This document shows positions 1 to 64,000 of a stretch of 64,000 bases of DNA, piece by piece. The stretch lies in the NCBI GenBank assembly GCA_946408595.1, contig CAMJSX010000001.1, forward strand, positions 120,356-184,355, read 5' to 3'. This DNA is from an uncultured Candidatus Saccharibacteria bacterium. GTDB lineage: Bacteria; Patescibacteriota; Saccharimonadia; Saccharimonadales; Saccharimonadaceae. A program made the translations under genes and the position numbers. Position 1 is the first letter of the stretch. Each line of letters opens with the position of its first letter. The notes under the pieces are model-generated. The model made no database searches. It saw nothing but the letters and a program-made list of their open reading frames with translations, and was not told where the DNA came from.

Positions 1-402
1 TCTTATACCGATCTTGCGAGTTGGTATTTTAAGCATCGTAAGGAATGCATTCTTCCGGAGTTTAAACTAAACGGTGCTTTAATGCACAGAAAAACTTCGG
101 ATTATGCGGCGGTTAATGGGCGATCAATGGCGCGCGTGATGAAGGGTAGAGATGATTATCGCGATCCAAAGCGTTTTCGCAGCGAGACTGATCGTTTAAC
201 GAGTTTTTATCGTTTAGCAAAACTGATGCTAAAGAGTGTTACCGTGCGCATTCCTGGTTCATCAACTTCTGGTGATGTTTTGGAATTTACGGAGCCATCT
301 AGTGTCGCGATTCAGGCTGAAGGTGAAAGCGAAGTGTTAAAAAATGTTAAGAAAATTGAAATAAAGAAAGGTGAAGTATGTCTGAAGGTAATAGAGAATT
401 AG
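1..402 (+). CDS. hypothetical protein, C-terminal part (ORF open at window start)
   Basis: Frame 1 is open from base 1 to the stop at 402; overlaps the next ORF start. Confidence 0.6.
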   Translation, partial: SYTDLASWYFKHRKECILPEFKLNGALMHRKTSDYAAVNGRSMARVMKGRDDYRDPKRFRSETDRLTSFYRLAKLMLKSVTVRIPGSSTSGDVLEFTEPSSVAIQAEGESEVLKNVKKIEIKKGEVCLKVIEN

Positions 403-1181
403 AGCAGATTATTAAATACATGAAATCACATTGGCCGTCAGAAGTGAAGCCAGAATGGCAAGTTGGGTTGGCTGAATATCCGGCGATTCTGAAAAAAGTG
501 GTAGATGATTTAACGTTGGCGGCGACTAAGAATCGGCACTTGATACGGATTGCGGGGTTATCTGGCTCAGGGAAGACTACGCAGATTTTGCCGGGCGTTG
601 AAGCTTATTGTGAGAAAAATAATTATTCACCGATTTTGATGGCAGCGCGGCGTTTTGTTGAATATCACCCACACTACCAGGAAATCAAAGAATATTACGG
701 CGACGAAAACGTACGCAAAATGACTGATGAGTTCGCGACGATTATGCTATTCTTAACTCTTTCAGAACTGATTACTGGAGGTTATGACATTGTGCTCGAT
801 GTGACGTTGCTTGATCCTGAAATGGAAGGTATTCTACTTAAGATGGTGAAGGAGAATGAATATAAGTTTTCGCTTCTGATGATTGCGGTTTCGCCTACGG
901 TTACAGAACAGTATTTGTCTGGTCGGGCCTGGCGGCATAGTCGCGAGACGGAACTGGAATTCATTCGGGCAACTTCTAAGGCTCTAGAGTTTTATGCTGA
1001 GAATTCACCGGAGTCTCGGATTATTATTTGGAGCGTTTATGATAAGCCACCAGTTTATGATGGTCCGGTGAAAGATTGTCTGAAGGTTTTTGCTGATTAT
1101 TCTTCACGCGAGGAGTTACCGAAAAAAGATGATGACGAGCGTCGTGATGCAAAAATAAAATATCTTACTACTGCTCTATAA
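378..1181 (+). CDS. P-loop kinase, zeta-toxin-like
   Basis: Walker A GLSGSGKTT; 267 aa; overlaps the upstream ORF by about 25 bp. Confidence 0.6.
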   Translation: MSEGNRELEQIIKYMKSHWPSEVKPEWQVGLAEYPAILKKVVDDLTLAATKNRHLIRIAGLSGSGKTTQILPGVEAYCEKNNYSPILMAARRFVEYHPHYQEIKEYYGDENVRKMTDEFATIMLFLTLSELITGGYDIVLDVTLLDPEMEGILLKMVKENEYKFSLLMIAVSPTVTEQYLSGRAWRHSRETELEFIRATSKALEFYAENSPESRIIIWSVYDKPPVYDGPVKDCLKVFADYSSREELPKKDDDERRDAKIKYLTTAL

Positions 1182-1199
1182 TAATGCTATAATATTCCC

Positions 1200-1766
1200 A
1201 TGGACAATGTAAAAATTATCGCCATCGTTGGTATGAGTGGCAGTGGCAAGTCCGTTGCGGTAGATTATCTGACTAAGAAGGGTTATCCTAAGGTATATTT
1301 TGGGGGCATGATCTACAAGGAGATGGAAAAGCGTGGAATTATTCGCACTGAAGATGGTGAATCTGAAAAAATTTTCCGAGAAGAAATCCGAGAAAAGGAA
1401 GGCAAGGACTGGGTCGTGCGTCAAGTCATTGCTGAAACTAAGGACTTGATTGCTGCTGGTCAGAAACGTATTATTCTAGATGGCGTTTATTCATGGACCG
1501 AATACAAGATTTTGAAGCATGAATTTCCTAAAAATCTGACTTTTATTGCTATTGTGGTTGATAAAAAACTCCGCTACGATCGCGTGGCAAAGCGCCCGGG
1601 TCGTGCCTTTGATAGTGCCGCCATTCGTGAACGTGACCGCAGTGAAATTGAAAACCTTGAAAAGGGCGGTCCTATAGTTGCCGCGGATTATTATGTTTTG
1701 AATAATGGTACTATTGCTGATGCTGAGAATCGTGTAGAAGAAATATTGAAGGAGATTGAATTTTGA
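1200..1766 (+). CDS. P-loop nucleoside/nucleotide kinase (dephospho-CoA kinase-like)
   Basis: N-terminal IVGMSGSGKS Walker A; 188 aa; TGCTATAAT six bases before ATG. Confidence 0.6.
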   Translation: MDNVKIIAIVGMSGSGKSVAVDYLTKKGYPKVYFGGMIYKEMEKRGIIRTEDGESEKIFREEIREKEGKDWVVRQVIAETKDLIAAGQKRIILDGVYSWTEYKILKHEFPKNLTFIAIVVDKKLRYDRVAKRPGRAFDSAAIRERDRSEIENLEKGGPIVAADYYVLNNGTIADAENRVEEILKEIEF

Positions 1767-2200
1767 CAGACATAGCAAAAATATCAAATGTGGCCTACAA
1801 AAAGGGGAACTGGATGCGTTATACGCTTTGGGTTTTGGCGGCAATTTGTATTGGAGCTTTAATACGCACTTTCGTTAGTACGATGAATGGTGAAGTGTCT
1901 GCGGCAGTTCCAGATGGTTATCGTTTTTCAGTGACTGATAATTATACTGAAGGCAGTAAGGTGAGAACTAGGTACTATGTTTACGATGATAAAATTGTGG
2001 TGGAGGATGAGAGTATTGAAAAAGATAAGGTGAATCGCACAGTTTTAATATATGACAATGTGAACACGGTGGGGCTCCAATATGATGAAGAAACAATTCA
2101 GTTATGTGAGCTGGGTGCTTGCCGTGAAAAGCCAAAAATCCTAGCCACAATCAAGAATCTAATATCGCGGAAAATTGGTCGCGAATACATAGGTTTTTAG
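1763..2200 (+). CDS. small membrane-anchored hypothetical protein
   Basis: One N-terminal TM segment (YTLWVLAAICIGALIRTF); overlaps the upstream stop by 4 bp. Confidence 0.6.
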   Translation: MTDIAKISNVAYKKGNWMRYTLWVLAAICIGALIRTFVSTMNGEVSAAVPDGYRFSVTDNYTEGSKVRTRYYVYDDKIVVEDESIEKDKVNRTVLIYDNVNTVGLQYDEETIQLCELGACREKPKILATIKNLISRKIGREYIGF

Positions 2201-2201
2201 T

Positions 2202-4622
2202 ATGAAACGTTTAGTAATAATTGACGGTAAATCAGTGTTTTACCGGGGGTACTATGCTATGGGTGCGTTGTCGCTTTTTGATGGTACGCCGACGGGTGGG
2301 GTTTATGGTTTTGCAGCGATTGCTATGGAAATTGTGAAGAAACTTAATCCGACCAAAGTCGTGGTGGCTTGGGATTCAAAAACATCGGTTTCAAAAAGGC
2401 GGGCGATTTATCCTGAATATAAAGCTGGGCGGGTGAAGCCAGGGGAGGATTTTTATACTCAGATTCCATTGCTTGAGGAGTTGATTCATGACTTAGGTTG
2501 GAATTTCGTGGAGATTGATAATTATGAAGCAGATGATATTATTGGGACATTGAGTCGTGAGGCGGATGAAGCTGGTGACTGGGAGACTTATATTATTTCG
2601 TCCGATCTTGATATGCTGCAAATTGTAGATGACAACACGCATATGTGGCGGATTCTGAAAGGGTTTTCGAATATTGAGCAGATTGATGTGTCTGAGTTTG
2701 AAACTAAATATGGTATAAAGAAAGCGCAGTTTTTGGACCTTAAGTCTTTGAAGGGTGATGCTTCTGATAATATCCCTGGAGTTCCTGGGATTGGTGAAAA
2801 AACGGCGGTGAAGCTTTTAAATGATTATGGCACGCTTGATAATATATATAATAATATAGAGCAAATTCCGGGTTCTGTGAGAGGGAAGCTAGAAGCGGGT
2901 AAGGATTCGGCTTATCTTTCACGCAAACTCGCAAAAATTATGTTTGATGCGCCGGTTGATCTTAATGAACTTCCTGAGTTTTCGTTTGACCGCGAAAAGG
3001 TTATCACGGGCCTCAAGAAACTTGAGTTTAATTCGTTGATTCGAAAATTCGTAAAGGAGGGATCCGAAGCAGCGCTCTCTCGGGACGGGTCGCTCGCGCC
3101 CGTCGTTACGGAGCTCGCGCCCTCATCCTCGGTCGTAACCTCCGGAAGCCCTCGAGTAGCGCTATCTTCGGATCCCCTCGAAAACGCCGTTTCATTACCC
3201 GCAGACGCTATTATCGATTTTGATATTAAAGGTTTGATGCACAATGATAAGAAGGTGGCGGGGGAGATTTTGGCGGGGAAGAAGTCGTTTTGGGATTTGA
3301 ATCAGGCGGCGTTTCTTTTGAATCCGCTGGCTAGGGAGAATCCACAGCTAGTAGTGCCGGAAGAAGAGTATCAAAAACAAGCCTTGGAGTTTAGTAAGTA
3401 TCCTCGACTATATAATATATATACTGATTTTGACTTGCCACTGATTCCAGTGCTTTACAAGATGGAAGAAAAGGGGATGCTGATTGACCGCGGGTATTTT
3501 GAAAACTTGCAAAAGGAATACACTGCTGAGGTGCGTCGTCTTGAACAGGAAGTTTATAAGTTGGCAGGCACAGAGTTTAATCTAAATTCGCCGATTCAGC
3601 TTTCGGAGGTTTTGTTTAACACTTTGAATCTTCCGACTAAGGGTGTTAAGAAGACTTCTCGGGGCTATTCTACTGGAGCTAAAGAGCTGGAGAAACTAAA
3701 AGATTCTCACCCGGTGATTCCGAAGATTATTGAGTATCGTGAGGCGGCGAAACTATTGTCGACATATATTATCCCGATGCCGGATTTGGCCGATGATGAC
3801 GGTCGGGTGCATACGACTTTTACTCAGAATGTGACTGCGACTGGACGTTTAAGTTCGAAGGATCCGAATATGCAAAACATTCCGGTGCGTACTGAGGAAG
3901 GGAAGCGAATCCGTACTGGGTTTGTGGCGCCAGAAGGTAAGGTGCTAGTTTCGGCGGATTATTCACAGTTTGAGCTGAGACTTGCGGCGATTTTAAGTGG
4001 AGACCAAAGCTTAATTGATGATTTTAATAATGGGATCGATATTCACACTAAGACGGCGGCGGAGGCTTTTCACGTTCCGTTTGAGCAGGTGACTAAGGAG
4101 CAACGTCGGGCTGCTAAGGTAGTGAACTTTGGAATACTTTATGGTATGAGCGTGAGGGGTTTGTCGGAAGCAGCGAAGATGCCGTTTTATGAGGCGAAAG
4201 AGTTTATCGAGAATTATTTTAGGCTTAGAGCACCGATTAAACAGAAACTAGAGCAGATTTTGAAGCAGGCTAGGGAAGAGGGATTTGTGGAGACTTTTTA
4301 TGGTCGCCGTCGTCCGACTCCTGACGTGAAATCGTCGAACTTTGTAATTCGGCAGGCGGCTGAGCGGGCGGCGATGAATATGCCGATTCAGGGGACGGAA
4401 GCGGATTTGATGAAGCGAGCGATGATTCACGTGGACAAAGCTTTGCCAGAGGGTGCTGAGCTGGTAATGCAGATTCATGACTCGTTGATCGTGGAATGTG
4501 ATGAAGAGCAGGCTGAGAAAGTGGCAGAAATACTGCAGCGCGAGATGGAACATGTTGCGCCAGAACTTGAAGTTAAACTGGCGGTTGAGGTGACGATTGG
4601 TAAGAATTGGGGTGAACTGTAG
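2202..4622 (+). CDS. polA: DNA polymerase I (5'-3' exonuclease + polymerase; reduced/degenerate 3'-5' exo region)
   Basis: Motifs TGRLSSKDPNMQNIPVRTEEGKRIR, SADYSQFELRLAA, RRAAKVVNFGILYGMS, MQIHDSLIVE; N-terminal FEN-like domain with EADDIIGTL. Confidence 0.95.
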   Translation: MKRLVIIDGKSVFYRGYYAMGALSLFDGTPTGGVYGFAAIAMEIVKKLNPTKVVVAWDSKTSVSKRRAIYPEYKAGRVKPGEDFYTQIPLLEELIHDLGWNFVEIDNYEADDIIGTLSREADEAGDWETYIISSDLDMLQIVDDNTHMWRILKGFSNIEQIDVSEFETKYGIKKAQFLDLKSLKGDASDNIPGVPGIGEKTAVKLLNDYGTLDNIYNNIEQIPGSVRGKLEAGKDSAYLSRKLAKIMFDAPVDLNELPEFSFDREKVITGLKKLEFNSLIRKFVKEGSEAALSRDGSLAPVVTELAPSSSVVTSGSPRVALSSDPLENAVSLPADAIIDFDIKGLMHNDKKVAGEILAGKKSFWDLNQAAFLLNPLARENPQLVVPEEEYQKQALEFSKYPRLYNIYTDFDLPLIPVLYKMEEKGMLIDRGYFENLQKEYTAEVRRLEQEVYKLAGTEFNLNSPIQLSEVLFNTLNLPTKGVKKTSRGYSTGAKELEKLKDSHPVIPKIIEYREAAKLLSTYIIPMPDLADDDGRVHTTFTQNVTATGRLSSKDPNMQNIPVRTEEGKRIRTGFVAPEGKVLVSADYSQFELRLAAILSGDQSLIDDFNNGIDIHTKTAAEAFHVPFEQVTKEQRRAAKVVNFGILYGMSVRGLSEAAKMPFYEAKEFIENYFRLRAPIKQKLEQILKQAREEGFVETFYGRRRPTPDVKSSNFVIRQAAERAAMNMPIQGTEADLMKRAMIHVDKALPEGAELVMQIHDSLIVECDEEQAEKVAEILQREMEHVAPELEVKLAVEVTIGKNWGEL
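3060..3175. repeat. GC-rich palindromic element inside the polA reading frame
   Basis: GGATCCGAAG-c-AGCGCT (3060-3076) is the inverted complement of AGCGCT-at-CTTCGGATCC (3158-3175); internal hairpin CCGT-CGTT-ACGG. Confidence 0.7.
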
Positions 4623-4660
4623 TTTTCCACAATTTTTCCATATTTAGTGTTAAAAAGTTC

Positions 4661-4689
4661 TTGACACCACTACATGTGGTGTTTATAAT
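4661..4689 (+). promoter_or_regulatory. consensus promoter whose spacer is filled by a palindrome
   Basis: TTGACA (4661-4666), 17-bp spacer, TATAAT (4684-4689); palindrome ACACCAC-TACAT-GTGGTGT (4664-4682). Confidence 0.75.
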
Positions 4690-4743
4690 GGTTTTTAGGT
4701 AATGCTTAATAACAAACATAAGTCTGTGAAAGGACAGAAAATC

Positions 4744-5181
4744 ATGAAGAAAATTATTTACAAAAACCCTAACGACGCCGAGAATTTCGACCTCAAGCGT
4801 TTTGTAAAGTCTTTGAATCGTTATGCCAAAGTTTCTGAAAGTGATGCTAAGAAAGTTTTGGAAGATTTTGAGCAATACGAAACAATGCACGTTTCTTGTC
4901 TGGTTGAGGCCGGCATGAGACTCATTGCTGAGAAGAAGGACGAAAAAGCCGCTAAGGAATATTTTGAGCAATATGCTGAATACTTTGATGAAGGCAAATT
5001 TGAACGTCTTCGCCGTATTACTGGTTATCTAGTTGGTACTTTGGACCGCTGGAATGATGCCAAGAAAGCCGAGGAAAAGGCTCGCGTCAAACATTCCGTG
5101 AACTCTGCAATTGATGACGCTGCTCGCATGGCTGCGCTTGAAACTCAAGCTATGGAGCAAAACATCGCCTACGCCCACTGA
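4744..5181 (+). CDS. hypothetical protein with an NrdD C-terminus-like motif
   Basis: RRITGYLVGTLDRWNDAKKAEEKARVKHS resembles the C-terminal end of anaerobic RNR proteins; start at ATG 4744. Confidence 0.45.
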   Translation: MKKIIYKNPNDAENFDLKRFVKSLNRYAKVSESDAKKVLEDFEQYETMHVSCLVEAGMRLIAEKKDEKAAKEYFEQYAEYFDEGKFERLRRITGYLVGTLDRWNDAKKAEEKARVKHSVNSAIDDAARMAALETQAMEQNIAYAH

Positions 5182-5198
5182 TATGATATAATAGGCGT

Positions 5199-6050
5199 AT
5201 GCCGGAGTTACCAGAGGTAGAAACAATTAAACGTGGTCTTTGTCAGTTTATCGTGAAGAAGAAACTGATAAGGACCACGATTTTATGTGCCAAATCTTTT
5301 ATTGGTGAGCCGGTAACTGGAGCGGTGAAGGATATTCGTCGGTTTGGGAAAGCCCTCATTATCGACTTAGACAATCAGAAGTCGCTGATGATTCATCTAA
5401 GGATGACGGGGCAGTTAATATATGATGGAGAGGAGCGTTATGCTGCTGGCCATCCGAGTGAGAATTTTACGGCTGAGCTGCCGAATAAACAGACTAGAGT
5501 GATTCTCGAGTTTGATGATGGGGTTTTGTATTTTAATGACCAGAGAAAGTTTGGTTTTATTAAGGTTCTTCCGACTAGTGAGGTAGAGAAGGATGCGTTT
5601 ATTAAGAAATTAGCTCCGGAGCCTTGGACAATTTCTGTCGATGAGCTATATGAGAAGTTGCAACGTCACAAGAATTCGGCGATTAAACCGACTATTCTAG
5701 ACCAGACTATTATCTGTGGGCTGGGGAATATTTATGCTGATGAGGCGCTGTTTGCGAGTAAGATTCATCCTGAGAGAAAATGTGGCACGATTACGCGGGA
5801 GGAAACCGAGCTACTAATTGAAAATGCCAAGGATGTGATGGAAAAATCGATTGCTTCTGGTGGTTCGACCATGGCGACTTATGTGAAAGCCGATGGCACG
5901 AAGGGCGATTATCTTGATTTCTTTGCGCAGGTGTTTCATAAGGAAGGACAGCCTTGCCCACGCTGCGGGACCAAGATTATAAAGATCAAGGTGGCTGGGC
6001 GCGGTACGCATATTTGTCCGCATTGTCAGAAGAAGGAGGGTGAGAAATGA
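5199..6050 (+). CDS. mutM: formamidopyrimidine-DNA glycosylase
   Basis: N-terminal MPELPEVETIKRGL; C-terminal zinc finger CPRCG...CPHCQ. Confidence 0.93.
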   Translation: MPELPEVETIKRGLCQFIVKKKLIRTTILCAKSFIGEPVTGAVKDIRRFGKALIIDLDNQKSLMIHLRMTGQLIYDGEERYAAGHPSENFTAELPNKQTRVILEFDDGVLYFNDQRKFGFIKVLPTSEVEKDAFIKKLAPEPWTISVDELYEKLQRHKNSAIKPTILDQTIICGLGNIYADEALFASKIHPERKCGTITREETELLIENAKDVMEKSIASGGSTMATYVKADGTKGDYLDFFAQVFHKEGQPCPRCGTKIIKIKVAGRGTHICPHCQKKEGEK

Positions 6051-6652
6051 TTCAGATATTTACCGGTGATGACCGTGTTCGGGCGCAGCAGGAAATTAAA
6101 AAACTGTTGGGTAAGGACTATGAAGTGATTGAGGGGGCCGAGATTAATTTGGCAGACCTTCCGAGTATTTTTTATGGAGCTTCATTGTTTAGCGAGAAAC
6201 GTAAGATTTTGATTCGTGATTTTTCAGCAAATAAGCCAGCTTATGGAGAGCTCTCTAAATATTTGGACACTCCGCATGAGATTATTTTGTTCGAGACTAA
6301 ATTGGATAAACGTAGTGTTGCCTACAAAGAGATAAAGGATAAAATTTCAGTGAGGGAGTTTAGCTTGCCAGAAGACCCGAATTTTAAGCAAGTGTTTAAT
6401 ATTTACCGCACGGCTAAGACTGATGGCCCGCGAGCCATTAAAATGCTAGAAGTGATTAGGCCAAATGAAGATCCAATTAAATTTGCTGGACTTTTAGTTT
6501 CGCAGGTGATTAAAGATTATACGATGAAGCAGGGAAATAAGGAAAAGAAGGTTCTGAAGGCGCTGTCTAAACTTGATCTTAAAATGAAAACCACAAAAAT
6601 CGACCCCTGGTTACTCGTGGAGTCGTTTTTGCTTGAATTATCTACTTTTTAG
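6047..6652 (+). CDS. holA: DNA polymerase III delta-subunit-like protein
   Basis: IFTGDDRVRAQQEIKKLL start, overall HolA-like layout, adjacency to rpsT. Confidence 0.55.
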   Translation: MIQIFTGDDRVRAQQEIKKLLGKDYEVIEGAEINLADLPSIFYGASLFSEKRKILIRDFSANKPAYGELSKYLDTPHEIILFETKLDKRSVAYKEIKDKISVREFSLPEDPNFKQVFNIYRTAKTDGPRAIKMLEVIRPNEDPIKFAGLLVSQVIKDYTMKQGNKEKKVLKALSKLDLKMKTTKIDPWLLVESFLLELSTF

Positions 6653-7004
6653 TAGCTGGCTTCTTGGCGGCTGGCTTTTTGGCAGTAGTCTTGGCCTTGG
6701 CAGTCGTCTTAGCGGCCTTTGGAGCAGCTTTTGGAGTGGCAGCTTTGGTGGCGGTCAATTTGACACCAGCCTTTTTGGCGAAAGCGTGAAGTTCGGCTTT
6801 ACGACGAGCAGCAGTGTTTTTCTTGAGTAGGTCTTTCTTTACAGCTTTATCATACTCAGATTGAGCTTTGGCCAAAGTTTTGGCACTTGGTTTGGTTTTG
6901 AAAGCCTTAACTGCAGCTTTAATATCTTTTTTGATTTCTACATTGTGCTCTGTGTGCTTTTCCGCTTGACGAGCAGCCTTCTTGGCAGATTTAATAATCG
7001 GCAT
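6642..7004 (-). CDS. rpsT: 30S ribosomal protein S20
   Basis: MPIIKSAKKAARQAEK N-terminus, with an Ala/Lys/Pro-rich C-terminal extension. Confidence 0.88.
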   Translation of the reverse strand: MPIIKSAKKAARQAEKHTEHNVEIKKDIKAAVKAFKTKPSAKTLAKAQSEYDKAVKKDLLKKNTAARRKAELHAFAKKAGVKLTATKAATPKAAPKAAKTTAKAKTTAKKPAAKKPATKK

Positions 7005-7137
7005 TTTTTTCCTATATAATTAAAAATTAATGACTTTTACACATTATAACTCTTTTCTCTTAAAAAGTAAAGTCCCAGCCAAAAATGACCTTGCTATTTT
7101 TAGAAGCTTATGGTAATCTTGTGTTAGAAAGGTAATA

Positions 7138-8910
7138 ATGCCTGATCAAAACGACACAAACCCAACACCAATTATAGATCCAGTTGTTCCAGCTATCGGG
7201 CAGGATGGTGTTCCTGTTGATGCGTCGTATGCAGATGTAGTCGTTCCTCCTGTCCCAGAACCAGCTCCGGCGCCTACAGCGCCAGTGGCTTCTGATGGTG
7301 TGGCCGCTCAATCGCCAGTGGGTTCTTTAGCCCCAGATTTTGCTGCTGCTAATGTTCCAGAGAATAATACCGATAACTCCGCTATGATAGCAGATGTGGC
7401 AGCCAAGATTAATTCTGCTCACAATATTCTTGTCGCTTTGTCTTCTGACCCTTCAGTAGATGAAATGTCGGCAGCGATTGGTTTAGCGCTTTATCTAGAT
7501 CGTTTAAATAAGCGTGTGACGACTATTTATTCGGGGGCTACGCCGAATGCTCTTAAGTTTTTGAAGCCGGAAGAGACTTTTGAGAAGACCGCTGACATTT
7601 TGCAGGATTTTGTGATTGCTTTGAACAAGGAGAAGGCAGATCATTTGCGCTATAAACTTGATGGCGAATACGTTAAGATTTTTATTACTCCTTATCGTTC
7701 GAAGATTACTAGCGAAGATTTGGAATTTTCGTATGGTGATTACAATGTAGACTTGGTACTTGCTCTTGATGTCGCGAATGGGATTGATCTTGATGATGCG
7801 CTTCGTGAGCATGGTCGGATTATGCATGATGCTGTAGTGATTAATATTACTACTGGGAATCCAGGTAAACTGGGCGAGATTGAATGGAGCGATAAAACTT
7901 CAAGCTCTGTTTCTGAGATGATTGCAGAACTAGTTATTGGTATGAATTTAAATAAGCCAGAAAAAGAGGAAGCTACGGCATTCCTTACTGGTATTGTGGC
8001 GGCGACGAATCGTTTTGCAAGCGCTGGCACTACATCGAAGACGATGAAGATTGCTTCTAAGTTGATGGAATTTGGCGCGAACCAACAATTGATTGCTAAG
8101 AATATTACTCCAGATACCGAGAATGAATTCTTTACCTTTGACGCTGGAGATGGTGAAAAGGCCGATGGAGATGCTACTAAATTAGATATTAAACATGGTG
8201 GTGAAACTGATGTTGATGAAGACAAAGAAATTAGCGCATCGGTGAATGACAAGGAATCAACTTTGCTCGCTGATCTTAAGGCGGCTGAAGCTAGTTTGTC
8301 TTCTGCGGGCGCTGAAGTAACGCCGACCGAAGAAGAGAAACCAGTTCGTATTGAAGATGAAAAGACTGACGAGAAGACAGATAATGAAGCTGACGATGAG
8401 CTTGCGTCTGTGGCTGCAGATTTGAAGACTGCAGTCGAAGGGGGAACGACATCTGAACCAAAGCTTCCTGAGCCAGTAGGTGCTATTGCTCCAGAGCCTG
8501 CTTTAGAGCCAGTGGCTGCGCCAGCACCAACAGGCGATATTTCGTTAGAACCTACGGAAGAAGAGACAAATAAATACGGCCAGATGTTAGAGGAAGCTTT
8601 AGCTGAGGCAGGTGTAGATGATTCTCCAATAGGAACGATTGCTAGTACACCTGATGAACCTGCTGATTCTTTCAATAATCCGGCTTTGAATTCCGCTCCT
8701 TCAGTTGCGAGTGTTCCAGAGATTAACGGCGTGCCAGAAATAAACTATATGCCGCCTGCGGGTGAGGATATTTTGCCACCACCACCAGCTCCACCGATTG
8801 ATCCTAATTTGCCAGAACCTACTCCACTTGGTCCACAACCTGCGATGCAAGACCAAATATACCAGCCACAGGCTGCTGCTCCAGGTTCCTTCCAGATTCC
8901 TGGCGTTTAA
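7138..8910 (+). CDS. DHH-phosphoesterase-like protein with long disordered tails (catalytic motifs degenerate)
   Basis: ILVALSSDPSVDEMSAAIGLALYL ... DLVLALDVANG ... VVINITTGNPG matches the DHH layout; Pro/Ala/Glu-rich N- and C-termini. Confidence 0.6.
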   Translation: MPDQNDTNPTPIIDPVVPAIGQDGVPVDASYADVVVPPVPEPAPAPTAPVASDGVAAQSPVGSLAPDFAAANVPENNTDNSAMIADVAAKINSAHNILVALSSDPSVDEMSAAIGLALYLDRLNKRVTTIYSGATPNALKFLKPEETFEKTADILQDFVIALNKEKADHLRYKLDGEYVKIFITPYRSKITSEDLEFSYGDYNVDLVLALDVANGIDLDDALREHGRIMHDAVVINITTGNPGKLGEIEWSDKTSSSVSEMIAELVIGMNLNKPEKEEATAFLTGIVAATNRFASAGTTSKTMKIASKLMEFGANQQLIAKNITPDTENEFFTFDAGDGEKADGDATKLDIKHGGETDVDEDKEISASVNDKESTLLADLKAAEASLSSAGAEVTPTEEEKPVRIEDEKTDEKTDNEADDELASVAADLKTAVEGGTTSEPKLPEPVGAIAPEPALEPVAAPAPTGDISLEPTEEETNKYGQMLEEALAEAGVDDSPIGTIASTPDEPADSFNNPALNSAPSVASVPEINGVPEINYMPPAGEDILPPPPAPPIDPNLPEPTPLGPQPAMQDQIYQPQAAAPGSFQIPGV

Positions 8911-8956
8911 AATCTCTTGATTTTCATATCTAAATGCGATATAATAACCAGCAGGT

Positions 8957-9033
8957 GGATTCGTAGCTCAGTTGGTTAGAGCGCTGCCCTGTCACGGCAG
9001 AGGTCGCGAGTTCGAGTCTCGTCGGATCCGCCA
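8957..9033 (+). tRNA. tRNA-Asp (GTC)
   Basis: Acceptor GGATTCG/CGGATCC, anticodon loop CTGTCAC, T-loop TTCGAGT, G discriminator and encoded CCA. Confidence 0.95.
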
Positions 9034-9060
9034 TTTTGCTTTCAGCAAAACAACAAAAAG

Positions 9061-9110
9061 GGAGACTCGTTCTTCGAATCGAGTCTCGTCGAGCAGAGTC
9101 TCGTCGAAGT
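9061..9110. repeat. tRNA-Asp 3'-end-derived hairpin plus tandem GAGTCTCGTCG copies
   Basis: GAGACTCG-TTCTTCGAAT-CGAGTCTCGTCG-AGCA-GAGTCTCGTCG; the 11-mer GAGTCTCGTCG also occurs in the tRNA. Confidence 0.75.
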
Positions 9111-9150
9111 ATTGTATAAATTTTTACTCTGTGGTATAATACATTTCAAT

Positions 9151-9369
9151 ATGGCTATTAAAGTTACTAGAAAAGATCAGGGAGAAGCGAACGAGAACAT
9201 TATTCGCCGTTTCAACCGCAAAGTCCTTCAGAGCGGTATGATGCCTCTTAAGAAGTCGCAAATGCGTTTTTCAAAACCTATATCAAAGCGCGAACGCCGT
9301 CTTAAAGCTATCATTCGCGAAGCCCGCAAGGCCGAAAAGACTGAACGCATCAAGCTTGGCTTGAAATAA
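9151..9369 (+). CDS. rpsU: 30S ribosomal protein S21
   Basis: MAIKVTRKDQGEANENIIRRFNRKVLQSG; basic C-terminus; ATG at 9151. Confidence 0.8.
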   Translation: MAIKVTRKDQGEANENIIRRFNRKVLQSGMMPLKKSQMRFSKPISKRERRLKAIIREARKAEKTERIKLGLK

Positions 9370-9370
9370 C

Positions 9371-9399
9371 AAAATCTCCCCTTTAAGGGGAGATTTTTT
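9371..9399 (+). terminator. intrinsic terminator after rpsU
   Basis: AAAATCTCCCCTTtAAGGGGAGATTTTTT. Confidence 0.85.
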
Positions 9400-9426
9400 G
9401 TGCTATAATTTAATTAAAGGAGTAAT

Positions 9427-10020
9427 ATGATTATTTTATTTGGTTTAGCTGGTTCAGGTAAGGGAACACAAGGCAAGGCCTTGTCGGAGATTTTTGGATG
9501 GCGGGCTTTGTCGGTAGGGCAGGTGATTCGTGATACTGGTGAGTATGCTAACACGATTGATAAAGGGAACCTCATTCCAGATGAGGACGTGATTCGTTTG
9601 ATGACTAAGCAAATTGAAAAATCTGAGGCTGAAGGTTTTGATGTGATACTTGATGGCTATCCGCGCACGGAATACCAAGCCAAATGGTTGGTTGATCATA
9701 TGTCCGATAAATTAGACGGGGCCATAATTTTGGAAGTGCCAAAGGAAGAGCTTTACGAACGTTTGACGCTGCGTGGTCGTGATGATGATAAAGAAAAAGA
9801 AAGCATTGATCGGCGCTTTGAAATCTTTGAACAAAATATTTGTTCAATTTTACCTCTGTTGGAGGCCAAAAATATTCCAATTCGGCGAGTTGATGGCGTG
9901 GGTTCAATTGGTGAAGTGACCGACCGTTTGGTAGATGTTGTGAAAGAATTAAACCCTGATGCCACTGAGCAAGACGAAGACGTCAATGGTGACGAGATTG
10001 AAAAAAGCTACGGAGAATAG
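9427..10020 (+). CDS. adk: adenylate kinase
   Basis: LFGLAGSGKGTQGK, DGYPRTEYQ, GRDDD...RRFE. Confidence 0.88.
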   Translation: MIILFGLAGSGKGTQGKALSEIFGWRALSVGQVIRDTGEYANTIDKGNLIPDEDVIRLMTKQIEKSEAEGFDVILDGYPRTEYQAKWLVDHMSDKLDGAIILEVPKEELYERLTLRGRDDDKEKESIDRRFEIFEQNICSILPLLEAKNIPIRRVDGVGSIGEVTDRLVDVVKELNPDATEQDEDVNGDEIEKSYGE

Positions 10021-10021
10021 A

Positions 10022-10798
10022 ATGATTAATACTGAGAATAGTAGCCAGGACAAAGTCCAGGAAAAGATTGTCGCCATGCGTGAAGGCGGTAAGATTTTGG
10101 GTAATTTGCTGCGCGATTTGAAAGAGTATGTGAAACCGGGGGTGACTGGTAAGGAAATTGATGCTTGGGTGCGCAAGGAAATTGTTAAACGTGGTGCGAA
10201 GGTGGCTTATGATTTGTTGGATGAGGAATTCCCGGGAGCAATTTGTATTTCCGTGAATGATGAATTAGTGCATGGTGCGCCGAAGGACGAGCCGTTAGAG
10301 AAAGGCGACAAGGTTAGTTTTGATCTAGATATATATTATAAGGGTTACTTTACTGATTCGGCTTTTACGATGTTAGTAGGCGGTGAAGGTTCACCGGCCG
10401 TGAAGAAGATGATTAGTGTGACTGAATCCTCGATGTGGGAGGGTATTGAGCAAGTAAAGCCGGGCGCTACGATTGGTACGATTGGGCATGCGGTAGAGCA
10501 GGTTTTGAGAAAAGGTCATCTTGGCGTGATTGAAAATTATGTCGGTCACGGTATTGATAAGGAAATGCATTCAGCGCCGGAGGTACCAAATTATGGCAAG
10601 AAGGGCCACGGCTATAAACTAGTGGAAGGCGATACAATTTGTATTGAGCCGATGTCTTGTCTTGGTAAGCCGGCTAACCATATTGAGGGTGATGACAACT
10701 GGACTGTGAAGATGAATGACGGTAGCATTGGTTGCCATTGTGAACATACTGTGCTTGTGACGAAAGATGGTTTTGAAGTTTTGACTCTACCAGACTAG
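10022..10798 (+). CDS. map: methionine aminopeptidase
   Basis: VNDELVHGAP, DLDIYYKGYFTDSAFT, ENYVGHGIDKEMHSAPEVPN, EPMSC; ATG at 10022. Confidence 0.92.
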   Translation: MINTENSSQDKVQEKIVAMREGGKILGNLLRDLKEYVKPGVTGKEIDAWVRKEIVKRGAKVAYDLLDEEFPGAICISVNDELVHGAPKDEPLEKGDKVSFDLDIYYKGYFTDSAFTMLVGGEGSPAVKKMISVTESSMWEGIEQVKPGATIGTIGHAVEQVLRKGHLGVIENYVGHGIDKEMHSAPEVPNYGKKGHGYKLVEGDTICIEPMSCLGKPANHIEGDDNWTVKMNDGSIGCHCEHTVLVTKDGFEVLTLPD

Positions 10799-10816
10799 TT
10801 GTGCTATAATGAGCTT

Positions 10817-12055
10817 ATGGATAACGATAAACGCTTTGTAACCGGTCTTGATGTGGGCACCGAAAACGTCCGCGCTGTAATTGCTACAGTTGATAAAGAT
10901 AATCATATAGCAGTAGTTGGTTACAATGAAGGCAAGACCGCAGGTATGCGAAAGGGTATTCCGGCGAATTTGACTGGTCCGGCTGAATCTATTGATAAGA
11001 TGCTCGCTGAGGCAGAGCGAATGGCGGGTTACGAAGTGCGTTCGGCGTTTGTTTCGATTAATGGTTCACAAATTTTGTCTACTCATACTGAGGGTATGAT
11101 TGCCGTTGGTACGGTGGAGCACGAGATTAATGAGACTGATCTTGACCGAGTTGAAGATGTGGCGGTGACTGGCCGAATTCCGGCCAATCGCGATGTACTA
11201 GACGTGATTCCGCTTGAATATGCTTTAGACGGGCAGGCAGGGATTAAAGATCCGCTAGGGATGAGCGGGGCTCGTCTTGAAATGCGGGCAAATGTGATTT
11301 CTGCTCTGACTCCGAATTGCGACAATTTGAAGAAAGCGACTTTGTCTGCGGACGTGAATGCTGATCGTTTGGTCCCGAGTGCTGTTGCGGCAGCGAAGGC
11401 CGTGCTTTCTGAGCGTCAAAAAGAGAACGGTGTGGCGGTAGTTGATATGGGGGCAGCGACTACATCGATAGCAGTTTATGAAGAAGGCGATTTGCAATAT
11501 GTTGGTGTAGTGCCGGCAGGTTCGAACAATATCACTAATGATCTTGCTATCGTTCTAGCTATTGATCCTGATATGGCTGAGGAGATTAAGACTCGTTTTG
11601 TCACTGGTAGTTTTAATTCTGAGAAGAATCCCGTGATTCGCATTGGCAAGGAAGGCAAACTTGAGCGTGCTTTTGAGAGAAAAGAAGTCGAAGAAGTAGT
11701 GAAGGCTCGTTTGGAAGAAATCTTTACAGAAATTCGTAAGAAGTTGAAGTCTGCTCACTATGATCAACGTCTCCCAGAGGGAATTGTTTTGACTGGTGGC
11801 GGTGCCAAGATGCGTGATATTGAATTATTTGCTAAGCAAGTGCTAGAAGCGTCTGTGAAAATTGGCATACCACAAGATTTAGGTGGGGTCTCGGAGCCAA
11901 TTGCGAAGCCAGATTATGCTGTGGCTATTGGGCTTGCTAAACTTGCGGCTGAAAGCTTAGACCATCTTCCGTCCTCAAATAAGAAGAGCAAAAAATCTTC
12001 CAAACCATCTCTTAAAAAGCCTGGATTATTAAAAAAATTATTCAGCAAATTTTAA
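10817..12055 (+). CDS. ftsA: cell division protein FtsA
   Basis: FVTGLDVGTENVRAVIA, VVDMGAATTSIAVYEEG, GIVLTGGGAKMRDIE; precedes ftsZ. Confidence 0.92.
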   Translation: MDNDKRFVTGLDVGTENVRAVIATVDKDNHIAVVGYNEGKTAGMRKGIPANLTGPAESIDKMLAEAERMAGYEVRSAFVSINGSQILSTHTEGMIAVGTVEHEINETDLDRVEDVAVTGRIPANRDVLDVIPLEYALDGQAGIKDPLGMSGARLEMRANVISALTPNCDNLKKATLSADVNADRLVPSAVAAAKAVLSERQKENGVAVVDMGAATTSIAVYEEGDLQYVGVVPAGSNNITNDLAIVLAIDPDMAEEIKTRFVTGSFNSEKNPVIRIGKEGKLERAFERKEVEEVVKARLEEIFTEIRKKLKSAHYDQRLPEGIVLTGGGAKMRDIELFAKQVLEASVKIGIPQDLGGVSEPIAKPDYAVAIGLAKLAAESLDHLPSSNKKSKKSSKPSLKKPGLLKKLFSKF

Positions 12056-12113
12056 CTCTTGATTTAGAGACAATTTAGATATATACTAGTAGTATATAAA
12101 GCGAGGATTTATT

Positions 12114-13289
12114 ATGCCAGAAGTTAAACCGACAGAGGTGGAAAGCAAAGCAAGCATTAAAGTTGTGGGTGTAGGCGGTGCCGGAGGTTCCGCTGTTGAA
12201 AGAATGAAGGAAGTAGGGCTCACAGGTGTGGAATTTGTTGCCATCAATACTGATGCTCAGGCGCTTCATCACTCTTCAGCTGATGTTAAAGTTCATATTG
12301 GAAAAGGCCTTGGGGCTGGTGGCGATCCAGAAAAAGGTCGCGAAGCTGCCGAGGAAGGTAGGGAAGCCATTGATAAGGCTCTGGATGGTGCTGACATGGT
12401 ATTTATCACGCTTGGTGCTGGTGGTGGTACCGGTTCTGGCGCAGGTCCGATTGTGGCAGAAGAAGCTCGCAAGAAAGATATTTTGACTGTTGGCGTGGCG
12501 ACGAAGCCATTTACGTTTGAAGGTGCACGTCGTCGGGCGAATGCTGATTTAGCGATTGATAAGTTGGCTCGTCAAGTTGACGCATTGATTACAATTCCAA
12601 ACGATCGTTTGCTTCAGACGATTGATCCTCGTACTCCTCTGCTTGAAACCTTTAAGATTGCTGATGATGTTTTGCGTCAAGGTGTCCAAGGTATTTCTGA
12701 GCTAATTACTGAACATTCATTGATTAACCTCGACTTTGCGGATGTGAAAGCCATTATGAAGAACGCTGGTTCTGCACTCATGGGCATTGGTCGTGCTTCT
12801 GGTGAAAACCGTGCTGTGATTGCAGCTCAACAAGCCGTTGAGTCACCATTGATTGAGGTAAAGATTGAAGGTGCTCGTGGTGTGTTGTTTAGTGTGGCTG
12901 GTGGTTTTGATATGTCGATGAGCGAAGTCCAAGAAGCGGCAGAAGTGATTACTGGTGCAGTTTCGCCAGATGCCAACATTATCTTTGGTGCTTCTATCCG
13001 CCCAGAACTTGAAGATGAAATTGTGGTTACTGTAGTAGCAACTGGTTTTGATTCGGAATATTATAATAATGGCAATGAACAGCCAGTAGAGGAAGAACCA
13101 ATTTCTTCTTTCTCTAAAGATGAGAAACCTACTGCTGAGGTAAAGGATTTTGCAGCTGAAAGCAAATCTAATATGTGGGATTCAATTAAGAACGAGCCAA
13201 CACCTGAACCGGCTCCATCCGATGATGACGAAATGGATGTACCGCCTTCACTACGTGAGCGTTTGCGAGGCAAAAGAAAGAAAAACTAA
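12114..13289 (+). CDS. ftsZ: cell division protein FtsZ
   Basis: GVGGAGGSAVERM, GGGTGSGAGP, IPNDRLL. Confidence 0.97.
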   Translation: MPEVKPTEVESKASIKVVGVGGAGGSAVERMKEVGLTGVEFVAINTDAQALHHSSADVKVHIGKGLGAGGDPEKGREAAEEGREAIDKALDGADMVFITLGAGGGTGSGAGPIVAEEARKKDILTVGVATKPFTFEGARRRANADLAIDKLARQVDALITIPNDRLLQTIDPRTPLLETFKIADDVLRQGVQGISELITEHSLINLDFADVKAIMKNAGSALMGIGRASGENRAVIAAQQAVESPLIEVKIEGARGVLFSVAGGFDMSMSEVQEAAEVITGAVSPDANIIFGASIRPELEDEIVVTVVATGFDSEYYNNGNEQPVEEEPISSFSKDEKPTAEVKDFAAESKSNMWDSIKNEPTPEPAPSDDDEMDVPPSLRERLRGKRKKN

Positions 13290-13302
13290 ATAGGAGCGGG
13301 GC

Positions 13303-13755
13303 ATGGAATATAGATTCCGAATTGGCGATAGCAAAGTGTTAGAGAGTAGGGAAACTCTCGATGGCACGATGATTCGCCGTCGTCGTGAGTCTACTGATGG
13401 TCACCGTTTCACCACCTACGAAAGAATTGAGCTTCCGCCACTTACCGTATTAAAACGGAGTGGCAATAAAGAAATTTATGATCGCGACAAGCTACTTTTA
13501 GCTGTGAAGCGCAGCGTTGGTAAGTTCTTTAATTCTGAGCTTGAGATTGAAGATGTCGTGACGCGCGCTACGGATATTTTGTATTCTTATAATACCGATC
13601 AAGTGAGTTCTAAACAAATTGGTGAGGCAGTTCTTGACGTACTTGCTGAGGTAAATGAAGTTGCCTATGTGCGTTTTGCTTCTGTATTTCGCGAATTTAA
13701 GACTCTCGAGGACTTTGAAAAAATATTGAAGGAGCAAAAAGAGAAGAAAAAATGA
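13303..13755 (+). CDS. nrdR: NrdR-like ATP-cone regulator lacking zinc-ribbon cysteines
   Basis: RRRRES...HRFTTYERIELPPLTVLKRSG...YDRDKLLLAVKRSV...EVAYVRFASVFREFKTLEDFEKIL; no CxxC in the N-terminus. Confidence 0.8.
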   Translation: MEYRFRIGDSKVLESRETLDGTMIRRRRESTDGHRFTTYERIELPPLTVLKRSGNKEIYDRDKLLLAVKRSVGKFFNSELEIEDVVTRATDILYSYNTDQVSSKQIGEAVLDVLAEVNEVAYVRFASVFREFKTLEDFEKILKEQKEKKK

Positions 13756-14006
13756 GGGTGGTTTGTATTTATAAGGATAGGCAGGACTATACCAGAAGTG
13801 TTGAGGAGTGGCTGGAGAATTTTCGCCGTCAGACTGGCCATGAGATCGAGACAATGGACCCAGATAAAAATACTGGGTTTTGTGAGGCGTACGATATAGT
13901 TGAGTTCCCGACGATTATTGCGCTTGGCAATACTGGTGAAGTACGGAACATCTGGCGTGGGCGGACTTTACCGCTGATGAATGAAGTGCTATACTACGTA
14001 ATTTAA
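13752..14006 (+). CDS. thioredoxin-like fold protein without CxxC
   Basis: 84 aa; EFPTIIALGNTGEVRNIWRGRTL resembles a thioredoxin C-terminal half. Confidence 0.45.
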   Translation: MRVVCIYKDRQDYTRSVEEWLENFRRQTGHEIETMDPDKNTGFCEAYDIVEFPTIIALGNTGEVRNIWRGRTLPLMNEVLYYVI

Positions 14007-14074
14007 CCTTGACTTTTATGGGGGAAGTGTTATTATAAAAGCATAAGTATTAAAAATAAGAAGGCCATACAAAC

Positions 14075-15730
14075 ATGTACAGCAATAATAGGATACTTAA
14101 TGCTTTAGCCGGCGTGCTTTTGTCGATGGTTTCTTTTTCGGTACTGATTTTGACTTTGCCGAGTGCCAAGGCTAGTGATAGTGTGGTCGATAATGTAACT
14201 ATCAACGTCCCAGTCTCCTGTTCTATGTCCGCTACTGGTAATAACTCACATAATGCCACTGTCCAGAATGGTGCTACAGTCAGTGATATCGGAACCACTA
14301 ACATTAAAGTCATATGTAATGATAACTCCGGCTATGCCATCTATGCCATAGGCTATACTGATGATACCTATGGTAAAACTGTATTAACAAGTTCAACACT
14401 AGGTTCTACTCACGATATCATTACATCATCTACTGTTACTACTGGTACCTCATCCTGGGCTATGAAACTAACAGCTACATCAGGAACCTATGCTCCTACT
14501 ATTGTTACTGACTATGCATCCTATCATGCAGTACCAGCAGAATATACTAAAGTAGCCTATCTCACTTCTTCTACTGACACTGGCAACAATGCTACTGGCT
14601 CTAATCTCACTACTACCTATAGAACCTACATCTCCCAAACTCAGCCTGCGGGAACCTATGTAGGGCAGGTGAAGTATACGTTGGTGCATCCGAATGGAGA
14701 ATTTCCGATGCCAAATAATCTAGTTGGTACAACTTTGAGGTTCAATGAGCATATTGATGTGGAATCGTTGGTCCCCGTTCTTGATAGTATGTCGGCCAAT
14801 GGTGTAAATTTACGATTTGCTGTAAAAGTTACACCCGCTGATTTATGTGCTCTGTTCGAAATACCAGCTACTGGCATTACGACCTGGAGTCAGTTCGTTG
14901 ATTCTTTACCTACCGTTTTAGCTTCTGCTGGTGCGACAGACATCCAATCTAATATGCATATAATAAATGAGGATCAATCTTATTCGTATTTAGATTATAC
15001 AGGGTTCTATGTTTTTAATTCTCCAGAATACTATCTATACTATAATATGCATGGAGGTAGTGAGGACACAAGCAATTGGTTATATATACCAGCCTCCACT
15101 GGCTCTATGTCTTTTACTCTTAACAATGAATCATACGGTTTTAATTCGTTTAGAGATTTAATTGGCGGATTTGCCAATGGTGCTTGGGTGAGCGAACAAT
15201 ACTATGGGTGGGATGGAGGTGTTTGGGGTGGTGAATTATTCCGTACAATTAGTATTTATGGAGGTGATGACGTTACTAATCCAGCGCTTATCCAGTGGTT
15301 GAATGATAATGCTACGTTATTGTACATTGAGGATTCTCCTGCTAATAAGACCTGGACGTTTAATGAATATGCGCCATCTGATCCTGATATGGAATGGGAC
15401 GTTACGGGGACAATTTATAGTAATCAGTATTCGGCTTACCACTTCGATTTAATTGATACAAATTTAGATTATGGGGTGCCTATATGGAGCTTTTATTACT
15501 ATGATACTACTGCTCCGTATGAGGCTTGGGATGGTTTTATATATTTGCCGGAAGATTTAAATATACCGGAAAGTGGTATAGATTACACCGCTGGCTGGTA
15601 TTTCGGAAATGGCCAAAGACCAGCACAATATGTACAGGTTTCGCCGCCAACTATTACACTTCAGGGTGGAGAAGACTTATATAACCCAGCTTTCATTTCG
15701 TGGTTACGTGAGAATGCGACTTCTAATTAG
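14075..15730 (+). CDS. secreted Ser/Thr/Asn-rich surface protein
   Basis: N-terminal signal peptide (ALAGVLLSMVSFSVLILTLPSAKA); beta-rich repetitive sequence; 551 aa. Confidence 0.65.
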   Translation: MYSNNRILNALAGVLLSMVSFSVLILTLPSAKASDSVVDNVTINVPVSCSMSATGNNSHNATVQNGATVSDIGTTNIKVICNDNSGYAIYAIGYTDDTYGKTVLTSSTLGSTHDIITSSTVTTGTSSWAMKLTATSGTYAPTIVTDYASYHAVPAEYTKVAYLTSSTDTGNNATGSNLTTTYRTYISQTQPAGTYVGQVKYTLVHPNGEFPMPNNLVGTTLRFNEHIDVESLVPVLDSMSANGVNLRFAVKVTPADLCALFEIPATGITTWSQFVDSLPTVLASAGATDIQSNMHIINEDQSYSYLDYTGFYVFNSPEYYLYYNMHGGSEDTSNWLYIPASTGSMSFTLNNESYGFNSFRDLIGGFANGAWVSEQYYGWDGGVWGGELFRTISIYGGDDVTNPALIQWLNDNATLLYIEDSPANKTWTFNEYAPSDPDMEWDVTGTIYSNQYSAYHFDLIDTNLDYGVPIWSFYYYDTTAPYEAWDGFIYLPEDLNIPESGIDYTAGWYFGNGQRPAQYVQVSPPTITLQGGEDLYNPAFISWLRENATSN

Positions 15731-15849
15731 CTTTTGATTCTTGAATTTATACTAGTGGTGGTAGTAAGAGCACCGGTCGGTTAGTGCGTTGCGTTGTGCA
15801 GTAACCTTTGTTTCTCGCCTTTTTTCTAAACTTATGTTATACTTACGAT

Positions 15850-16017
15850 GTAAGGCGTTTTAGCAGCTATCACCTGCAAGCCGGCGGAAGAAAGGGAATA
15901 ACCCGATTAGACCCGCTCGTGAATCCGCGTGAGAGATAAATTAAGTGCTGGCAGTAGCCAGAAATTGGATGGTACCGCTTCTAAAGGAGTTCCAATGGCA
16001 AAACCATTGGATTTTTT
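15850..16017 (+). promoter_or_regulatory. T-box riboswitch controlling ileS
   Basis: T-box core TTGGATGGTACCGC (15966-15978), candidate specifier ATC (15869-15871), antiterminator ATTGGA/TCCAAT overlapping terminator TCCAATGG-caaaa-CCATTGGA-TTTTTT; TGTTATACT upstream. Confidence 0.85.
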
Positions 16018-16034
16018 AATTTAAAGGAGACCAA

Positions 16035-18977
16035 ATGAAATACCAAGCGGGCACACGAAGAAAGGCTATCGAATACGAGAAGGCTCTCGTAGATTGGTGG
16101 AAGAAGAATCAAACCTTCGAGAAGTCGGTTGAGAACCGACCGATTGACAAATCTTACGTTTTTTATGATGGTCCTCCGTTTATTACTGGTAATCCGCATC
16201 ATGGTACGTTGCTTAGTTCAATCGTGAAAGATGCTGTGCCACGCTACTGGACCATGAATGGTTACCGTGTGGAGCGAAGATGGGGTTGGGACTGCCATGG
16301 TCTCCCGGCAGAGAACTTCGTCGAAAAGCAACTTGGTATTACTGATCGTCGTGAAATTGGCACTAAGTGGTCGCTTGAGGATTATATTATTAAAGCGCGT
16401 GAGTCCATGGTGGCGAATTCCGAGACTTGGCGCTCGACTATTGACCGCATTGGCCGCTGGGTGGATTTTGATAATTGTTACCGCACGATGAACAAAGATT
16501 TTATGGAATCCGTGTGGTGGGCGTTCAAAAAATTATACGAAGCGGGTAAAATATATGAAGGCCGTAAGGTTCTGATGTATGATACGAAGTTTGCGACGCC
16601 GGTTTCTAAGGCTGAGGTGACCATGGATAACGACGCTTATCAGACCGTGACTGACCCTTCAGCTTACGTGAAATTCAGATTAAAAGGTGCGGAGAATACC
16701 TACTTTCTAGCTTGGACGACTACGCCATGGACGTTGCCGGCCAATATGGCACTCGCTATCAGCCCGGACTTAGATTATGGAGTCTATAATATTGATGGCG
16801 AACAATATATTTTGGCTACAGAGCGTGCAAAAGTTTTGTTCAAAGATGTGAAGCCAACGCAGGCTTTTAAAGGTGCGCACTTTGTGGGTCAAAAGTATGA
16901 GCCAATTATAAAAGTCGCGGATGGTTTGTTTGACTTAGGCCTACGTGGTGATAAAGGCACGATTACTCGTCCGGATACTTATACGGTACTGCTGGGTGAT
17001 TTTGTTTCGGCCGAGGATGGTACGGGCATTGTTCATATTGCTCCGGCTTATGGTGAAGACGATTATGCGCTGGCTCAGAAATACGAGCTGGATTTCGTGG
17101 ATTGTCTGGATGAAAATGGCTACTATCTTCCTGATATGGCAGAGGAGCTCCATGCACTTGGGGTACGTGATACCGACGAACACGGTATTCAGGCCTGGGC
17201 GGGTAATAAATTCATTGCTAAGGTGCTCGAAGAGAAGGGGATTATTTATAAGATTGAGTATATTCAGCACGAATACCCGTTTAATCCACGTTCTAAAGAG
17301 CGGATTATGTACCGGGCGTTTCCGTCTTGGTTCTTTGATATTGAGAACCAGAAGCCTCTGATGCTGGCGGAAAACGAGAATATCAACTGGTTCCCGGATT
17401 ATTTAAAACACGGCCGTTTTGCAAAGAATATCGAACAGGCGCCAGATTGGAATTTGTCGCGCGATCGCTTTTGGGCGACGGCAATGCCGGTATGGAAGGG
17501 CGATAGGGGGTCCATTAAGGTAGTGGGTTCTTATGATGAACTTTATGAGCTGTCTGGTAAGCGCCTTGAGGATTATCACCGTCCATGGGTGGATGCGATA
17601 GAGTTTGATATCGACGGGGAGCATTTTACACGGATTGAGAAGGTGCTAGATTGCTGGTTTGAATCCGGCTCGATGCCGTTTGCGCAGCTCCACTATCCGT
17701 TTGAGAACAAAGAGAAGTTTGAACGTAACTATCCGGCTGATTTCATTGTGGAATATGTCGGGCAGGTGCGGGCTTGGTTCTATTATGTGCATGCGGTGAA
17801 TACGGCGTTGGCTGAGATTGGCGCCTTTGGTGAGAAGGCTAAAAATGGTGCTAAAAATGCTTACAAAAATGTGATCACCACTGGCACACTGGCTGGGAAT
17901 GATGGTCGCAAAATGAGTAAGTCGCTTGGCAATTACACTGATCCGAATATCTTGATGGACCAGTATTCTGCCGATGCTTTGCGGTTCTTGCTACTGAGCT
18001 CCCCGGTGCTTTCTGGCGAGGATTTTGCGTTGCTTGATAAAGATGTCTCTGATGTCAGTCGTAAGCTAGCGATGCTTTGGAATGTGTACGACTTCTTTAC
18101 GACTTATGCCGAGATTGAGGGGATTGATAGCGATGGTTTGAAACTGGACGCTAAGAATCCTCTGGATGCTTGGATTGTCTCCCGTGCTTATCAGCTTCGT
18201 GATGCCATTACTGAGGGAATGGAAGAATATAATATCCCGAAGGCGCTTGAGGACGTTTTAACGTTCATTGACGATCTTTCCAACTGGTTTGTGCGTCGTT
18301 CGCGTCGTCGTTTCTCTAAAAATGAGGACGAGCAGGATAAAATGGCGGCCTTTGCCACGCTTTACTATATATTAATATATATAGCTAAGCTGTTGGCGCC
18401 GTTTACGCCGTTCTTGTCAGAGGAGCTATATCAGAAGATGACTGGTAGTGGTGAGTCTATCCATCTCCTAGACTGGCCAGAAGCGGGCGTGATTGACACC
18501 GAGGTGCTTGACCAGATGTCTCGTACCCGTCAGATTATTACCGATGCATTGGCGCTTCGGATGCAAAAAACCGATACCGAAGACCAAATTAAGGTACGTC
18601 AGCCTTTGTCTAAACTAGTTTATACTGGCGATAAGCTGCCGGATTTCTATGAGCAGATAATTATGGATGAAGTAAACGTGAAGAAGGTCGAAAACGGCTC
18701 AGAATTCACGCTTGATAAGACGCTGACCGAGGAGCTAAAGAGGGAAGGGTATGCCCGTGACCTGATTCGTGCTATCCAGTCGGCTCGTAAGAATGCTAAG
18801 CTGAATATGGATGATCGGATTAGGTTGTCGCTGTCGATTGACCTTCCAGCTGGTTTTGAAGGATTAGTATTATCTGAGGTACTAGCTGATTCGTTTGAGA
18901 AGGGAGCTAACTACGCTCACGATGAGATTGCTAAGGTTTCCGGCGAAAATGTCACGATTTCATTAGAAAAAATATAA
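16035..18977 (+). CDS. ileS: isoleucyl-tRNA synthetase
   Basis: GPPFITGNPHHGTLL, WGWDCHGLPAENFVEK, GRKMSKSLGNYTDP. Confidence 0.96.
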   Translation: MKYQAGTRRKAIEYEKALVDWWKKNQTFEKSVENRPIDKSYVFYDGPPFITGNPHHGTLLSSIVKDAVPRYWTMNGYRVERRWGWDCHGLPAENFVEKQLGITDRREIGTKWSLEDYIIKARESMVANSETWRSTIDRIGRWVDFDNCYRTMNKDFMESVWWAFKKLYEAGKIYEGRKVLMYDTKFATPVSKAEVTMDNDAYQTVTDPSAYVKFRLKGAENTYFLAWTTTPWTLPANMALAISPDLDYGVYNIDGEQYILATERAKVLFKDVKPTQAFKGAHFVGQKYEPIIKVADGLFDLGLRGDKGTITRPDTYTVLLGDFVSAEDGTGIVHIAPAYGEDDYALAQKYELDFVDCLDENGYYLPDMAEELHALGVRDTDEHGIQAWAGNKFIAKVLEEKGIIYKIEYIQHEYPFNPRSKERIMYRAFPSWFFDIENQKPLMLAENENINWFPDYLKHGRFAKNIEQAPDWNLSRDRFWATAMPVWKGDRGSIKVVGSYDELYELSGKRLEDYHRPWVDAIEFDIDGEHFTRIEKVLDCWFESGSMPFAQLHYPFENKEKFERNYPADFIVEYVGQVRAWFYYVHAVNTALAEIGAFGEKAKNGAKNAYKNVITTGTLAGNDGRKMSKSLGNYTDPNILMDQYSADALRFLLLSSPVLSGEDFALLDKDVSDVSRKLAMLWNVYDFFTTYAEIEGIDSDGLKLDAKNPLDAWIVSRAYQLRDAITEGMEEYNIPKALEDVLTFIDDLSNWFVRRSRRRFSKNEDEQDKMAAFATLYYILIYIAKLLAPFTPFLSEELYQKMTGSGESIHLLDWPEAGVIDTEVLDQMSRTRQIITDALALRMQKTDTEDQIKVRQPLSKLVYTGDKLPDFYEQIIMDEVNVKKVENGSEFTLDKTLTEELKREGYARDLIRAIQSARKNAKLNMDDRIRLSLSIDLPAGFEGLVLSEVLADSFEKGANYAHDEIAKVSGENVTISLEKI

Positions 18978-19191
18978 TAATAAACTTATTCTTGTTTACG
19001 GTTCGTATCGCGCCAGGACTGGATTTTTAATATTTTTACCTCTGTAAATTTGACAAAAAGGTGAAAAATAAGCATAAACACTATTGACTTTTTTGCGAAA
19101 GTGTGCTATACTGAAAATAAGTTAGAAAATAAAATAAAAATTCTAACAAATAAACAAAAATAAAAACTAACCAAAACAAAAAGGAAACAAT

Positions 19192-19356
19192 ATGGCGAAT
19201 ATAAACACCTACAAAATACCAAATTTTGAGTACTATAACGATGAAGCTAGCTATGCCTCGCCAACAGAAACTAGCGAAGAAGCTACCGAGATGATTAGGA
19301 AGGCCAAGTCTAGAAATATTAAATTAGGTAAGGCCGCCATATTCGGTAACTTATAA
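19192..19356 (+). CDS. 54-aa small protein MANINTYKIPNFEYYNDEASYASPTETSEEATEMIRKAKSRNIKLGKAAIFGNL
   Basis: Upstream TTGACT-17-TATACT promoter, AAGGAAAC before ATG, clean stop; below the 60-aa cutoff of the ORF track. Confidence 0.6.
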   Translation: MANINTYKIPNFEYYNDEASYASPTETSEEATEMIRKAKSRNIKLGKAAIFGNL

Positions 19357-19397
19357 CCTCTGCTAAATAGCAGTTTACTCTAGAAAGGAGTTGTACC

Positions 19398-19496
19398 TTG
19401 AAAGAAAAAATATCAAATTTAACATGGAGGATTGCCAATGTAAATAATTTACAATTAGTTTACGAAGTCGCAGTTATTATCGTTAACTCTATGTAA
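19398..19496 (+). CDS. 32-aa candidate small protein (TTG start) MKEKISNLTWRIANVNNLQLVYEVAVIIVNSM
   Basis: GAAAGGAG seven bases before TTG; terminator 34 bp downstream. Confidence 0.45.
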   Translation: MKEKISNLTWRIANVNNLQLVYEVAVIIVNSM

Positions 19497-19529
19497 AAAC
19501 AATATAAAACTACTAGCCATAAAAGTAAA

Positions 19530-19554
19530 AACCGAACAAAGCGTTCGGTTTTTT
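19530..19554 (+). terminator. intrinsic terminator of the small-ORF locus
   Basis: AACCGAAC-aaagc-GTTCGGTTTTTTC. Confidence 0.85.
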
Positions 19555-19658
19555 CTTACGTTTTACGATGGTTTTTTGCTAAAAAATGTTTGACCATTTT
19601 ATAAGCTTATGCTAAACTTAAAAACAGAAAGGTCAACAAATAACATAAAACTTTAATT

Positions 19659-19985
19659 ATGGAAAATTATCTCATTGGGCGCGATACCCTCGGCAAGCTA
19701 GTCGATCAACTGATCGCCCAGAAATATCCCAATCAATCTCCGGATTCATTAAATGAAATTCGTGAGGATAATATCAGGAAGTTAGACGATCAGATTAGCG
19801 AGGCTATTTTTGGTGGTCTAAACGATGAACAACTTGACGAGATAAATGCAATGTTTGATCGAGAAGAAAATAACCCATCGGCCTTTCAAATTTTTTTCAA
19901 GAACGCTGGTATTGATTTGGAACAAGTTATCAAAGATGAAATGTCAAAGTTTAGCCAGGAATTCTTAGGAGGTGAAAATGCATAA
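19659..19985 (+). CDS. hypothetical protein of a short acidic family (possibly DUF5663-like)
   Basis: 108 aa; acidic; overlaps the start of the next gene. Confidence 0.55.
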   Translation: MENYLIGRDTLGKLVDQLIAQKYPNQSPDSLNEIREDNIRKLDDQISEAIFGGLNDEQLDEINAMFDREENNPSAFQIFFKNAGIDLEQVIKDEMSKFSQEFLGGENA

Positions 19986-21837
19986 TTCAGAAATATTCAG
20001 TGGTGGTAGTGGAGAAGCTGGCGCAAATAAAGGTGAAGCAACTAAGAAATATGAAGAGAGGGGAGAAAAAGTATTAAGTGCGGCTGAGAGAAAAGCTCTT
20101 TTGAAGGAAAAAGAGGAATTGTTGGCTAGGAGAGCCGAGATTGATGCAGAGCTTGCAGCTTTGGATAGCGATGAACAGAAAGAGCCAGAATCTTCGGAGC
20201 CGGAACCATCTGGGCAACCAGAAGGTACAACGGATCCGGAAGGGGCATCCGACCCAGAGGGAGCGACAGACCCAGAAGGAACATCTGATCCAGAAGGTGG
20301 GGCAACAGACCCTGAAGGAACGCCTGAACCGGAGGGTGGTACATCAACTCCACAAGGTGGCGAGAACAACGCTACACCAGAGGGGCAGCATAGAGCTAAG
20401 ATTGAATATGTCAAGAAGAGGGCCAAGAAAAATTCAGGCGTTAGAGATGTTGTAATAGGGGCTGCGACCATTGCCTTAGCAGGATTTTTGGGCGTGGCGA
20501 TTGGTACAAATGGATTCAATGTTGCTCAAAACAATAATCAGGCACCGCAAGGTTCGTTGAACCCTACTGCAATTGTCCAAACTGCTCAGCCAGAGAGAGC
20601 TCCATCGCCGGATGGCACGACATCGCCAGATGGTGCAATACTACCGGATGGCACAATAATACCAGGCAGCACTACTGCTAATGAGCAAGATGCTTCCGCT
20701 ACAGAAAATGAAGAGAAAGAAAAAGGCATCAAAGACGGATATGGCGAACGTGGTATGTGGCTTTCCCAGAACAAGGAACATGATTATGATTATGGTGACG
20801 CCAAGGAAGTTGGTGAAGTGTGCGACCATGATGAAGTTGAGATGTTGAAATACACCGCCGACAATCAGGTTGAAAGCCTTGCTGATTATATGGCTGAATT
20901 CCCAGAAGAGTTATGTCCGGAAGGATTCTATGGACTGAACCCTCGTGAGATAGAGAAGAAACTTGAAAGCCTTACCCCTGATGAATATAAGAAGGTTAAG
21001 GCGCAGGCGATGCATGCTTTGGACGAAGCTTATACTCGTGCCACTGTGACGCAGCGTGATTATCATCATTATGGCATGTTGCTTGGCGATGAAAAAGGCG
21101 CTGTGGTGCATGAAAACATGCAACTTGTTGACAGAGGTATTGGCCCAGGTGTTGAGGTTGTTGAGTTCTATTGGGTTGATAAAGATGGTAAAGAAATCGG
21201 TTCAATGCTCGTGAATATTCGTCGTACTTCTGCGAATGAGAAGGGCGAAGTTGATGAGCACGAAGGTGGTTTAGAGGTATTAAGAGTTGGTACTACTGAT
21301 CAGGGGCCTGAAACTCCTCCAACTCCACCGACTCCACCAACTCCTCCAACGCCAGAGACTCCAGAACCAAAGAAGCCGGAAGAGGAAATTGAGCATGCTG
21401 GACCACGTGTCGATCAGCAAGGTCTTGATGAAGAAAAAACTCCAGCTACTAAGCTAGAAGATGATCAAGCTGGTTTTGAAGGAATAGAACAACAAGAGAG
21501 AAAAGATGAGGCTGAAGCGGCAGAGGCAGCTAGAATCGCTGCCGAGCAAGCTGAAAAGCAAAGAAAGGCAGAAGAGGAAGCCGCTGCTCGTCGTGCGGCT
21601 GAGCAAGCAGAAGCAGAAGAGGCTGCGCGTAAAGCTGATGAGGCTGCTCGAAAGGCAACAGAGGAAGCTAGTAAGCAACAATCAGAAGCTGCCGAAGCTG
21701 AGCGTGCTGCTGATGATGAAGCAGCAAAGAGGGAAGCTGCTCAAAGAGCCGCTGATGAAGCCGCCCAAAGAGGCGCTAAAGAAGCTGACGAAAATGCCAA
21801 TGCTTCGGCTAGTGAAAGAGCAAACATAGATTATTAA
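19978..21837 (+). CDS. membrane protein with PEG-type repeats, one TM, globular middle and Ala/Glu coiled-coil tail
   Basis: TTDPEGASDPEGATDPEGTSDPEGG repeats; TM VVIGAATIALAGFLGVAIG; AGGAGGTG SD before ATG 19978. Confidence 0.65.
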   Translation: MHNSEIFSGGSGEAGANKGEATKKYEERGEKVLSAAERKALLKEKEELLARRAEIDAELAALDSDEQKEPESSEPEPSGQPEGTTDPEGASDPEGATDPEGTSDPEGGATDPEGTPEPEGGTSTPQGGENNATPEGQHRAKIEYVKKRAKKNSGVRDVVIGAATIALAGFLGVAIGTNGFNVAQNNNQAPQGSLNPTAIVQTAQPERAPSPDGTTSPDGAILPDGTIIPGSTTANEQDASATENEEKEKGIKDGYGERGMWLSQNKEHDYDYGDAKEVGEVCDHDEVEMLKYTADNQVESLADYMAEFPEELCPEGFYGLNPREIEKKLESLTPDEYKKVKAQAMHALDEAYTRATVTQRDYHHYGMLLGDEKGAVVHENMQLVDRGIGPGVEVVEFYWVDKDGKEIGSMLVNIRRTSANEKGEVDEHEGGLEVLRVGTTDQGPETPPTPPTPPTPPTPETPEPKKPEEEIEHAGPRVDQQGLDEEKTPATKLEDDQAGFEGIEQQERKDEAEAAEAARIAAEQAEKQRKAEEEAAARRAAEQAEAEEAARKADEAARKATEEASKQQSEAAEAERAADDEAAKREAAQRAADEAAQRGAKEADENANASASERANIDY

Positions 21838-21855
21838 AAGGAAAGGAAGCCAAAG

Positions 21856-23316
21856 ATGAAAAAAATTATCACAAAACTAACGGTGGCGATACTAGCGGTA
21901 CTAGCTGCTTTTGGGTTGGCAAGTCCTACCTTGGCTTGGGGCCCAGAACGAACGACCTATACCAATGAGTCGCCAGCCACTTATGCAACATTTAACTCGA
22001 TTACCAACAACGCTGCTGTAGGTGATGAACGAAACTTCGTGAGAGTTGGTGAGGCCAATTCGACCGCGCCATACACAGACGAAATTGAAGTCGTCCCAGG
22101 TAAGGAATATGAGGTGTACATTTATTATCACAATGATGCCGCCTCGAACACAAATGCTAGCGGATATGGTATTGCTACAAATACTAAACTTTCTTCATCT
22201 TATCCAACAAAGCTCACTCCTGGGGAAAGAGGTATGATTTCTGGGATTATTTCCTGGAGTTATGTTAACCCAAGTGATGATAGCGTGAACACTGGTACGG
22301 TGTGGGACGAAGCTTACCTTACGACCAAATCCGACAATGTAGTATTGAGATATAAAACTGGTACGGCGGTGATCCACAATGGCGGTAAAGCCAATGGCTC
22401 GGTTCTTTCGACAAATCTGTTTACTAAAGACGGTACGCCAATCGGATATAACAAGTTGGCTGGTACTATTCCAGGCTGTGCGGAGTATTCGGGCTATATT
22501 ACTTACACCCTCGTAGCAGAAAAAGTTGATGCATCGCTAGAAAAATATGTTTCTACTGATGGTACGAATTGGCAAAAGAATGTCACAGTGAAACCGGGTG
22601 ATTACGTTACATATAAAGTGGTGTTCAAAAACACTGGAAACACCAAGCTCACTAATGTAATTTTTAAAGATGTGCATGACGGTGGTCTTAGTCTCAGATC
22701 TGGCAGCACAAAGGTTTATGATGTTAATAATGTTGATGGGAAAAAGATTGACGATATATTAGATTTGAGTGGTTATAATGTTGGTGATGTGGCTCCTTCT
22801 GCGCTTGTCCAAATTATCTATCAAGATAAGGTTTCTACTGATAAAGCTTATTGTGAAAATACTTTGAACAACACTATTACGGTAAGCTATAATTCGAACT
22901 TATCAAAAGAAGATAGTGCAAGCGTGACAGTGAAATGTGACAAGCCAGTACCTCCTTGTGAGGCTGATCCAAGTTTGCCAGAATGCCAAGAAAAACCCGA
23001 TTGTACAACTAATCCAGAACTACCAGAATGCCAAGAAAAACCAGATTGTACAACTAACCCAGAGTTGCCGGAATGTCAGGAGAAACCCGATTGTACAACC
23101 AATCCAGAACTACCGGAATGCCAAGAAAAACCAACTTGCGACACTAATCCAGAAATGGAAGGTTGTGAGACCCCAGAAGAAATCGTTAGCACTGGTCCTC
23201 TTGAAATTGTTTTAGCGATAGTGATTATACTTGGCATTATCGGTGGCGGATACTACTTCTATCATACTCGTAAGACCTTAAAGGCCGTTGAGAATAAGGT
23301 TTCTGGTGATAGATAA
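21856..23316 (+). CDS. signal-peptide surface protein with DUF11-like domain, Cys-rich repeats and C-terminal TM anchor
   Basis: Signal peptide; TYKVVFKNTGNTKLTNVIFKDV; repeats DCTTNPELPECQEKP; STGPLEIVLAIVIILGIIGGGYYFYHTRK. Confidence 0.75.
   Translation: MKKIITKLTVAILAVLAAFGLASPTLAWGPERTTYTNESPATYATFNSITNNAAVGDERNFVRVGEANSTAPYTDEIEVVPGKEYEVYIYYHNDAASNTNASGYGIATNTKLSSSYPTKLTPGERGMISGIISWSYVNPSDDSVNTGTVWDEAYLTTKSDNVVLRYKTGTAVIHNGGKANGSVLSTNLFTKDGTPIGYNKLAGTIPGCAEYSGYITYTLVAEKVDASLEKYVSTDGTNWQKNVTVKPGDYVTYKVVFKNTGNTKLTNVIFKDVHDGGLSLRSGSTKVYDVNNVDGKKIDDILDLSGYNVGDVAPSALVQIIYQDKVSTDKAYCENTLNNTITVSYNSNLSKEDSASVTVKCDKPVPPCEADPSLPECQEKPDCTTNPELPECQEKPDCTTNPELPECQEKPDCTTNPELPECQEKPTCDTNPEMEGCETPEEIVSTGPLEIVLAIVIILGIIGGGYYFYHTRKTLKAVENKVSGDR
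22956..23169 (+). repeat. 45-bp coding tandem repeat (DCTTNPELPECQEKP), about 4-5 units
   Basis: Repeats read directly in DNA and protein. Confidence 0.9.
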
Positions 23317-23371
23317 GCTTCCCAAATCTTAAATAGTGTGATATAATATATCAAATTAATAAAGGAACAAT

Positions 23372-23680
23372 ATGAAGAAAGCAGTGATCCTCGTTTCTGG
23401 GAAGCAATATCTCGTCGAGGAAAAAGAGACCCTACGGGTGGACCTCCTCCCGGAAGGAACCAAAGAGCTCGAAACTGATGCTTTACTCGTAATCGATGGC
23501 GACAAAACTACTGTCGGCACTCCTACAGTGAAAGGCGTGAAGGTTTCGGCCAAAGTCAAAACCGCAGAAACAAAGGGTGATAAGGTTCGTGTGATTCGTT
23601 ATCATTCTAAGAAGCGCGTTCACAAAGAGACTGGCCATCGCCAGAAATACTCTGAAATAGAGATTGTAAAAATCGCTTAA
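23372..23680 (+). CDS. rplU: 50S ribosomal protein L21
   Basis: MKKAVILVSGKQYLVEEKETLRVDLL ... KVRVIRYHSKKRVHKETGHRQKYSEIEI. Confidence 0.85.
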   Translation: MKKAVILVSGKQYLVEEKETLRVDLLPEGTKELETDALLVIDGDKTTVGTPTVKGVKVSAKVKTAETKGDKVRVIRYHSKKRVHKETGHRQKYSEIEIVKIA

Positions 23681-23683
23681 TAA

Positions 23684-23709
23684 AATAAGTCCTTCGGGAC
23701 TTATTTTTT
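23684..23709 (+). terminator. intrinsic terminator after rplU
   Basis: AATAAGTCC-ttcg-GGACTTATTTTTT. Confidence 0.85.
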
Positions 23710-23728
23710 ATGATATAATATAAGCATT

Positions 23729-24502
23729 ATGAGTGCGAAGGTAATATGTGTGACTAATCAAAAGGGTGGAGTCGGGAAGACTACTACTGCGGTTAACCTT
23801 TGCTATTATCTTGCTAAGAACAGGAAACGTACTCTTTTAGTTGATTTTGATCCTCAGGGTAATGCTACGTCTGGCCTTGGTTTTGATAAGAACAACAATG
23901 ATCTTGGTTCTACGATGACAGAGGTGATTCTTGGCTCTGTTGTGATGTCGGATTGTATCAAGCATACGAAGTTTAAGAATTATGACCTTGCTCCTACGAC
24001 ACCTGAGCTTGCGAATGCTGAGGTCGAGATTACAGGTATGAACAAAAAATTTGTACGTTTGCGTGATGCGATTAACACTGTAAGAGACGACTATGACTAT
24101 ATTATTATAGATTTGCCCCCGAGTTTATCGCTTCTCACGGTGAACGGGATGATCGCTTCAGATTATTTATTGCTTCCGGTGCAGACGGAGTTTTACGCTC
24201 TTGAAGGTGTGGCACAGCTACTAGAATCGATGAAGCTGGTGATGAAGCAAGCTAACCCGAAGCTTAGACTACTCGGCGTGGTGGCTACTATGTATGATAA
24301 GCGCACCAGCCTTTCGGCTCAGGTTCTGGCTGAAATTAAAAAGTATTTCAAGGATTTGACGTTTAAGACAACTATTCCGCGTAATGTGCGTCTAGCTGAA
24401 GCTCCGTCTCATGGGGTGCCAGTCGGGGCGTATGATAAGTTTAGCAAAGGCGCCAAAGCCTACAAAGATTTTACTAAAGAAGTGGAGGAAAGAATTAAAT
24501 GA
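23729..24502 (+). CDS. parA: ParA family chromosome partitioning ATPase
   Basis: NQKGGVGKTTTAVNL; followed by parB. Confidence 0.95.
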   Translation: MSAKVICVTNQKGGVGKTTTAVNLCYYLAKNRKRTLLVDFDPQGNATSGLGFDKNNNDLGSTMTEVILGSVVMSDCIKHTKFKNYDLAPTTPELANAEVEITGMNKKFVRLRDAINTVRDDYDYIIIDLPPSLSLLTVNGMIASDYLLLPVQTEFYALEGVAQLLESMKLVMKQANPKLRLLGVVATMYDKRTSLSAQVLAEIKKYFKDLTFKTTIPRNVRLAEAPSHGVPVGAYDKFSKGAKAYKDFTKEVEERIK

Positions 24503-25344
24503 CAGCAAAAGGTCTCGGTCGCGGTTTCGAATCGCTGATCCCTACAGATTTAGTGGACGAAGAGTTCGATTTAACCGCAGTAGAAGATAAGGTTTCTAGC
24601 GAGTTAAAATCGCTTAGTCTCGACGATATTATCCCTGACGAAGAACAGCCGCGTCGTGTTTTTAGTAAAGAGGCGATTGAAGCGTTGGCTGCTTCAATTA
24701 AAGAACACGGGGTATTGCAGCCAATTGTAGTGACAAAAGAAGATGGTAAGTATAAGATTGTGGCTGGTGAACGTCGCTGGCGAGCTTCTAAGTTGGCTGG
24801 GTTAAAGAAAATACCAGCTATCATCCGGACGCTAGATTCTCAGAACCGTCTTGAGCTTTCGATTATTGAGAACGCACAGCGCGAGGATTTGAACGCGATT
24901 GAGCTCGCGACTGCCTATGCCAAGCTGAAGACTCAGTTTAATTTATCAGTCGAAGAGATTTCTGCCAAAGTGGGGAAGAGCGAAGCTTCTATTCAAGGTA
25001 CGATGCGACTCTTGAATCTTCCTGATGACGTGAAGAAAATCATGGTCAAAGAGAAGCTTACTGAAGGCGTGATGCGTCCGCTAGTTTCTCGTGATGAAGC
25101 GACTATCAAGAAGGTTTTGCCAAAGATTATTAAAGAAGGTTGGACGGCACGTAAAGTTGAACGTTACTTCCAGGATAATAAGAAGAAATCCAGCGCTTCA
25201 ATGATCAAGCGTCACGAGTCGCATAAGGATGAGGATGCTCTTTCCAAGAAGTACAAAACTCCAGTGGTGATTAAGAATCACTCACTGACTTTCAAATGCA
25301 AAACTGATGCTGATTTGAAGGCTCTGATCAAAACTTTGCTATAA
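24499..25344 (+). CDS. parB: ParB family chromosome partitioning protein
   Basis: LGRGFESLIP, EQPRRVF, GERRWRASKLAG, ENAQREDLNAIE. Confidence 0.95.
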   Translation: MTAKGLGRGFESLIPTDLVDEEFDLTAVEDKVSSELKSLSLDDIIPDEEQPRRVFSKEAIEALAASIKEHGVLQPIVVTKEDGKYKIVAGERRWRASKLAGLKKIPAIIRTLDSQNRLELSIIENAQREDLNAIELATAYAKLKTQFNLSVEEISAKVGKSEASIQGTMRLLNLPDDVKKIMVKEKLTEGVMRPLVSRDEATIKKVLPKIIKEGWTARKVERYFQDNKKKSSASMIKRHESHKDEDALSKKYKTPVVIKNHSLTFKCKTDADLKALIKTLL

Positions 25345-25351
25345 TAGATAC

Positions 25352-26821
25352 ATGAAGAATCCAGATTCGGAGCGTGTTTTACGCGCGGTTGAAATGGCAA
25401 AAAAGGCCCATGATGGTCAGTTTAGAAAAACCGGCGAGCCGTATATCGTGCATCCTTTGGCAGTCAAAAAGATTTTGGAAGAATGGGGGATGGATGAAGA
25501 TACGATTATTGCGGGGATTCTTCATGATACGATCGAAGACACACCGTTAACTCTTAATGATATCAAACAGGAATTTGGCGAATCGGTGGCATTTCTAGTT
25601 GATGGAGTAACGAAACTTTCAACGGCGAGAAACGGAATGCGGGATATTGATACTTATCTTCCGGAGACGAAGGATAATTTCTTGAGACTAATGATTGCAT
25701 TAGGTAGTGATATTCGGGTGCTGATTATTAAGCTGGCTGACCGTTTGCATAACCTTCGCACTCTTTCTGCTTTGCCGCCTGATAAGCAAAAGAAAATTGC
25801 GAAAGAGTCACTTGAGGTCTTTGCGCCACTGGCCGACCGGTTAAACATGGGGCTTCTGCGCGTAGAGATGGCAGATCTGGCGTTTAAGTATGTTGATCCG
25901 CGTCGTTATGAACAACTAAAGAATTTGATTGAAAGATATAACAAATCCGCAGCGAAGTCACTTCAAAAGATTGAGGAAGAAGTCTCGGAGGCTCTTAGGA
26001 AAGAAAAGATTAACTTTACGATTTCTGGTCGTGTGAAATCAGTCTACTCACTACATAAGAAGCTAGCCAAACACAACCAGAACATGGGCGAGATTTATGA
26101 TCTTACGGCACTTAGGGTGATTGTTGACGATATTACCGATTGTTATTTGACGCTTGGTGTGATTCACTCACTATATACTCCGATGGGTGGTAGGATCAAA
26201 GATTATATTGCGATGCCAAAGCAAAATGGTTATCAATCTCTGCATACTACGGTGATTACTAAGGATAAACGGGTGGTTGAATTCCAGATTCGGACTAAGG
26301 AAATGCACGAATACGCGGAACGAGGTTTGGCGGCTAGTTTTTATTATAATGAACAAAAGGTGACCGAGAATTATAAGAAAGGGAAAATTGAACACTTGCC
26401 GACTAATTTGCTTTGGATTACTGAGTTACAAACTACGGCAGCGAGACTACGTGAGGGTAAGAAGGTTGATTTGAAGAAGTTGAAGCTCAATCTATTTTCG
26501 GACAAGATTTTTGTGTATACACCAAAAGGTGACATTATCGATCTTCCGGTTGGGGCGATGCCGCTAGATTTTGCTTATCGGCTTCACTCTGAGATTGGTG
26601 ACCACGTAGTGGGCGTGAAGATTAATGGCAAGATGAGCAATATGAATAAAAAATTGGAACAAGGTGATATTGTGGAGATTTTGACTTCTAAAAACCAGAC
26701 CCCGAAGATTTCGTGGCTGGATCGGATTATTACTCCGCATGCTCGTCAGAAGCTTCTGCGGGCGTTGAAGCTTCGTCCGAGTGAGAATGAGACGTCTATC
26801 CCACCGCTGAAAAAGAAGTAA
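25352..26821 (+). CDS. relA: RelA/SpoT (p)ppGpp synthetase/hydrolase
   Basis: GILHDTIEDT HD motif; RIKDYIAMPKQNGYQSLHTTV synthetase motif; TGS domain at C-terminus. Confidence 0.92.
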   Translation: MKNPDSERVLRAVEMAKKAHDGQFRKTGEPYIVHPLAVKKILEEWGMDEDTIIAGILHDTIEDTPLTLNDIKQEFGESVAFLVDGVTKLSTARNGMRDIDTYLPETKDNFLRLMIALGSDIRVLIIKLADRLHNLRTLSALPPDKQKKIAKESLEVFAPLADRLNMGLLRVEMADLAFKYVDPRRYEQLKNLIERYNKSAAKSLQKIEEEVSEALRKEKINFTISGRVKSVYSLHKKLAKHNQNMGEIYDLTALRVIVDDITDCYLTLGVIHSLYTPMGGRIKDYIAMPKQNGYQSLHTTVITKDKRVVEFQIRTKEMHEYAERGLAASFYYNEQKVTENYKKGKIEHLPTNLLWITELQTTAARLREGKKVDLKKLKLNLFSDKIFVYTPKGDIIDLPVGAMPLDFAYRLHSEIGDHVVGVKINGKMSNMNKKLEQGDIVEILTSKNQTPKISWLDRIITPHARQKLLRALKLRPSENETSIPPLKKK

Positions 26822-26852
26822 ACTCTGATAAGTATGATATAATAAATGATGT

Positions 26853-26928
26853 GCCGTTGTAGCTCAGTTGGTAGAGCAGCTCATTCGTAACGAGCAGGTC
26901 ACAGGTTCAAACCCTGCCAACGGCTCCA
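26853..26928 (+). tRNA. tRNA-Thr (CGT)
   Basis: Acceptor GCCGTTG/CAACGGC, anticodon CGT, T-loop TTCAAAC, encoded CCA. Confidence 0.95.
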
Positions 26929-26954
26929 TTTTTTATAGTTATGCTATAATAGTT

Positions 26955-27326
26955 ATGAATAATATGAAAAATTTTCTAGAAGATATAAAAAAGATTTACA
27001 AGAACGAAAGACTGACTTTGGGCCTAATCATTTTGAATATTTTAGGTTCTATAACATTATTGATAGTTAGTCTTTTGAAGCTCAATCCAGATAGTGCAGT
27101 TGTGAAAATTGGATATGGGGATATCGGAGGGTATCGTAACGGTTCTTGGGCTGATATTCTTGTTTTTCCGCTTCTGGCTATTATCTTTGGGTTTTTGCAT
27201 ACGCTGATTGCTCTACGTATTTATGAAAAACGTGGAGCGGGAATGACGAAGTTTTTCTTGATTGTTACTACTACTCTTATTATTGGTACCTTTATCCTGC
27301 TATTCAGATTGACAGAAGGGGCTTAG
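26955..27326 (+). CDS. small integral membrane protein
   Basis: Three hydrophobic segments; TATAAT just before ATG. Confidence 0.6.
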   Translation: MNNMKNFLEDIKKIYKNERLTLGLIILNILGSITLLIVSLLKLNPDSAVVKIGYGDIGGYRNGSWADILVFPLLAIIFGFLHTLIALRIYEKRGAGMTKFFLIVTTTLIIGTFILLFRLTEGA

Positions 27327-27327
27327 G

Positions 27328-28953
27328 ATGCGTCGGAATTTAGAGATTCCTCAGGGTAAGCGCACTAAGGCATATCGTTTTTTTGAAATACTTCCTGGGC
27401 TGATATCTTATGGGGCGATTATTTTGCTGTTTATTCTATCTTGGCTTGATCCAGTGGTTGGTTCAATTTATCTTTTCATCGTGATTGCTTCAACTTTGGT
27501 TAAGGCGATTGGCGTGGCTTACCGCACAGTTCAGGGTTACGAGGTGATCAAACGAGCCGAAAAAGTTGATTGGCGTCAACGAATTGAGGACCTTAAAGAT
27601 CCGCACGCGGCTTACGAACGTTTAAGAGACCATCATGATAAGAGTTATCATTTCGAAGAACACGTTGAGAATCTTAAGTTTATGGCGACCATGGACACTG
27701 AATATCCTGACCCGTCCAAGATTTACCATGTAGTGATTATTGCGGCCTATAATGAAGGTCCGGAAATACTTGAGCCTTCTATTGAAGCTATCAAGAAGTC
27801 ATCTTTTCCGAATGACCATATTATTGTGGCGCTTGCTTATGAAGAAAGAGGCGGGGAAGCAATGGTGCAAACTGCGAAGGCGCTAACTAATAAGTATAAA
27901 GATACTTTTAAGGACTTTGTTGCGATTAAACATCCTGATAACATTCCAGGAGAGGTAATTGGTAAAGGGCCAAATCTTACGTATGCCGGCGAGAAGATTG
28001 CTGATTATGTGAAGAATAAACACCTTTCAGTGGCCAATATTATTGTGACATCTCTTGATAGTGATAATCATATGCATGAGAAATACTTGGATTCTGTGGC
28101 TTACGAGTTTATTACTCACCCTAACCGACAACGTTTAAGTTATCAGCCAGTGTCGCTATTTACGAATAACATTTGGGACGCACCTGCTCCTACGCGTGTG
28201 ATTGCGGTGTCTAATTCATTCTTTAACGTGATCTCTACCATGCGCCCACACGTGTTAAGAAATTTTGCTTCGCACTCTCAGCCTTTGCAAGCTCTTGAAG
28301 CGATGCATTTTTGGAGCAAACGGACCATCGTGGAAGATGGGCACCAATTTTGGCGTAGTTTGTTCTTCTTTAGCGGTGACTATTCAGTTTTGCCAATCCG
28401 AATTCCGATCTATCAAGACGCGGTGATTGACGAAACATTCTTAAAAACAGTGAAGGCTCAGTTCGTCCAGGTTCGTCGTTGGTATTACGGAGCTTCTGAT
28501 GTGGCATATGTCGGTACGAGACTGTTTACTTCTAGGAAAAACCGCCCGGTGCCGTTTTGGCAACTTTTCCCGAAGTTTTGGAGACTGCTAGACGGGCACG
28601 TAACGCTGGCAATTTTGGCACCCATTGTAGCTTTTGGTGGTTGGGTGCCGATGATTATGAATGTTTCGTCTCATAATATGGTGGCATATAATTTGCCAAA
28701 CATCGTTAGCGTGGTCGAAACCTTTGCTTCGGTGGGTTTGATTGTTTCGGTGCTGGTTTCATTTAAGCTTTTGCCGAAACGTCCAGCTAAATATCGTAAG
28801 ACTAAGAATATTGTGATGATTCTGCAGTGGATTTTGATGCCGATTACTTCAATTATTTATCAGTCTTTAGCTGCTTTTTATGCTCAAACTCGTTTGATGC
28901 TTGGGCTGTATATGGAAAAATTTGATGTTACTAAGAAGATTATAAAAAAATAA
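27328..28953 (+). CDS. membrane-bound family 2 glycosyltransferase-like protein
   Basis: VVIIAAYNEGPEILEPSIEAI; QVRRWYYGASD; N- and C-terminal TM segments. Confidence 0.75.
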   Translation: MRRNLEIPQGKRTKAYRFFEILPGLISYGAIILLFILSWLDPVVGSIYLFIVIASTLVKAIGVAYRTVQGYEVIKRAEKVDWRQRIEDLKDPHAAYERLRDHHDKSYHFEEHVENLKFMATMDTEYPDPSKIYHVVIIAAYNEGPEILEPSIEAIKKSSFPNDHIIVALAYEERGGEAMVQTAKALTNKYKDTFKDFVAIKHPDNIPGEVIGKGPNLTYAGEKIADYVKNKHLSVANIIVTSLDSDNHMHEKYLDSVAYEFITHPNRQRLSYQPVSLFTNNIWDAPAPTRVIAVSNSFFNVISTMRPHVLRNFASHSQPLQALEAMHFWSKRTIVEDGHQFWRSLFFFSGDYSVLPIRIPIYQDAVIDETFLKTVKAQFVQVRRWYYGASDVAYVGTRLFTSRKNRPVPFWQLFPKFWRLLDGHVTLAILAPIVAFGGWVPMIMNVSSHNMVAYNLPNIVSVVETFASVGLIVSVLVSFKLLPKRPAKYRKTKNIVMILQWILMPITSIIYQSLAAFYAQTRLMLGLYMEKFDVTKKIIKK

Positions 28954-28955
28954 TT

Positions 28956-29525
28956 GTGCCGATTAGAATAACCGAAAAAAGACTCAAAGACAAAAGATTT
29001 AGAGATACGGAAGAAGCAATCGTGATGGCATTTTTTGTGTTGAAGGATAAAATTATTTGTTTAAAACGCTTGATTAAAACAGCTGACATATCGCGTTCTA
29101 CTCTTTATCGTCATCATGAAAACATTAATAAAATAGTTCCGGATTATGAAGAGTACATGGTTTCAAAATATAAAAGGTTCATTCAACGACTTTTGAAATT
29201 CAAGAGGATCGATTTGAAGACATTGTACGTACAGACGTTATCATTTATGTCCAATAATCATAAGATAATGGCTTTCTTGTTAGAATTTGATAATCATAGT
29301 TTTCTTGAAGAAATGATTGGGTTTTTGAAGCCGAAGATTATTTCGGTGAGTAAAATAACAGATCAAGAGGTGATGAGCATTTATTTGAAGGAGGTAGTTT
29401 GCCTAATTGAAGAGTGGGGAAGGGCTGGGTTTGATAGTAAGAAGATTGACGGTACTGTTGATAAGATAATGTTTTTAACTAATACGGCGTATTTTAGGCT
29501 GAACCCGATTAAGAGGCTAGCTTAA
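28956..29525 (+). CDS. TetR-like HTH regulator
   Basis: ICLKRLIKTADISRSTLYRHHENI helix-turn-helix; GTG start. Confidence 0.6.
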   Translation: MPIRITEKRLKDKRFRDTEEAIVMAFFVLKDKIICLKRLIKTADISRSTLYRHHENINKIVPDYEEYMVSKYKRFIQRLLKFKRIDLKTLYVQTLSFMSNNHKIMAFLLEFDNHSFLEEMIGFLKPKIISVSKITDQEVMSIYLKEVVCLIEEWGRAGFDSKKIDGTVDKIMFLTNTAYFRLNPIKRLA

Positions 29526-29556
29526 ATCTGGTATCTGTGATATAATAATTTGCAGC

Positions 29557-29633
29557 GGGTGATTAGCTCAGTTGGCTAGAGCGTCTCGTTTACACCGAGA
29601 AGGTCGGGGGTTCGAGCCCCTCATCACCCACCA
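29557..29633 (+). tRNA. tRNA-Val (TAC)
   Basis: Acceptor GGGTGAT/ATCACCC, anticodon loop TTTACAC, T-loop TTCGAGC, A discriminator and CCA. Confidence 0.95.
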
Positions 29634-29723
29634 GACGCAAGTTGCGTCTTTTTTGTGCACGGGGCTCGTTCTTGCGAAGCGAGCCCCTCATCACCCACCA
29701 GACGCATAAGGCGTCTTTTTTGT
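29613..29723. repeat. duplication of the tRNA-Val 3' end plus terminator, separated by a hairpin
   Basis: CGAGCCCCTCATCACCCACCAGACGC-N5-GCGTCTTTTTTGTG occurs twice; second copy preceded by GGGGCTCG-TTCTTGCGAAG. Confidence 0.9.
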
Positions 29724-29824
29724 GTTTTTGAGAGTTTTGGGACATTTGTTGCAAAACTTTGAAATCTAAAAAAATCTTTGGGGTAGATCATGATAAAATC
29801 GAGGCATCAAAAGAAAGGATTTTT

Positions 29825-30469
29825 ATGCTAAAAATTGTAGTCTTTGACAGTGGTTATGGCGGTGAACTTTTTGCTGATTATCTAGAAAACGAATTACCGG
29901 TGATGGATATTATCAGGGTGATTGATTGGCGGCATGCTGATGAGATGCAAAACAATGCCAGATATACACGTCATCTTGCAGAAGAGGCTTTAAAACCATA
30001 TATCGGAAAGGTTGACTTAATAGTGTTTGCAAACTATCTTTTATCGATTACTAGCCTGAGGTATTTCCAGCGTAAATATAAAAACCAACGTTTTATAGGC
30101 GTTTCATTGAACCATCCAGCGAATTATCGTTATCGTACGGCTATTCTGACCACTAAAGCCGTGGCTAGAACTTTACGTTATAAATTATTTGCTCGCCAGA
30201 TTGGGGCTAGGACCTGCGTTTTAGACGATTGGCCAATTTTGATTGACGATGGGGAATTGGGGCATGCCAAAATTCGTCGTGATCTTAAACCACTTGCACC
30301 ATATAAGCCAGAACAGTTGATTTTTACTTGTACTCAATTTGCTGATCTTGAGAGTGAGCTACGTCGGATTTTTGGTCATAATACTAAGATAATAAATAAT
30401 TATGAAGATACAGTTCATGATATTTGCCAAATTTTGAGAATCCGTGGTGCCTTGAAAAAACAAAAATAG
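29825..30469 (+). CDS. glutamate-racemase-like protein, catalytic cysteines altered
   Basis: VVFDSGYGGELFADYL...LIVFANYLLSI...LIFTCTQFADLESELR follow the MurI layout. Confidence 0.65.
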   Translation: MLKIVVFDSGYGGELFADYLENELPVMDIIRVIDWRHADEMQNNARYTRHLAEEALKPYIGKVDLIVFANYLLSITSLRYFQRKYKNQRFIGVSLNHPANYRYRTAILTTKAVARTLRYKLFARQIGARTCVLDDWPILIDDGELGHAKIRRDLKPLAPYKPEQLIFTCTQFADLESELRRIFGHNTKIINNYEDTVHDICQILRIRGALKKQK

Positions 30470-30494
30470 CCCAAGTGTGATACAATAAAAGCAT

Positions 30495-31427
30495 ATGCAG
30501 ATTGAACTGACTGTCTTTTATGCGCGTCTTGGTTCCATTGCCTTGATTATGGCGCTAGGGTTTTTACTTGGCAAATTTAAGCTTATTAGCGAACATACCA
30601 ACAAGCAACTTACTAATCTACTGCTCACGGTCTTCATGCCAGCCTCGCTTTTTATGGCATTCAAATCCGAATACGACCAGAATTCGGCCAATCTTTTCTT
30701 TTCCGGTCTTCTTGCTGGCACGCTTATCATGCTTGTGCTTATTATCCTTGCAAAAATAATATTCAACAAAAAATGGATGAAAAAAGAGCTATCACGCGAA
30801 GCCCAGTTTGCTATGATTTTTAATAACGCTACTTTTCTTGGTTATCCAATCGTGGAGAGCACTTTTGGCCCGAGCGGTATTTTAGCTTACTGCGGCTTTA
30901 TTATTGCATTCAATATCGCGCTATTTTCCTATGGCATTTGGCTCTTTGAACAAAAGTTTTCCATTAAACTATTACTCAATATTATTTTTAATCCCAACAT
31001 CATCGCAGTAATCCTGGGTATGGTTGTTTTTCTAATCGGTATTAAACTACCTAGCTTCTTAACAGATTCAATTAAATATGTTGGTGGCGCTACTACTCCA
31101 CTTTCTATTATTTGTATTGGCTTTATGCTATCACAAGCCAAATTAAAAAAAGTACTCACCAAATGGAAACTTATGCTTACAGCTATCATTCAGCTAACAC
31201 TCGGCCCACTCATTACGTGGGGAATACTCACTTTACTCCAATTCCCAGCAGAAGTAATCCAAGTTTGTACACTCATCCAGGCTTTACCTACTGCTACTTC
31301 ACTCGGTCTGTTTGCTGTCAAATACGGCGGTAATGAAGCCGAGTCCTCCGAACTTGTCACCATTTCAACCATATTCTCAGTTGCTACATTACCCTTAATG
31401 GTCTTTCTCCTTCTAACTGTGTTATAA
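30495..31427 (+). CDS. AEC (auxin efflux carrier) family transporter
   Basis: Ten-TM-like profile; LLTVFMPASLFMAF, FNNATFLGYPI, QALPTATSLGLFA. Confidence 0.8.
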   Translation: MQIELTVFYARLGSIALIMALGFLLGKFKLISEHTNKQLTNLLLTVFMPASLFMAFKSEYDQNSANLFFSGLLAGTLIMLVLIILAKIIFNKKWMKKELSREAQFAMIFNNATFLGYPIVESTFGPSGILAYCGFIIAFNIALFSYGIWLFEQKFSIKLLLNIIFNPNIIAVILGMVVFLIGIKLPSFLTDSIKYVGGATTPLSIICIGFMLSQAKLKKVLTKWKLMLTAIIQLTLGPLITWGILTLLQFPAEVIQVCTLIQALPTATSLGLFAVKYGGNEAESSELVTISTIFSVATLPLMVFLLLTVL

Positions 31428-31451
31428 TTAGATGATAAAGAAAGGATAAAG

Positions 31452-33206
31452 ATGAAACAAGAGAATAATCTCGAAAATATGCGACACACTTTAAGTCATG
31501 TACTCGCCGCTGCGGTGCAGGAGCTTTATCCTACAGTAACATTCGGTATTGGTCCTGCTATTGATAACGGTTTTTACTATGACATTGACTTTGGTGATGT
31601 AAAAATATCCGATGCGGATTTACCAAAGATTGAGAAGAAAATGCGAGGAATCGTTTCGCGAAAGCTTCTAATGGAGAAACGTGTGGTCTCTAAGATGGAG
31701 GCTTTGAACTGGGCGCGCGATCATGCTCAAAAGTATAAGATTGAGTTGATTGAAGATTTACCAGAGGACGCCGAAATCTCATTCTATGATATGGGCGACC
31801 TCTTTACGGATTTGTGTAAGGGGCCACATGTTGAGAATACTGGTGAAGTGGGGGCATTTAAACTGATTCGCGTAGCTGGTGCTTATTGGCGTGGCGATGA
31901 GAAAAGGGAAATGCTGACTCGGATTTATGGTGTAGCTTTTGACACTGAGGCGGAGCTTGATGAATACTTAAAGCGCCAAGAAGAAGCTAAGGCTCGTGAC
32001 CACCGTAAACTTGGGAAGGAACTAGATTTGTTCTGTTTCTCAGATTTAGTAGGTGCAGGGTTGCCGCTCTTTACTCCACGTGGTACTGAACTCCGCGAAC
32101 TGATGGCGAATTATTCTTTGAGCTTGCGTGGTCGTGAAGGATTTAAGAAGGTGTGGACTCCGCATATTACCAAGACTGATCTCTATAAGACCTCTGGTCA
32201 CTATGCTAAATTTGGCGATGAGCTCTTTATGGTCCATTCACAAGTGAATGGGGAAGATTTTGCGATGAAGCCGATGAACTGCCCGCATCATGCACAAATT
32301 TTCGCTTCTCGTCCACGTACTTATAAAGAGATGCCAGTACGCTATATGGAAGCTACTACGGATTATCGCGATGAGAAGACCGGTGAACTTGGTGGGCTTT
32401 CGCGTGTGCGTTCGCTCACTCAAGACGATTCACACGTTTTCTGTCGCAAGGATCAAATTAAAGATGAAGTGAAGCGTTTGGTGGCTATTGTAAAGGAGCT
32501 TTACGCTACGGTAGGGATGCAAAAGCTACGCGCACGTCTATCTTATCGTTCGGATGAAGATAAATATCTTGGCGATAAGAAGCTTTGGGATATGGCGCAA
32601 AAGCAAATTAAGCAGGCCGCGATTGATAATGGTCTAGATTATTTCGAACAGGAAGGTGAGGCCGCTTTCTATGGACCAAAGATTGACTTTATGGCTGAGG
32701 ATGCCATTGGTCGCGAACATCAGTTGGCGACGATTCAGCTAGATTTTGTGCAGCCAGAGCGTTTTGAACTTGAATTCGTTAATGAGAAGGGCGAAAAAGA
32801 GCGTCCAGTGATGATTCACCACGCCACGCTTGGTTCGATTGAACGTTTCTTGTCGGTATTTATCGAACATACTGGTGGTTGGTTCCCATTCTGGTGTGCT
32901 CCAGAACAAGTTCGTATCGTGACGGTCAATGATAAGGTTTCGGATTATGTGGCTAAGATTACTGATGTTCTAGATAAAGTTGTGCTTGAAAAACCACTCA
33001 AGTACAACGAGTTACGTTATACGATTGATGATTCAGCTGATTCGTTAGGGAAGAAGATTAAACGAGCTACTGACTTCAAGATTCCAGTTCTCATCATCGT
33101 TGGGCCAAAAGATGCCGAGGAAGGTATCGTTTCGCTTCGCCTTCGCGATAAAGAAGAGAAGATTAAGCTTGCCAAGCTTGCAGACTATTTATGCAAACTA
33201 TCATAA
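31452..33206 (+). CDS. thrS: threonyl-tRNA synthetase lacking the N-terminal TGS domain
   Basis: Starts at MRHTLSHVLAAAVQELYP; MKPMNCPHHAQIF; 584 aa. Confidence 0.95.
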   Translation: MKQENNLENMRHTLSHVLAAAVQELYPTVTFGIGPAIDNGFYYDIDFGDVKISDADLPKIEKKMRGIVSRKLLMEKRVVSKMEALNWARDHAQKYKIELIEDLPEDAEISFYDMGDLFTDLCKGPHVENTGEVGAFKLIRVAGAYWRGDEKREMLTRIYGVAFDTEAELDEYLKRQEEAKARDHRKLGKELDLFCFSDLVGAGLPLFTPRGTELRELMANYSLSLRGREGFKKVWTPHITKTDLYKTSGHYAKFGDELFMVHSQVNGEDFAMKPMNCPHHAQIFASRPRTYKEMPVRYMEATTDYRDEKTGELGGLSRVRSLTQDDSHVFCRKDQIKDEVKRLVAIVKELYATVGMQKLRARLSYRSDEDKYLGDKKLWDMAQKQIKQAAIDNGLDYFEQEGEAAFYGPKIDFMAEDAIGREHQLATIQLDFVQPERFELEFVNEKGEKERPVMIHHATLGSIERFLSVFIEHTGGWFPFWCAPEQVRIVTVNDKVSDYVAKITDVLDKVVLEKPLKYNELRYTIDDSADSLGKKIKRATDFKIPVLIIVGPKDAEEGIVSLRLRDKEEKIKLAKLADYLCKLS

Positions 33207-33934
33207 TCTTGGGACCGACGGGGTCGGGCAAGACTGGTGTTTCGATTGAAATTGCCAAGGCGATTGATGGCGAGATTATTTCGGCTGATTCACGGGCGAT
33301 TTATAAGGGAATGGACATTGGCACGGCCAAACCTACTGAAGAAGAGATGCAGGGTGTCCCTCACTATGGTTTAGATTTGGTGGAGCCGGGGAAGCGTTTT
33401 ACGGTGGCCGATTGGAAGGCTTATGCCGAAGGAAGAATCAAAGACATCAAGGCGCGAGGCAAAGTTCCGATGATTGTAGGAGGCACTGGGCTTTATATTG
33501 ATGCTTTGATATATGACTATAAATTCAAAGGTCCGACGGGTCAGAAAATTGGTGACGTTGAACAAAAAACTTGTTCTGATCGTAAGAAAATAAAAGGGGA
33601 CTATTTAATCATTGGCATAGATTGGCCAACTGAAGAGCTCAGAACACGTCTCAAAAAACGTATTGATCAGATGTTTTCGAAAAAACTATATGATGAGACA
33701 ACTAAACTTGTTCAGGTTTATGGCTGGGGGAGCCAGGCGATGAAGAGCGATATTTATGAATATGCCTGGAAGTATTTGCAAGGGGAGTTATCCGAAGAGG
33801 AAGCTAAGGAGAAATGCTTCTTTGAAGACTATCACCTGGCTAAGCGCCAGATGACTTGGTTCAAGCGCAACAAGGATATCAACTGGTTGCCGCTTGAACA
33901 AGTCTATCCGTTCGTGATAAATAAATTTAAGTGA
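33191..33934 (+). CDS. miaA: tRNA dimethylallyltransferase
   Basis: ILGPTGSGKTGVSIEIA, SADSRAIYKGMDIGTAKP, GGTGLYIDALI. Confidence 0.93.
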   Translation: MQTIIILGPTGSGKTGVSIEIAKAIDGEIISADSRAIYKGMDIGTAKPTEEEMQGVPHYGLDLVEPGKRFTVADWKAYAEGRIKDIKARGKVPMIVGGTGLYIDALIYDYKFKGPTGQKIGDVEQKTCSDRKKIKGDYLIIGIDWPTEELRTRLKKRIDQMFSKKLYDETTKLVQVYGWGSQAMKSDIYEYAWKYLQGELSEEEAKEKCFFEDYHLAKRQMTWFKRNKDINWLPLEQVYPFVINKFK

Positions 33935-33966
33935 TTGCTTAAAAACGTGCTACAATAATATGTAGG

Positions 33967-34572
33967 ATGAGTAAAGAAAATAATACACCAACAGAAAAAT
34001 TATTTGGTTCTAAAACTCGTGCCAAGTTATTAAAACTTTTTTTTGAAAACCCGGAGAAATCTTTTTACGTTCGTGAGATGACTAGGGTGATTGATGAACA
34101 GATTAACTCGGTGCGACGTGAACTATTAAACCTCGAAAGTGTGGGCGTCATTAAAAATGAGACTTTTGATAATAAAGTTTATTATTCAGCCAATATTAAA
34201 CATCCATTTGCGAGACCATTAGTTGATATTTTTTCGAAAAAAATTGATACAACCCGCGAAAAAGACGTGCGCGAAACTACGTGGGAAGAATATTGCCGTC
34301 CAGTGAAAAATTATTTGAAAGGTCTCATTGTGACGAATCGTTTGCCGGGGCAGGAGGGAATTGACCTTTTGATTATTGGTAATGATAAGACTAAGAAGCT
34401 TACACGTTGGGCTGAAGTGATTGAGAAGAAACAGGGTAAACCAATTAATTATGTAATTATGTCGGTTGATGATTTTTCGTATCGAAAGAGCGTTAAGGAT
34501 CGTTTCGTAGAGGATGTGCTTGAGATGGAAATTACTGAAATAATTGACCCAGATAAGATTATAAAAGGATAG
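33967..34572 (+). CDS. winged-HTH regulator with C-terminal nucleotidyltransferase-like region
   Basis: SKTRAKLLKLFFENPEKSFYVREMTRVI...RRELLNLESVGVI. Confidence 0.6.
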   Translation: MSKENNTPTEKLFGSKTRAKLLKLFFENPEKSFYVREMTRVIDEQINSVRRELLNLESVGVIKNETFDNKVYYSANIKHPFARPLVDIFSKKIDTTREKDVRETTWEEYCRPVKNYLKGLIVTNRLPGQEGIDLLIIGNDKTKKLTRWAEVIEKKQGKPINYVIMSVDDFSYRKSVKDRFVEDVLEMEITEIIDPDKIIKG

Positions 34573-34580
34573 GAGAGACT

Positions 34581-35027
34581 ATGTTCGAAATTGAAAGTAG
34601 AAATCAAGATGAAATTATAATTACCACAAAAAAGACTACCATTAAGTTCAATGTTAAGAATGAGACCATTGACGCTGGTTTGACAGTGGGTAAAATCAAG
34701 GGTCCTGGTGAATTCGAAATTGGCGATGCTACGATTCGTGGTATTATGACGGTGAGCAACAAGACTATTTATGATGTTGAGGTGGGCGGCGTGCATGTCG
34801 GTATCTTGGGCGATATTGAAGAAAACCTCGATGACATCGTAGCTGACATTTTGTGCACCTCTAGTATCCGCGCCATCCGCGAAATTGAACCAAAGCTCAT
34901 TATTTCTATGGGCAACGTTGATGCTATGGTCTCAGAATTAAAGCTTACCGCTCGAACCGAAAAGAAACTCAAAGTCAAATCCCTCGACGCTCTCCCAACG
35001 ACTAAGGAAGTTGTGGTCCTAAACTAA
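34581..35027 (+). CDS. MBL-fold-like protein without metal-binding HxHxDH
   Basis: GLTVGKIKGPGEFEIGDATIRGI...HVGILGDIEENLDD. Confidence 0.45.
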   Translation: MFEIESRNQDEIIITTKKTTIKFNVKNETIDAGLTVGKIKGPGEFEIGDATIRGIMTVSNKTIYDVEVGGVHVGILGDIEENLDDIVADILCTSSIRAIREIEPKLIISMGNVDAMVSELKLTARTEKKLKVKSLDALPTTKEVVVLN

Positions 35028-35695
35028 TGGCTAGCACGGCACTTATTTTTAACGTTCTGAAACTAATGCAAGTTTTTATTATTTTGGCTATTATAGTTTC
35101 TTCGGTTATTATGCATGAGCTTGCCCACGGCCTCGTCGCTTATTGGTTGGGTGACCACACCGCAAAAGACGCCGGTCGCCTTACTTTTAATCCCATCAAA
35201 CATATAGACCCCTTTATGTCGATTTTAGTTCCAGTTATTTTATATCTTTTAAAAGCCCCAGTTTTTGGCGGTGCAAAACCTGTCCCCATTAATTACTATA
35301 ATCTTAAGGGCCGCGAATGGGGCATGGCGCTAGTTGCCGTTGCTGGTCCACTAACTAATTTTTTACTCGCTTTTCTTGCTTTCCTTATCGGGCATTTCAC
35401 CGGCGCTCTTTATGGTAGCGGAGGAGAACTATTAGTATTCGTTTTTACTGAATTCATTTATATCAATCTTGGCTTTATGCTTTTTAATCTTATTCCTATT
35501 CCACCACTCGATGGCTCTCGCGTTCTTTACGTTATTTCTCCCGACTCCGTCCGCAATACTCTAAAATCAATAGAAACATACGGTGTTATCATAGTCTACA
35601 TCCTCATTGTTCTATTTGGCGAAGTTTTCTCTGGCCTGATGATAAATGGTATGGAGGGGATTCTGCAGTTCTTTTATTTCGTCGTTGGCGGGTGA
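35027..35695 (+). CDS. site-2 protease family (M50) zinc metalloprotease
   Basis: IMHELAHGLVAYWLGD; LIPIPPLDGSRVL. Confidence 0.9.
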   Translation: MASTALIFNVLKLMQVFIILAIIVSSVIMHELAHGLVAYWLGDHTAKDAGRLTFNPIKHIDPFMSILVPVILYLLKAPVFGGAKPVPINYYNLKGREWGMALVAVAGPLTNFLLAFLAFLIGHFTGALYGSGGELLVFVFTEFIYINLGFMLFNLIPIPPLDGSRVLYVISPDSVRNTLKSIETYGVIIVYILIVLFGEVFSGLMINGMEGILQFFYFVVGG

Positions 35696-35765
35696 CATGC
35701 TTGGAGGGGGACCCCCAAAATTGTCGTCAATTTTGGGGGAGGAAAGCATGGCAGGACCCGCCAAC
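35684..35765. repeat. 82-bp structured repeat, copy 1
   Basis: GTTGGCGGGT/ACCCGCCAAC closing stem, CATGCTT/AAGCATG, CCCCCAAAATT/AATTTTGGGGG; same unpaired segments as copy 2 at 38267. Confidence 0.85.
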
Positions 35766-35783
35766 GTATGATATAATAATACT

Positions 35784-35912
35784 AGCCCCACCGGCAGCAT
35801 GATTTTCCTGAATAATCATGTTTTAGGGATTTCGTGGCTTACGTCCGTGGATGTAACGCATAAGATTTTACCCACCTTGTATATATTACGGGGAAAACAG
35901 GCCGGCGGGGTT
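35784..35912 (+). ncRNA. candidate structured RNA of unknown class
   Basis: Extended -10 TGATATAAT (35769-35777) places +1 at the closing stem AGCCCCaCCGGC/GCCGGCGGGGTT; internal hairpins CATGATT/AATCATG and TTACGTC/GATGTAA. Confidence 0.5.
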
Positions 35913-35933
35913 CCTTAAAACAAAGAGTGGGCA

Positions 35934-36782
35934 ATGAAACAAAGAATACGCGTAGTTGGAATTATTAAAAACGAGGATGGGGTATTGATTTTGAAACGAA
36001 ACCGAGGCCGTTCTGACGCCCCGGTTTTTTGGGAGCTTCCTACCGGTAAGATAAAGTTTGGCGAACAACCGGAAGAAGCGATGGCGCGCTCACTTTCTGA
36101 GTATACGGGTTATCGGGCGAGCTCGATTAAACTTCGAGACGTGATTACTTTTTTGAATTTAGAGGGCTCTAGTCGTCTCAGTAATCTTTACATTGTTTAT
36201 GATGTGGAAGTGGTGGGTAATGCTCAACCTGTTCCGCGTGACAGATATACCAGCTATAAGTTTATTAAAGATTTCACTACTGCTAATGTTCGCTTGAATG
36301 AGGCTAGCCTTTCGGTATTTGAAATTATGGAGAATAAGGTTGATAATACGCGTATTTCTTCGAGAGAAACGGCAAATTCGGTCAGCATTTATGTGGATGG
36401 CGCCTCGAGAGGGAACCCAGGCCCTGCAGGGGTGGGTTATTATGTTATCGGTGTTGATGGCAAGGTAATTGAGCGGGGCGGGAAGTTTATTGGTTTTGCT
36501 ACCTCTAGAGTGGCTGAGTATTATGCGATGAAAAATGGGGTGGAATTGGCTGTTCAGATGGGTCTCAGATCGGTGCATTTCTTCTCTGATAGCTTGATGG
36601 TAGTTAACCAGTTAAATGGGATTTTCTCGATCAAGAATCCTGACATCATTCCAATTTATACCGCCATACTTAAACTTCTAGATAGTTTTGATAGCGTGTC
36701 GTTTACGCATATTCCACGTATTGAGAATCTAGTGGCTGATTCGGAAGCCAACCAGGCGATCAATAGTATTTTACAGAGGTAG
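35934..36782 (+). CDS. NUDIX-like domain fused to RNase HI domain
   Basis: GKIKFGEQPEEAMARSLSEYTGY (degenerate NUDIX box); IYVDGASRGNPGPAGVGYYV, AEYYAM, FFSDSLMVVNQ, LVADSEANQ. Confidence 0.8.
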   Translation: MKQRIRVVGIIKNEDGVLILKRNRGRSDAPVFWELPTGKIKFGEQPEEAMARSLSEYTGYRASSIKLRDVITFLNLEGSSRLSNLYIVYDVEVVGNAQPVPRDRYTSYKFIKDFTTANVRLNEASLSVFEIMENKVDNTRISSRETANSVSIYVDGASRGNPGPAGVGYYVIGVDGKVIERGGKFIGFATSRVAEYYAMKNGVELAVQMGLRSVHFFSDSLMVVNQLNGIFSIKNPDIIPIYTAILKLLDSFDSVSFTHIPRIENLVADSEANQAINSILQR

Positions 36783-36834
36783 AAAGAGTCTAAAGCATTG
36801 ACTTTTAGCATAACCTGTGATATAATAAGAAGAT

Positions 36835-37359
36835 ATGGTACAGCACCAAAAATCATATAAAAATAGTGTAATTGGCTCGACAGAGCTGATTCAGGTTGCC
36901 GGCATTAAAAAAGTGCCTGCAAAGGTGGATACTGGGGCTGATACTTCGGCGATTTGGGCTTCAAATATTGATATGGAAAAAGACGGCACGCTCGTTTTTT
37001 GTCTATTTGGGCCGAAATCTCCATTTTATACTGGAGAAGTTTTAAAAACCTCAGATTATTTGGTGAGAAATGTGCGTTCTTCACATGGTGATGTACAGAT
37101 TCGTTACAGAGTGAAGTTACCAGTGGTGATTAACGGAGAGGCTTTTTCTACTACTTTTACTCTGGCAAATCGTACACGTAACCATTTTCCAGTTTTGATT
37201 GGACGCCACACACTTGAGGGGAAGTTTTTAGTTGATGTCTCAAGGTCGTGTGTAGAGCGTCCAGCAGCCAAGAAATCCGTACGTTTGAACCAAGAATTAA
37301 GGGAGGATCCTTATGAATTTCATCAGAAATATTTAAAAAACCAGGAGAAAAAAGCATGA
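36835..37359 (+). CDS. RimK-associated retropepsin-like/zinc protease family protein
   Basis: KVPAKVDTGADTSAI; PVLIGRHTLEGKFLVDVSRS; adjacent to a rimK-like gene. Confidence 0.75.
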   Translation: MVQHQKSYKNSVIGSTELIQVAGIKKVPAKVDTGADTSAIWASNIDMEKDGTLVFCLFGPKSPFYTGEVLKTSDYLVRNVRSSHGDVQIRYRVKLPVVINGEAFSTTFTLANRTRNHFPVLIGRHTLEGKFLVDVSRSCVERPAAKKSVRLNQELREDPYEFHQKYLKNQEKKA

Positions 37360-38264
37360 AACTAGCTATTCTATCAAATGGGCCAGCTAACTATTCTACG
37401 AAACGATTAGTAGAGGAGGCCAAGAAGCGCGGGCATGATGTTCACGTAATTAAGTATAAAAACTGTTATTTGTCTCTTGATGACAAGCACCCGGACGTCT
37501 ATTACGGGAGTGAAAAACTGAAGGGTTTTGATGCAATTTTGCCACGTATCTCTAATAATATGACTCGTTACGGCTGTGCTGTGGTGCGCCAATTTGAGAT
37601 GCAAGGGGTCTGGACCTCGGCTTCTTCGGTGGCGATTACTCGGGCGCGTGATAAGTTGCGTGCGGCTCAGATTTTGGCTAAATATGATATTGATACACCA
37701 AAGACTTTGGTATCGAGAAACACCTCTGATATTGATGATTTGCTTGAACAGATTGGCTTGCCGGTGATTATTAAGTTGGCGACTGGTACGCACGGTAACG
37801 GCGTGATTTTGGCAGATACGCGTAAAGCGGCAAAATCGGCGTTGCAGGCGTTTTACCTCTATAATGAGGATGGTACGAACATTCTGTTGCAGGAGTTTAT
37901 TAAAGAGTCGGCTGGTACGGACATCCGTGCATTTGTGGTAGGGAATAAGGTGGTGGCAGCGATGCAAAGAGCTTCTTTAGATGATGATTTTCGCTCTAAC
38001 CTTCACCAAGGTGGCCAAGGTACTCCTGTAAAACTAACGGCCGAGGAAAAGAAGATTGCTTTGAGAGCAGCAAGAGCGATGGGTCTTCATATTTGTGGCG
38101 TTGATCTGATGCGTTCGACTCGTGGACCATTGGTGCTTGAGGTGAATGCTTCACCTGGATTTGGCATTGAAAAGGTGACCGGCAAAGACGTAGCTTCGAA
38201 GATTATTGAGTATATTGAGTTTAATGCGCCGCGCCACAATGGCAAAGACAGGGTAGGAGCCTAG
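37356..38264 (+). CDS. rimK: RimK-family ATP-grasp glutamate ligase
   Basis: VIIKLATGTHGNGVILAD, LLQEFIKESAGTDIRAFVVG, LVLEVNASPGFGIE. Confidence 0.85.
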   Translation: MKLAILSNGPANYSTKRLVEEAKKRGHDVHVIKYKNCYLSLDDKHPDVYYGSEKLKGFDAILPRISNNMTRYGCAVVRQFEMQGVWTSASSVAITRARDKLRAAQILAKYDIDTPKTLVSRNTSDIDDLLEQIGLPVIIKLATGTHGNGVILADTRKAAKSALQAFYLYNEDGTNILLQEFIKESAGTDIRAFVVGNKVVAAMQRASLDDDFRSNLHQGGQGTPVKLTAEEKKIALRAARAMGLHICGVDLMRSTRGPLVLEVNASPGFGIEKVTGKDVASKIIEYIEFNAPRHNGKDRVGA

Positions 38265-38266
38265 TA

Positions 38267-38348
38267 TTGACGGGTGACGGCTCTGGAGGGGGTCCCCCGC
38301 TGAGCGTTAGCGAAGTGGGGGAGGAGAAGAGCCGGCAGGACCCGTCGA
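38267..38348. repeat. 82-bp structured repeat, copy 2
   Basis: TTGACGGGT/ACCCGTCGA, CGGCTCT/AGAGCCG, CCCCCGCT...AGCGaagTGGGGG; shares GGGTGAC, TGGAGGGGGnCCCCC, GGGGGAGGA, GGCAGGACCCG with copy 1. Confidence 0.85.
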
Positions 38349-38387
38349 GAGGTGGTAATTTTTTGATTCTTATGGTATAATACATCT

Positions 38388-38724
38388 GAGCCAGCAAGGC
38401 AATCGCTTGGAAACACCCAAGAGGAAAGTCCGGGCAACACAGAGCAAGGTAGTCGCTAACGGCGACCGTCCGTAAGGATAGGGAAAGTACCACAGAAACA
38501 ATACTGCCCTTCGCAGGGCGATGGTGAAAAGAGTGGGGTAAGAGCCCACAGCATCTCGTAGCGATATGAGGTGGCGGCAAACCCTACCTGTTGCAAGGAG
38601 TACTATCAGCTTCTGCTCGAAGACGTACGCTCACCGCTTGAATGCTATAGCAATGTAGCGTCTAGATAGATGATTGCCGACTATATATTATATATAGTGA
38701 CAGAACCCGGCTTATCAATGGCTC
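38388..38724 (+). ncRNA. rnpB: RNase P RNA
   Basis: GAGGAAAGTCCGGGC and ACAGAACCCGGCTTA; closing GAGCCA/TGGCTC. Confidence 0.96.
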
Positions 38725-38733
38725 ATATCAAAA

Positions 38734-38757
38734 ACCCACCCGAGAAGGGTGGGTCTT
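38734..38757. terminator. terminator between rnpB and rpmB (convergent)
   Basis: ACCCACCC-gagaa-GGGTGGGT. Confidence 0.75.
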
Positions 38758-38769
38758 TGGTTTTGAAAC

Positions 38770-38997
38770 TTATTTAGCGGCTTTTTTAGCTGCAGTTTCT
38801 TTTGGCGATTCAATTAAACCTTTTTTCTTCAGAGTGCGAAGGGCAGAGGTCGAAACATTGCACTTCACTTTTTGGCCGTTGATGACCAAAGTTCTCTTAG
38901 TAACATTTGGCTTGAAAACTTTTCGTGTATGGCGTTGAGAGAATGACACATTGTGACCATACATTTTGCCTTTTCCGGTAACTTCACAAATTGCCAT
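38770..38997 (-). CDS. rpmB: 50S ribosomal protein L28
   Basis: MAICEVTGKGKMYGHNVSFSQRHTRKVFKPN. Confidence 0.93.
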   Translation of the reverse strand: MAICEVTGKGKMYGHNVSFSQRHTRKVFKPNVTKRTLVINGQKVKCNVSTSALRTLKKKGLIESPKETAAKKAAK

Positions 38998-38998
38998 G

Positions 38999-39346
38999 TT
39001 ATTTCTCCTTCACCGTATTAACGATTGCTTTGAATGCTTCAGGATTGTTTACAGCAAGATCAGCTAAAACTTTGCGATCGAGATTGATATTTTTTGCTTT
39101 CATACCGGCAATTAATTGCGAGTAGGAAAGACCAAGTTCTCTTGAAGCATTGTTGATGCGGGTAATCCAAAGAGCGCGTAAATCGCGTTTGCGATTGCGG
39201 CGATCACGATAGCTATATCGTAATGCCTTGATAACACCTTGTTTACCCAAACGAAAACTGCGGGTGCGGGCATGTTGCATGCCTTTGGCAGATTTCAAAA
39301 TTTTCTTATGTTTGGCCATAGCGGCCACACCACGTTTTACTCTCAT
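38999..39346 (-). CDS. rplT: 50S ribosomal protein L20
   Basis: [22 protein letters not shown]...[18 protein letters not shown]. Confidence 0.96.
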
Positions 39347-39348
39347 AG

Positions 39349-39543
39349 TTAAACCCCTAATGCAGTCTTAACGTTTTTCTTGATTTTGCCATTGATGGCG
39401 GCAGCAGTTTTCATGTTGCGCTTCCTGGCTTTGCTTTTTTTCGCGAGAATGTGATTCCCGTAGGCGCGCTCACGCGTAATCTTACCAGAACCGGTAATCT
39501 TGATGCGCTTGGCGGTGCCTTTATGCGTCTTTAGTTTTGGCAT
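39349..39543 (-). CDS. rpmI: 50S ribosomal protein L35
   Basis: [21 protein letters not shown]. Confidence 0.95.
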
Positions 39544-39606
39544 AGGTTTTCCTTTAGTTTAAAGTTAGTAATAAATGTGCAATCAGGGAACCGTGGAAGT
39601 AGGAAA

Positions 39607-40116
39607 TTACTTCTTCCGTATTCCGACTGATAGGTTGCGTCCGTTGAATTGGGCTTTGCCTTCTTCGACAATGTCGTCACCAATGAGGGTGAGAACTTTA
39701 TTTAAAAGTTCAGTACCGATTTCTTTGTGTGCCATTTCGCGACCTTTGAAAACAATCATGATTTTCACGCGGTCACCATCATCTAGGAATTCGCGCATTT
39801 TGCGGACTTTGATGTTAAGGTCGTTATCTGAAATCTTGAGGCCAATCTTCATTTGCTTCAACTCGGACTGCTTTTCACGAGCTTTCTTACGATTTTTGGC
39901 TTCTTCTTTCATCTTTTGATACTGGAATTTGCCCCAGTCAATGATTTTAACGACCGGCGGATTGGCGTTAGCGGCAATTTCCACTAAATCCACTCCTTGG
40001 TCTCTTGCGAGAAGTTGGGCTTCGCGACTAGACATAATGCCCAGTTGCTCACCTGATGAACCTATTACGCGTACCTCCGGATAACGAATTTCTCCATTAA
40101 GACGGGTGCGTGACAA
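39607..40116 (-). CDS. infC: translation initiation factor IF-3
   Basis: RLNGEIRYPEVRVIGSSGEQLGIM...VKIMIVFKGREMAHKEIG; infC-rpmI-rplT order. Confidence 0.95.
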   Translation of the reverse strand: MSRTRLNGEIRYPEVRVIGSSGEQLGIMSSREAQLLARDQGVDLVEIAANANPPVVKIIDWGKFQYQKMKEEAKNRKKAREKQSELKQMKIGLKISDNDLNIKVRKMREFLDDGDRVKIMIVFKGREMAHKEIGTELLNKVLTLIGDDIVEEGKAQFNGRNLSVGIRKK

Positions 40117-40169
40117 ATTTTTTATAGTATTCCTTTCTTCTCTTGAATTAACCTGTGATTAATTATACC

Positions 40170-41678
40170 TCATCTTCTTCGATAAGTCAACGCTTCGGCG
40201 AGGTGTTTTGAAAGAATAATGTCGGTTCCTTCAAGATCGGCAATGGTTCTGGCGACTTTGATAGTTTTAAAATAAGCCCGGGCCGATAAATTGAGTCGTT
40301 CTGAGGCCTCGGCGAGGAGCTTTTCGGCTTCCGGTTCCATAGTGAGAAGGTTCGAAACTTGGAAGCTGGAAAGTGAGCTATTATAAATGCCGTCTCGTTT
40401 GTAACGAGCCTTTTGGCGGGTAATTGCCCCTGTTATAGTATTTTTTACAACATTATGTTCATGGTCAGTGGTGGCGATGGTGGCGGCGAGTTCTGAGTTT
40501 TTGACCTTTTCAACTTCAATGTACATGTCGATACGATCGAGCAAAGGTCCGGAAATTTTCTTGTGGTAGTTTTGGATTTGGGTTTCGGTGCATTTACATT
40601 CGTGTGTAGGATCACCGAGATAGCCACAAGGGCAGGGATTCATAGTGGCGACTAGCATGAAATCGGCTGGATAGGTGGTTTTCTGGTTCGCGCGAGAGAT
40701 GGTGACGGCTTTATCTTCGAGAGGTTGGCGGAGTGATTCTAGGACCGAACGGGGAAATTCGGGAAGTTCATCTAGGAACAAAACGCCTTTATCGGCTAGG
40801 GAGATTTCGCCTGGACCGTTTACGCCGCCGATGATGGAGGTGGCGGAGGCGGTGTGATGCGGGCTTCTGAACGGCCTATTTGTTACGACTTCACCGGTAG
40901 TCATGCCAGAGATGGAGTATAGTTTAGTGATTTCAACCATTTCTTCAGGGGTTAAATCAGGGAGCAAATTGGCGGCGGCTTTGGCGAGGAGGGTTTTGCC
41001 GGCTCCCGGTGGACCAGAAATGAGGATGTTATGATGTCCGGCGATAGCAATTTCCATGGCACGCTTGGCGTTAATTTGCCCGCGAATGTGGTCTAGAAGC
41101 GCCTCAGAGGCCATTTTGGTGGCATTTTTTGGTATTTTTACGTCTTGGTTAGTTTTTAGGATTTGGCCCTGGTTTTTGAGTTGTAAAAATAGGTTGATTA
41201 GAGTGTCGACACCGTAGATTGTGACTCCTTTGATGAGCGATGCTTGCGAGAGATTCTGAATTGGTACGTAGATTTCCTTAAAACCGGTGGTTTTTGCGGT
41301 CTCTACGATGTTGATGATGCCTTTGACTGGGCGGAGTTCACCGCTTAATGACAACTCGCCAACAAATATTTTACCTTCGGTGTCGGGCTTGATTAATTGC
41401 CCGGAGAGCATCAAGACCGATAGCGCGATGGGCAGATCTAGGTACGAGCCGTCTTTTGAAAGGTCTGCTGGTGCCAAATTAATAGTGACTTTGCGGTCCG
41501 GGAATGAAAAACCCGAATTCACAATGGCACTTCGCACACGCTCCTTGGCTTCGTTAATAGTTTTGTTGGCCATACCCACAATATTGAAAGCTGGTAGCCC
41601 ACGATTCTTGTCGCCCTCGACTTCCACCAACTTTCCAAGAAAGCCGTAGGGCATTGCTGAATGAATTTTACTTGTCAT
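40170..41678 (-). CDS. comM: YifB/ComM-family Mg-chelatase-like AAA ATPase
   Basis: ISGPPGAGKTLLAKA; FRSPHHTASATSIIGG; ATMNPCPCGYLGD. Confidence 0.93.
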   Translation of the reverse strand: MTSKIHSAMPYGFLGKLVEVEGDKNRGLPAFNIVGMANKTINEAKERVRSAIVNSGFSFPDRKVTINLAPADLSKDGSYLDLPIALSVLMLSGQLIKPDTEGKIFVGELSLSGELRPVKGIINIVETAKTTGFKEIYVPIQNLSQASLIKGVTIYGVDTLINLFLQLKNQGQILKTNQDVKIPKNATKMASEALLDHIRGQINAKRAMEIAIAGHHNILISGPPGAGKTLLAKAAANLLPDLTPEEMVEITKLYSISGMTTGEVVTNRPFRSPHHTASATSIIGGVNGPGEISLADKGVLFLDELPEFPRSVLESLRQPLEDKAVTISRANQKTTYPADFMLVATMNPCPCGYLGDPTHECKCTETQIQNYHKKISGPLLDRIDMYIEVEKVKNSELAATIATTDHEHNVVKNTITGAITRQKARYKRDGIYNSSLSSFQVSNLLTMEPEAEKLLAEASERLNLSARAYFKTIKVARTIADLEGTDIILSKHLAEALTYRRR

Positions 41679-41845
41679 ACGGACGGTCCTAACATGGACG
41701 AAAAATTTTTACAACCCCCCACCCAAAATCAATAAAAAATTATTCAAAAAATTGGCTGAAAATGCTTGTGGAAAACTCGCAAAAAATACAAAAATTGTTC
41801 AAAAAATCTATTGACATTAGCTTTTTTTCGCGGTATTATAGAGGT

Positions 41846-41955
41846 AGCTTCTGAATAAAAAAATTATTCAGAAGGTCAAAACAAAAATTTAGCCAAAATA
41901 ACTCCACACTCTACTTTGAAGACCGGTTTTCCTCGCAGTTACCGGTCTTCTTCTA
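41846..41955 (+). ncRNA. candidate sRNA with promoter and terminator
   Basis: TTGACA (41811) - 17 bp - TATTAT (41834); hairpin CTTCTGAAT/ATTCAGAAG; terminator GAAGACCGGT/ACCGGTCTTC; no convincing ORF. Confidence 0.55.
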
Positions 41956-41994
41956 TGCAAAAGAGACGCTTTGTGATATAATTTAATGCAAGTT

Positions 41995-42349
41995 GGGGCT
42001 GACAAAGCTTAGACGGATCATTAACAAGCATAATGCATATCGATTAAATACCGTAAGTATTAATAAGTGCTAAAAACACTAAGACTGCGCATGTAGCATA
42101 CATGCCAGCATATGCCTAATTTAATGTAGGCTGGTTTGCGCGTGAGATTCCGTAGCGCGTAAATTATCATACAACGGGACTAAGGCCATTAATGTGGCGA
42201 AGAATGGCACGAAAATTTAGCCACGGCAATTGTTAGTTTCGTTTTCTGCAGCTAACAATAAACGCCAAAATTAAAACAGAAAACTAAATATGTAGATTTA
42301 TGCTCACGTGATAATTCGGACCCGGAGGCAGTATCCGGCAGCTCCACCA
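41995..42349 (+). ncRNA. ssrA: tmRNA
   Basis: 5' GGGGCTG pairs 3' CAGCTCC-ACCA; D-like GACGG; candidate tag ORF ends in hairpin GCCTA/TAGGC. Confidence 0.92.
42069..42119 (+). other. putative tmRNA tag reading frame AKNTKTAHVAYMPAYA*
   Basis: GCT AAA AAC ACT AAG ACT GCG CAT GTA GCA TAC ATG CCA GCA TAT GCC TAA; stop lies in a stem, as in other tmRNAs. Confidence 0.6.
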
Positions 42350-42895
42350 ATGCTTTTGAATTCGCCTTTTCAAGGCGATTTTTGTTGGCTATTATAGCGT
42401 TTTGTTGTGAAAAATACAACAAAATGAATAAAAAATTAATACAGATACTAACAGGGAAGCAAAATGTAATAAATACAACGTTGAAATTGAATAAATGTAT
42501 TGATTTTTTATTGAGTTTATGCTAATATGAAGATAGTCGCGATGACTAAAATAAAAACTAATAACAAACCTTAAAAATATGAAAAAACACAAAAAACCAT
42601 AAAATTTGGCGGGCGAAAAGGTAATTTCTAGCCATAAATTACATATAGGAATTACCTAGAGCTCCGCTAAAAGCGTCGAGCGCGTTGGTAAATCTTTCAC
42701 TAGCACCTTAGAGAAACATAAACAAGAGCGAAAGAAAAAACTAACAAGGATCAATGCTTCACCTAGCGTGAAGCGGTCAAAGAAGGGAAAAGCGGATACG
42801 GGTTGTGGCCAATAGTTGTGATTATAGCGCCAGATAACCCCCGCTTCCCTCCAAAAATACTTGGGGGATTAAACCAGTTATGTTATAATCAAGGA

Positions 42896-43249
42896 ATGAA
42901 GCAGAATCGCATCATTTCTTATATAAGTATTATCGGACTCGCAGCCTTAATTCTTATACTTAATTTAACATCACCGACGGAAATTGGACCGTTCGGTGTT
43001 TTATTATTTTTTACAACATTATATATTTCGATTTTTGGCATTATTTCTGCCTTGATGCAGGTGTATTACAAGCTTGCTCTCAAAAGGAGTGTTTTTAGAA
43101 ACAAGGATTATCTTTATGCTGCGGTGATGTCTTTTGGCCCGATTATGCTTTTGATGGCAAGATCTTTCGGGGTAGTTAACTTTTGGACTGTAGGCCTGAT
43201 TGCGTCATTTTTATTTTTAGCTGAATTTTTAGTCGCAAAACGCATATAG
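42896..43249 (+). CDS. small integral membrane protein
   Basis: ATG 42896 six bases after TATAAT; 3-4 hydrophobic segments. Confidence 0.6.
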   Translation: MKQNRIISYISIIGLAALILILNLTSPTEIGPFGVLLFFTTLYISIFGIISALMQVYYKLALKRSVFRNKDYLYAAVMSFGPIMLLMARSFGVVNFWTVGLIASFLFLAEFLVAKRI

Positions 43250-43266
43250 TATGATAAAATAAGCAT

Positions 43267-43803
43267 ATGGATTATAGTCAGAAAGGTCAAACAGGAGACG
43301 TAATGGATTTTTTTACCGCTGGTGTTGGGAATGTTCCTGCTGATCAGAATACTTATCAATCTGAGAATAACCTGGATTTGACTAATAATCAGACTTCTTG
43401 GGACATGAATAAAGAAGTGCAGCCGTCGGTTGAGAATACGCGTAATATCGGTAATAGGGCTATTCTTTCGTCGGAAAAAGCTGCTCAAACTGAAATGATT
43501 CACGACAATCAACTACTTGATGAGTTAGTTGAATCAGTGGTTTCGCATGATGTGCCTGTCGCTCCAACTACTATTCCAGATGAAATGATTGAAAAAATCT
43601 CCTTTGACGCTAGTCTTATTAAGACTGACGGCGATCATATTGATCCGAGAGCTATTAAGGAGGCCGACCATGTGATTAGTGTTTTAGGAGAGACGCGTGA
43701 CGCCTGTAGTTTTGAAGAGGCAATTAGGGGAGAAAATGGCATGGTGAGAAAGAATGTGACTAATTCATACAAAGATAATCCATATAACAGGAAGGCGGCC
43801 TGA
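43267..43803 (+). CDS. hypothetical protein
   Basis: 178 aa; adjacent to the TraD-like gene (stop and start share bases). Confidence 0.6.
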   Translation: MDYSQKGQTGDVMDFFTAGVGNVPADQNTYQSENNLDLTNNQTSWDMNKEVQPSVENTRNIGNRAILSSEKAAQTEMIHDNQLLDELVESVVSHDVPVAPTTIPDEMIEKISFDASLIKTDGDHIDPRAIKEADHVISVLGETRDACSFEEAIRGENGMVRKNVTNSYKDNPYNRKAA

Positions 43804-46508
43804 TGGAACCTTGGGTGGTAGCTATTGCAGCATTTGTCGCTATCATCATTCTTTTTGCAATTATTTTTGCTTCTAGAGTTTCTAAGCTTAGGAAGGCCAA
43901 GAAATATGAGCGTGGTCTTAAGATGGTGTCACTGTTGATACACTTGCCACCTACCACTGATGATATTGAAGGTAATGGTAGAGATAAACGTGATGTTGCG
44001 AATGAGGCTATTTCAAAAGCTCAGGTGATGTATTCGATATTGGCCTCAACTATTACCAAAGGGTTTAAGACTAGACTATATGGTCAGCGTCATTTTTCTT
44101 TTGAAATAATCGCTAAAGATGGCATTATTAGATATTACGCCATTGTACCGGCTGTTTTGACAGAGGTGGTGAAGCAATCTGTCCAGTCTGCTTATCCGAC
44201 CGCTAAAATTGAAGAGAAAAGGGAAGAAAACATTTTTGCTCCAGAGGGTAAGGTAGATAATGTGTCAGGGGCGGAGTTGACTTTGAATAAGGAATATTAC
44301 CTTCCAATCGCGACGTACGAGGACACAAAGAGCGATGCGTCGATGGCTATTTTGAATGCATTGTCTAGCGTGGGTAAAAAAGAAGGTGCAACTGTACAAA
44401 TATTGTTCCGTCCTGCACAAAAAAATTGGTTTTCGACTGGCAAGCAATACATTGAAGACGTTCAGAAGGGCAAGAAAAAGAAGACTGGCGGTGCTGCGTT
44501 CGGTGATTTAGTGATGGATGTGGTAAGGGCTCCTTGGGAAGTTCCGCAAGAACATGAAAAGTCTACGGAAACCAATGTTATTTCTAATGTGAAACAAGAA
44601 GAGATTCAGGCTATTGCTGGTAAGATGCGTTATCCGGGCTTTGAAACTTTAATTAGAATTGTGGCGTGTTCCGATTCGAAGCCGCGTTCTGAAGCAATCG
44701 TTGGTGGGATTGTTTCTGCCTTTTCTCAGTTTAATTCGCCAGAATACAATGGTTTTAAGGTAAATACCTTTAAGGATTCTAAGAAACTAGTCGTGGATTA
44801 TGTGTTTAGGTTCTTCCCGTTGAGAATTAATTCAAGTATCTTAAATAGTGTTGAGCTTGCTTCAATTTTCCATTTGCCGGAGCAAAGCTCAATCCCGAAC
44901 TCTCAGGTTGAGCGTCAGCTAGTCAAACAGGTAGATGGGCCAGCCAAGCTTGTGACTGAGGGTGTATTGCTGGGGACTAATGAGTTTAGAGGAGAGAAGA
45001 AAGCGATTTATCTTGGTGATGATGATCGCCGTCGTCATATGTACGTGATAGGTCAGACTGGTATGGGTAAATCCGTATTTCTCGAGAATATTGCCTTTCA
45101 GGATATGTGCGATGGTCGTGGTTTTGCCTTTATTGACCCGCACGGTGATGCTGTAGAGGCGCTTTTAAAGCGGGTGCCGCAAGAACGTATTGATGACGTT
45201 ATCTATTTTGACCCAGCGGATATTGAGCATCCAGTGGGTATGAATATGTTTGAGTTTACTTCTGAAGATCAGAAAGACTTTATCGTCCAAGAGGGAATTT
45301 CTATGCTTCAGTCGCTGTTTGATCCAAATAACCAAGGTTTCTTTGGGCCTCGTGGGCAACACATGTTTAGAAATGCGGCGCTTCTTCTGATGGCCGATCC
45401 GGCTGGAGCGACTTTTATTGATATTCCGCAGTGCTTTACCGACCCAGAATTTGTGAAGTCTAAGTTGAAATATGTTACGGACAAGGCGGTTTATGATTAC
45501 TGGACTAAGGAGTTCCCAGCTTCCCAAAAATCAAATGATGCAGGTGAAGTAATTACTTGGTTTGCTTCAAAGTGGGGACCATTCCTTTCGAATACTATTA
45601 TGCGTAATACTTTGGGACAGATTAAATCAGGTTTCAATATCCGAGAAATAATGGACAATAAGAAAATTTTCTTGGTTAACCTATCTAAAGGCCGACTTGG
45701 CGATATTAATGCTAATCTTCTCGGTATGATTTTCGTGATGAAGTTCCAACAGGCCGCGATGTCGCGCCAAGACATCCCAGAAAGCCAACGTCAAGATTTC
45801 TGTCTTTATGTAGATGAGTTCCAAAACTTTGCGACAGAATCGTTTGAGTCAATCTTGAGCGAAGCTCGTAAATACCGCCTTAACTTGATTGTGGCGAACC
45901 AGTTTATGACTCAGTTGACCGATAAAATTAGGGAAGCGTTGCTTGGTAACGTGGGTACGATTATTTGCGGTCGTGTTGGCGTTACGGACGCTGATTTGAT
46001 GGTTAAAGCTTTCACACCTACGTTTACTGCTGAAGACCTTACTAAGACGCCAAATCACGCTGCTGTGGCCAAAGTAATGATGTTTGGGATGCCATCAAAT
46101 GCCTTTACAATGAATTTGCCAGCTCCGATGGGTGAACCGAACGATGAGTTAATGAACACCTTGAAGGTTTATTCAGCTACTAAATATGCTAAAACGCGTG
46201 CCGAGGTGGAGAGAGAAATACAGGAGCGTTGGTCGGCTGCTGCAAAAGCAAAGAGCGATGTGACAGAACAGGAAAAGGAGCCATCATCGGATAATGATTC
46301 TGGTGAAAAGAAGTTCCTGGATGATTGGTTGGCTAAAAATCCGGCAAAACCGGCGCCTGAACCGGTGCCAGAGGCGCCAGCGGAGCCAGAGCCAGCGGAG
46401 CTAGAGCCAGAACCAACGCCACAGCCGCAACCACAACCAGAGCCGGAACCAGAGCCAGAACCCACCCCTGAGCCGAAGGAAGACGAAATTGTTTTTAAGA
46501 TAAGATAA
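43803..46508 (+). CDS. VirD4/TraD-like membrane ATPase
   Basis: N-terminal TM; YVIGQTGMGKSVFLENIAFQD; IDPHGDAVEALL; CLYVDEFQNFATESFESILSEARKYRLNLIVANQF; P/E repeat tail. Confidence 0.8.
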   Translation: MEPWVVAIAAFVAIIILFAIIFASRVSKLRKAKKYERGLKMVSLLIHLPPTTDDIEGNGRDKRDVANEAISKAQVMYSILASTITKGFKTRLYGQRHFSFEIIAKDGIIRYYAIVPAVLTEVVKQSVQSAYPTAKIEEKREENIFAPEGKVDNVSGAELTLNKEYYLPIATYEDTKSDASMAILNALSSVGKKEGATVQILFRPAQKNWFSTGKQYIEDVQKGKKKKTGGAAFGDLVMDVVRAPWEVPQEHEKSTETNVISNVKQEEIQAIAGKMRYPGFETLIRIVACSDSKPRSEAIVGGIVSAFSQFNSPEYNGFKVNTFKDSKKLVVDYVFRFFPLRINSSILNSVELASIFHLPEQSSIPNSQVERQLVKQVDGPAKLVTEGVLLGTNEFRGEKKAIYLGDDDRRRHMYVIGQTGMGKSVFLENIAFQDMCDGRGFAFIDPHGDAVEALLKRVPQERIDDVIYFDPADIEHPVGMNMFEFTSEDQKDFIVQEGISMLQSLFDPNNQGFFGPRGQHMFRNAALLLMADPAGATFIDIPQCFTDPEFVKSKLKYVTDKAVYDYWTKEFPASQKSNDAGEVITWFASKWGPFLSNTIMRNTLGQIKSGFNIREIMDNKKIFLVNLSKGRLGDINANLLGMIFVMKFQQAAMSRQDIPESQRQDFCLYVDEFQNFATESFESILSEARKYRLNLIVANQFMTQLTDKIREALLGNVGTIICGRVGVTDADLMVKAFTPTFTAEDLTKTPNHAAVAKVMMFGMPSNAFTMNLPAPMGEPNDELMNTLKVYSATKYAKTRAEVEREIQERWSAAAKAKSDVTEQEKEPSSDNDSGEKKFLDDWLAKNPAKPAPEPVPEAPAEPEPAELEPEPTPQPQPQPEPEPEPEPTPEPKEDEIVFKIR

Positions 46509-46570
46509 CCCTTGAATTTTTGGCCTCTTAGGTGTATAATAGGGAGGTATATTTAAGAAGAGGTATTAAA

Positions 46571-48550
46571 ATGGCCAAAGAAGCCTATGATTCGTCTGAG
46601 ATTCGGGTGCTCGAAGGTCTTGAGCCAGTACGCTTGAGGCCAGGTATGTATATCGGTTCTACCGGTTATGATGGGTTGCATCACCTTATTAAAGAGATTG
46701 CCGATAACTCTATTGATGAAGCGATTGCTGGCTATGCCAACAGGATAGATATTACTATATTAAATGATGGTGGCGTTAGAGTAGACGACAACGGTCGTGG
46801 TATCCCAGTAGATATTCACCCGAAGACCAAGAAGTCTACCCTTGAGACGGTGCTCACCGTGCTTCATGCTGGCGGTAAATTCGGTGACGGTGGCTATAAG
46901 GTTTCATCTGGACTTCATGGTGTAGGCTCGTCTGTGGTGAACGCTCTTTCAAGCAAGATGGTGGCCGAAGTTTATCGTGATGGTAAGACGCACCATATTG
47001 AATTTGACACTGGTAAGCCTACGATGGAGCTAAAAGTCACTGCTGGCTCGCCTAGAGAACATGGTACCTCAATTACTTTTTATCCAGATCCGGCTATTTT
47101 TAAAGAGACGACGACTTTTGATTACGATTGGGTTTCGAGCTATGCTCGTCACCAGGCTTATCTTACTAAGGGTATATTAATTACGGTTAATGACGAGCGC
47201 AATGGCGCCAGGGAATCATTCTACTTCGAAGGTGGCATTAAGAGCTATGTAAAGCGTTTGAATAATGGTAAGGAAGTTTTATCTGATGATATCTTTTACG
47301 TTGAGAAACAGGTTGGTGATACTGGGGTAGAAATTGCTCTCCAATACAACGATACCTTCGCAGAAATTATGAAACCATTTGCCAATAACGTGCTCACCCC
47401 AGATGGTGGTATGCATGTGGTAGGTTTTCGTACTGGTCTTAACCGTACGATTAATGATTATGCTCGTAAGAACGGTCTCTTAAAAGAGAAGGAAGATAAT
47501 CTAACTGGTGACGATATTAAGGAAGGTCTCACCGCGGTGATTTTGGTAAAACTTCCTGATCCACAGTTTGAAGGTCAGACTAAGAACAAGCTTGGAAATC
47601 CTGAAGTGAGAGGTTATGTTGATAAGGTGATGACTGAGTATTTCGGTTATTATCTTGAAGAAAACCCAGCAATTGCTAAGAAAATTGTGGGTAAAGCTAC
47701 TCTTGCGGCTAGAGCGCGTAAAGCAGCGCGTGCGGCACGTGATAACGTAATTAGAAAGGGCGCTTTTGAGGGGCTTAACCTTCCATCGAAGCTGGCCGAC
47801 TGTTCATCTAGAAATGCTGAGGAATGTGAGCTCTTTATCGTAGAGGGTAATTCTGCTGCTGGTTCTGCTAAGGAAGGCCGCGATTCACGTATCCAGGCTA
47901 TCTTGCCGCTACGTGGTAAGGTATTGAATACTGAGCGGGCGAGATTAGACAAGATGCTTGCAAACGCCGAGCTGGTTTCTCTGATTAAGGGTTTAGGTGT
48001 GGGGATTGGTGACCAGTTTAATATGGATGGCTTGAGATATCATAAGATTGTCTTCATGACGGATGCTGATGTTGATGGTTCACATATTTCGACGTTGCTT
48101 CTAACCTTCTTCTTCCGTTACATGCCAGACATTATCAAGGCGGGACATGTTTATCTAGCTAAACCACCGCTATTTGGCTTGATTAAGGGTACAGGGAACG
48201 GTCGTAAGATTGATTATATATATGACGAGCAGGCCCTAGAGGATACTTTGACCAAGAAGATTGCCGAGCGTAAGGCTGCGGGGACTAAGATTGATGAGGA
48301 AACTGAGCGCTTTAAACAAGCTGGTTATACTGCTCAGCAACGCTTTAAGGGTCTTGGCGAAATGGATGCGGCTCAACTTTGGGAGACGACTATGAATCCA
48401 GAAAATCGTATTTTGATAAGAGTCAATATTGAAGACGCTGAAAAGGCCGATGCGATCTTCAGTAAACTAATGGGTGACCAAGCCGAACTACGTAAAAACT
48501 TTATCCAAGCTCGCGCTGCTAGCGTTGATTTGGATGATTTGGACTTTTAA
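46571..48550 (+). CDS. gyrB: DNA gyrase subunit B
   Basis: LRPGMYIGSTG, DNSIDEA, VEGNSAAGSAKEGRDSRIQAILPLRGK, MTDADVDGSHI. Confidence 0.97.
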   Translation: MAKEAYDSSEIRVLEGLEPVRLRPGMYIGSTGYDGLHHLIKEIADNSIDEAIAGYANRIDITILNDGGVRVDDNGRGIPVDIHPKTKKSTLETVLTVLHAGGKFGDGGYKVSSGLHGVGSSVVNALSSKMVAEVYRDGKTHHIEFDTGKPTMELKVTAGSPREHGTSITFYPDPAIFKETTTFDYDWVSSYARHQAYLTKGILITVNDERNGARESFYFEGGIKSYVKRLNNGKEVLSDDIFYVEKQVGDTGVEIALQYNDTFAEIMKPFANNVLTPDGGMHVVGFRTGLNRTINDYARKNGLLKEKEDNLTGDDIKEGLTAVILVKLPDPQFEGQTKNKLGNPEVRGYVDKVMTEYFGYYLEENPAIAKKIVGKATLAARARKAARAARDNVIRKGAFEGLNLPSKLADCSSRNAEECELFIVEGNSAAGSAKEGRDSRIQAILPLRGKVLNTERARLDKMLANAELVSLIKGLGVGIGDQFNMDGLRYHKIVFMTDADVDGSHISTLLLTFFFRYMPDIIKAGHVYLAKPPLFGLIKGTGNGRKIDYIYDEQALEDTLTKKIAERKAAGTKIDEETERFKQAGYTAQQRFKGLGEMDAAQLWETTMNPENRILIRVNIEDAEKADAIFSKLMGDQAELRKNFIQARAASVDLDDLDF

Positions 48551-48559
48551 GGAGGAACT

Positions 48560-51085
48560 ATGGAAGACGACAAGAATAACCAAATTCCAGCAGAAAATCT
48601 AAACGATGACATCATCGCTTCCGAAGATGGTCTCCCTACTACTGAGGATGGCATTGAGCTACGAACTGTAGAAAGTACGATGGAAGATTACTTCCTGCGT
48701 TATTCACTTTCGGTGATTGTGGATCGTGCTCTTCCGGATGTTCGGGATGGTTTGAAACCAGTAAATCGCCGTATATTATATGCGATGAACAAAAATGGTT
48801 GGAAGGCTCCGCACGCGACAGTCAAATCCGCTCGTATCGTTGGTGAGGTAATGGGTAAGTACCATCCGCATGGTGATTCATCGATTTATGATGCAATGGT
48901 TAACCTAGCACAACCTTGGAAGATGCGCTATACGCTCGTTGAAGGCCAAGGTAACTTCGGTTCGATGGATGGTGATGAGCCAGCTGCTTCACGTTATACC
49001 GAGGCCCGCCTCGATAAGGTTGGTGCTGAGCTTCTAGCGGACATCGAGAAGGAAACAGTAGATTTTCGTGATAACTTTGATGGTACTGAGAAAGAGCCGT
49101 CGGTTTTGCCATCTGCGGTGCCAAACATTCTTTTGAATGGTCAGATGGGTATTGCGGTCGGTATGGCGACTAACATTCCACCGCATAACCTTGGAGAGTT
49201 GGTGGATGCTACAGTGGCTCAGATTGATAATCCGGAAATTAGCTTAGAAGGCTTGATGAAATACGTCAAAGGTCCAGATTTCCCAACTGGCGCAGAGGTT
49301 TACGGTGGCGCTCCAATGAAAGAAGCATATGCTACAGGTAAGGGTTCTGTTACTATTCGGGCAGTTGCCAATATTGAGGAACGCAAGAATGGTAGATACA
49401 ACATCGTAATCACAGAAGTTCCTTACGGTATGAGCAAGGAAGACTTCATTGATAAGGTTCGTGATTTGGTGCTGGCAAAGAAATTAGACCATATTGCTGA
49501 CGCTCGTGATGAGTCTGCTCGTGGTAAAGTTCGCGTGGTGGTGGAGCTCAAGAAAGATGCTTTCCCGAAGAAGATTTTGAACCAGCTTTATAAACTTACT
49601 CCGCTTCAAACGTCATTCCATTATAATATGTTGGCATTGGTTGACGGTATTCAGCCTCGTATCTTAGGTCTTAAAGAGATTTTGGCGGAGTTTATTAAAC
49701 ACCGTCAGAAAGTAATTCGTCGTCGTACGGAGTTTGATTTAAAGAAGGCTAAAGAGCGTGCTCATATCTTGGAAGGTTTGAAGATTGCGCTTGATAACAT
49801 CGATGAAGTGATCAAAGTAATTCGTGCTTCATATGATGATGCTGATAAACAGCTCATGAAACGCTTCGGCTTGTCCGAAATTCAGGCAAATGCTATCTTG
49901 CAGATGCAACTTCGTCGTCTCCAGGGTCTCGAGCGTGACAAGATTGAGGAAGAGTTGAAACAGTTACATGAACTGATTAAGAAACTTGAAGCAATCTTAG
50001 CTGACGAGAAAGAAGTGCTCCGCGTAGTAAAGGAAGAGCTCATTGCAATTAAAGAGAAATATGATGATCCACGCCGCTCCAAGATTATTAATCATGAAGT
50101 TGGCAAGTTCTCCGAAGAAGAACTAATTCCAGAAGAAGAGAGCGTGATTTTGCTCACATCTGAGAACTATATGAAGCGTGTGCCACAAGCTGACTTTAGA
50201 AAGCAAAATCGTGGTGGCAAGGGTAAGCGCGGGATGACTACTAAGGAGGAGGATGTAATTGCTCAAATTTTGACTGCAAACTCCCATGACTATCTGTTAT
50301 TCTTTACTAGCCAAGGTCGTCTATTCCGGATGAAGGCCTACGAGGTACCACAAGCTTCGCTTGCTGCGAAGGGAACTGCTGCAGTGAACTTACTCAATAT
50401 GCATCCAGAGGAGAAAATTACCGCTATTATTAAGCAGGGTGACGCCGGCGCCGATGGCTACCTCTTTATGGCTACCAAGAAGGGAACAATTAAGAAGTCT
50501 GCTATCAAGGATTTCTTCAACGTTCGTTCCAATGGCCTTATCGCCATTAAGTTAGATTCTGGTGACGAACTTAGGTGGGTCAAAGAAACTACTGGTGAGA
50601 ATGATATCGTGATTTCGACTTCCGCTGGTCAAGCGACGAGGTTTAATGAAAAAGAGGTTAGAGCGATGGGCCGTTCAGCGATGGGCGTCCGCGGTATGCG
50701 TCTTCGCCCGAAGGATGAAATCGTCGGTATGGATGTGATTACTGATCCAGGTCAGAAATTGATTGCGGTTTCGGCAAATGGTTATGGAAAAGCGACGTTA
50801 GTTTCTAACTTCCCGCCACATAAGCGTGGTGGTGTAGGCATCAAAGTGGCGGCGGTGACTGCAAAGACAGGTCCGATTGTGGCAGTTCATACTCTAGATC
50901 CATTAGCTAAAGAAGTGATTATGATGTCCACCAAGGGTCAAGCCATTCGGGTATCTATGAAAGAAATCCCAACTCTCGGCCGTGCCACTCAGGGTGTCCG
51001 GATTATGAAGATGGGTGAAGGTGATACTGTAGCATCGATTGGTATCGTGTTGCCGGAAGAAGAATCCGAAGAAGAAAAAGCCTAG
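48560..51085 (+). CDS. gyrA: DNA gyrase subunit A
   Basis: [53 protein letters not shown]. Confidence 0.97.
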
Positions 51086-51157
51086 ACGTTTTAAGATAAG
51101 AAGCTTATGCCAATAAAAGGATGGGTGGGGGGTTGTAATTTCTAACTCCCCATGCCT

Positions 51158-51188
51158 ATACTCCTTAAAAATCAAATTTAAGGAGTAT
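51158..51188 (+). promoter_or_regulatory. hairpin that sequesters the SD of the downstream gene; may also terminate gyrA transcription
   Basis: ATACTCCTTAAA-aatcaaa-TTTAAGGAGTAT, 12-bp perfect stem; AAGGAG in the 3' arm lies 7 nt before ATG 51193; TTTTT follows. Confidence 0.7.
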
Positions 51189-51192
51189 TTTT

Positions 51193-52182
51193 ATGAAAAG
51201 AAATGCCATTTTTATATCAATTTTAATGTTGATTCTGGGAACTTTTCCTGTTGGTCAGGTAAATGCCACCGCGCCAGATTATAGCGATTACTGGACATTG
51301 GAAGAAGTATTGACTACAAGGGAAGAAGCCAAACAAGAAGTCCTTGGTTATTGCTATTTTAGCGAAGAGCCAGATTGTATGGAGAGATATCATGTCGAAT
51401 ATATCCTTCCACGGGGTAGCAAGTATCAAGCAGCAGATAGTATGAATGCCTTTAGATATTTAGTCACCGCAGTAAATCCGGCACAAAATACTGTGCGAGT
51501 GATGTTTTTTGAAGACGATATGTCGATGACTTATACTACTGGCGAATTATATAATGATAATATCGATGAGCTAATAATGGTTTGGTTTGATCTAGGGTTT
51601 TTAGGTTATAACTTCTATGATGAATACCATGCTGGTGCTTTGCCATCTAAAACGCATCTTCTCTTTGCGAGAGATAATCTTGCGGAGTCTTTCCCGCCTA
51701 GAGAAGAAGTGACACTCGAATTAGAGAGTGACGTTTCTGATAATTATCGCAATATGATTTATTATTTTTTCGTGACTGAGGGTGGCAATAGATATATGGA
51801 TCCGATAGATTACACTAGTTGTGTTGAATATCCATTTTATCGTGAAGGAATGGAATGCAGGCTGTTTTATGGTAAAGAAGAGGGTGGCAATCCAATTTAT
51901 TTGCCGGTTGAGATAACAACAAATACTGATGATGTCTTAGATGAAACTGAGCCAGAAGAGAACCAACCGGATGTCCCGGGTCCAATTACTGAAGAAAAAG
52001 AGCAGGAGGTGATATTCGATGTGCCGTTTGCTCCAAATACTGGCGTAAAAACTGAATGTGAGCGGAAAATTGAGTTTCCTTGGTGGATTATTTTGCTAAT
52101 TGCAGCCGGCGAAATACTGACGATTTGGTGTTTATTGCCAAATTATCGAAAATTTAAGAAAAATAATGAAAAAAAGTCTTGA
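51193..52182 (+). CDS. secreted or surface protein with APNTG-like sorting motif and C-terminal TM
   Basis: Signal peptide; FAPNTGVKTECERKIEFPWWIILLIAAGEILTIW...KKNNEKKS. Confidence 0.65.
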   Translation: MKRNAIFISILMLILGTFPVGQVNATAPDYSDYWTLEEVLTTREEAKQEVLGYCYFSEEPDCMERYHVEYILPRGSKYQAADSMNAFRYLVTAVNPAQNTVRVMFFEDDMSMTYTTGELYNDNIDELIMVWFDLGFLGYNFYDEYHAGALPSKTHLLFARDNLAESFPPREEVTLELESDVSDNYRNMIYYFFVTEGGNRYMDPIDYTSCVEYPFYREGMECRLFYGKEEGGNPIYLPVEITTNTDDVLDETEPEENQPDVPGPITEEKEQEVIFDVPFAPNTGVKTECERKIEFPWWIILLIAAGEILTIWCLLPNYRKFKKNNEKKS

Positions 52183-52207
52183 CAAAAATCGTTAGATTTG
52201 ATAAACT
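52179..52207 (+). promoter_or_regulatory. rrs promoter
   Basis: TTGACA (overlapping the upstream stop codon), about 17 bp, TAAACT. Confidence 0.6.
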
Positions 52208-52331
52208 GATAGCAGTCTAAAGCTGCGAGCAACATCTTATTTTAGTAGTCTTTGGAAATAGTTTAACAATTTAGTTGTGCAATTAATCATCGTCAGTTTA
52301 TTTATTTTAATTTGAGTTTTTCAAATTTTCT

Positions 52332-53861
<1,530 letters not shown>

Positions 53862-54031
53862 CTTGAGAAGGAATTGATGCGTCTTAGGTAGCAATATTTA
53901 AGATAGCTAGGTCGGTTACGGTTATGTCGAGTAAGCTTAGGACATAACATTATCTGGTTCGCCAGACGTAACTTTAGCTTAAACAAACACACGACTTTCG
54001 ATGAAGATTGCACAACTAAGTTGTTAAGGAG

Positions 54032-54056
54032 ATCCACCCGAAAGGGTGGATTTTTG
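54032..54056 (+). terminator. terminator of the stand-alone rrs transcript
   Basis: ATCCACCC-gaaa-GGGTGGATTTTTG. Confidence 0.85.
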
Positions 54057-54134
54057 CTTATCCTTGCAAATCTTATTCTATCTGATAAAATCGATTGCAC
54101 GGGGAATTGTCCCTAGTACCTTAAGAAAGGGGGA

Positions 54135-54524
54135 ATGATTATAATGAAAAACCAAAGGCTCGCCGATTATATTAAGGAGGTTAATAAAGCGCACGAGTAC
54201 TACTTTGCTCTTACTCCATATTACGCTCCGGTAATAGATCGTCCTTCGGCTATCGATGTGAGATTTGATCCTAAGCGTTGCGTGAGGCCAAAACATCTTA
54301 GTTCTATGCTCATAGAGGATTATATTTCGTGTAGGTTTTTCGAACGTAAACAGCCGCTCGTACGTGTTGCTTCGGTAAACCACGATCCTTCCAGAAGAGA
54401 GAATCGCAACTTTGCTACAGAAGGGGCGTTCAAACTCGAGATTATGATTTGCAGTCCGGACTATTCAGAACAGGTAGTTATAGATGTGTTAAAGGGGATC
54501 ATAGAGGAATATTTTGCCTTATAA
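54135..54524 (+). CDS. hypothetical protein
   Basis: 129 aa; AAGGGGG SD; followed by terminator AACCTGGCA/TTGCCAGGTT. Confidence 0.55.
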   Translation: MIIMKNQRLADYIKEVNKAHEYYFALTPYYAPVIDRPSAIDVRFDPKRCVRPKHLSSMLIEDYISCRFFERKQPLVRVASVNHDPSRRENRNFATEGAFKLEIMICSPDYSEQVVIDVLKGIIEEYFAL

Positions 54525-54678
54525 TCAAATAACCTGGCAGATTTGCCAGGTTTTTTGTTGTTTGGAAGGGCTGGGGCGTGACAAAATCGATAAAATGTGT
54601 TATAATTATAAGAGAACCTCATTTGAGGTCGTTTTTTAAAAATCTAGCCAAAATCTTAACGAAAGGGGGTGTTTTGTT

Positions 54679-55818
54679 ATGAGTAATAATTATCCTGAAT
54701 CTTTGACTGCGATTGGCGCATCGTATCCGTACTCGAAAGAAGAATTGCACTCGATGATGGATGAGCTTACCAAAGAGATTAACTCTGTTGCTATTAAATC
54801 CGGTATAGATCCTGGCAGATGGGTGATTGCAACGCCTGAGGACTGGAGAGAAATGTATCCGAACGTTAATAGTAACCTGGTTGTTCATGAGCATGGCTCG
54901 TTCTCGTCGGCTGCTGAGGAGTCTCTTCGTCGGCTTTGGAAAAAACATGGATACAGAAAGTCGATCGGTATTAAGGTGCCTATCACTATGAAACCTAAGG
55001 CTAATCAGTCAGTTCAGCCCGCTTTGCAGGAAACCGCTCAGGCGGAAACCAAGCTGGAAGCTGAGTTGGAAACAACGGACACCCCTGATAGTAATTTGGG
55101 GAGTTCGTCGGAAGATGCCGGCAAAGTAAATGTTCCTGAGCTGGAAACAGATAAGGAACCCCTGTCTGAACGTGACGAAGCTGAACGAATTATCCAGAAG
55201 CTTTGTCTGGAGAGAGGGAGTATCCCGCCTGTGTTAGACTTCATGAAGGCAACCAACCGCGGAGATAAAACTCTGAAAGAGTGGTTTTATCCTTGGTGGA
55301 AATGGCCGGAGCGGTTCGGTGTTGATTGGTCATCTGAATTACAGAGAACCAAAGCGAAGGCTGCCGAGGAGAAAGCTGCCGCTGAAGAGGCCGCCAAGGC
55401 TGCCGAAGCTGCCGCTGCAAGTAGCATCGATGAGGAAGCCGAGGAAGTCGAGCCGATTGAGGAGGAACTTCCCGTAGAAGATATCGAAGCTGAAGATATC
55501 GGCGACGATGAGCCGGACGAACCCAGTGATGAGCCGGTAGATTCTGACGATGAGCCGGTAGATTCTGACGATGAACCGGATGAACCCGCTGAAGAGGAAT
55601 CCGCTGGGGAAGAATCCGATGATGAATCTGAAGAAGATCCGAATGAAGAAGTCTATTACAGTGTTCCGCCTGGATTTGAGGGCGAAATTACTTTCAGATT
55701 CAAGAATGAATCGGATGAGGACGCAGGTATCTGGCTTTACTTCAGCAAGTATCTTGAGGCCAAGTTGAATGTTACCATGAACAGCAGAAAAGAATTTAAA
55801 ACAACAAACGATGGTTGA
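54679..55818 (+). CDS. hypothetical protein with Ala/Glu and DDEPVDS acidic repeats
   Basis: 379 aa; DEPSDEPVDSDDEPVDSDDEPDEPAEEE; GAAAGGGGG SD. Confidence 0.6.
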   Translation: MSNNYPESLTAIGASYPYSKEELHSMMDELTKEINSVAIKSGIDPGRWVIATPEDWREMYPNVNSNLVVHEHGSFSSAAEESLRRLWKKHGYRKSIGIKVPITMKPKANQSVQPALQETAQAETKLEAELETTDTPDSNLGSSSEDAGKVNVPELETDKEPLSERDEAERIIQKLCLERGSIPPVLDFMKATNRGDKTLKEWFYPWWKWPERFGVDWSSELQRTKAKAAEEKAAAEEAAKAAEAAAASSIDEEAEEVEPIEEELPVEDIEAEDIGDDEPDEPSDEPVDSDDEPVDSDDEPDEPAEEESAGEESDDESEEDPNEEVYYSVPPGFEGEITFRFKNESDEDAGIWLYFSKYLEAKLNVTMNSRKEFKTTNDG

Positions 55819-55886
55819 TTTTGGCTAGATAGCAAATAAACCCCGGATTCCGGGGTTTATTTTGTTATAATGAGTGGAGGAGGAAT

Positions 55887-56216
55887 ATGGAAGAATTTGT
55901 AAAAGATTTATCTGGAGTGTGGTATCTTGCGACAGCCGAAGATGGCCAGCCGCACGTAAGGCCGTTTGATAAAGCGGCTGAAGTGGGCGGAAAGCTTTAT
56001 ATTGGCACAACGAATACTAAAAAAGTTTATGAGCAGATAAAGAAGAATCCAAAGATTGAGATTTATGCTCCGACTGATTTTGTGCCATGCCGCTTCATAG
56101 CCGAGGCGTTTATTGAGGAAAACGTTGACGTGGCGGAGGAAGCCTTTGAAAAAATGGGGAAGGCTTACGATCCAGAAACATCTATCGCTCTCAGATTAGA
56201 GAATATCAAGAAATAA
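55887..56216 (+). CDS. pyridoxamine 5'-phosphate oxidase-like flavin/PLP-binding protein
   Basis: SGVWYLATAEDGQPHVRPFDKAAEVGGKLYIGT; AGGAGG SD. Confidence 0.7.
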   Translation: MEEFVKDLSGVWYLATAEDGQPHVRPFDKAAEVGGKLYIGTTNTKKVYEQIKKNPKIEIYAPTDFVPCRFIAEAFIEENVDVAEEAFEKMGKAYDPETSIALRLENIKK

Positions 56217-56241
56217 TAAAAGCGGCCATAATGGCCGTTTT

Positions 56242-56583
56242 TTAGCGGTTGTCACCGGCGCCGTGGATTTGGTTGCGGGTGCGGCGGCTTTCGAGTTTGT
56301 CGAGATTGTTTTTGGCGACGACAGAAAGAGGAGTCTCTAAATAACGAGAGAGTCCAGCTACATACCAGAGAACATCGCCGAGTTCTTTTATGACCTCGTC
56401 TTTGTCTTCTGGGGAAATGATGCCGTTTTTATCGCGGAGAATCTTTTTGATTTTGTCGGCCGTTTCGCCAGCTTCACCGACGAGACCAAGGATTTTTTCG
56501 GAGAAACCAATGGAAGTTGGGTCCATAGTGGCGCTCGAAGTATCATATTGCTTGGATTGCTCTTGGTATTCGTCTAAATTCAT
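56242..56583 (-). CDS. MazG-like nucleotide pyrophosphohydrolase
   Basis: MNLDEYQEQSKQ...GLVGEAGETADKIKKILRDK...KDEVIKELGDVLWYVAGLS; the longer ORF start is unlikely. Confidence 0.8.
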   Translation of the reverse strand: MNLDEYQEQSKQYDTSSATMDPTSIGFSEKILGLVGEAGETADKIKKILRDKNGIISPEDKDEVIKELGDVLWYVAGLSRYLETPLSVVAKNNLDKLESRRTRNQIHGAGDNR

Positions 56584-56637
56584 GATCTTATTATAACACT
56601 TTAAGAAAAACAGGGGTAAAAGTGGTATAATCGGGGC

Positions 56638-57168
56638 ATGGAAGATACGCGCAATCTTGTTGATGAATATAAAGGTATGACAAATGAACAAGTTTTTGAT
56701 GCACTGTCGAAAAAGCGAAATAGTCTTGAGGTTGCGATCGAAAATGTTGAGCACGATTTTAATATCGGCACGGTGGTTCGCAATGCGAATTCGTTTAATG
56801 TGAGTAAAGTTCATATTATTGGGCGTAAAAAATATAATCGTCGTGGCGCGATGTGTACAGATAAATATCTCGAAATTGTTCATCATGAGACTCTGGAGGA
56901 TTTTTTACAGAGTCAGAAGGGGAGAGAACTAGTCGCGATCGAGAATAACACTCCTCGGGCTTTGCCGCTTGGTGAGAAGAAATTTGGTGACCAAGTTACG
57001 TTAATTTTTGGTTCAGAGGGCAGCGGGATTTCAAAAGAATTACTCGAGGCTGCTCAGGATGTGCGCTATATTGAAAGCTTTGGCTCGACTAGGTCGGTCA
57101 ATGTTGGGGTGGCTTCGGGGGTCGCGATGTATGAATGGGTGCGTCAACGCGTTATAATAAAAGCATGA
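56638..57168 (+). CDS. TrmH/SpoU family RNA 2'-O-methyltransferase
   Basis: NIGTVVRNANSFNV; LIFGSEGSGIS; VNVGVASGVAMYEW. Confidence 0.85.
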   Translation: MEDTRNLVDEYKGMTNEQVFDALSKKRNSLEVAIENVEHDFNIGTVVRNANSFNVSKVHIIGRKKYNRRGAMCTDKYLEIVHHETLEDFLQSQKGRELVAIENNTPRALPLGEKKFGDQVTLIFGSEGSGISKELLEAAQDVRYIESFGSTRSVNVGVASGVAMYEWVRQRVIIKA

Positions 57169-57911
57169 AAATTTTGCAGCTTAATGCCTGGACGGGCAGG
57201 ATAAAATACAACATCGTTAATTTTATTAGGAATAATGATTTTGATGTGATTTGTCTTCAGGAGGCGGTGTGGACGGAAGATGACGGAGAAGAACTTGAAT
57301 ATTTCTTCGCAAGCCTTAGGCAAATTCAGCAGGCGAGCGGGCTTCCTTATGTAGAAAAAGCTTCACATTGGGGAATTAATCTTGGCGGAAAGAATATTGA
57401 GCGGGTGGAGCAGGGGAATGTGATTCTGTCTCGTTTTCCGATTAAGAAGGCTGAAATCAAGGAAATTAGCGGGGTTTATGACGAACGATTTATGTCGAAT
57501 GCCGATGAGGTGAATAACCAGCTCTATACTGCGATCAAAGTTGAGCTTGGAAACGGGCTAACGGTCCTGAATTATCACGGTTTTTGGCGTAATCAGCCGA
57601 TGGGCGATGAAGTTAGTACGGAGTGTATGAAGCGGGTGGCCGAGATGATTAAGGGTGCTAAGGGGCCGGTTGTGATGTGCGGCGATCTGAATTTGGTTTA
57701 TGAGGCGCCAGCGATGCGTGAGCTCGATTTCTTGCATGATCTCACTCATGATTTTGGGGTGAAAAACACGCTCGTGAAGATGAAGCTGAAAAAGGATATT
57801 GCGTGCGACCATATTCTTGTGAACGACAAGGTGAAGGTGAATAGCTTTGCTGTTTTGTCAAACGAAATAGCGTCGGACCATATGCCACTTGTGGCTGACA
57901 TCGAGATATAA
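57165..57911 (+). CDS. endonuclease/exonuclease/phosphatase family protein
   Basis: LQLNAWTGR...VICLQEAVW...GDLNLVYEAP...SDHMPLVADI. Confidence 0.8.
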   Translation: MKILQLNAWTGRIKYNIVNFIRNNDFDVICLQEAVWTEDDGEELEYFFASLRQIQQASGLPYVEKASHWGINLGGKNIERVEQGNVILSRFPIKKAEIKEISGVYDERFMSNADEVNNQLYTAIKVELGNGLTVLNYHGFWRNQPMGDEVSTECMKRVAEMIKGAKGPVVMCGDLNLVYEAPAMRELDFLHDLTHDFGVKNTLVKMKLKKDIACDHILVNDKVKVNSFAVLSNEIASDHMPLVADIEI

Positions 57912-58203
57912 CAGGGGAAAAGATAAGAAAAATCGCCTTTTAATGGGCGATTTTTTAGGTCATATTTGCTTAAATACCCTCGCAGTTGGTGAATATTTAA
58001 GGCTGTATCTATTATATATCACGAAATGAATATTGTCAATAGCGTTTTCCACATGTGGTGGAAAAGGGAAAATCTAAGTGTTCGGTTTTTATTAAGCAGA
58101 AACGTATTGACAAAACGAAAGCGGTATGGTATAATAAACATATGCACTCTGATTGGGAGTGGTTTTGATATTAATATTCGGTGGGCAGATAGGAGTTCTA
58201 GAA

Positions 58204-58401
58204 ATGGCTGGAACTAAAGCTGGCGGCATGAAAGCTGCTGCTACCAACAAGGCTAAATACGGTAAAGAATTTTACGCTCGTATTGGCAAAAAAGGTGGCG
58301 AAAACGGTCACACCGGTGGTTTCGCTGCTAACCCAGCCCTCGCTCGTATTGCTGGTGCTAAAGGTGGACGTATTTCCCGCCGTGGCCCAGCTGCTAAATA
58401 A
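58204..58401 (+). CDS. KGG-motif small basic stress-type protein
   Basis: KYGKEFYARIGKKGGENGHTGGFAANPALARIAGAKGGRISRRG; TTGACA-17-TATAAT upstream; AGGAG SD. Confidence 0.75.
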   Translation: MAGTKAGGMKAAATNKAKYGKEFYARIGKKGGENGHTGGFAANPALARIAGAKGGRISRRGPAAK

Positions 58402-58443
58402 GTAGCTAGGGAAAAATAGACCCCGTAAAAAGGGTCTATTTTT

Positions 58444-58854
58444 TTATCTTTCGCAATTTGGGCAGTGATATTTTCCGTCTGGGGTTTGGTAGCGGGTGAG
58501 CCCGCATTTTTTGCATTTAGATCTCTGGTGGAGCCAGTTTCGGTAGCTGTCTAGATCGTCTTCGACGAGGTTTTTGTTGATTTTTACGCCGAGAGAATCG
58601 GCGATTTTTTCGGCTTCATCCCAGGCGGCGCGCTCCATTTTGAGGCGCTCGATGTCGGTGGTGTAGTTATTGTGTTTTAAGATGGCGTGGCCGAGCTCAT
58701 GAAGGATGAGGGAATCAAATTCGGGGTCGTTTGGATCAAAATAAATGGTTTTTGGAAAACGGAACAAAAAGCGCTTGCCGGCACGGAAATTGAACTCGAT
58801 ATAGGTTTTCTTTAGGGTCTCGAGAAGAGTATCTACCATAAGCGTATTGAACAA
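58444..58854 (-). CDS. IrrE/SprT-like HExxH metalloprotease with zinc ribbon
   Basis: LILHELGHAILKH; CKKCGLTRYQTPDGKYHCPNC. Confidence 0.65.
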   Translation of the reverse strand: MFNTLMVDTLLETLKKTYIEFNFRAGKRFLFRFPKTIYFDPNDPEFDSLILHELGHAILKHNNYTTDIERLKMERAAWDEAEKIADSLGVKINKNLVEDDLDSYRNWLHQRSKCKKCGLTRYQTPDGKYHCPNCER

Positions 58855-58998
58855 ATAATTTATACAATTAGTATAGCATGAAAAATTGGTTGAAAAAGCT
58901 GGACTTTTCAGGGGAATTCTGATAAAATTAAGGGAATTTCAGGTTCATTCAAAAGCAGGGGGATTTTTGAATGGGCCTGAAGAAAGGAAAATATAAGA

Positions 58999-60066
58999 AT
59001 GGCAAAATCTGCCAAATTAACTATGGATGAACTTCTTGCTGCTAGCGAAGATTCATTCAAACATGTCGCTGCTGGCGATACTGTTAAAGGGACGGTTCTT
59101 TCCGTCAAGAAGCACGAGGTTTTGATTGACCTTGGTGCACAAGGTGTTGGTCTTGTACCTCGCCGCGAGGCTGGCTTCGCACGCAACTTGAACGTTGGTG
59201 ATGAGGTTACTGTCTCTGTTATCGAATCAGAAATGGAAGATGGTTACGTCCTTCTTTCACTTCGCAAAGCCGTCAAGGATAAAGGCTGGGATGAAATCCA
59301 AGCTAAACTCGACAATTCTGAAATCGTCGAGGTTACTCCATTTGACGCAAACCGTGGTGGTCTCCTCGTTGAATACGAAGGTATCCGCGGCTTCCTACCT
59401 GTTTCTCAGCTTTCTGCTGAACACTATCCACGTGTTGGCTCAGCTGACAAGGACGAAATTTTGCAACGCCTCAACTCTCTTGTTGGCAAGGCTATTAAGG
59501 TTCGTATCCTTGATGCAAACAAGAAGGAAAACAAGCTTATCTTCTCTGAGAAGGAAGCTATCAAAGATGGTCTTCAAGAACGCTTTGCTGAGCTCAAAGT
59601 TGGTGATACCGTCAAAGGTGTTGTCACCGGTGTTGTCGATTTCGGTATCTTTGTAAACGTTGAAGGTATTGAAGGTTTGGTTCACATTTCTGAGATTTCT
59701 TGGGAACGTGTCAATAACCCATCCGACTATGTTAAGGTTGGTGAAACCATCGAAGCTAAGATCATTGCTATTGACAAGGAACGCTTGTCACTTTCTATGA
59801 AGCAACTCGTTGAAGATCCATGGATCTCTGAGGTTGCTGACCTTAAGAAAGGTTCAAAGGTTGAAGGCACTGTTACTCGCATCACTCCATTTGGTGCATT
59901 CGTACAGATTTCTCCAGCTGTTGAAGCATTGGTCCACGTTTCTGAACTTGGTGAAGGCTCAGATGTTGATCCTGAGAAGATCTTTACCTTGAACGAACGT
60001 AAGAGCTTCAAGGTGCTTGATGTCGATAAGGAAGGTCGTAAGATCTCACTTTCGATTGTTAAATAG
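58999..60066 (+). CDS. rpsA: 30S ribosomal protein S1 (4 S1 domains)
   Basis: GTVLSVKKHEVLIDLGAQGVGLVPRRE; GVVDFGIFVNVEGIEGLVHISEISWERV. Confidence 0.92.
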   Translation: MAKSAKLTMDELLAASEDSFKHVAAGDTVKGTVLSVKKHEVLIDLGAQGVGLVPRREAGFARNLNVGDEVTVSVIESEMEDGYVLLSLRKAVKDKGWDEIQAKLDNSEIVEVTPFDANRGGLLVEYEGIRGFLPVSQLSAEHYPRVGSADKDEILQRLNSLVGKAIKVRILDANKKENKLIFSEKEAIKDGLQERFAELKVGDTVKGVVTGVVDFGIFVNVEGIEGLVHISEISWERVNNPSDYVKVGETIEAKIIAIDKERLSLSMKQLVEDPWISEVADLKKGSKVEGTVTRITPFGAFVQISPAVEALVHVSELGEGSDVDPEKIFTLNERKSFKVLDVDKEGRKISLSIVK

Positions 60067-60079
60067 CGCAATACTTTAA

Positions 60080-60250
60080 TAGCAAAATCCCTCTCGAGAG
60101 ACGCTTGTTCGCTCCTGTCGTTACAGGGCGAACGGCGCTCAATCCGCTCCTCGTAAGGAGCGGACGCTCTCAAGAGGGCTTTTTGCTATCAAGGTATACT
60201 TCGCTCTTTCGCTCCTCGTAAGGAGCGGATGCTCCTGAAAAGGGAGCTTT
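60080..60250. repeat. nested GC-rich hairpin cluster downstream of rpsA
   Basis: Terminator-like arms TAGCAAAAtcCCTCTcGAGAG/CTCTCaAGAGGgcTTTTTGCTA enclose TTCGCTCCTGT-CGTT-ACAGGGCGAA and TCCGCTCCT-CGTA-AGGAGCGGA; the second hairpin recurs at about 60209. Confidence 0.8.
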
Positions 60251-60288
60251 TTGTTGCCCATTTTTATGTGTGCTATAATAAAAAGGCT

Positions 60289-62007
60289 ATGAAAAAGAAA
60301 GATTATCAAGAGCGTCCTTGGCTCAAGTATTATGAAGAAGGCGACATGCGCCCGAACCTTGAATATCCTGACTGTTCGATGGTCGACATGGTGCTTCAAT
60401 CTGCTGAAAAATGGCCAGATAATATGGCATATTCATATTTTGGTCACAAGGTAACCTATAAGAACTTTGTCAAAAAAATCGAGAAGACTGCAAAAGCTCT
60501 CAAGAACTACGGCGTTAAGGAAGGCGATCGTGTGACGATCTGTATGCCAAACACTCCAGAGAGCATCACGATGGTTTATGCTGTCAACATGATTGGTGCA
60601 GTGTGTAACATGGTTCATCCACTTTCTTCCGAGAAGGAGCTTGAATACTACATTAAGGTCTCTGACAGTAAATATGTGCTCGTGATCGATGCAGTTTTTG
60701 ACAAGATTTATAAGTGTCGTGACACAGCCAATCTTGAGCGTATTATCGTGGTGCGCCCATCAGATGGCCTAGGTTTCTTAAAGAAGAAACTTTATCGTGT
60801 ACTTCACGTTAAAAAAGTGAAACTTCCAACCAATGATTCACGTGTGGTTTTGTGGGAAGACTTCATTGCTAATTCCTATTTCTACCAGGGTAATTATTAC
60901 GAGAAGCGTGGCGCAGATGACCTCGCGGTGATTCTTTATTCTGGTGGTACTACGGGAACACCAAAGGGAATCATGCTCAATAACTTGAGCTTTAACGCAC
61001 TTGGTCTTGGTGCAATCGAAGTAATTAAGCCATGCGTTCCTGGCGCAACCATTCTCTCGATTCTCCCTATCTTCCACGGCTTTGGTCTTGGCGTTTGTAT
61101 CCATATTCCACTCTGTGGTGGTATGGGCTGTGTGCTGGTTCCAGCATTTTCGAAAAAACAATTTGCCGACCTTATCCGCAAGAACGAGCCAACCTTTATC
61201 GTTGGTGTTCCTACACTATTTGAAGCTTTGCTCGAAACGAAACTTAAAGAGAACGAGCTTGAATGTGTGAAGGCCGTGGTTTGTGGCGGTGATGCTTTGA
61301 ACCAGACTTTGCGCAACAAAGTTAATGACTTCCTCAAGGCTCATGGCTCAACAGCTGTGATTCGTGTGGGTTATGGTCTCACAGAAGCAACTGCTGCAAC
61401 TTGTCTTTCTCCTGAAAGAGCTTGTGATGAGGGTATCATCGGCGCTCCACTACCGGACAACTACTTCAAGATCATCAAACCAGATACATTCAAGGAATGT
61501 GCAGTTGGCGAAGAAGGTGAGATTTGTATTAATGGTCCATCCGTGATGATGGGATATCTTAATAATGACGCTGAAACGGCCCAAACTCTTCGCGTCCATG
61601 ATGATGGCAAGGTATGGCTACATACGGGCGATATTGGTGTGCTCAAGAAAGATGGCTTCATCTACTTTGCGCAGCGCCTCAAGCGTATGATTATCTCTTC
61701 TGGATATAACGTTTATCCAACTCAGCTTGAGACAGTTATCAACTCTCATGAGGCGGTTCTCACCTCAACTGTGATTGGAATTGATCACCCATACAAGGGT
61801 CAAGTGCCAAAGGCATTCATCGTTTTGAAGCCTGGCTATAAGGCTGGTAAGCGCATCGAACGTGAGATTCGTGAGCTTCTCGAAAGAAACGTGCCGATTT
61901 ATGCACTTCCAACTGCTTACGAATTCCGTGATAAGCTCCCAACGACCTTGGTCGGTAAGGTTGCTTTCAAGAAACTCGAAGAAGAAGAAAAGGCAAAAAA
62001 GAAATAA
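60289..62007 (+). CDS. AMP-dependent acyl-CoA synthetase/ligase
   Basis: VILYSGGTTGTPKGIMLNN; VGYGLTEATAAT; LHTGDIGVLKKDGFIYFAQRLKRMIISSGYNVYP. Confidence 0.9.
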   Translation: MKKKDYQERPWLKYYEEGDMRPNLEYPDCSMVDMVLQSAEKWPDNMAYSYFGHKVTYKNFVKKIEKTAKALKNYGVKEGDRVTICMPNTPESITMVYAVNMIGAVCNMVHPLSSEKELEYYIKVSDSKYVLVIDAVFDKIYKCRDTANLERIIVVRPSDGLGFLKKKLYRVLHVKKVKLPTNDSRVVLWEDFIANSYFYQGNYYEKRGADDLAVILYSGGTTGTPKGIMLNNLSFNALGLGAIEVIKPCVPGATILSILPIFHGFGLGVCIHIPLCGGMGCVLVPAFSKKQFADLIRKNEPTFIVGVPTLFEALLETKLKENELECVKAVVCGGDALNQTLRNKVNDFLKAHGSTAVIRVGYGLTEATAATCLSPERACDEGIIGAPLPDNYFKIIKPDTFKECAVGEEGEICINGPSVMMGYLNNDAETAQTLRVHDDGKVWLHTGDIGVLKKDGFIYFAQRLKRMIISSGYNVYPTQLETVINSHEAVLTSTVIGIDHPYKGQVPKAFIVLKPGYKAGKRIEREIRELLERNVPIYALPTAYEFRDKLPTTLVGKVAFKKLEEEEKAKKK

Positions 62008-62081
62008 TAAAAGGCCCCGCGCAGACGGGGCTTTTTAATGCGCTCATGGTATAATAGTTATAACAATTAAAAAGGAGAAAA

Positions 62082-62756
62082 ATGAAAACCTTTAGCAGAA
62101 TGATATGGGGATTTGCGCTGATCGCGCTCGGTGTTATTATCGGCGGCAACGCAATGAAATGGTTCGATATCAATATTTTCTTTGATGGATGGTGGACACT
62201 ATTTATTATTGTCCCTTCCGCAGTCGACGTAATTGCAAAGCGTGAGCTTAGCTCTCTTATCGGTGTTCTAGTTGGCGTAGTGCTTCTACTCGCATGCCAA
62301 GATATTGTTGATTTTGGCGACATCTGGAAATTGATTCTCCCAGCCGTTTTGATTTTAATTGGCCTTTCTTTCATCTTCAAAGACGTCTTCAATTTTTCGA
62401 AGAAGAAAGAAATCGATCATTTGAACGATGTTGCTGGCGACAAAACAGAATACAATGCTACCTTTTCTGGCCAAAACATCAAGGTTGATGGCGAGTTCAA
62501 AGGCGTGAAGCTTTCGGCAATCTTTGGCGGAATCAAATATGATCTTTCCGAAGCTAAAATCAAAGGCAAACAAGTGCTTAACTGTACTGCCGTGTTTGGT
62601 GGAATTGATATCATCTTGCCAGAAGACGTGAATGTTGAGGTCGTTTCTTCCTCTGCCTTCGGTGGTGTTTCTCGTAAACGCGTGAACAAAGGCGATGGCT
62701 CGAAGATTGTTTATATTAACGCTAATTGCGCCTTCGGCGGAGTGGACATTAAATAA
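62082..62756 (+). CDS. LiaF-like membrane protein
   Basis: N-terminal TM helices; C-terminal beta-rich FGGIKYDLSEAKIKGKQVLNCTAVFGGIDIILPEDVNVEV. Confidence 0.75.
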   Translation: MKTFSRMIWGFALIALGVIIGGNAMKWFDINIFFDGWWTLFIIVPSAVDVIAKRELSSLIGVLVGVVLLLACQDIVDFGDIWKLILPAVLILIGLSFIFKDVFNFSKKKEIDHLNDVAGDKTEYNATFSGQNIKVDGEFKGVKLSAIFGGIKYDLSEAKIKGKQVLNCTAVFGGIDIILPEDVNVEVVSSSAFGGVSRKRVNKGDGSKIVYINANCAFGGVDIK

Positions 62757-63592
62757 TGACCACCTTTCAGAAGATAATTAAGTATTTCGCGATTTCGCTC
62801 GCTGCGGTCATAATCGTATCGATCGTATCGGGAATTACCTTCGGAATCTATGTCGCAGGGAACGTTATCGGACTAATCCGTAGTGATGATTCTGAGGTAT
62901 TAGAAAACCTAGAAGTGATTTCTGGTTCAGAGAATGCTTCCGCTTCAAAGCTTGAAGTCGAGCTTGGTGCGATGAACTTTTATATTAAGAAAGGCGACGA
63001 GTTCAAAGTTGAAGCCAATAAATCTGATGTGAAGTTTGAAGTAAAGGACAATGTTGCTTATATTAAGGATGACACACGTGGCGGTTGGTTTAACTTTGGC
63101 TCAATTAAGGGAAGTATTGTTGTATATATTCCAGGCGAGAGTGAAATCTTTGAAGGCGTCGTAATCAAAGGCGGAGCTGGGGTGATCAATATTGATGATC
63201 TAAAAACCCGTAACCTTCGCTTTGATATGGGTGCCGGAAAAGTTCTGATTTCAAATCTCGAGGTAACTGACGAAGCCAAAATTGATGGCGGCGCAGGGAA
63301 GATCGAGATTCTTGGCGGCACTATTCGTGACCTTGATCTAGATCTCGGTGTTGGCAAAACGGACATCCGTACGAAGTTGATCGGTCATTCCGAAATCGAT
63401 GCTGGTGTTGGGGCTGTCAACATTTCTTTGATTGGTTCTCGTGATGATTACGAGATTAAGTTTAGCAGAGGCCTAGGCGGCATTTCGGTTGATGGACAAG
63501 ATGTTTCTGATGGTGAAACTATTGGAAACGGGCTAAACTTCCTTAAGATTAGTGGGGGTGTTGGAAGTATCGACGTGAAGTTTGACGAATAA
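62756..63592 (+). CDS. DUF4097-like beta-helical membrane-anchored protein
   Basis: One N-terminal TM; IKGGAGVINIDDLKTRNLRFDMGAGKVLISNLEV...GGAGKIEILGGTI repeats. Confidence 0.7.
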   Translation: MTTFQKIIKYFAISLAAVIIVSIVSGITFGIYVAGNVIGLIRSDDSEVLENLEVISGSENASASKLEVELGAMNFYIKKGDEFKVEANKSDVKFEVKDNVAYIKDDTRGGWFNFGSIKGSIVVYIPGESEIFEGVVIKGGAGVINIDDLKTRNLRFDMGAGKVLISNLEVTDEAKIDGGAGKIEILGGTIRDLDLDLGVGKTDIRTKLIGHSEIDAGVGAVNISLIGSRDDYEIKFSRGLGGISVDGQDVSDGETIGNGLNFLKISGGVGSIDVKFDE

Positions 63593-63646
63593 TTGTTTAA
63601 CTTCAGCTAAAAAAAGGACCGCACGATGTGCGGCCTTTTTGACAAG

Positions 63647-63817
63647 CTAATTGTCGTTAACTTTCTTAGTATTTGTAGGTACATATTTAAGTACAGCTTC
63701 TATGTTGCCTTCAACTTCAAAGAACCTTTCTCTTGCATCCCTTGGGGAACGTACGCTTGTTGGGGTGAGCACACCCCGCTCTTCTTCGGTTAAAAACGAC
63801 TTGTTCTGATTGGCCAT
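63647..63817 (-). CDS. 56-aa hypothetical protein
   Basis: MANQNKSFLTEEERGVLTPTSVRSPRDARERFFEVEGNIEAVLKYVPTNTKKVNDN; GGGAGGTG SD before this start. Confidence 0.6.
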   Translation of the reverse strand: MANQNKSFLTEEERGVLTPTSVRSPRDARERFFEVEGNIEAVLKYVPTNTKKVNDN

Positions 63818-63919
63818 ACCATCACCTCCCATTTTTGGCCTAACAAATGCTACCTCTGTATTATACCATGGGACTTTAGGGATAGCGAGGCTTAATTCTA
63901 TTGACAATAAAACAAAAAT

Positions 63920-63941
63920 AAGACCCTTTGGGTCTATTTTT
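63920..63941 (-). terminator. terminator downstream of the minus-strand tRNA
   Basis: AGACCC-aaa-GGGTCT followed by a U-rich tract on the minus strand. Confidence 0.7.
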
Positions 63942-63947
63942 ATTCTG

Positions 63948-64000
63948 TGGCTCCCCCGGCCAGACTCGAACTGGCAACCTCGAAGTTAACAGCTTCTTGC
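63948..64000 (-). tRNA. partial tRNA, probably Asn (GTT)
   Basis: Minus strand: anticodon loop CTGTTAA, T-arm GCCAG-TTCGAGT-CTGGC, 3' CGGGGGA-G-CCA; 5' half lies outside the window. Confidence 0.8.

What the first reader, a model, noticed from the sequence alone, without database searches (positions are those of the whole stretch)
3055..3180. In-frame GC-rich palindromic element inserted in polA
A ~116-bp inverted-repeat element (GGATCCGAAGcAGCGCT ... AGCGCTatCTTCGGATCC) sits in frame in polA and adds GSEAALSRDGSLAPVVTELAPSSSVVTSGSPRVALSSDPL between the exonuclease part and the reduced 3'-5' exo-like region. It is clearly more GC-rich than the flanks and holds CCGT-CGTT-ACGG, similar to the CGTT/CGTA-loop hairpins at 60080-60230. 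Known parallel: palindromic elements inserted in frame in Rickettsia proteins. Inference: an analogous selfish or hairpin repeat may exist in this lineage.
Basis: partly seen in the sequence, partly recalled or inferred. Interest (0 to 1): 0.7.

Follow-up and report, generated by a model that had tools for sequence, protein, structure and literature searches.

The report
Palindromic mobile repeats inside essential genes
The odd GC-rich hairpin inside this bacterium's DNA polymerase gene is one copy of a previously undescribed family of roughly 115-base palindromic repeats that has spread through gut Saccharibacteria, mostly landing in frame inside essential genes whose proteins carry the extra piece.

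Summary
Window 3060-3175 is a 116-nt palindrome in the linker of polA. It is one of at least nine copies in its 738-kb genome; a second lies at 60080-60190. A covariance model finds copies in 155 of 173 genomes of this genus, in 35 genomes of other genera of the family, and in no other family sampled. Each copy is a three-way-junction hairpin: a conserved ~75-nt core (two hairpins, tandem G·A motifs) closed by a ~20-bp outer stem. The stem sequence varies from copy to copy but its pairing is kept.

Of 205 testable copies, 185 lie in an ORF left open. They fall in 48 gene families, including Ile/Val/Leu/Ala/Phe-tRNA synthetases, Der, ObgE, DnaX, GyrA and PolA. They occur on both strands and in different frames, so the conserved thing is DNA or RNA, not peptide. 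G·T mismatches outnumber A·C on one fixed strand (144:64), even in copies antisense to the host gene. The fold of that single strand is therefore probably the unit under selection.

Best reading: a non-autonomous palindromic element analogous to Rickettsia palindromic elements, of independent sequence. The mobilising enzyme is unknown. My own idea of an inverted target duplication was tested and not supported.

The parts
2202..4622 (+). polA (DNA polymerase I, 806 aa); the linker between the 5'-3' exonuclease and the polymerase part carries the insert; the 3'-5' exonuclease region is reduced
   Evidence: ORF; NCBIfam DNA polymerase I, 850 bits, two stretches
3060..3175 (-). Palindromic element, 116 nt; model orientation B is on the - strand, so it is antisense to polA
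   Evidence: 87.5 bits, E 1.2e-18; relatives
3060..3079 (-). outer-stem arm (GGATCCGAAGCAGCGCTCTC on +)
   Evidence: arm length about 20 nt
3080..3153 (-). conserved core: two hairpins and tandem-GA motifs
3154..3175 (-). outer-stem arm (GAGTAGCGCTATCTTCGGATCC on +)
60080..60190 (-). second, intergenic copy of the same element (core match 60091-60176); its outer stem ends in a T-rich arm (GGGCTTTTTGC), so it may also act as a terminator
   Evidence: 64 bits, E 1.1e-12; sequence; fold

Best explanation
It is a member of a family of non-autonomous palindromic mobile elements confined to one family of Saccharibacteria. Each unit is about 115 nt and folds as a three-way junction: a ~20-bp outer stem, a tandem G-A step, a short GGR/YCC stem, a variable hairpin and a conserved hairpin (GCGAGCCCCGTRRCGACGGGCGCGAGC). 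Shown: it is dispersed, its pairing is kept while the stem sequence changes, it is retained in open reading frames, and its cores cluster by genome. Inferred: it spreads by copying to new places, with one particular strand acting as a folded single strand (ssDNA, or an RNA of that strand) recognised by an enzyme not found here. Insertions that break genes are lost. Those that fall in frame and stop-free at protein surfaces or linkers survive as short, probably disordered, hydrophilic segments. Copies in essential genes persist because only exact in-frame removal would be tolerated (inference).
For: Own-genome copies: (nine with E <= 1.4e-5). Distribution. Within-genome spread: nearest-neighbour core in the same genome for 51 of 113 copies, 12.8 expected, maximum 27 in 1000 shuffles. 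Occupied and empty orthologous sites, net insertion median 102 nt, multiple of 3 in 49 of 54. Frame: 185 of 205 in open ORFs, while a random frame through a copy is open only 51% (B) or 76% (A) of the time. Structure: 97.6% of copies pair their arms better than the 99th percentile of swapped arms, with pairing dropping after about position 21; covariation score 0.393 against 0.157 shuffled. Strand: G-T 144 to A-C 64 (p 3e-8), and 61 to 13 in antisense copies. Host genes.
Against: No mobilising enzyme was identified: no Y1/RAYT and no TnpB-like family in the genus genomes searched; reverse transcriptases occur in some genus-mates but not in G000, G003, G004 or G010, which all carry copies. There is no target-site duplication. 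The closest occupied/empty pairs are only about 75-88% identical, so no recent jump was caught. Core similarity within a genome could partly come from gene conversion. Several near-identical cores have unrelated arms, which simple copying of the whole unit does not readily explain.
Confidence: 0.78

Rival explanations
1. The element is not selfish but a functional chromosomal motif (a binding site or structured site, as proposed for some REPs), kept by selection and homogenised by gene conversion.
For: The core is conserved while the arms drift; the fold is kept on a fixed strand; nearly every genus member has copies.
Against: Positions and copy numbers differ greatly between species (1 to about 30); copies sit in 48 unrelated gene families and in both orientations; 18 genus members have no match above threshold.
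Confidence: 0.12
2. The insert is removed from the message: a small intron, or a translationally bypassed segment.
For: Strong conserved hairpin inside conserved proteins, with the stem joining both edges.
Against: If it were removed, the frame would not matter; yet 185 of 205 copies lie in open ORFs against 51-76% openness per random frame, at most one or two look gene-breaking, and lengths are multiples of 3 in 49 of 54. The pairing constraint follows the element strand and not the mRNA.
Confidence: 0.03
3. Each insertion makes an inverted duplication of about 20 nt of the target around the core, so that one arm is host sequence.
For: Arms are locus-specific even where cores are identical; single loci such as L200_365 and L104_1980 look as if one arm were host.
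Against: Across 35 loci the arms match the empty-site host sequence no better than arms of other loci (3% with p<0.05, median p 0.50); at the conserved ValRS site both arms are new.
Confidence: 0.07
4. Chance palindrome in a hypervariable GC-rich linker of polA.
For: The PolA linker is hypervariable in the genus.
Against: Related copies in the same genome, the next best at E 9e-30, and hundreds in relatives.
Confidence: 0.001

Closest known systems
Rickettsia palindromic elements (RPE)
   Same: 105-146 bp, long stem-loop, scattered, fused in frame into unrelated conserved proteins as well as intergenic; mobiliser not described in the papers read (PMC2229807, PMC10969869)
   Different: Different phylum; here a three-way junction with tandem G-A steps and a variable outer stem; 90% of copies in ORFs (about half of RPEs in the review); both strands and several frames are used, so no single conserved peptide; no RNA-gene insertion seen in the window
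CGTC-tagged REPs (include RPE-4, RPE-6, dRS3)
   Same: Palindromic, no dedicated transposase, intragenic copies known in DNA replication and repair genes (PMC3733652)
   Different: Those are 20-40 bp with 8-9 bp stems, a 5' CGTC tag and a CCA tail; this unit is ~115 nt with branched hairpins and no such tail
GTAG REPs with RAYT transposases
   Same: Palindromic; recognised as folded single-stranded DNA (own knowledge of RAYT/IS200-type systems)
   Different: No Y1_Tnp/RAYT gene in any of 15 genus genomes searched
MITEs (ERIC, Correia, RUP)
   Same: Short, non-autonomous, inverted-repeat, some in-frame fusions (PMC2229807)
   Different: Terminal sequence is not conserved; no target-site duplication
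Integron attC sites
   Same: Variable-sequence palindromes constrained by the fold of one strand (own knowledge)
   Different: Dispersed singly inside genes, not in cassette arrays; attC core boxes and an integron integrase were not tested

Membership tests
Rickettsia palindromic elements | ~105-150 bp palindromic unit with terminal inverted repeats | tested here: met
   ~115 nt, 20-bp outer stem
Rickettsia palindromic elements | Many copies fused in frame into unrelated conserved proteins | tested here: met
   185 of 205 copies, 48 gene families
Rickettsia palindromic elements | Sequence homology to a described RPE family | not tested
Rickettsia palindromic elements | Each element encodes a conserved peptide | tested here: not met
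   Copies are read on both strands and in different frames (126 sense, 59 antisense)
MITE | Conserved terminal inverted repeats | tested here: not met
   Outer arms differ between copies with identical cores
MITE | Target-site duplication | tested here: not met
   Direct repeats of 2-9 bp next to the stem are at control level
REP/RAYT (GTAG) | Y1 tyrosine transposase in the genome | tested here: not met
   0 of 15 genus genomes
CGTC REP | 8-9 bp stem, 4-5 nt loop, 5' CGTC tag, CCA tail | tested here: not met
   Consensus and structure compared with PMC3733652
Intron or bypass element | Host reading frame independent of the insert | tested here: not met
   Frame kept open, length multiple of 3
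Integron attC | R/L boxes and integron integrase | not tested
   Not searched

The most novel reading that the evidence does not exclude
A structure-recognised mobile element of ultra-small bacteria, moved as one folded strand by an undescribed enzyme, with a freely varying outer stem. It has become a main source of in-frame insertions in essential proteins of a whole bacterial genus.
Probability: 0.35. Interest if true: 0.85.

Novelty: new variant of a known kind. Interest (0 to 1): 0.68.

Why it matters
In-frame palindromic elements are best known from Rickettsia and Wolbachia. Here an independent family sits in a distant phylum of ultra-small bacteria, at up to about 30 copies in 0.6-0.8 Mb, mostly inside genes such as tRNA synthetases and replication proteins. 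With hundreds of copies in more than 150 species it makes open questions testable: how such elements move, why they survive inside essential genes of reduced genomes, and whether they feed new protein segments. It also matters for annotation: the inserts can look like lineage-specific domains.

Tried and rejected
(1) Inverted duplication of the target as the source of the arms: suggested, tested, not supported. (2) Splicing or bypass: rejected by frame statistics. (3) RAYT/Y1 transposase and TnpB: absent from the genus genomes searched. Reverse transcriptase: present in 10 of 15 genus genomes but absent from own genome and from copy-rich G003 and G004, so not required in the same genome. (4) Known RNA family: no Rfam match at the element. 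(5) Phage or plasmid carriage: no match in phage or plasmid records; two viral-contig pattern hits gave at best a 22-base partial model match. (6) Literature on palindromic repeats in Saccharibacteria: nothing relevant found. (7) AlphaFold model of PolA: the insert region 266-333 is below pLDDT 50, but the whole model is weak (mean 60, 10 sequences), so this only suggests disorder.

Full report
Check of the observation. It folds better than all 200 dinucleotide-preserving shuffles as DNA (z -2.95) and as RNA on the + and - strands (z -3.2 and -4.6). It is therefore more than chance.

Copies in the same genome. A DNA search of the window's own assembly (738 kb, 99% complete) found the polA copy and six more with E from 9e-30 to 0.002. 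A covariance model built from 11 copies finds nine at E <= 1.4e-5. By NCBIfam, eight of the nine sit in frame in dnaX, obgE, der, valS, rlmD, leuS, polA and lepA; the ninth is the intergenic copy at 60091. What the copies share is a core of about 75 nt. The outer arms differ from copy to copy but are complementary within each copy.

Anatomy. In the model orientation (B) the unit reads: outer arm, YGA, GGRGC, a variable hairpin, GAG, a conserved hairpin GCGAGCCCCGTRRCGACGGGCGCGAGC, GCGTYCC, GA, outer arm. GA faces GA twice, in YGAR/CGAG contexts that are known to form tandem sheared G·A pairs in RNA and DNA (own knowledge). On 121 aligned copies the structure has 302 cells changed on both sides against 94 in shuffles, and a covariation score of 0.393 against 0.157. 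The outer stem is about 20 nt long: pairing is 81-95% up to position 20 and falls sharply after about 21. 97.6% of 212 copies pair better than the 99th percentile of arms swapped between loci.

Distribution. Copies were found in 24 of 24 genus genomes and in 0 of 16 genomes of other families (E <= 0.1). A wider scan gave 155 of 173 genus members and 35 genomes from other genera of the same family. In 294 genomes drawn across the order every hit was in this family. Phage and plasmid records gave nothing. Because independent binning projects give the same picture, an assembly artefact is unlikely.

Where copies sit. Of 205 copies with enough flank, 185 lie inside an open ORF and 20 do not. None of the 20 clearly breaks a gene, with one or two doubtful cases. 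A random frame through a copy is open 51% of the time in the B strand and 76% in the A strand, so the near-universal openness reflects selection for translation. Some ORF calls at the very end of an ORF, such as the antisense ORF over 60091, are doubtful, so about 180 is a safer count. Compared with element-free orthologues, net insertions have a median of 102 nt and are multiples of three in 49 of 54 cases. The hosts form 48 gene families, among them Ile/Val/Leu, Arg, Ala, Phe and Trp/Tyr tRNA synthetases, BipA, LepA, MnmA, GyrA, UvrB, UvrC, DNA ligase, TopA, TruB, GatA, GatB, TsaE, Dus and an IPP transferase. I did not measure coding density. For genomes of this kind it is about 90% (own knowledge), so the striking point is not enrichment but the lack of depletion from essential genes.

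What is conserved is nucleic acid, not peptide. Copies are read in both orientations (126 B-sense, 59 antisense) and in different frames while keeping the same base consensus. In the outer stem, mismatches of the G·T type outnumber A·C 144 to 64 when read on the B strand (p 3e-8). The bias is strongest in copies antisense to their gene (61 to 13), where the mRNA holds the other strand. So the constraint is on the folded B strand itself, as ssDNA or as an RNA of that strand, and not on the host mRNA. Copies share ancestry, so the p-values overstate independence somewhat.

Mobility. The nearest relative of a core is in the same genome for 51 of 113 copies against 12.8 expected. One gene can be occupied at different sites and in opposite orientations in different species; the conserved ValRS site LWEIAYDDIIVSTTRPE, for instance, is occupied by three different copies and empty in several species. 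In PolA the own copy is in the opposite orientation to those of G018 and G009. There is no target-site duplication. No Y1 transposase or TnpB-like family occurs in the genus genomes searched. Reverse transcriptases occur in 10 of 15 but not in this genome. The enzyme is unknown.

The puzzle of the arms. Some copies with identical or near-identical cores have unrelated arms that nevertheless pair. On average arms of such pairs keep some similarity up to position 20 and none beyond, which suggests that the arms travel with the element and then change fast, in step with each other. I first suspected an inverted duplication of target DNA at insertion. A direct test against empty sites did not support it (35 loci, 3% with p<0.05). 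Fast joint change could come from selection on pairing or from template switching between the arms during replication (inference).

Comparison with the known. The closest kind is the Rickettsia palindromic element: 105-146 bp, in frame in conserved proteins (PMC2229807; PMC10969869). CGTC REPs, which include RPE-4 and RPE-6, are shorter single hairpins and lack a dedicated transposase (PMC3733652). No Rfam family matches, and no paper on such repeats in Saccharibacteria was found in the open-licence library. I therefore file it as a new variant of a known kind.

Limits. All genomes are MAG-type records or unnamed assemblies. The nearest occupied/empty pairs are about 75-88% identical. The PolA model is of low confidence (mean pLDDT 60); it leaves residues 266-333, which include the insert, below 50. 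E-values of the home-made model are rough.

Noticed in passing
window 29613-29657 and 29680-29724: The 3' end of tRNA-Val with its terminator is repeated 67 nt downstream (91% identical over 45 nt), as an integration or duplication scar would leave.
   Followed up: no
window 60205-60245: A second hairpin with the same CGTAA loop (CGCTCCTCGTAAGGAGCG) follows the intergenic element copy but lacks the core; it may be a half element or a terminator.
   Followed up: no
L111 2047-2163, L119 2067-2184, L016 1273-1392: A further ~30-nt hairpin insert sits in the apical loop of some copies (CTCGCCCCTTGGGACGCGAATTGCCGAAGGCAA), as if another small element had jumped into the first.
   Followed up: partly
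L125 (IleRS of G006): This IleRS carries several further in-frame GC-rich inserts (e.g. STGDAAGGTPAARNEASTVGETAVAGPVERPG) not matched by the model, pointing to more element families.
   Followed up: no
L288, L289 and other G001-G014 places: Reverse transcriptase genes (380-460 aa, possibly of diversity-generating or retron type) occur in 10 of 15 genus genomes and in none of nine other families searched.
   Followed up: no
window 22964-23143: 45-bp tandem repeats.
   Followed up: no
window 2202-4622: PolA of this genus has lost most of the 3'-5' exonuclease region, replaced by a hypervariable linker that also differs in length among species without the element.
   Followed up: partly

Follow-up and report, generated by a model that had tools for sequence, protein, structure and literature searches.

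The question raised by this locus is how ileS is controlled in an uncultured Candidatus Saccharibacteria bacterium, where 304 bases without a convincing gene lie between the preceding open reading frame (end at 15730) and the ATG of ileS at 16035. Unless a locus of a relative is named, coordinates refer to the window, the whole 64,000-nucleotide stretch of DNA that was analysed; the leader elements and ileS lie on its forward (+) strand. The gene occupies 16035-18977 and encodes an isoleucine–tRNA ligase of 980 aa (TIGR00392, 767.2 bits; cut-off 621.4). An initial annotation, made from the letters alone, had placed a compact, transcriptional T-box riboswitch for isoleucine in this interval and had assigned the DNA to a CPR-type genome; the assignment of the host was correct. 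Judged by its sequence, the segment 15854-16017 is a T-box leader preceding the ileS gene of this Saccharibacterium. In a relaxed Rfam scan of 15800-16040, the T-box family RF00230 matched 15860-15997 with 40.9 bits and an E-value of 4.8e-8, over model positions 1-219, the full length of the model. The default scan reported no T-box; the curated gathering score is 93 bits and the element lies below it. At E <= 1e-3 the ileS leader was the sole T-box match in the 737,758-base, 99% complete genome. Besides the covariance-model match, the UGGNACC bulge, the specifier and the Stem III flanks expected of RF00230 were all present. The free energy of the leader is ordinary (z -0.44) and energy z-scores were uninformative; the case for a real T-box rests mainly on conservation and covariation.

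The leader can be followed from its promoter onwards. An extended -10 element, TGTTATACT, is found at 15835-15843 (hexamer TATACT at 15838-15843), from which transcription would be expected to start near 15850. In most relatives an extended -10 occurs at a near-constant distance 5' of Stem I, with a mean best score of 6.9 of 8 versus 5.5 (maximum 5.8) in shuffled sequences. No -35 box was found, so that an extended -10 alone is supported and not a sigma-70 promoter with a -35. A minimal Stem I (15854-15882) follows, closed at its base by GGC 15854-15856 pairing with GCC 15880-15882. Above a kink-turn-like internal loop stands an apical helix of 4 bp (GCAG 15863-15866 with CUGC 15874-15877); the kink-turn is degenerate in the window (UA/AA) and is GA/GA in most relatives. 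The apical motif, GCAG-CTATCAC-CTGC at 15863-15877, places ATC at 15869-15871, i.e. the isoleucine specifier AUC within a 7-nt apical loop, CUAUCAC, where it is followed by an A. Stem II (15884-15916) is formed by GCGG 15884-15887 and CCGC 15913-15916, and the AAGAA and AUUAGA strands within it appear to be S-turn-like. Next comes the Stem IIA/B pseudoknot (15918-15937), with the pairs C15918-G15929 and G15919-C15928 and with AUC 15923-15925 pairing with GAU 15935-15937. Stem III (15943-15963; CUGGC 15948-15952 with GCCAG 15957-15961) is preceded by AAGUG 15943-15947 and followed by AA 15962-15963, which gives RRRxG-stem III-AA, the purine motif that senses aminoacylation (PMC7583486).

The T-box core, TGGATGGTACCGC, lies at 15966-15978. 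Around it the antiterminator is built from helix A1 (AUUGGA 15964-15969 with UCCAAU 15991-15996) and helix A2 (15977-15981 with 15986-15990), both with covariation, and between them is a 7-nt bulge, UGGUACC (15970-15976), whose UGGU is complementary to the 3' ACCA of tRNA-Ile. The letters and positions originally reported for the core, antiterminator, terminator, specifier loop and extended -10 all proved accurate; the basal pairs of Stem I, Stem II, the IIA/B pseudoknot, Stem III with its flanks and helix A2 are additions to them. At 19972-23316 the window also contains large ORFs with repeats (DPEGTTDPEGASDPEG; KPDCTTNPELPECQE) that could encode surface proteins.

An intrinsic terminator, UCCAAUGG-CAAAA-CCAUUGGA followed by U6, occupies 15991-16017 and has the same layout in close relatives. 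Its arms are TCCAATGG (15991-15998) and CCATTGGA (16004-16011), after which T6 runs over 16012-16017. A terminator scan detected the hairpin and T-tract, with 2 sites per 400 bases compared to 0.4 in shuffles. The 5' arm shares 15991-15996 with the 3' strand of A1, so the two hairpins are mutually exclusive. On folding energy alone the antiterminator has -6.5 kcal/mol and the terminator -10.1 kcal/mol. RNA ending at 15997 folded without constraint into Stem I, II, IIA, III and the antiterminator, and once the transcript end was at or past 16011 the minimum-energy fold shifted to the terminator.

It could be argued that the T-box acts instead on translation, like most of the actinobacterial ones with a minimal Stem I, and that the T6 hairpin is incidental; consistent with this, G16026-G16027 of the Shine-Dalgarno sequence are mostly paired in the fold of the whole leader. 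The Shine-Dalgarno sequence itself (AAAGGAG, 16023-16029), however, lies 3' of the terminator and belongs to neither the antiterminator nor its competitor. Furthermore, the terminator and T-tract overlapping A1 are kept in close relatives, and relatives with different hairpins still have a T-tract at the hairpin end. A translational T-box is thus very unlikely here. Because the Shine-Dalgarno sequence comes after the terminator and is not one of the switching strands, and because the intrinsic terminator excludes the antiterminator, control is taken to be transcriptional, as was first proposed. With a Stem I domain of 29 nt (15854-15882), the compact build suggested at the outset also stands, and the element is a real T-box, almost certainly isoleucine-specific and transcriptional.

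The proposed structure was then compared across relatives, in an alignment of 36 Ile-type leaders of which that in the window is one; the structure was written by hand from the window. It was paired in 93.1% of cells, as against 31-43% when the partner was slid by 1-3 columns. Two-sided changes were seen in 201 cells (22-46 in the slid controls) and in 22 of the 29 pairs, and the covariation score was 0.563 compared to 0.07-0.15 in controls; none of 500 shuffles reached any of these measures. Every one of the eight helices, including the IIA/B pseudoknot, was more than 77% paired. The apical helix of Stem I was 99.3% paired (GCAG/CUGC, GUGG/CCAC, GUCG/CGAC) and its basal helix 77.8%, each of the 3 basal pairs showing changes on both sides. 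Stem II was 87.5% paired with two-sided changes in 4/4 pairs, and its UAGA is invariant. Likewise, the pseudoknot helix was 79.4% paired with changes on both sides in 3/3 pairs (e.g. AUC/GAU, AGC/GCU, GCC/GGC), and Stem III 97.9% with such changes in all 4 counted pairs; the Stem III flanks are invariant at A, G and G on the 5' side and A and A on the 3' side. Helices A1 and A2 were 100% paired, two-sided changes occurring in 4/6 and 2/3 of their pairs, respectively. In all 36 Ile-type leaders the specifier (A23-T24-C25 in alignment columns) and the UGGUA of the bulge are invariant. A missing model match and a lack of conservation of the UGGU bulge and specifier in relatives were among the grounds named for giving up the initial reading; the match was obtained and both motifs are conserved in relatives, which supports the T-box call.

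The specificity for isoleucine is corroborated by the same genome, whose tRNA-Ile carries a GAU anticodon complementary to AUC and an A73CCA end complementary to UGGU. Leaders of other genes in relatives provide an independent test of specificity. In thrS leaders ACC or ACU is found in the loop and the bulge is UGGA; aspS leaders have a GAC specifier and UGGC; the leader of a hisS-containing operon in one relative has CAC and UGGG; and valS leaders have GUC and UGGU. The discriminator bases in the genome of the window are U73 (Thr), G73 (Asp), C73 (His) and A73 (Val, Ile), so that the fourth UGGN base matches the discriminator in four non-Ile specificities. For leaders other than the Ile type the specifier was assigned by eye, and for two thrS leaders (L045, L254) and one aspS leader (L243) the match is that of UGGN base and gene only. 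Specifier, fourth bulge base and target gene therefore vary together, as T-box function demands. It is clear from this that a T-box-like scaffold sensing some signal other than the charging of tRNA-Ile, such as another tRNA or a metabolite, has a practically negligible probability: specifier, discriminator match and target all point to isoleucine, and the other amino acids of the relatives obey the same rule.

Where the first gene after an Ile-type leader is not ileS, ileS was found further down on the same strand at 19/19 loci checked. The possibility that GNAT, NUDIX, CYTH, tag and HAD first genes form a stand-alone regulon was considered and rejected, ileS being in the same operon at these 19 loci. 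The small genes between the Ile T-box and ileS at L222-L241 (GNAT, NUDIX, CYTH-like, tag glycosylase, HAD; named by eye) are variable, occur in many genera and often have overlapping stop and start codons. At three of these loci (L224, L225, L239) the IleRS, in ORFs of 1104-1378 aa, has long insertions past about residue 217 of the window protein.

RF00230 matched in 59 of 198 genomes sampled from the family. A covariance model built from the 36-leader alignment found the element in 164 of the 198, in 55 of 61 genera; the model contains the window, whose own score of 141.9 bits is thus not independent. The element is present, at 117-145 bits, in 25 of the 80 named ileS loci; a further 42 have, by a loose pattern, a -10 box a few bases before the ATG, and ileS at these 42 is probably leaderless. 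In close relatives that lack the T-box (L129, L130, L132, L133, L135, L151, L153 and others), ileS looks leaderless: the extended -10 TATAAT, just before position 3001, stops some 6 bases short of the ATG. T-box and leaderless forms alternate on the IleRS tree, where the trait switches 11 times, in at least 7 cases on well-supported branches, a count that does not separate gain from loss, and near relatives differ in T-box presence (L162/L181, L154/L167). In the genus of the window the element is missing from 11 of 16 sampled genomes and it is therefore dispensable.

This patchiness bears on whether the window might hold a decaying relic, an ancestral T-box that has lost tRNA binding and whose hairpin is now a weak constitutive attenuator. 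Many relatives of the same genus have a leaderless promoter in place of the leader, the kink-turn in the window is degenerate and one locus (L146) shows what looks like a truncated remnant. There, at 2945-3037 of that locus before ileS, Stem I is without the Ile specifier and the 5' strand of Stem II is now a ribosome-binding site. That apparent remnant scores 18.8 bits, however, whereas the window's score is among the highest of the 164 genomes, and the window retains every invariant position (specifier, UAGA, RRRxG-AA, UGGUACC). Decay at the window is hence extremely unlikely.

We consider it highly probable that ileS is controlled by a T-box riboswitch whose tRNA-binding domain is minimal and class III-like and whose expression platform acts on transcription. 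We infer tRNA binding, discrimination between charged and uncharged tRNA, and readthrough as follows. During transcription, the AUC in the apical loop of Stem I would pair with the GAU anticodon of tRNA-Ile, and Stem II, with its S-turn, and the IIA/B pseudoknot would clamp the codon-anticodon duplex, so that neither a long Stem I nor an elbow-binding module would be needed. An uncharged tRNA would pair with UGGU through its free ACCA end, the antiterminator would close beside Stem III and polymerase would read into ileS. Isoleucine on the tRNA would block the ACCA-UGGU pairing; UCCAAU would then pair downstream and transcription would stop at 16012-16017.

The genes ilvC and ilvD were not found in the genome, and are present in 14/14 control genomes. 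Since both are absent, isoleucine is not made by the usual route and must come from outside; the leader may thus sense host-derived isoleucine, as the initial annotation had suggested. The relatives, also Candidatus Saccharibacteria, come mostly from ruminant guts. At about 165 nt the element would be a minimal tRNA sensor, and it suggests how auxotrophic epibionts with few known regulators could tie synthetase expression to externally supplied amino acids. Inducible expression is lacking in Saccharibacteria (PMC11665869), and these leaders are candidate charging-dependent switches for genetic tools.

The terminator of the window is not the only arrangement among relatives. In 23 Ile-type relatives the loop and 3' strand of Stem III apparently serve as the 5' arm of the terminator, and the antiterminator lies intact within the terminator loop (helix of 17 bp in L026 and 19 bp in L033). 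This helix beat all 300 shuffles in 17 of the 23 and was no better than chance in L043; the arms show compensatory pairs. Examples are L026 (1501-1700), L033, L010, L013, L015, L030 and L034, and further loci are L046, L054, L058, L061, L062 and L259, the last from another family of the order. The structure that uncharged tRNA would need to stabilise in these relatives is Stem III instead of the antiterminator, a switch unlike the textbook T-box platform. A third terminator type (L029, L031, L037, L040, L050) forms between CCCGCCC in the A2 region and a GGGCGGG further downstream, which is followed by the T-tract.

The short transcriptional build was also found in other Patescibacteria families, ahead of ileS or with AUC (L118, L242, L245, L258) and ahead of aspS (L251, L257). 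Across the phylum RF00230 matched in 129 of 384 sampled genomes, 13 of them above the curated cut-off, a count that includes ordinary long forms. Long and short T-boxes (L097-L126, L242-L261) precede many genes in other Patescibacteria, among them Asp, Thr and Val synthetases and an apparent amino-acid dehydrogenase (L122), with up to five T-boxes per genome. We lean towards there being a large and little-noticed Patescibacteria branch of T-boxes in which a minimal class III aptamer acts on transcription, and in part of which the terminator is built from Stem III, so that uncharged tRNA would have to keep Stem III, and not the antiterminator, in place. If true, this branch would contradict the need of an elbow-binding long Stem I for co-transcriptional switching.

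That need is the received view. According to reviews, T-boxes acting on transcription generally depend on a long Stem I that carries the elbow-binding IDTM, an ultrashort Stem I being typical of translational ones, and the long form is explained as a means of capturing tRNA in time, ahead of the arrival of polymerase at the terminator (PMC7583486); on that view poor function would be predicted for the short build. Natural transcriptional T-boxes without a long Stem I make the capture argument directly testable. A search of the open-access literature gave no paper reporting T-boxes in Saccharibacteria, Patescibacteria or the Candidate Phyla Radiation. CPR T-boxes as such may already be in databases, and the T-box itself is known; what appears new to the literature examined is the compact build in a transcriptional T-box.

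Among the described classes, class IV (Actinomyces odontolyticus ileS, with an intermediate Stem I) resembles the window in having Stem II and no IDTM, but its specifier lies in a bulge on the side of Stem I, flanked by two helices, and that of the window in the terminal loop; the valS leaders of two relatives (L006, L008) look closer to class IV. Class I (Bacillus subtilis tyrS type; RF00230) shares with the window Stem II, IIA/B, Stem III, the UGGN-bulge antiterminator and a terminator that competes with helix A1. It differs in its long Stem I with IDTM, for which the 29-nt domain at 15854-15882 has no room. The closest likeness in the tRNA-binding part is to class III (Nocardia farcinica and Mycobacterium ileS, 'ultrashort' Stem I), which has the short Stem I without IDTM, the AUC specifier in the apical loop, a Stem II domain, S-turn-like in the window, the IIA/B pseudoknot and ileS as the regulated gene. 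The known class III members, with the specifier in the apical loop, are mostly translational (PMC10482949, PMC7583486), unlike the window with its intrinsic terminator; furthermore, their described loops are of 5-6 nt rather than 7 nt and their hosts are Actinobacteria rather than a Saccharibacterium. On the features compared here, a class III-like aptamer is coupled in this leader to a class I-like platform, a combination that is common in these small epibionts yet unusual by current reviews.

Follow-up and report, generated by a model that had tools for sequence, protein, structure and literature searches.

Two structured repeats in a Saccharibacteria genome are probably copies of a dispersed palindromic DNA element

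Introduction

Are the two similar ~82-bp repeats in a 64,000-nt stretch of a Candidatus Saccharibacteria genome (hereafter the window) members of an RNA family that is selected for its fold, or copies of a DNA element that has been inserted beside genes? The question is raised by their position, as one lies at the end of an M50-type metalloprotease gene, ahead of an RNA-gene-like element, and the other upstream of rnpB. An earlier note on this DNA, made from the sequence alone, had described them as a structured two-copy repeat and placed them in connection with the adjoining RNA genes. The evidence presented here indicates that the repeats are very probably copies of a short non-coding palindromic DNA element which inserts, or formerly inserted, at many chromosomal sites. 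As to its kind, the best reading is a new family of protein-coding palindromes resembling the Rickettsia palindromic elements (RPEs), mobile now or in the past.

Results

Anatomy of the element

Both repeats were located exactly at the positions given in Table 1. They share a nested architecture in which P1 (GGGT/ACCC plus an outer arm), the GA/GCAGG loop, the 7-bp stem P2, the GGAGGGGG(N)/AGGA loop and P3 are stacked in this order. The minimum free energies of copies 1 and 2 are -42.0 and -49.6 kcal/mol (z -5.5 and -6.5, respectively), and none of 200 shuffled sequences folded equally well. Across the entire superfamily, the GCAGG junction loop is the best-conserved part; the constant P1/P2 junction, CGGGT-GA-CG / CG-GCAGG-ACCCG, is written CGGGTGACG...CGGCAGGACCCG, and the outermost constant part among copies is CGGGTGAC...GGCAGGACCCG. 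In Saccharibacteria, ACATNGR forms the left and YCNAGA the right limit of conservation, and these flanks mark the ends of the element. Elements are ~75-105 bp long with an interior that differs by lineage, and deletion derivatives exist, including forms of 52-56 nt that are missing P3.

Table 1. Coordinates of the two window copies, their parts, the overlapping gene and the shortened copies of the same genome.
Feature	Position	Strand	Basis or remark
M50-type metalloprotease ORF	35027-35695	+	stop codon TGA (35693-35695) supplied by copy 1
Copy 1, palindromic element, full, ~82 bp	35684-35765	+	fold; covariance-model hit G000:C1:156039-156121
Copy 1 P1 5' arm GTTGGCGGGT	35684-35693	+	fold
Copy 1 GA	35694-35695	+	faces GCAGG
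Copy 1 P2 5' arm CATGCTT	35696-35702	+	fold
Copy 1 inner loop, 5' side GGAGGGGGA	35703-35711	+	faces AGGA at 35740-35743; invariant within subfamily
Copy 1 P3 hairpin	35712-35739	+	fold
Copy 1 P2 3' arm AAGCATG	35744-35750	+	fold
Copy 1 junction loop GCAGG	35751-35755	+	conservation; faces GA at 35694-35695
Copy 1 P1 3' arm ACCCGCCAAC	35756-35765	+	fold
Copy 2, palindromic element, full, ~82 bp	38267-38348	+	fold; covariance-model hit G000:C1:158621-158705
Copy 2 P1 5' arm TTGACGGGT	38267-38275	+	fold
Copy 2 GA	38276-38277	+	faces GCAGG
Copy 2 P2 5' arm CGGCTCT	38278-38284	+	fold
Copy 2 P3 hairpin	38294-38321	+	fold
Copy 2 P2 3' arm AGAGCCG	38328-38334	+	fold
Copy 2 junction loop GCAGG	38335-38339	+	conservation; faces GA at 38276-38277
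Copy 2 P1 3' arm ACCCGTCGA	38340-38348	+	fold
Shortened copy 1 of 3			frr-uppS (names assigned by eye)
Shortened copy 2 of 3 (L065)	G000:C5:23260-23313		3' end of putative rplO (name assigned by eye), then T6
Shortened copy 3 of 3			adjoins tRNA gene

Copies and covariation in Saccharibacteria

A tight pattern matched the 738-kb genome exactly twice, at the window copies, and a looser one found many elements elsewhere in genomes of the same genus. The covariance-model search of relatives that the earlier note had proposed, with a model built from 13 copies, then yielded copies in 22 of the 246 genomes of the order, most of the sequence data being metagenome-assembled genomes, with a maximum of 17 copies per genome. 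Five copies reside in the window's own genome: the description as a two-copy repeat holds for the full-length form, but three shortened copies accompany it and more are found in relatives. One of these shortened copies (L065), located after a ribosomal-protein-like gene and followed by T6, may act as an intrinsic terminator.

When the 13 copies were aligned without the model, 98% of stem cells were paired and 43 were double-changed, as compared to 11 in shuffles. For 100 distinct copies, 93.6% of stem cells were paired with 489 double changes versus 148 in shuffles, the alignment in this case being fitted to the covariance model and hence biased towards structure. The paired, covarying stems and invariant internal loops of the two copies were confirmed. 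The earlier note did not recognize the family, and Rfam, at gathering and relaxed thresholds, likewise returned nothing at the element; rnpB was recovered in the same search of the window.

Genomic context and empty sites in sister genomes

The stop codon of the M50 gene lies within copy 1, as had been noted before, and M50 homologues without the element stop at about the same residue. Copy 2 lies, again as described, at the end of a coding sequence, beginning a few bases past the ATP-grasp stop codon and upstream of rnpB. The gene order M50, RNA gene, NUDIX/RNase H, protease-like, ATP-grasp and rnpB is kept in two sister genomes (G006 and G004). Both window copies are absent from this syntenic DNA, whereas rnpB and the RNA gene at 35784 are present. 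A link of the repeats to the neighboring RNA genes is therefore rejected on synteny, and the view of a structured RNA tied to these genes is not supported, as copies elsewhere lie within protein genes.

The neighbor of copy 1, at 35784-35925, is itself a conserved RNA-gene-like element of ~135 nt with its own TATAAT, situated ahead of the NUDIX/RNase H gene. Compensated changes occur in its outer stem in G006, G003, G010, G004 and G018 (loci L117-L119, L123 and L126), and it has no Rfam match.

RNA fold or DNA palindrome

Under selection on RNA, G-U pairs should be tolerated and A-C mismatches should not. The mismatches in P1 and P2 comprise 35 G-T and 34 A-C, i.e., no preference for G-U. Because the two classes are equal in these stems, the covariation appears to be better explained by palindromy at the DNA level. 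In P3, 36 G-U stand against 15 A-C, most of them (29 G-U) in one column, and the plus-strand RNA is more stable than the minus-strand RNA in 82 of 100 copies, so that RNA may make a contribution through P3. Template switching during replication reportedly gives rise to stems and preserves them with compensatory changes, as documented for RNA genes (PMC8794818).

These observations bear on the proposal of a structured RNA family, cis-regulatory or a small RNA, whose fold is selected and which acts near rnpB and the 35784 RNA gene. Its strong fold and covariation, invariant internal loops, G-U-rich P3 pair and the greater stability of the plus strand are what such a family would display. Against this stand copies that share no downstream gene, occur on either strand of genes and lie within ORFs, the missing element beside the same RNA genes in sisters, P1 and P2 without G-U excess over A-C and the absent Rfam match, which together render an RNA family very improbable. 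Of the selection on a fold suggested earlier, the covariation and constrained loops stand, while the P1 and P2 mismatches favor DNA-level palindromy.

Copies inside protein-coding genes

Nearly half of the covariance-model hits (47/102) lie inside open coding sequence. The combined set comprises 228 distinct copies, of which 100 are located within open genes. Both counts require at least 45 open aa on each side, and the reading frame continues through the copies whichever strand of the gene they occupy. The host genes encode IleRS and TopA (two sites each), PriA, Obg, YchF, LepA, ValRS, LeuRS, LigA, TruB, QueA, MurB, a PBP, a NifS-like protein and others, names that come from reading the sequences, with IleRS alone confirmed by PDB matches. 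Homologues without the element show a clean in-frame gap at the tested sites, most of these comparisons relying on diverged relatives so that the insertion borders are approximate. Compared with solved IleRS sequences, site 2 falls where 8c8u passes from residue 506 to 507, immediately ahead of the WFDSGSMPF stretch. Where the same IleRS or NifS site is filled in different species, this may reflect either a single insertion passed on by descent or recurrent insertion into the same loop.

Judging from the reading frames, the inserts are most likely translated, since a spliced or bypassed element would need no open frame. A search for frame-broken genes gave eight candidates which, apart from one ambiguous locus (L352, between MutY and a NUDIX domain), proved to be gene boundaries or a chance hit; none was confirmed, leaving splicing without a supporting case. 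Location in essential, conserved genes and a conserved RNA-capable fold would suit an element that removes itself, as an RNA intron or by translational bypass, and leaves the protein unchanged. Yet self-removal would free both the frame and the stop codons, and the ~100 copies located in genes keep an open reading frame with no confirmed break, which makes this scenario extremely unlikely.

The same protein loops were also observed to hold unrelated repeat-like inserts in the same genus (L242, L231, L233, L238, L241 and L235), namely those of IleRS, the NifS-like protein, MurB, PriA and an exonuclease-like protein; example peptides end ...PRDDGRERTG... and ...ANSRAAALRNAPS.... The genus seems to host several families of coding palindromes. 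At IleRS site 2 of G013 (L151), an insertion of ~175 residues resembles a separate phosphatase-like domain.

Relics, clustering and element ends

A 15-nt relic, CTGGACGGGTCCATG, is found in the NifS-like gene of the window's own genome, at the site where G231 carries a full copy, and a second partial relic is located at L203. Copies lie within 4 kb of each other in nine pairs as compared to 3.7 expected (P 0.009). Within genomes, the top three pairs by similarity (0.96-1.0) each consist of near neighbors, whereas distant pairs reach at most 0.93; the close, near-identical pairs suggest local copying. There was no clear enrichment of target-site duplications around the Saccharibacteria copies.

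Distribution beyond Saccharibacteria

The pattern CGGGTGACGN{44,74}CGGCAGGACCCG, run on GTDB species genomes, revealed that the junction recurs in several phyla. Among the matches listed are Saccharibacteria (many from ruminant gut), Omnitrophota, Deltaproteobacteria, Roizmanbacteria, Gottesmanbacteria, Daviesbacteria, Uhrbacteria, Kerfeldbacteria, rumen metagenome-assembled genomes labeled Bacillota and others; a handful of those listed have no stems and represent chance, and none is a Rickettsia record. Within the phylum of the window, the pattern matched 11 of 379 genomes and a reversed control pattern none of them. The arms and P2 of the matches from other phyla covary well above shuffled pairs, as they do in Saccharibacteria. 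Outside Saccharibacteria, some copies sit between inverted arms of unique sequence, 9-16 bp in length; at L253, L248, L310, L254 and L270 these arms measure 11-16 bp, which would suit a palindromic target or one copied in inverted orientation. Plasmid and phage collections contained no match to the element, and the single match in viral sequences was chance-like.

In relatives of Roizmanbacteria G273 (L374-L388), a glycosyltransferase loop between DADE and PRKNY holds different palindromes per genome, one of which (L375, GAGTTCAGGATGAC) resembles a CGTC REP.

Discussion

Insertion is concluded from sites that are empty in sisters and homologues, and the dispersed occurrence, the variable copy number between related genomes and the missing orthologous sites point to a mobile-type element, no transposition event having been observed. 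Gene-breaking insertions would be purged, and the surviving copies would be those in intergenic regions, at gene ends or in tolerant protein loops. Copy 1 of the window would represent a gene-end survivor that donates a stop codon, and survivors within genes would add roughly 25-35 residues to protein loops. The stems may be kept palindromic on DNA because copying or recognition acts on a single-strand hairpin, because template switching at replication restores the pairing of the arms, or for both reasons.

How the element moves is a separate matter, and a REP/MITE-type element moved in trans by a specific transposase (Y1/RAYT or other), now lost or residing elsewhere, on another replicon or in the microbial host, would concern this mechanism and not the kind of element. 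The element is REP-like in anatomy, its hairpin carrying an internal bulge and short tails, and RAYT-like Y1 proteins exist in the carriers G268, G272, G273 and G275. However, Y1_Tnp (RAYT-type), the sole transposase family looked for, is absent from G000, G155, G005, G217, G231 and G263, which include the highest-copy genus-mates, and none of ten Y1 loci that were read has an element next to it. A RAYT/Y1 transposase as mobilizer was rejected on these grounds, as it is absent from the main carriers and elsewhere unlinked to the element. With neither a GTAG tag nor a target-site duplication found, and no plasmid or phage match, movement by a transposase in trans is possible but not favored.

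We propose, still more tentatively, that an ancient superfamily spreads across phyla without a dedicated transposase via the copying of single-stranded DNA hairpins, with the junction as the signal and the arms derived from the target in inverted form. Either local template switching during replication or some general host enzyme would carry out such copying. Alternatively, template switching at replication might, with no transposition at all, have made the hairpins where they stand and restored their pairing there. The compensatory stem changes reported for this process (PMC8794818) and the unique-sequence arms in other phyla fit such an origin, but GA/GCAGG loops and, in Saccharibacteria, ACAT/AGA tails conserved at unrelated sites need a shared source, and formation in place is accordingly very improbable.

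Among known systems, the preferred reading of an inserting coding palindrome is closest to the RPEs, described as multi-copy palindromic repeats of ~100 bp, in frame within unrelated, often essential genes, with no known transposase for the CGTC-type RPEs (Ogata et al. 2000, 2002, summarized in PMC10969869 and PMC3733652). Like these, the present element is palindromic, multi-copy, dispersed and in frame in unrelated genes whose homologues lack it. It differs in its hosts, which span several phyla and include CPR bacteria, Omnitrophota, Deltaproteobacteria and others, and in its nested three-stem form with the conserved CGGGTGACG/CGGCAGGACCCG junction. In sequence it is apparently distinct from the RPEs.

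CGTC REPs consist of a single 8-9 bp hairpin whose stem starts with AT pairs; their terminal CGTC is unpaired and their tail CCA-like (PMC3733652). The element is likewise a short palindrome with intragenic copies, and its reverse complement has CGTC beside a stem. It does not show the tag, stem and tail that define CGTC REPs, as the CG of its GACG is paired in P2, and it has three stems, other loops and two to three times the length; Y1_Tnp, the one transposase family searched for, is unlinked to it. With GTAG REPs and their RAYTs it shares dispersed hairpins, but it ends in ACATNGR / YCNAGA and has no GTAG, and RAYT is absent in the high-copy genomes tested. Bacterial MITEs are small non-autonomous repeats able to fuse in frame with genes (PMC10969869). 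The element resembles them in being a small repeat in frame with genes; around it there is no clear enrichment of target-site duplications, and no parental IS is known for it. As for the alternatives that the earlier note had set against its own reading, further copies and covariation were found and an Rfam match was not, while a REP/MITE-type family, the remaining one, largely applies.

Coding palindromes in essential proteins have been described mainly in Rickettsia and its relatives. To our knowledge, the question of how they move is unsolved. The kind of element reported here is already known; what is notable is its cross-phylum range, its defined core and its relics. The mismatch pattern, which indicates DNA-level palindromy, also serves as a warning that strong covariation alone is no proof of RNA. 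Lineage-specific loop inserts of IleRS, TopA, PriA and other proteins in CPR genomes are explained by the element, and a family defined by its core in ultrasmall CPR bacteria and other phyla offers, in its empty sites, relics and near-identical local pairs, natural experiments on coding palindromes.
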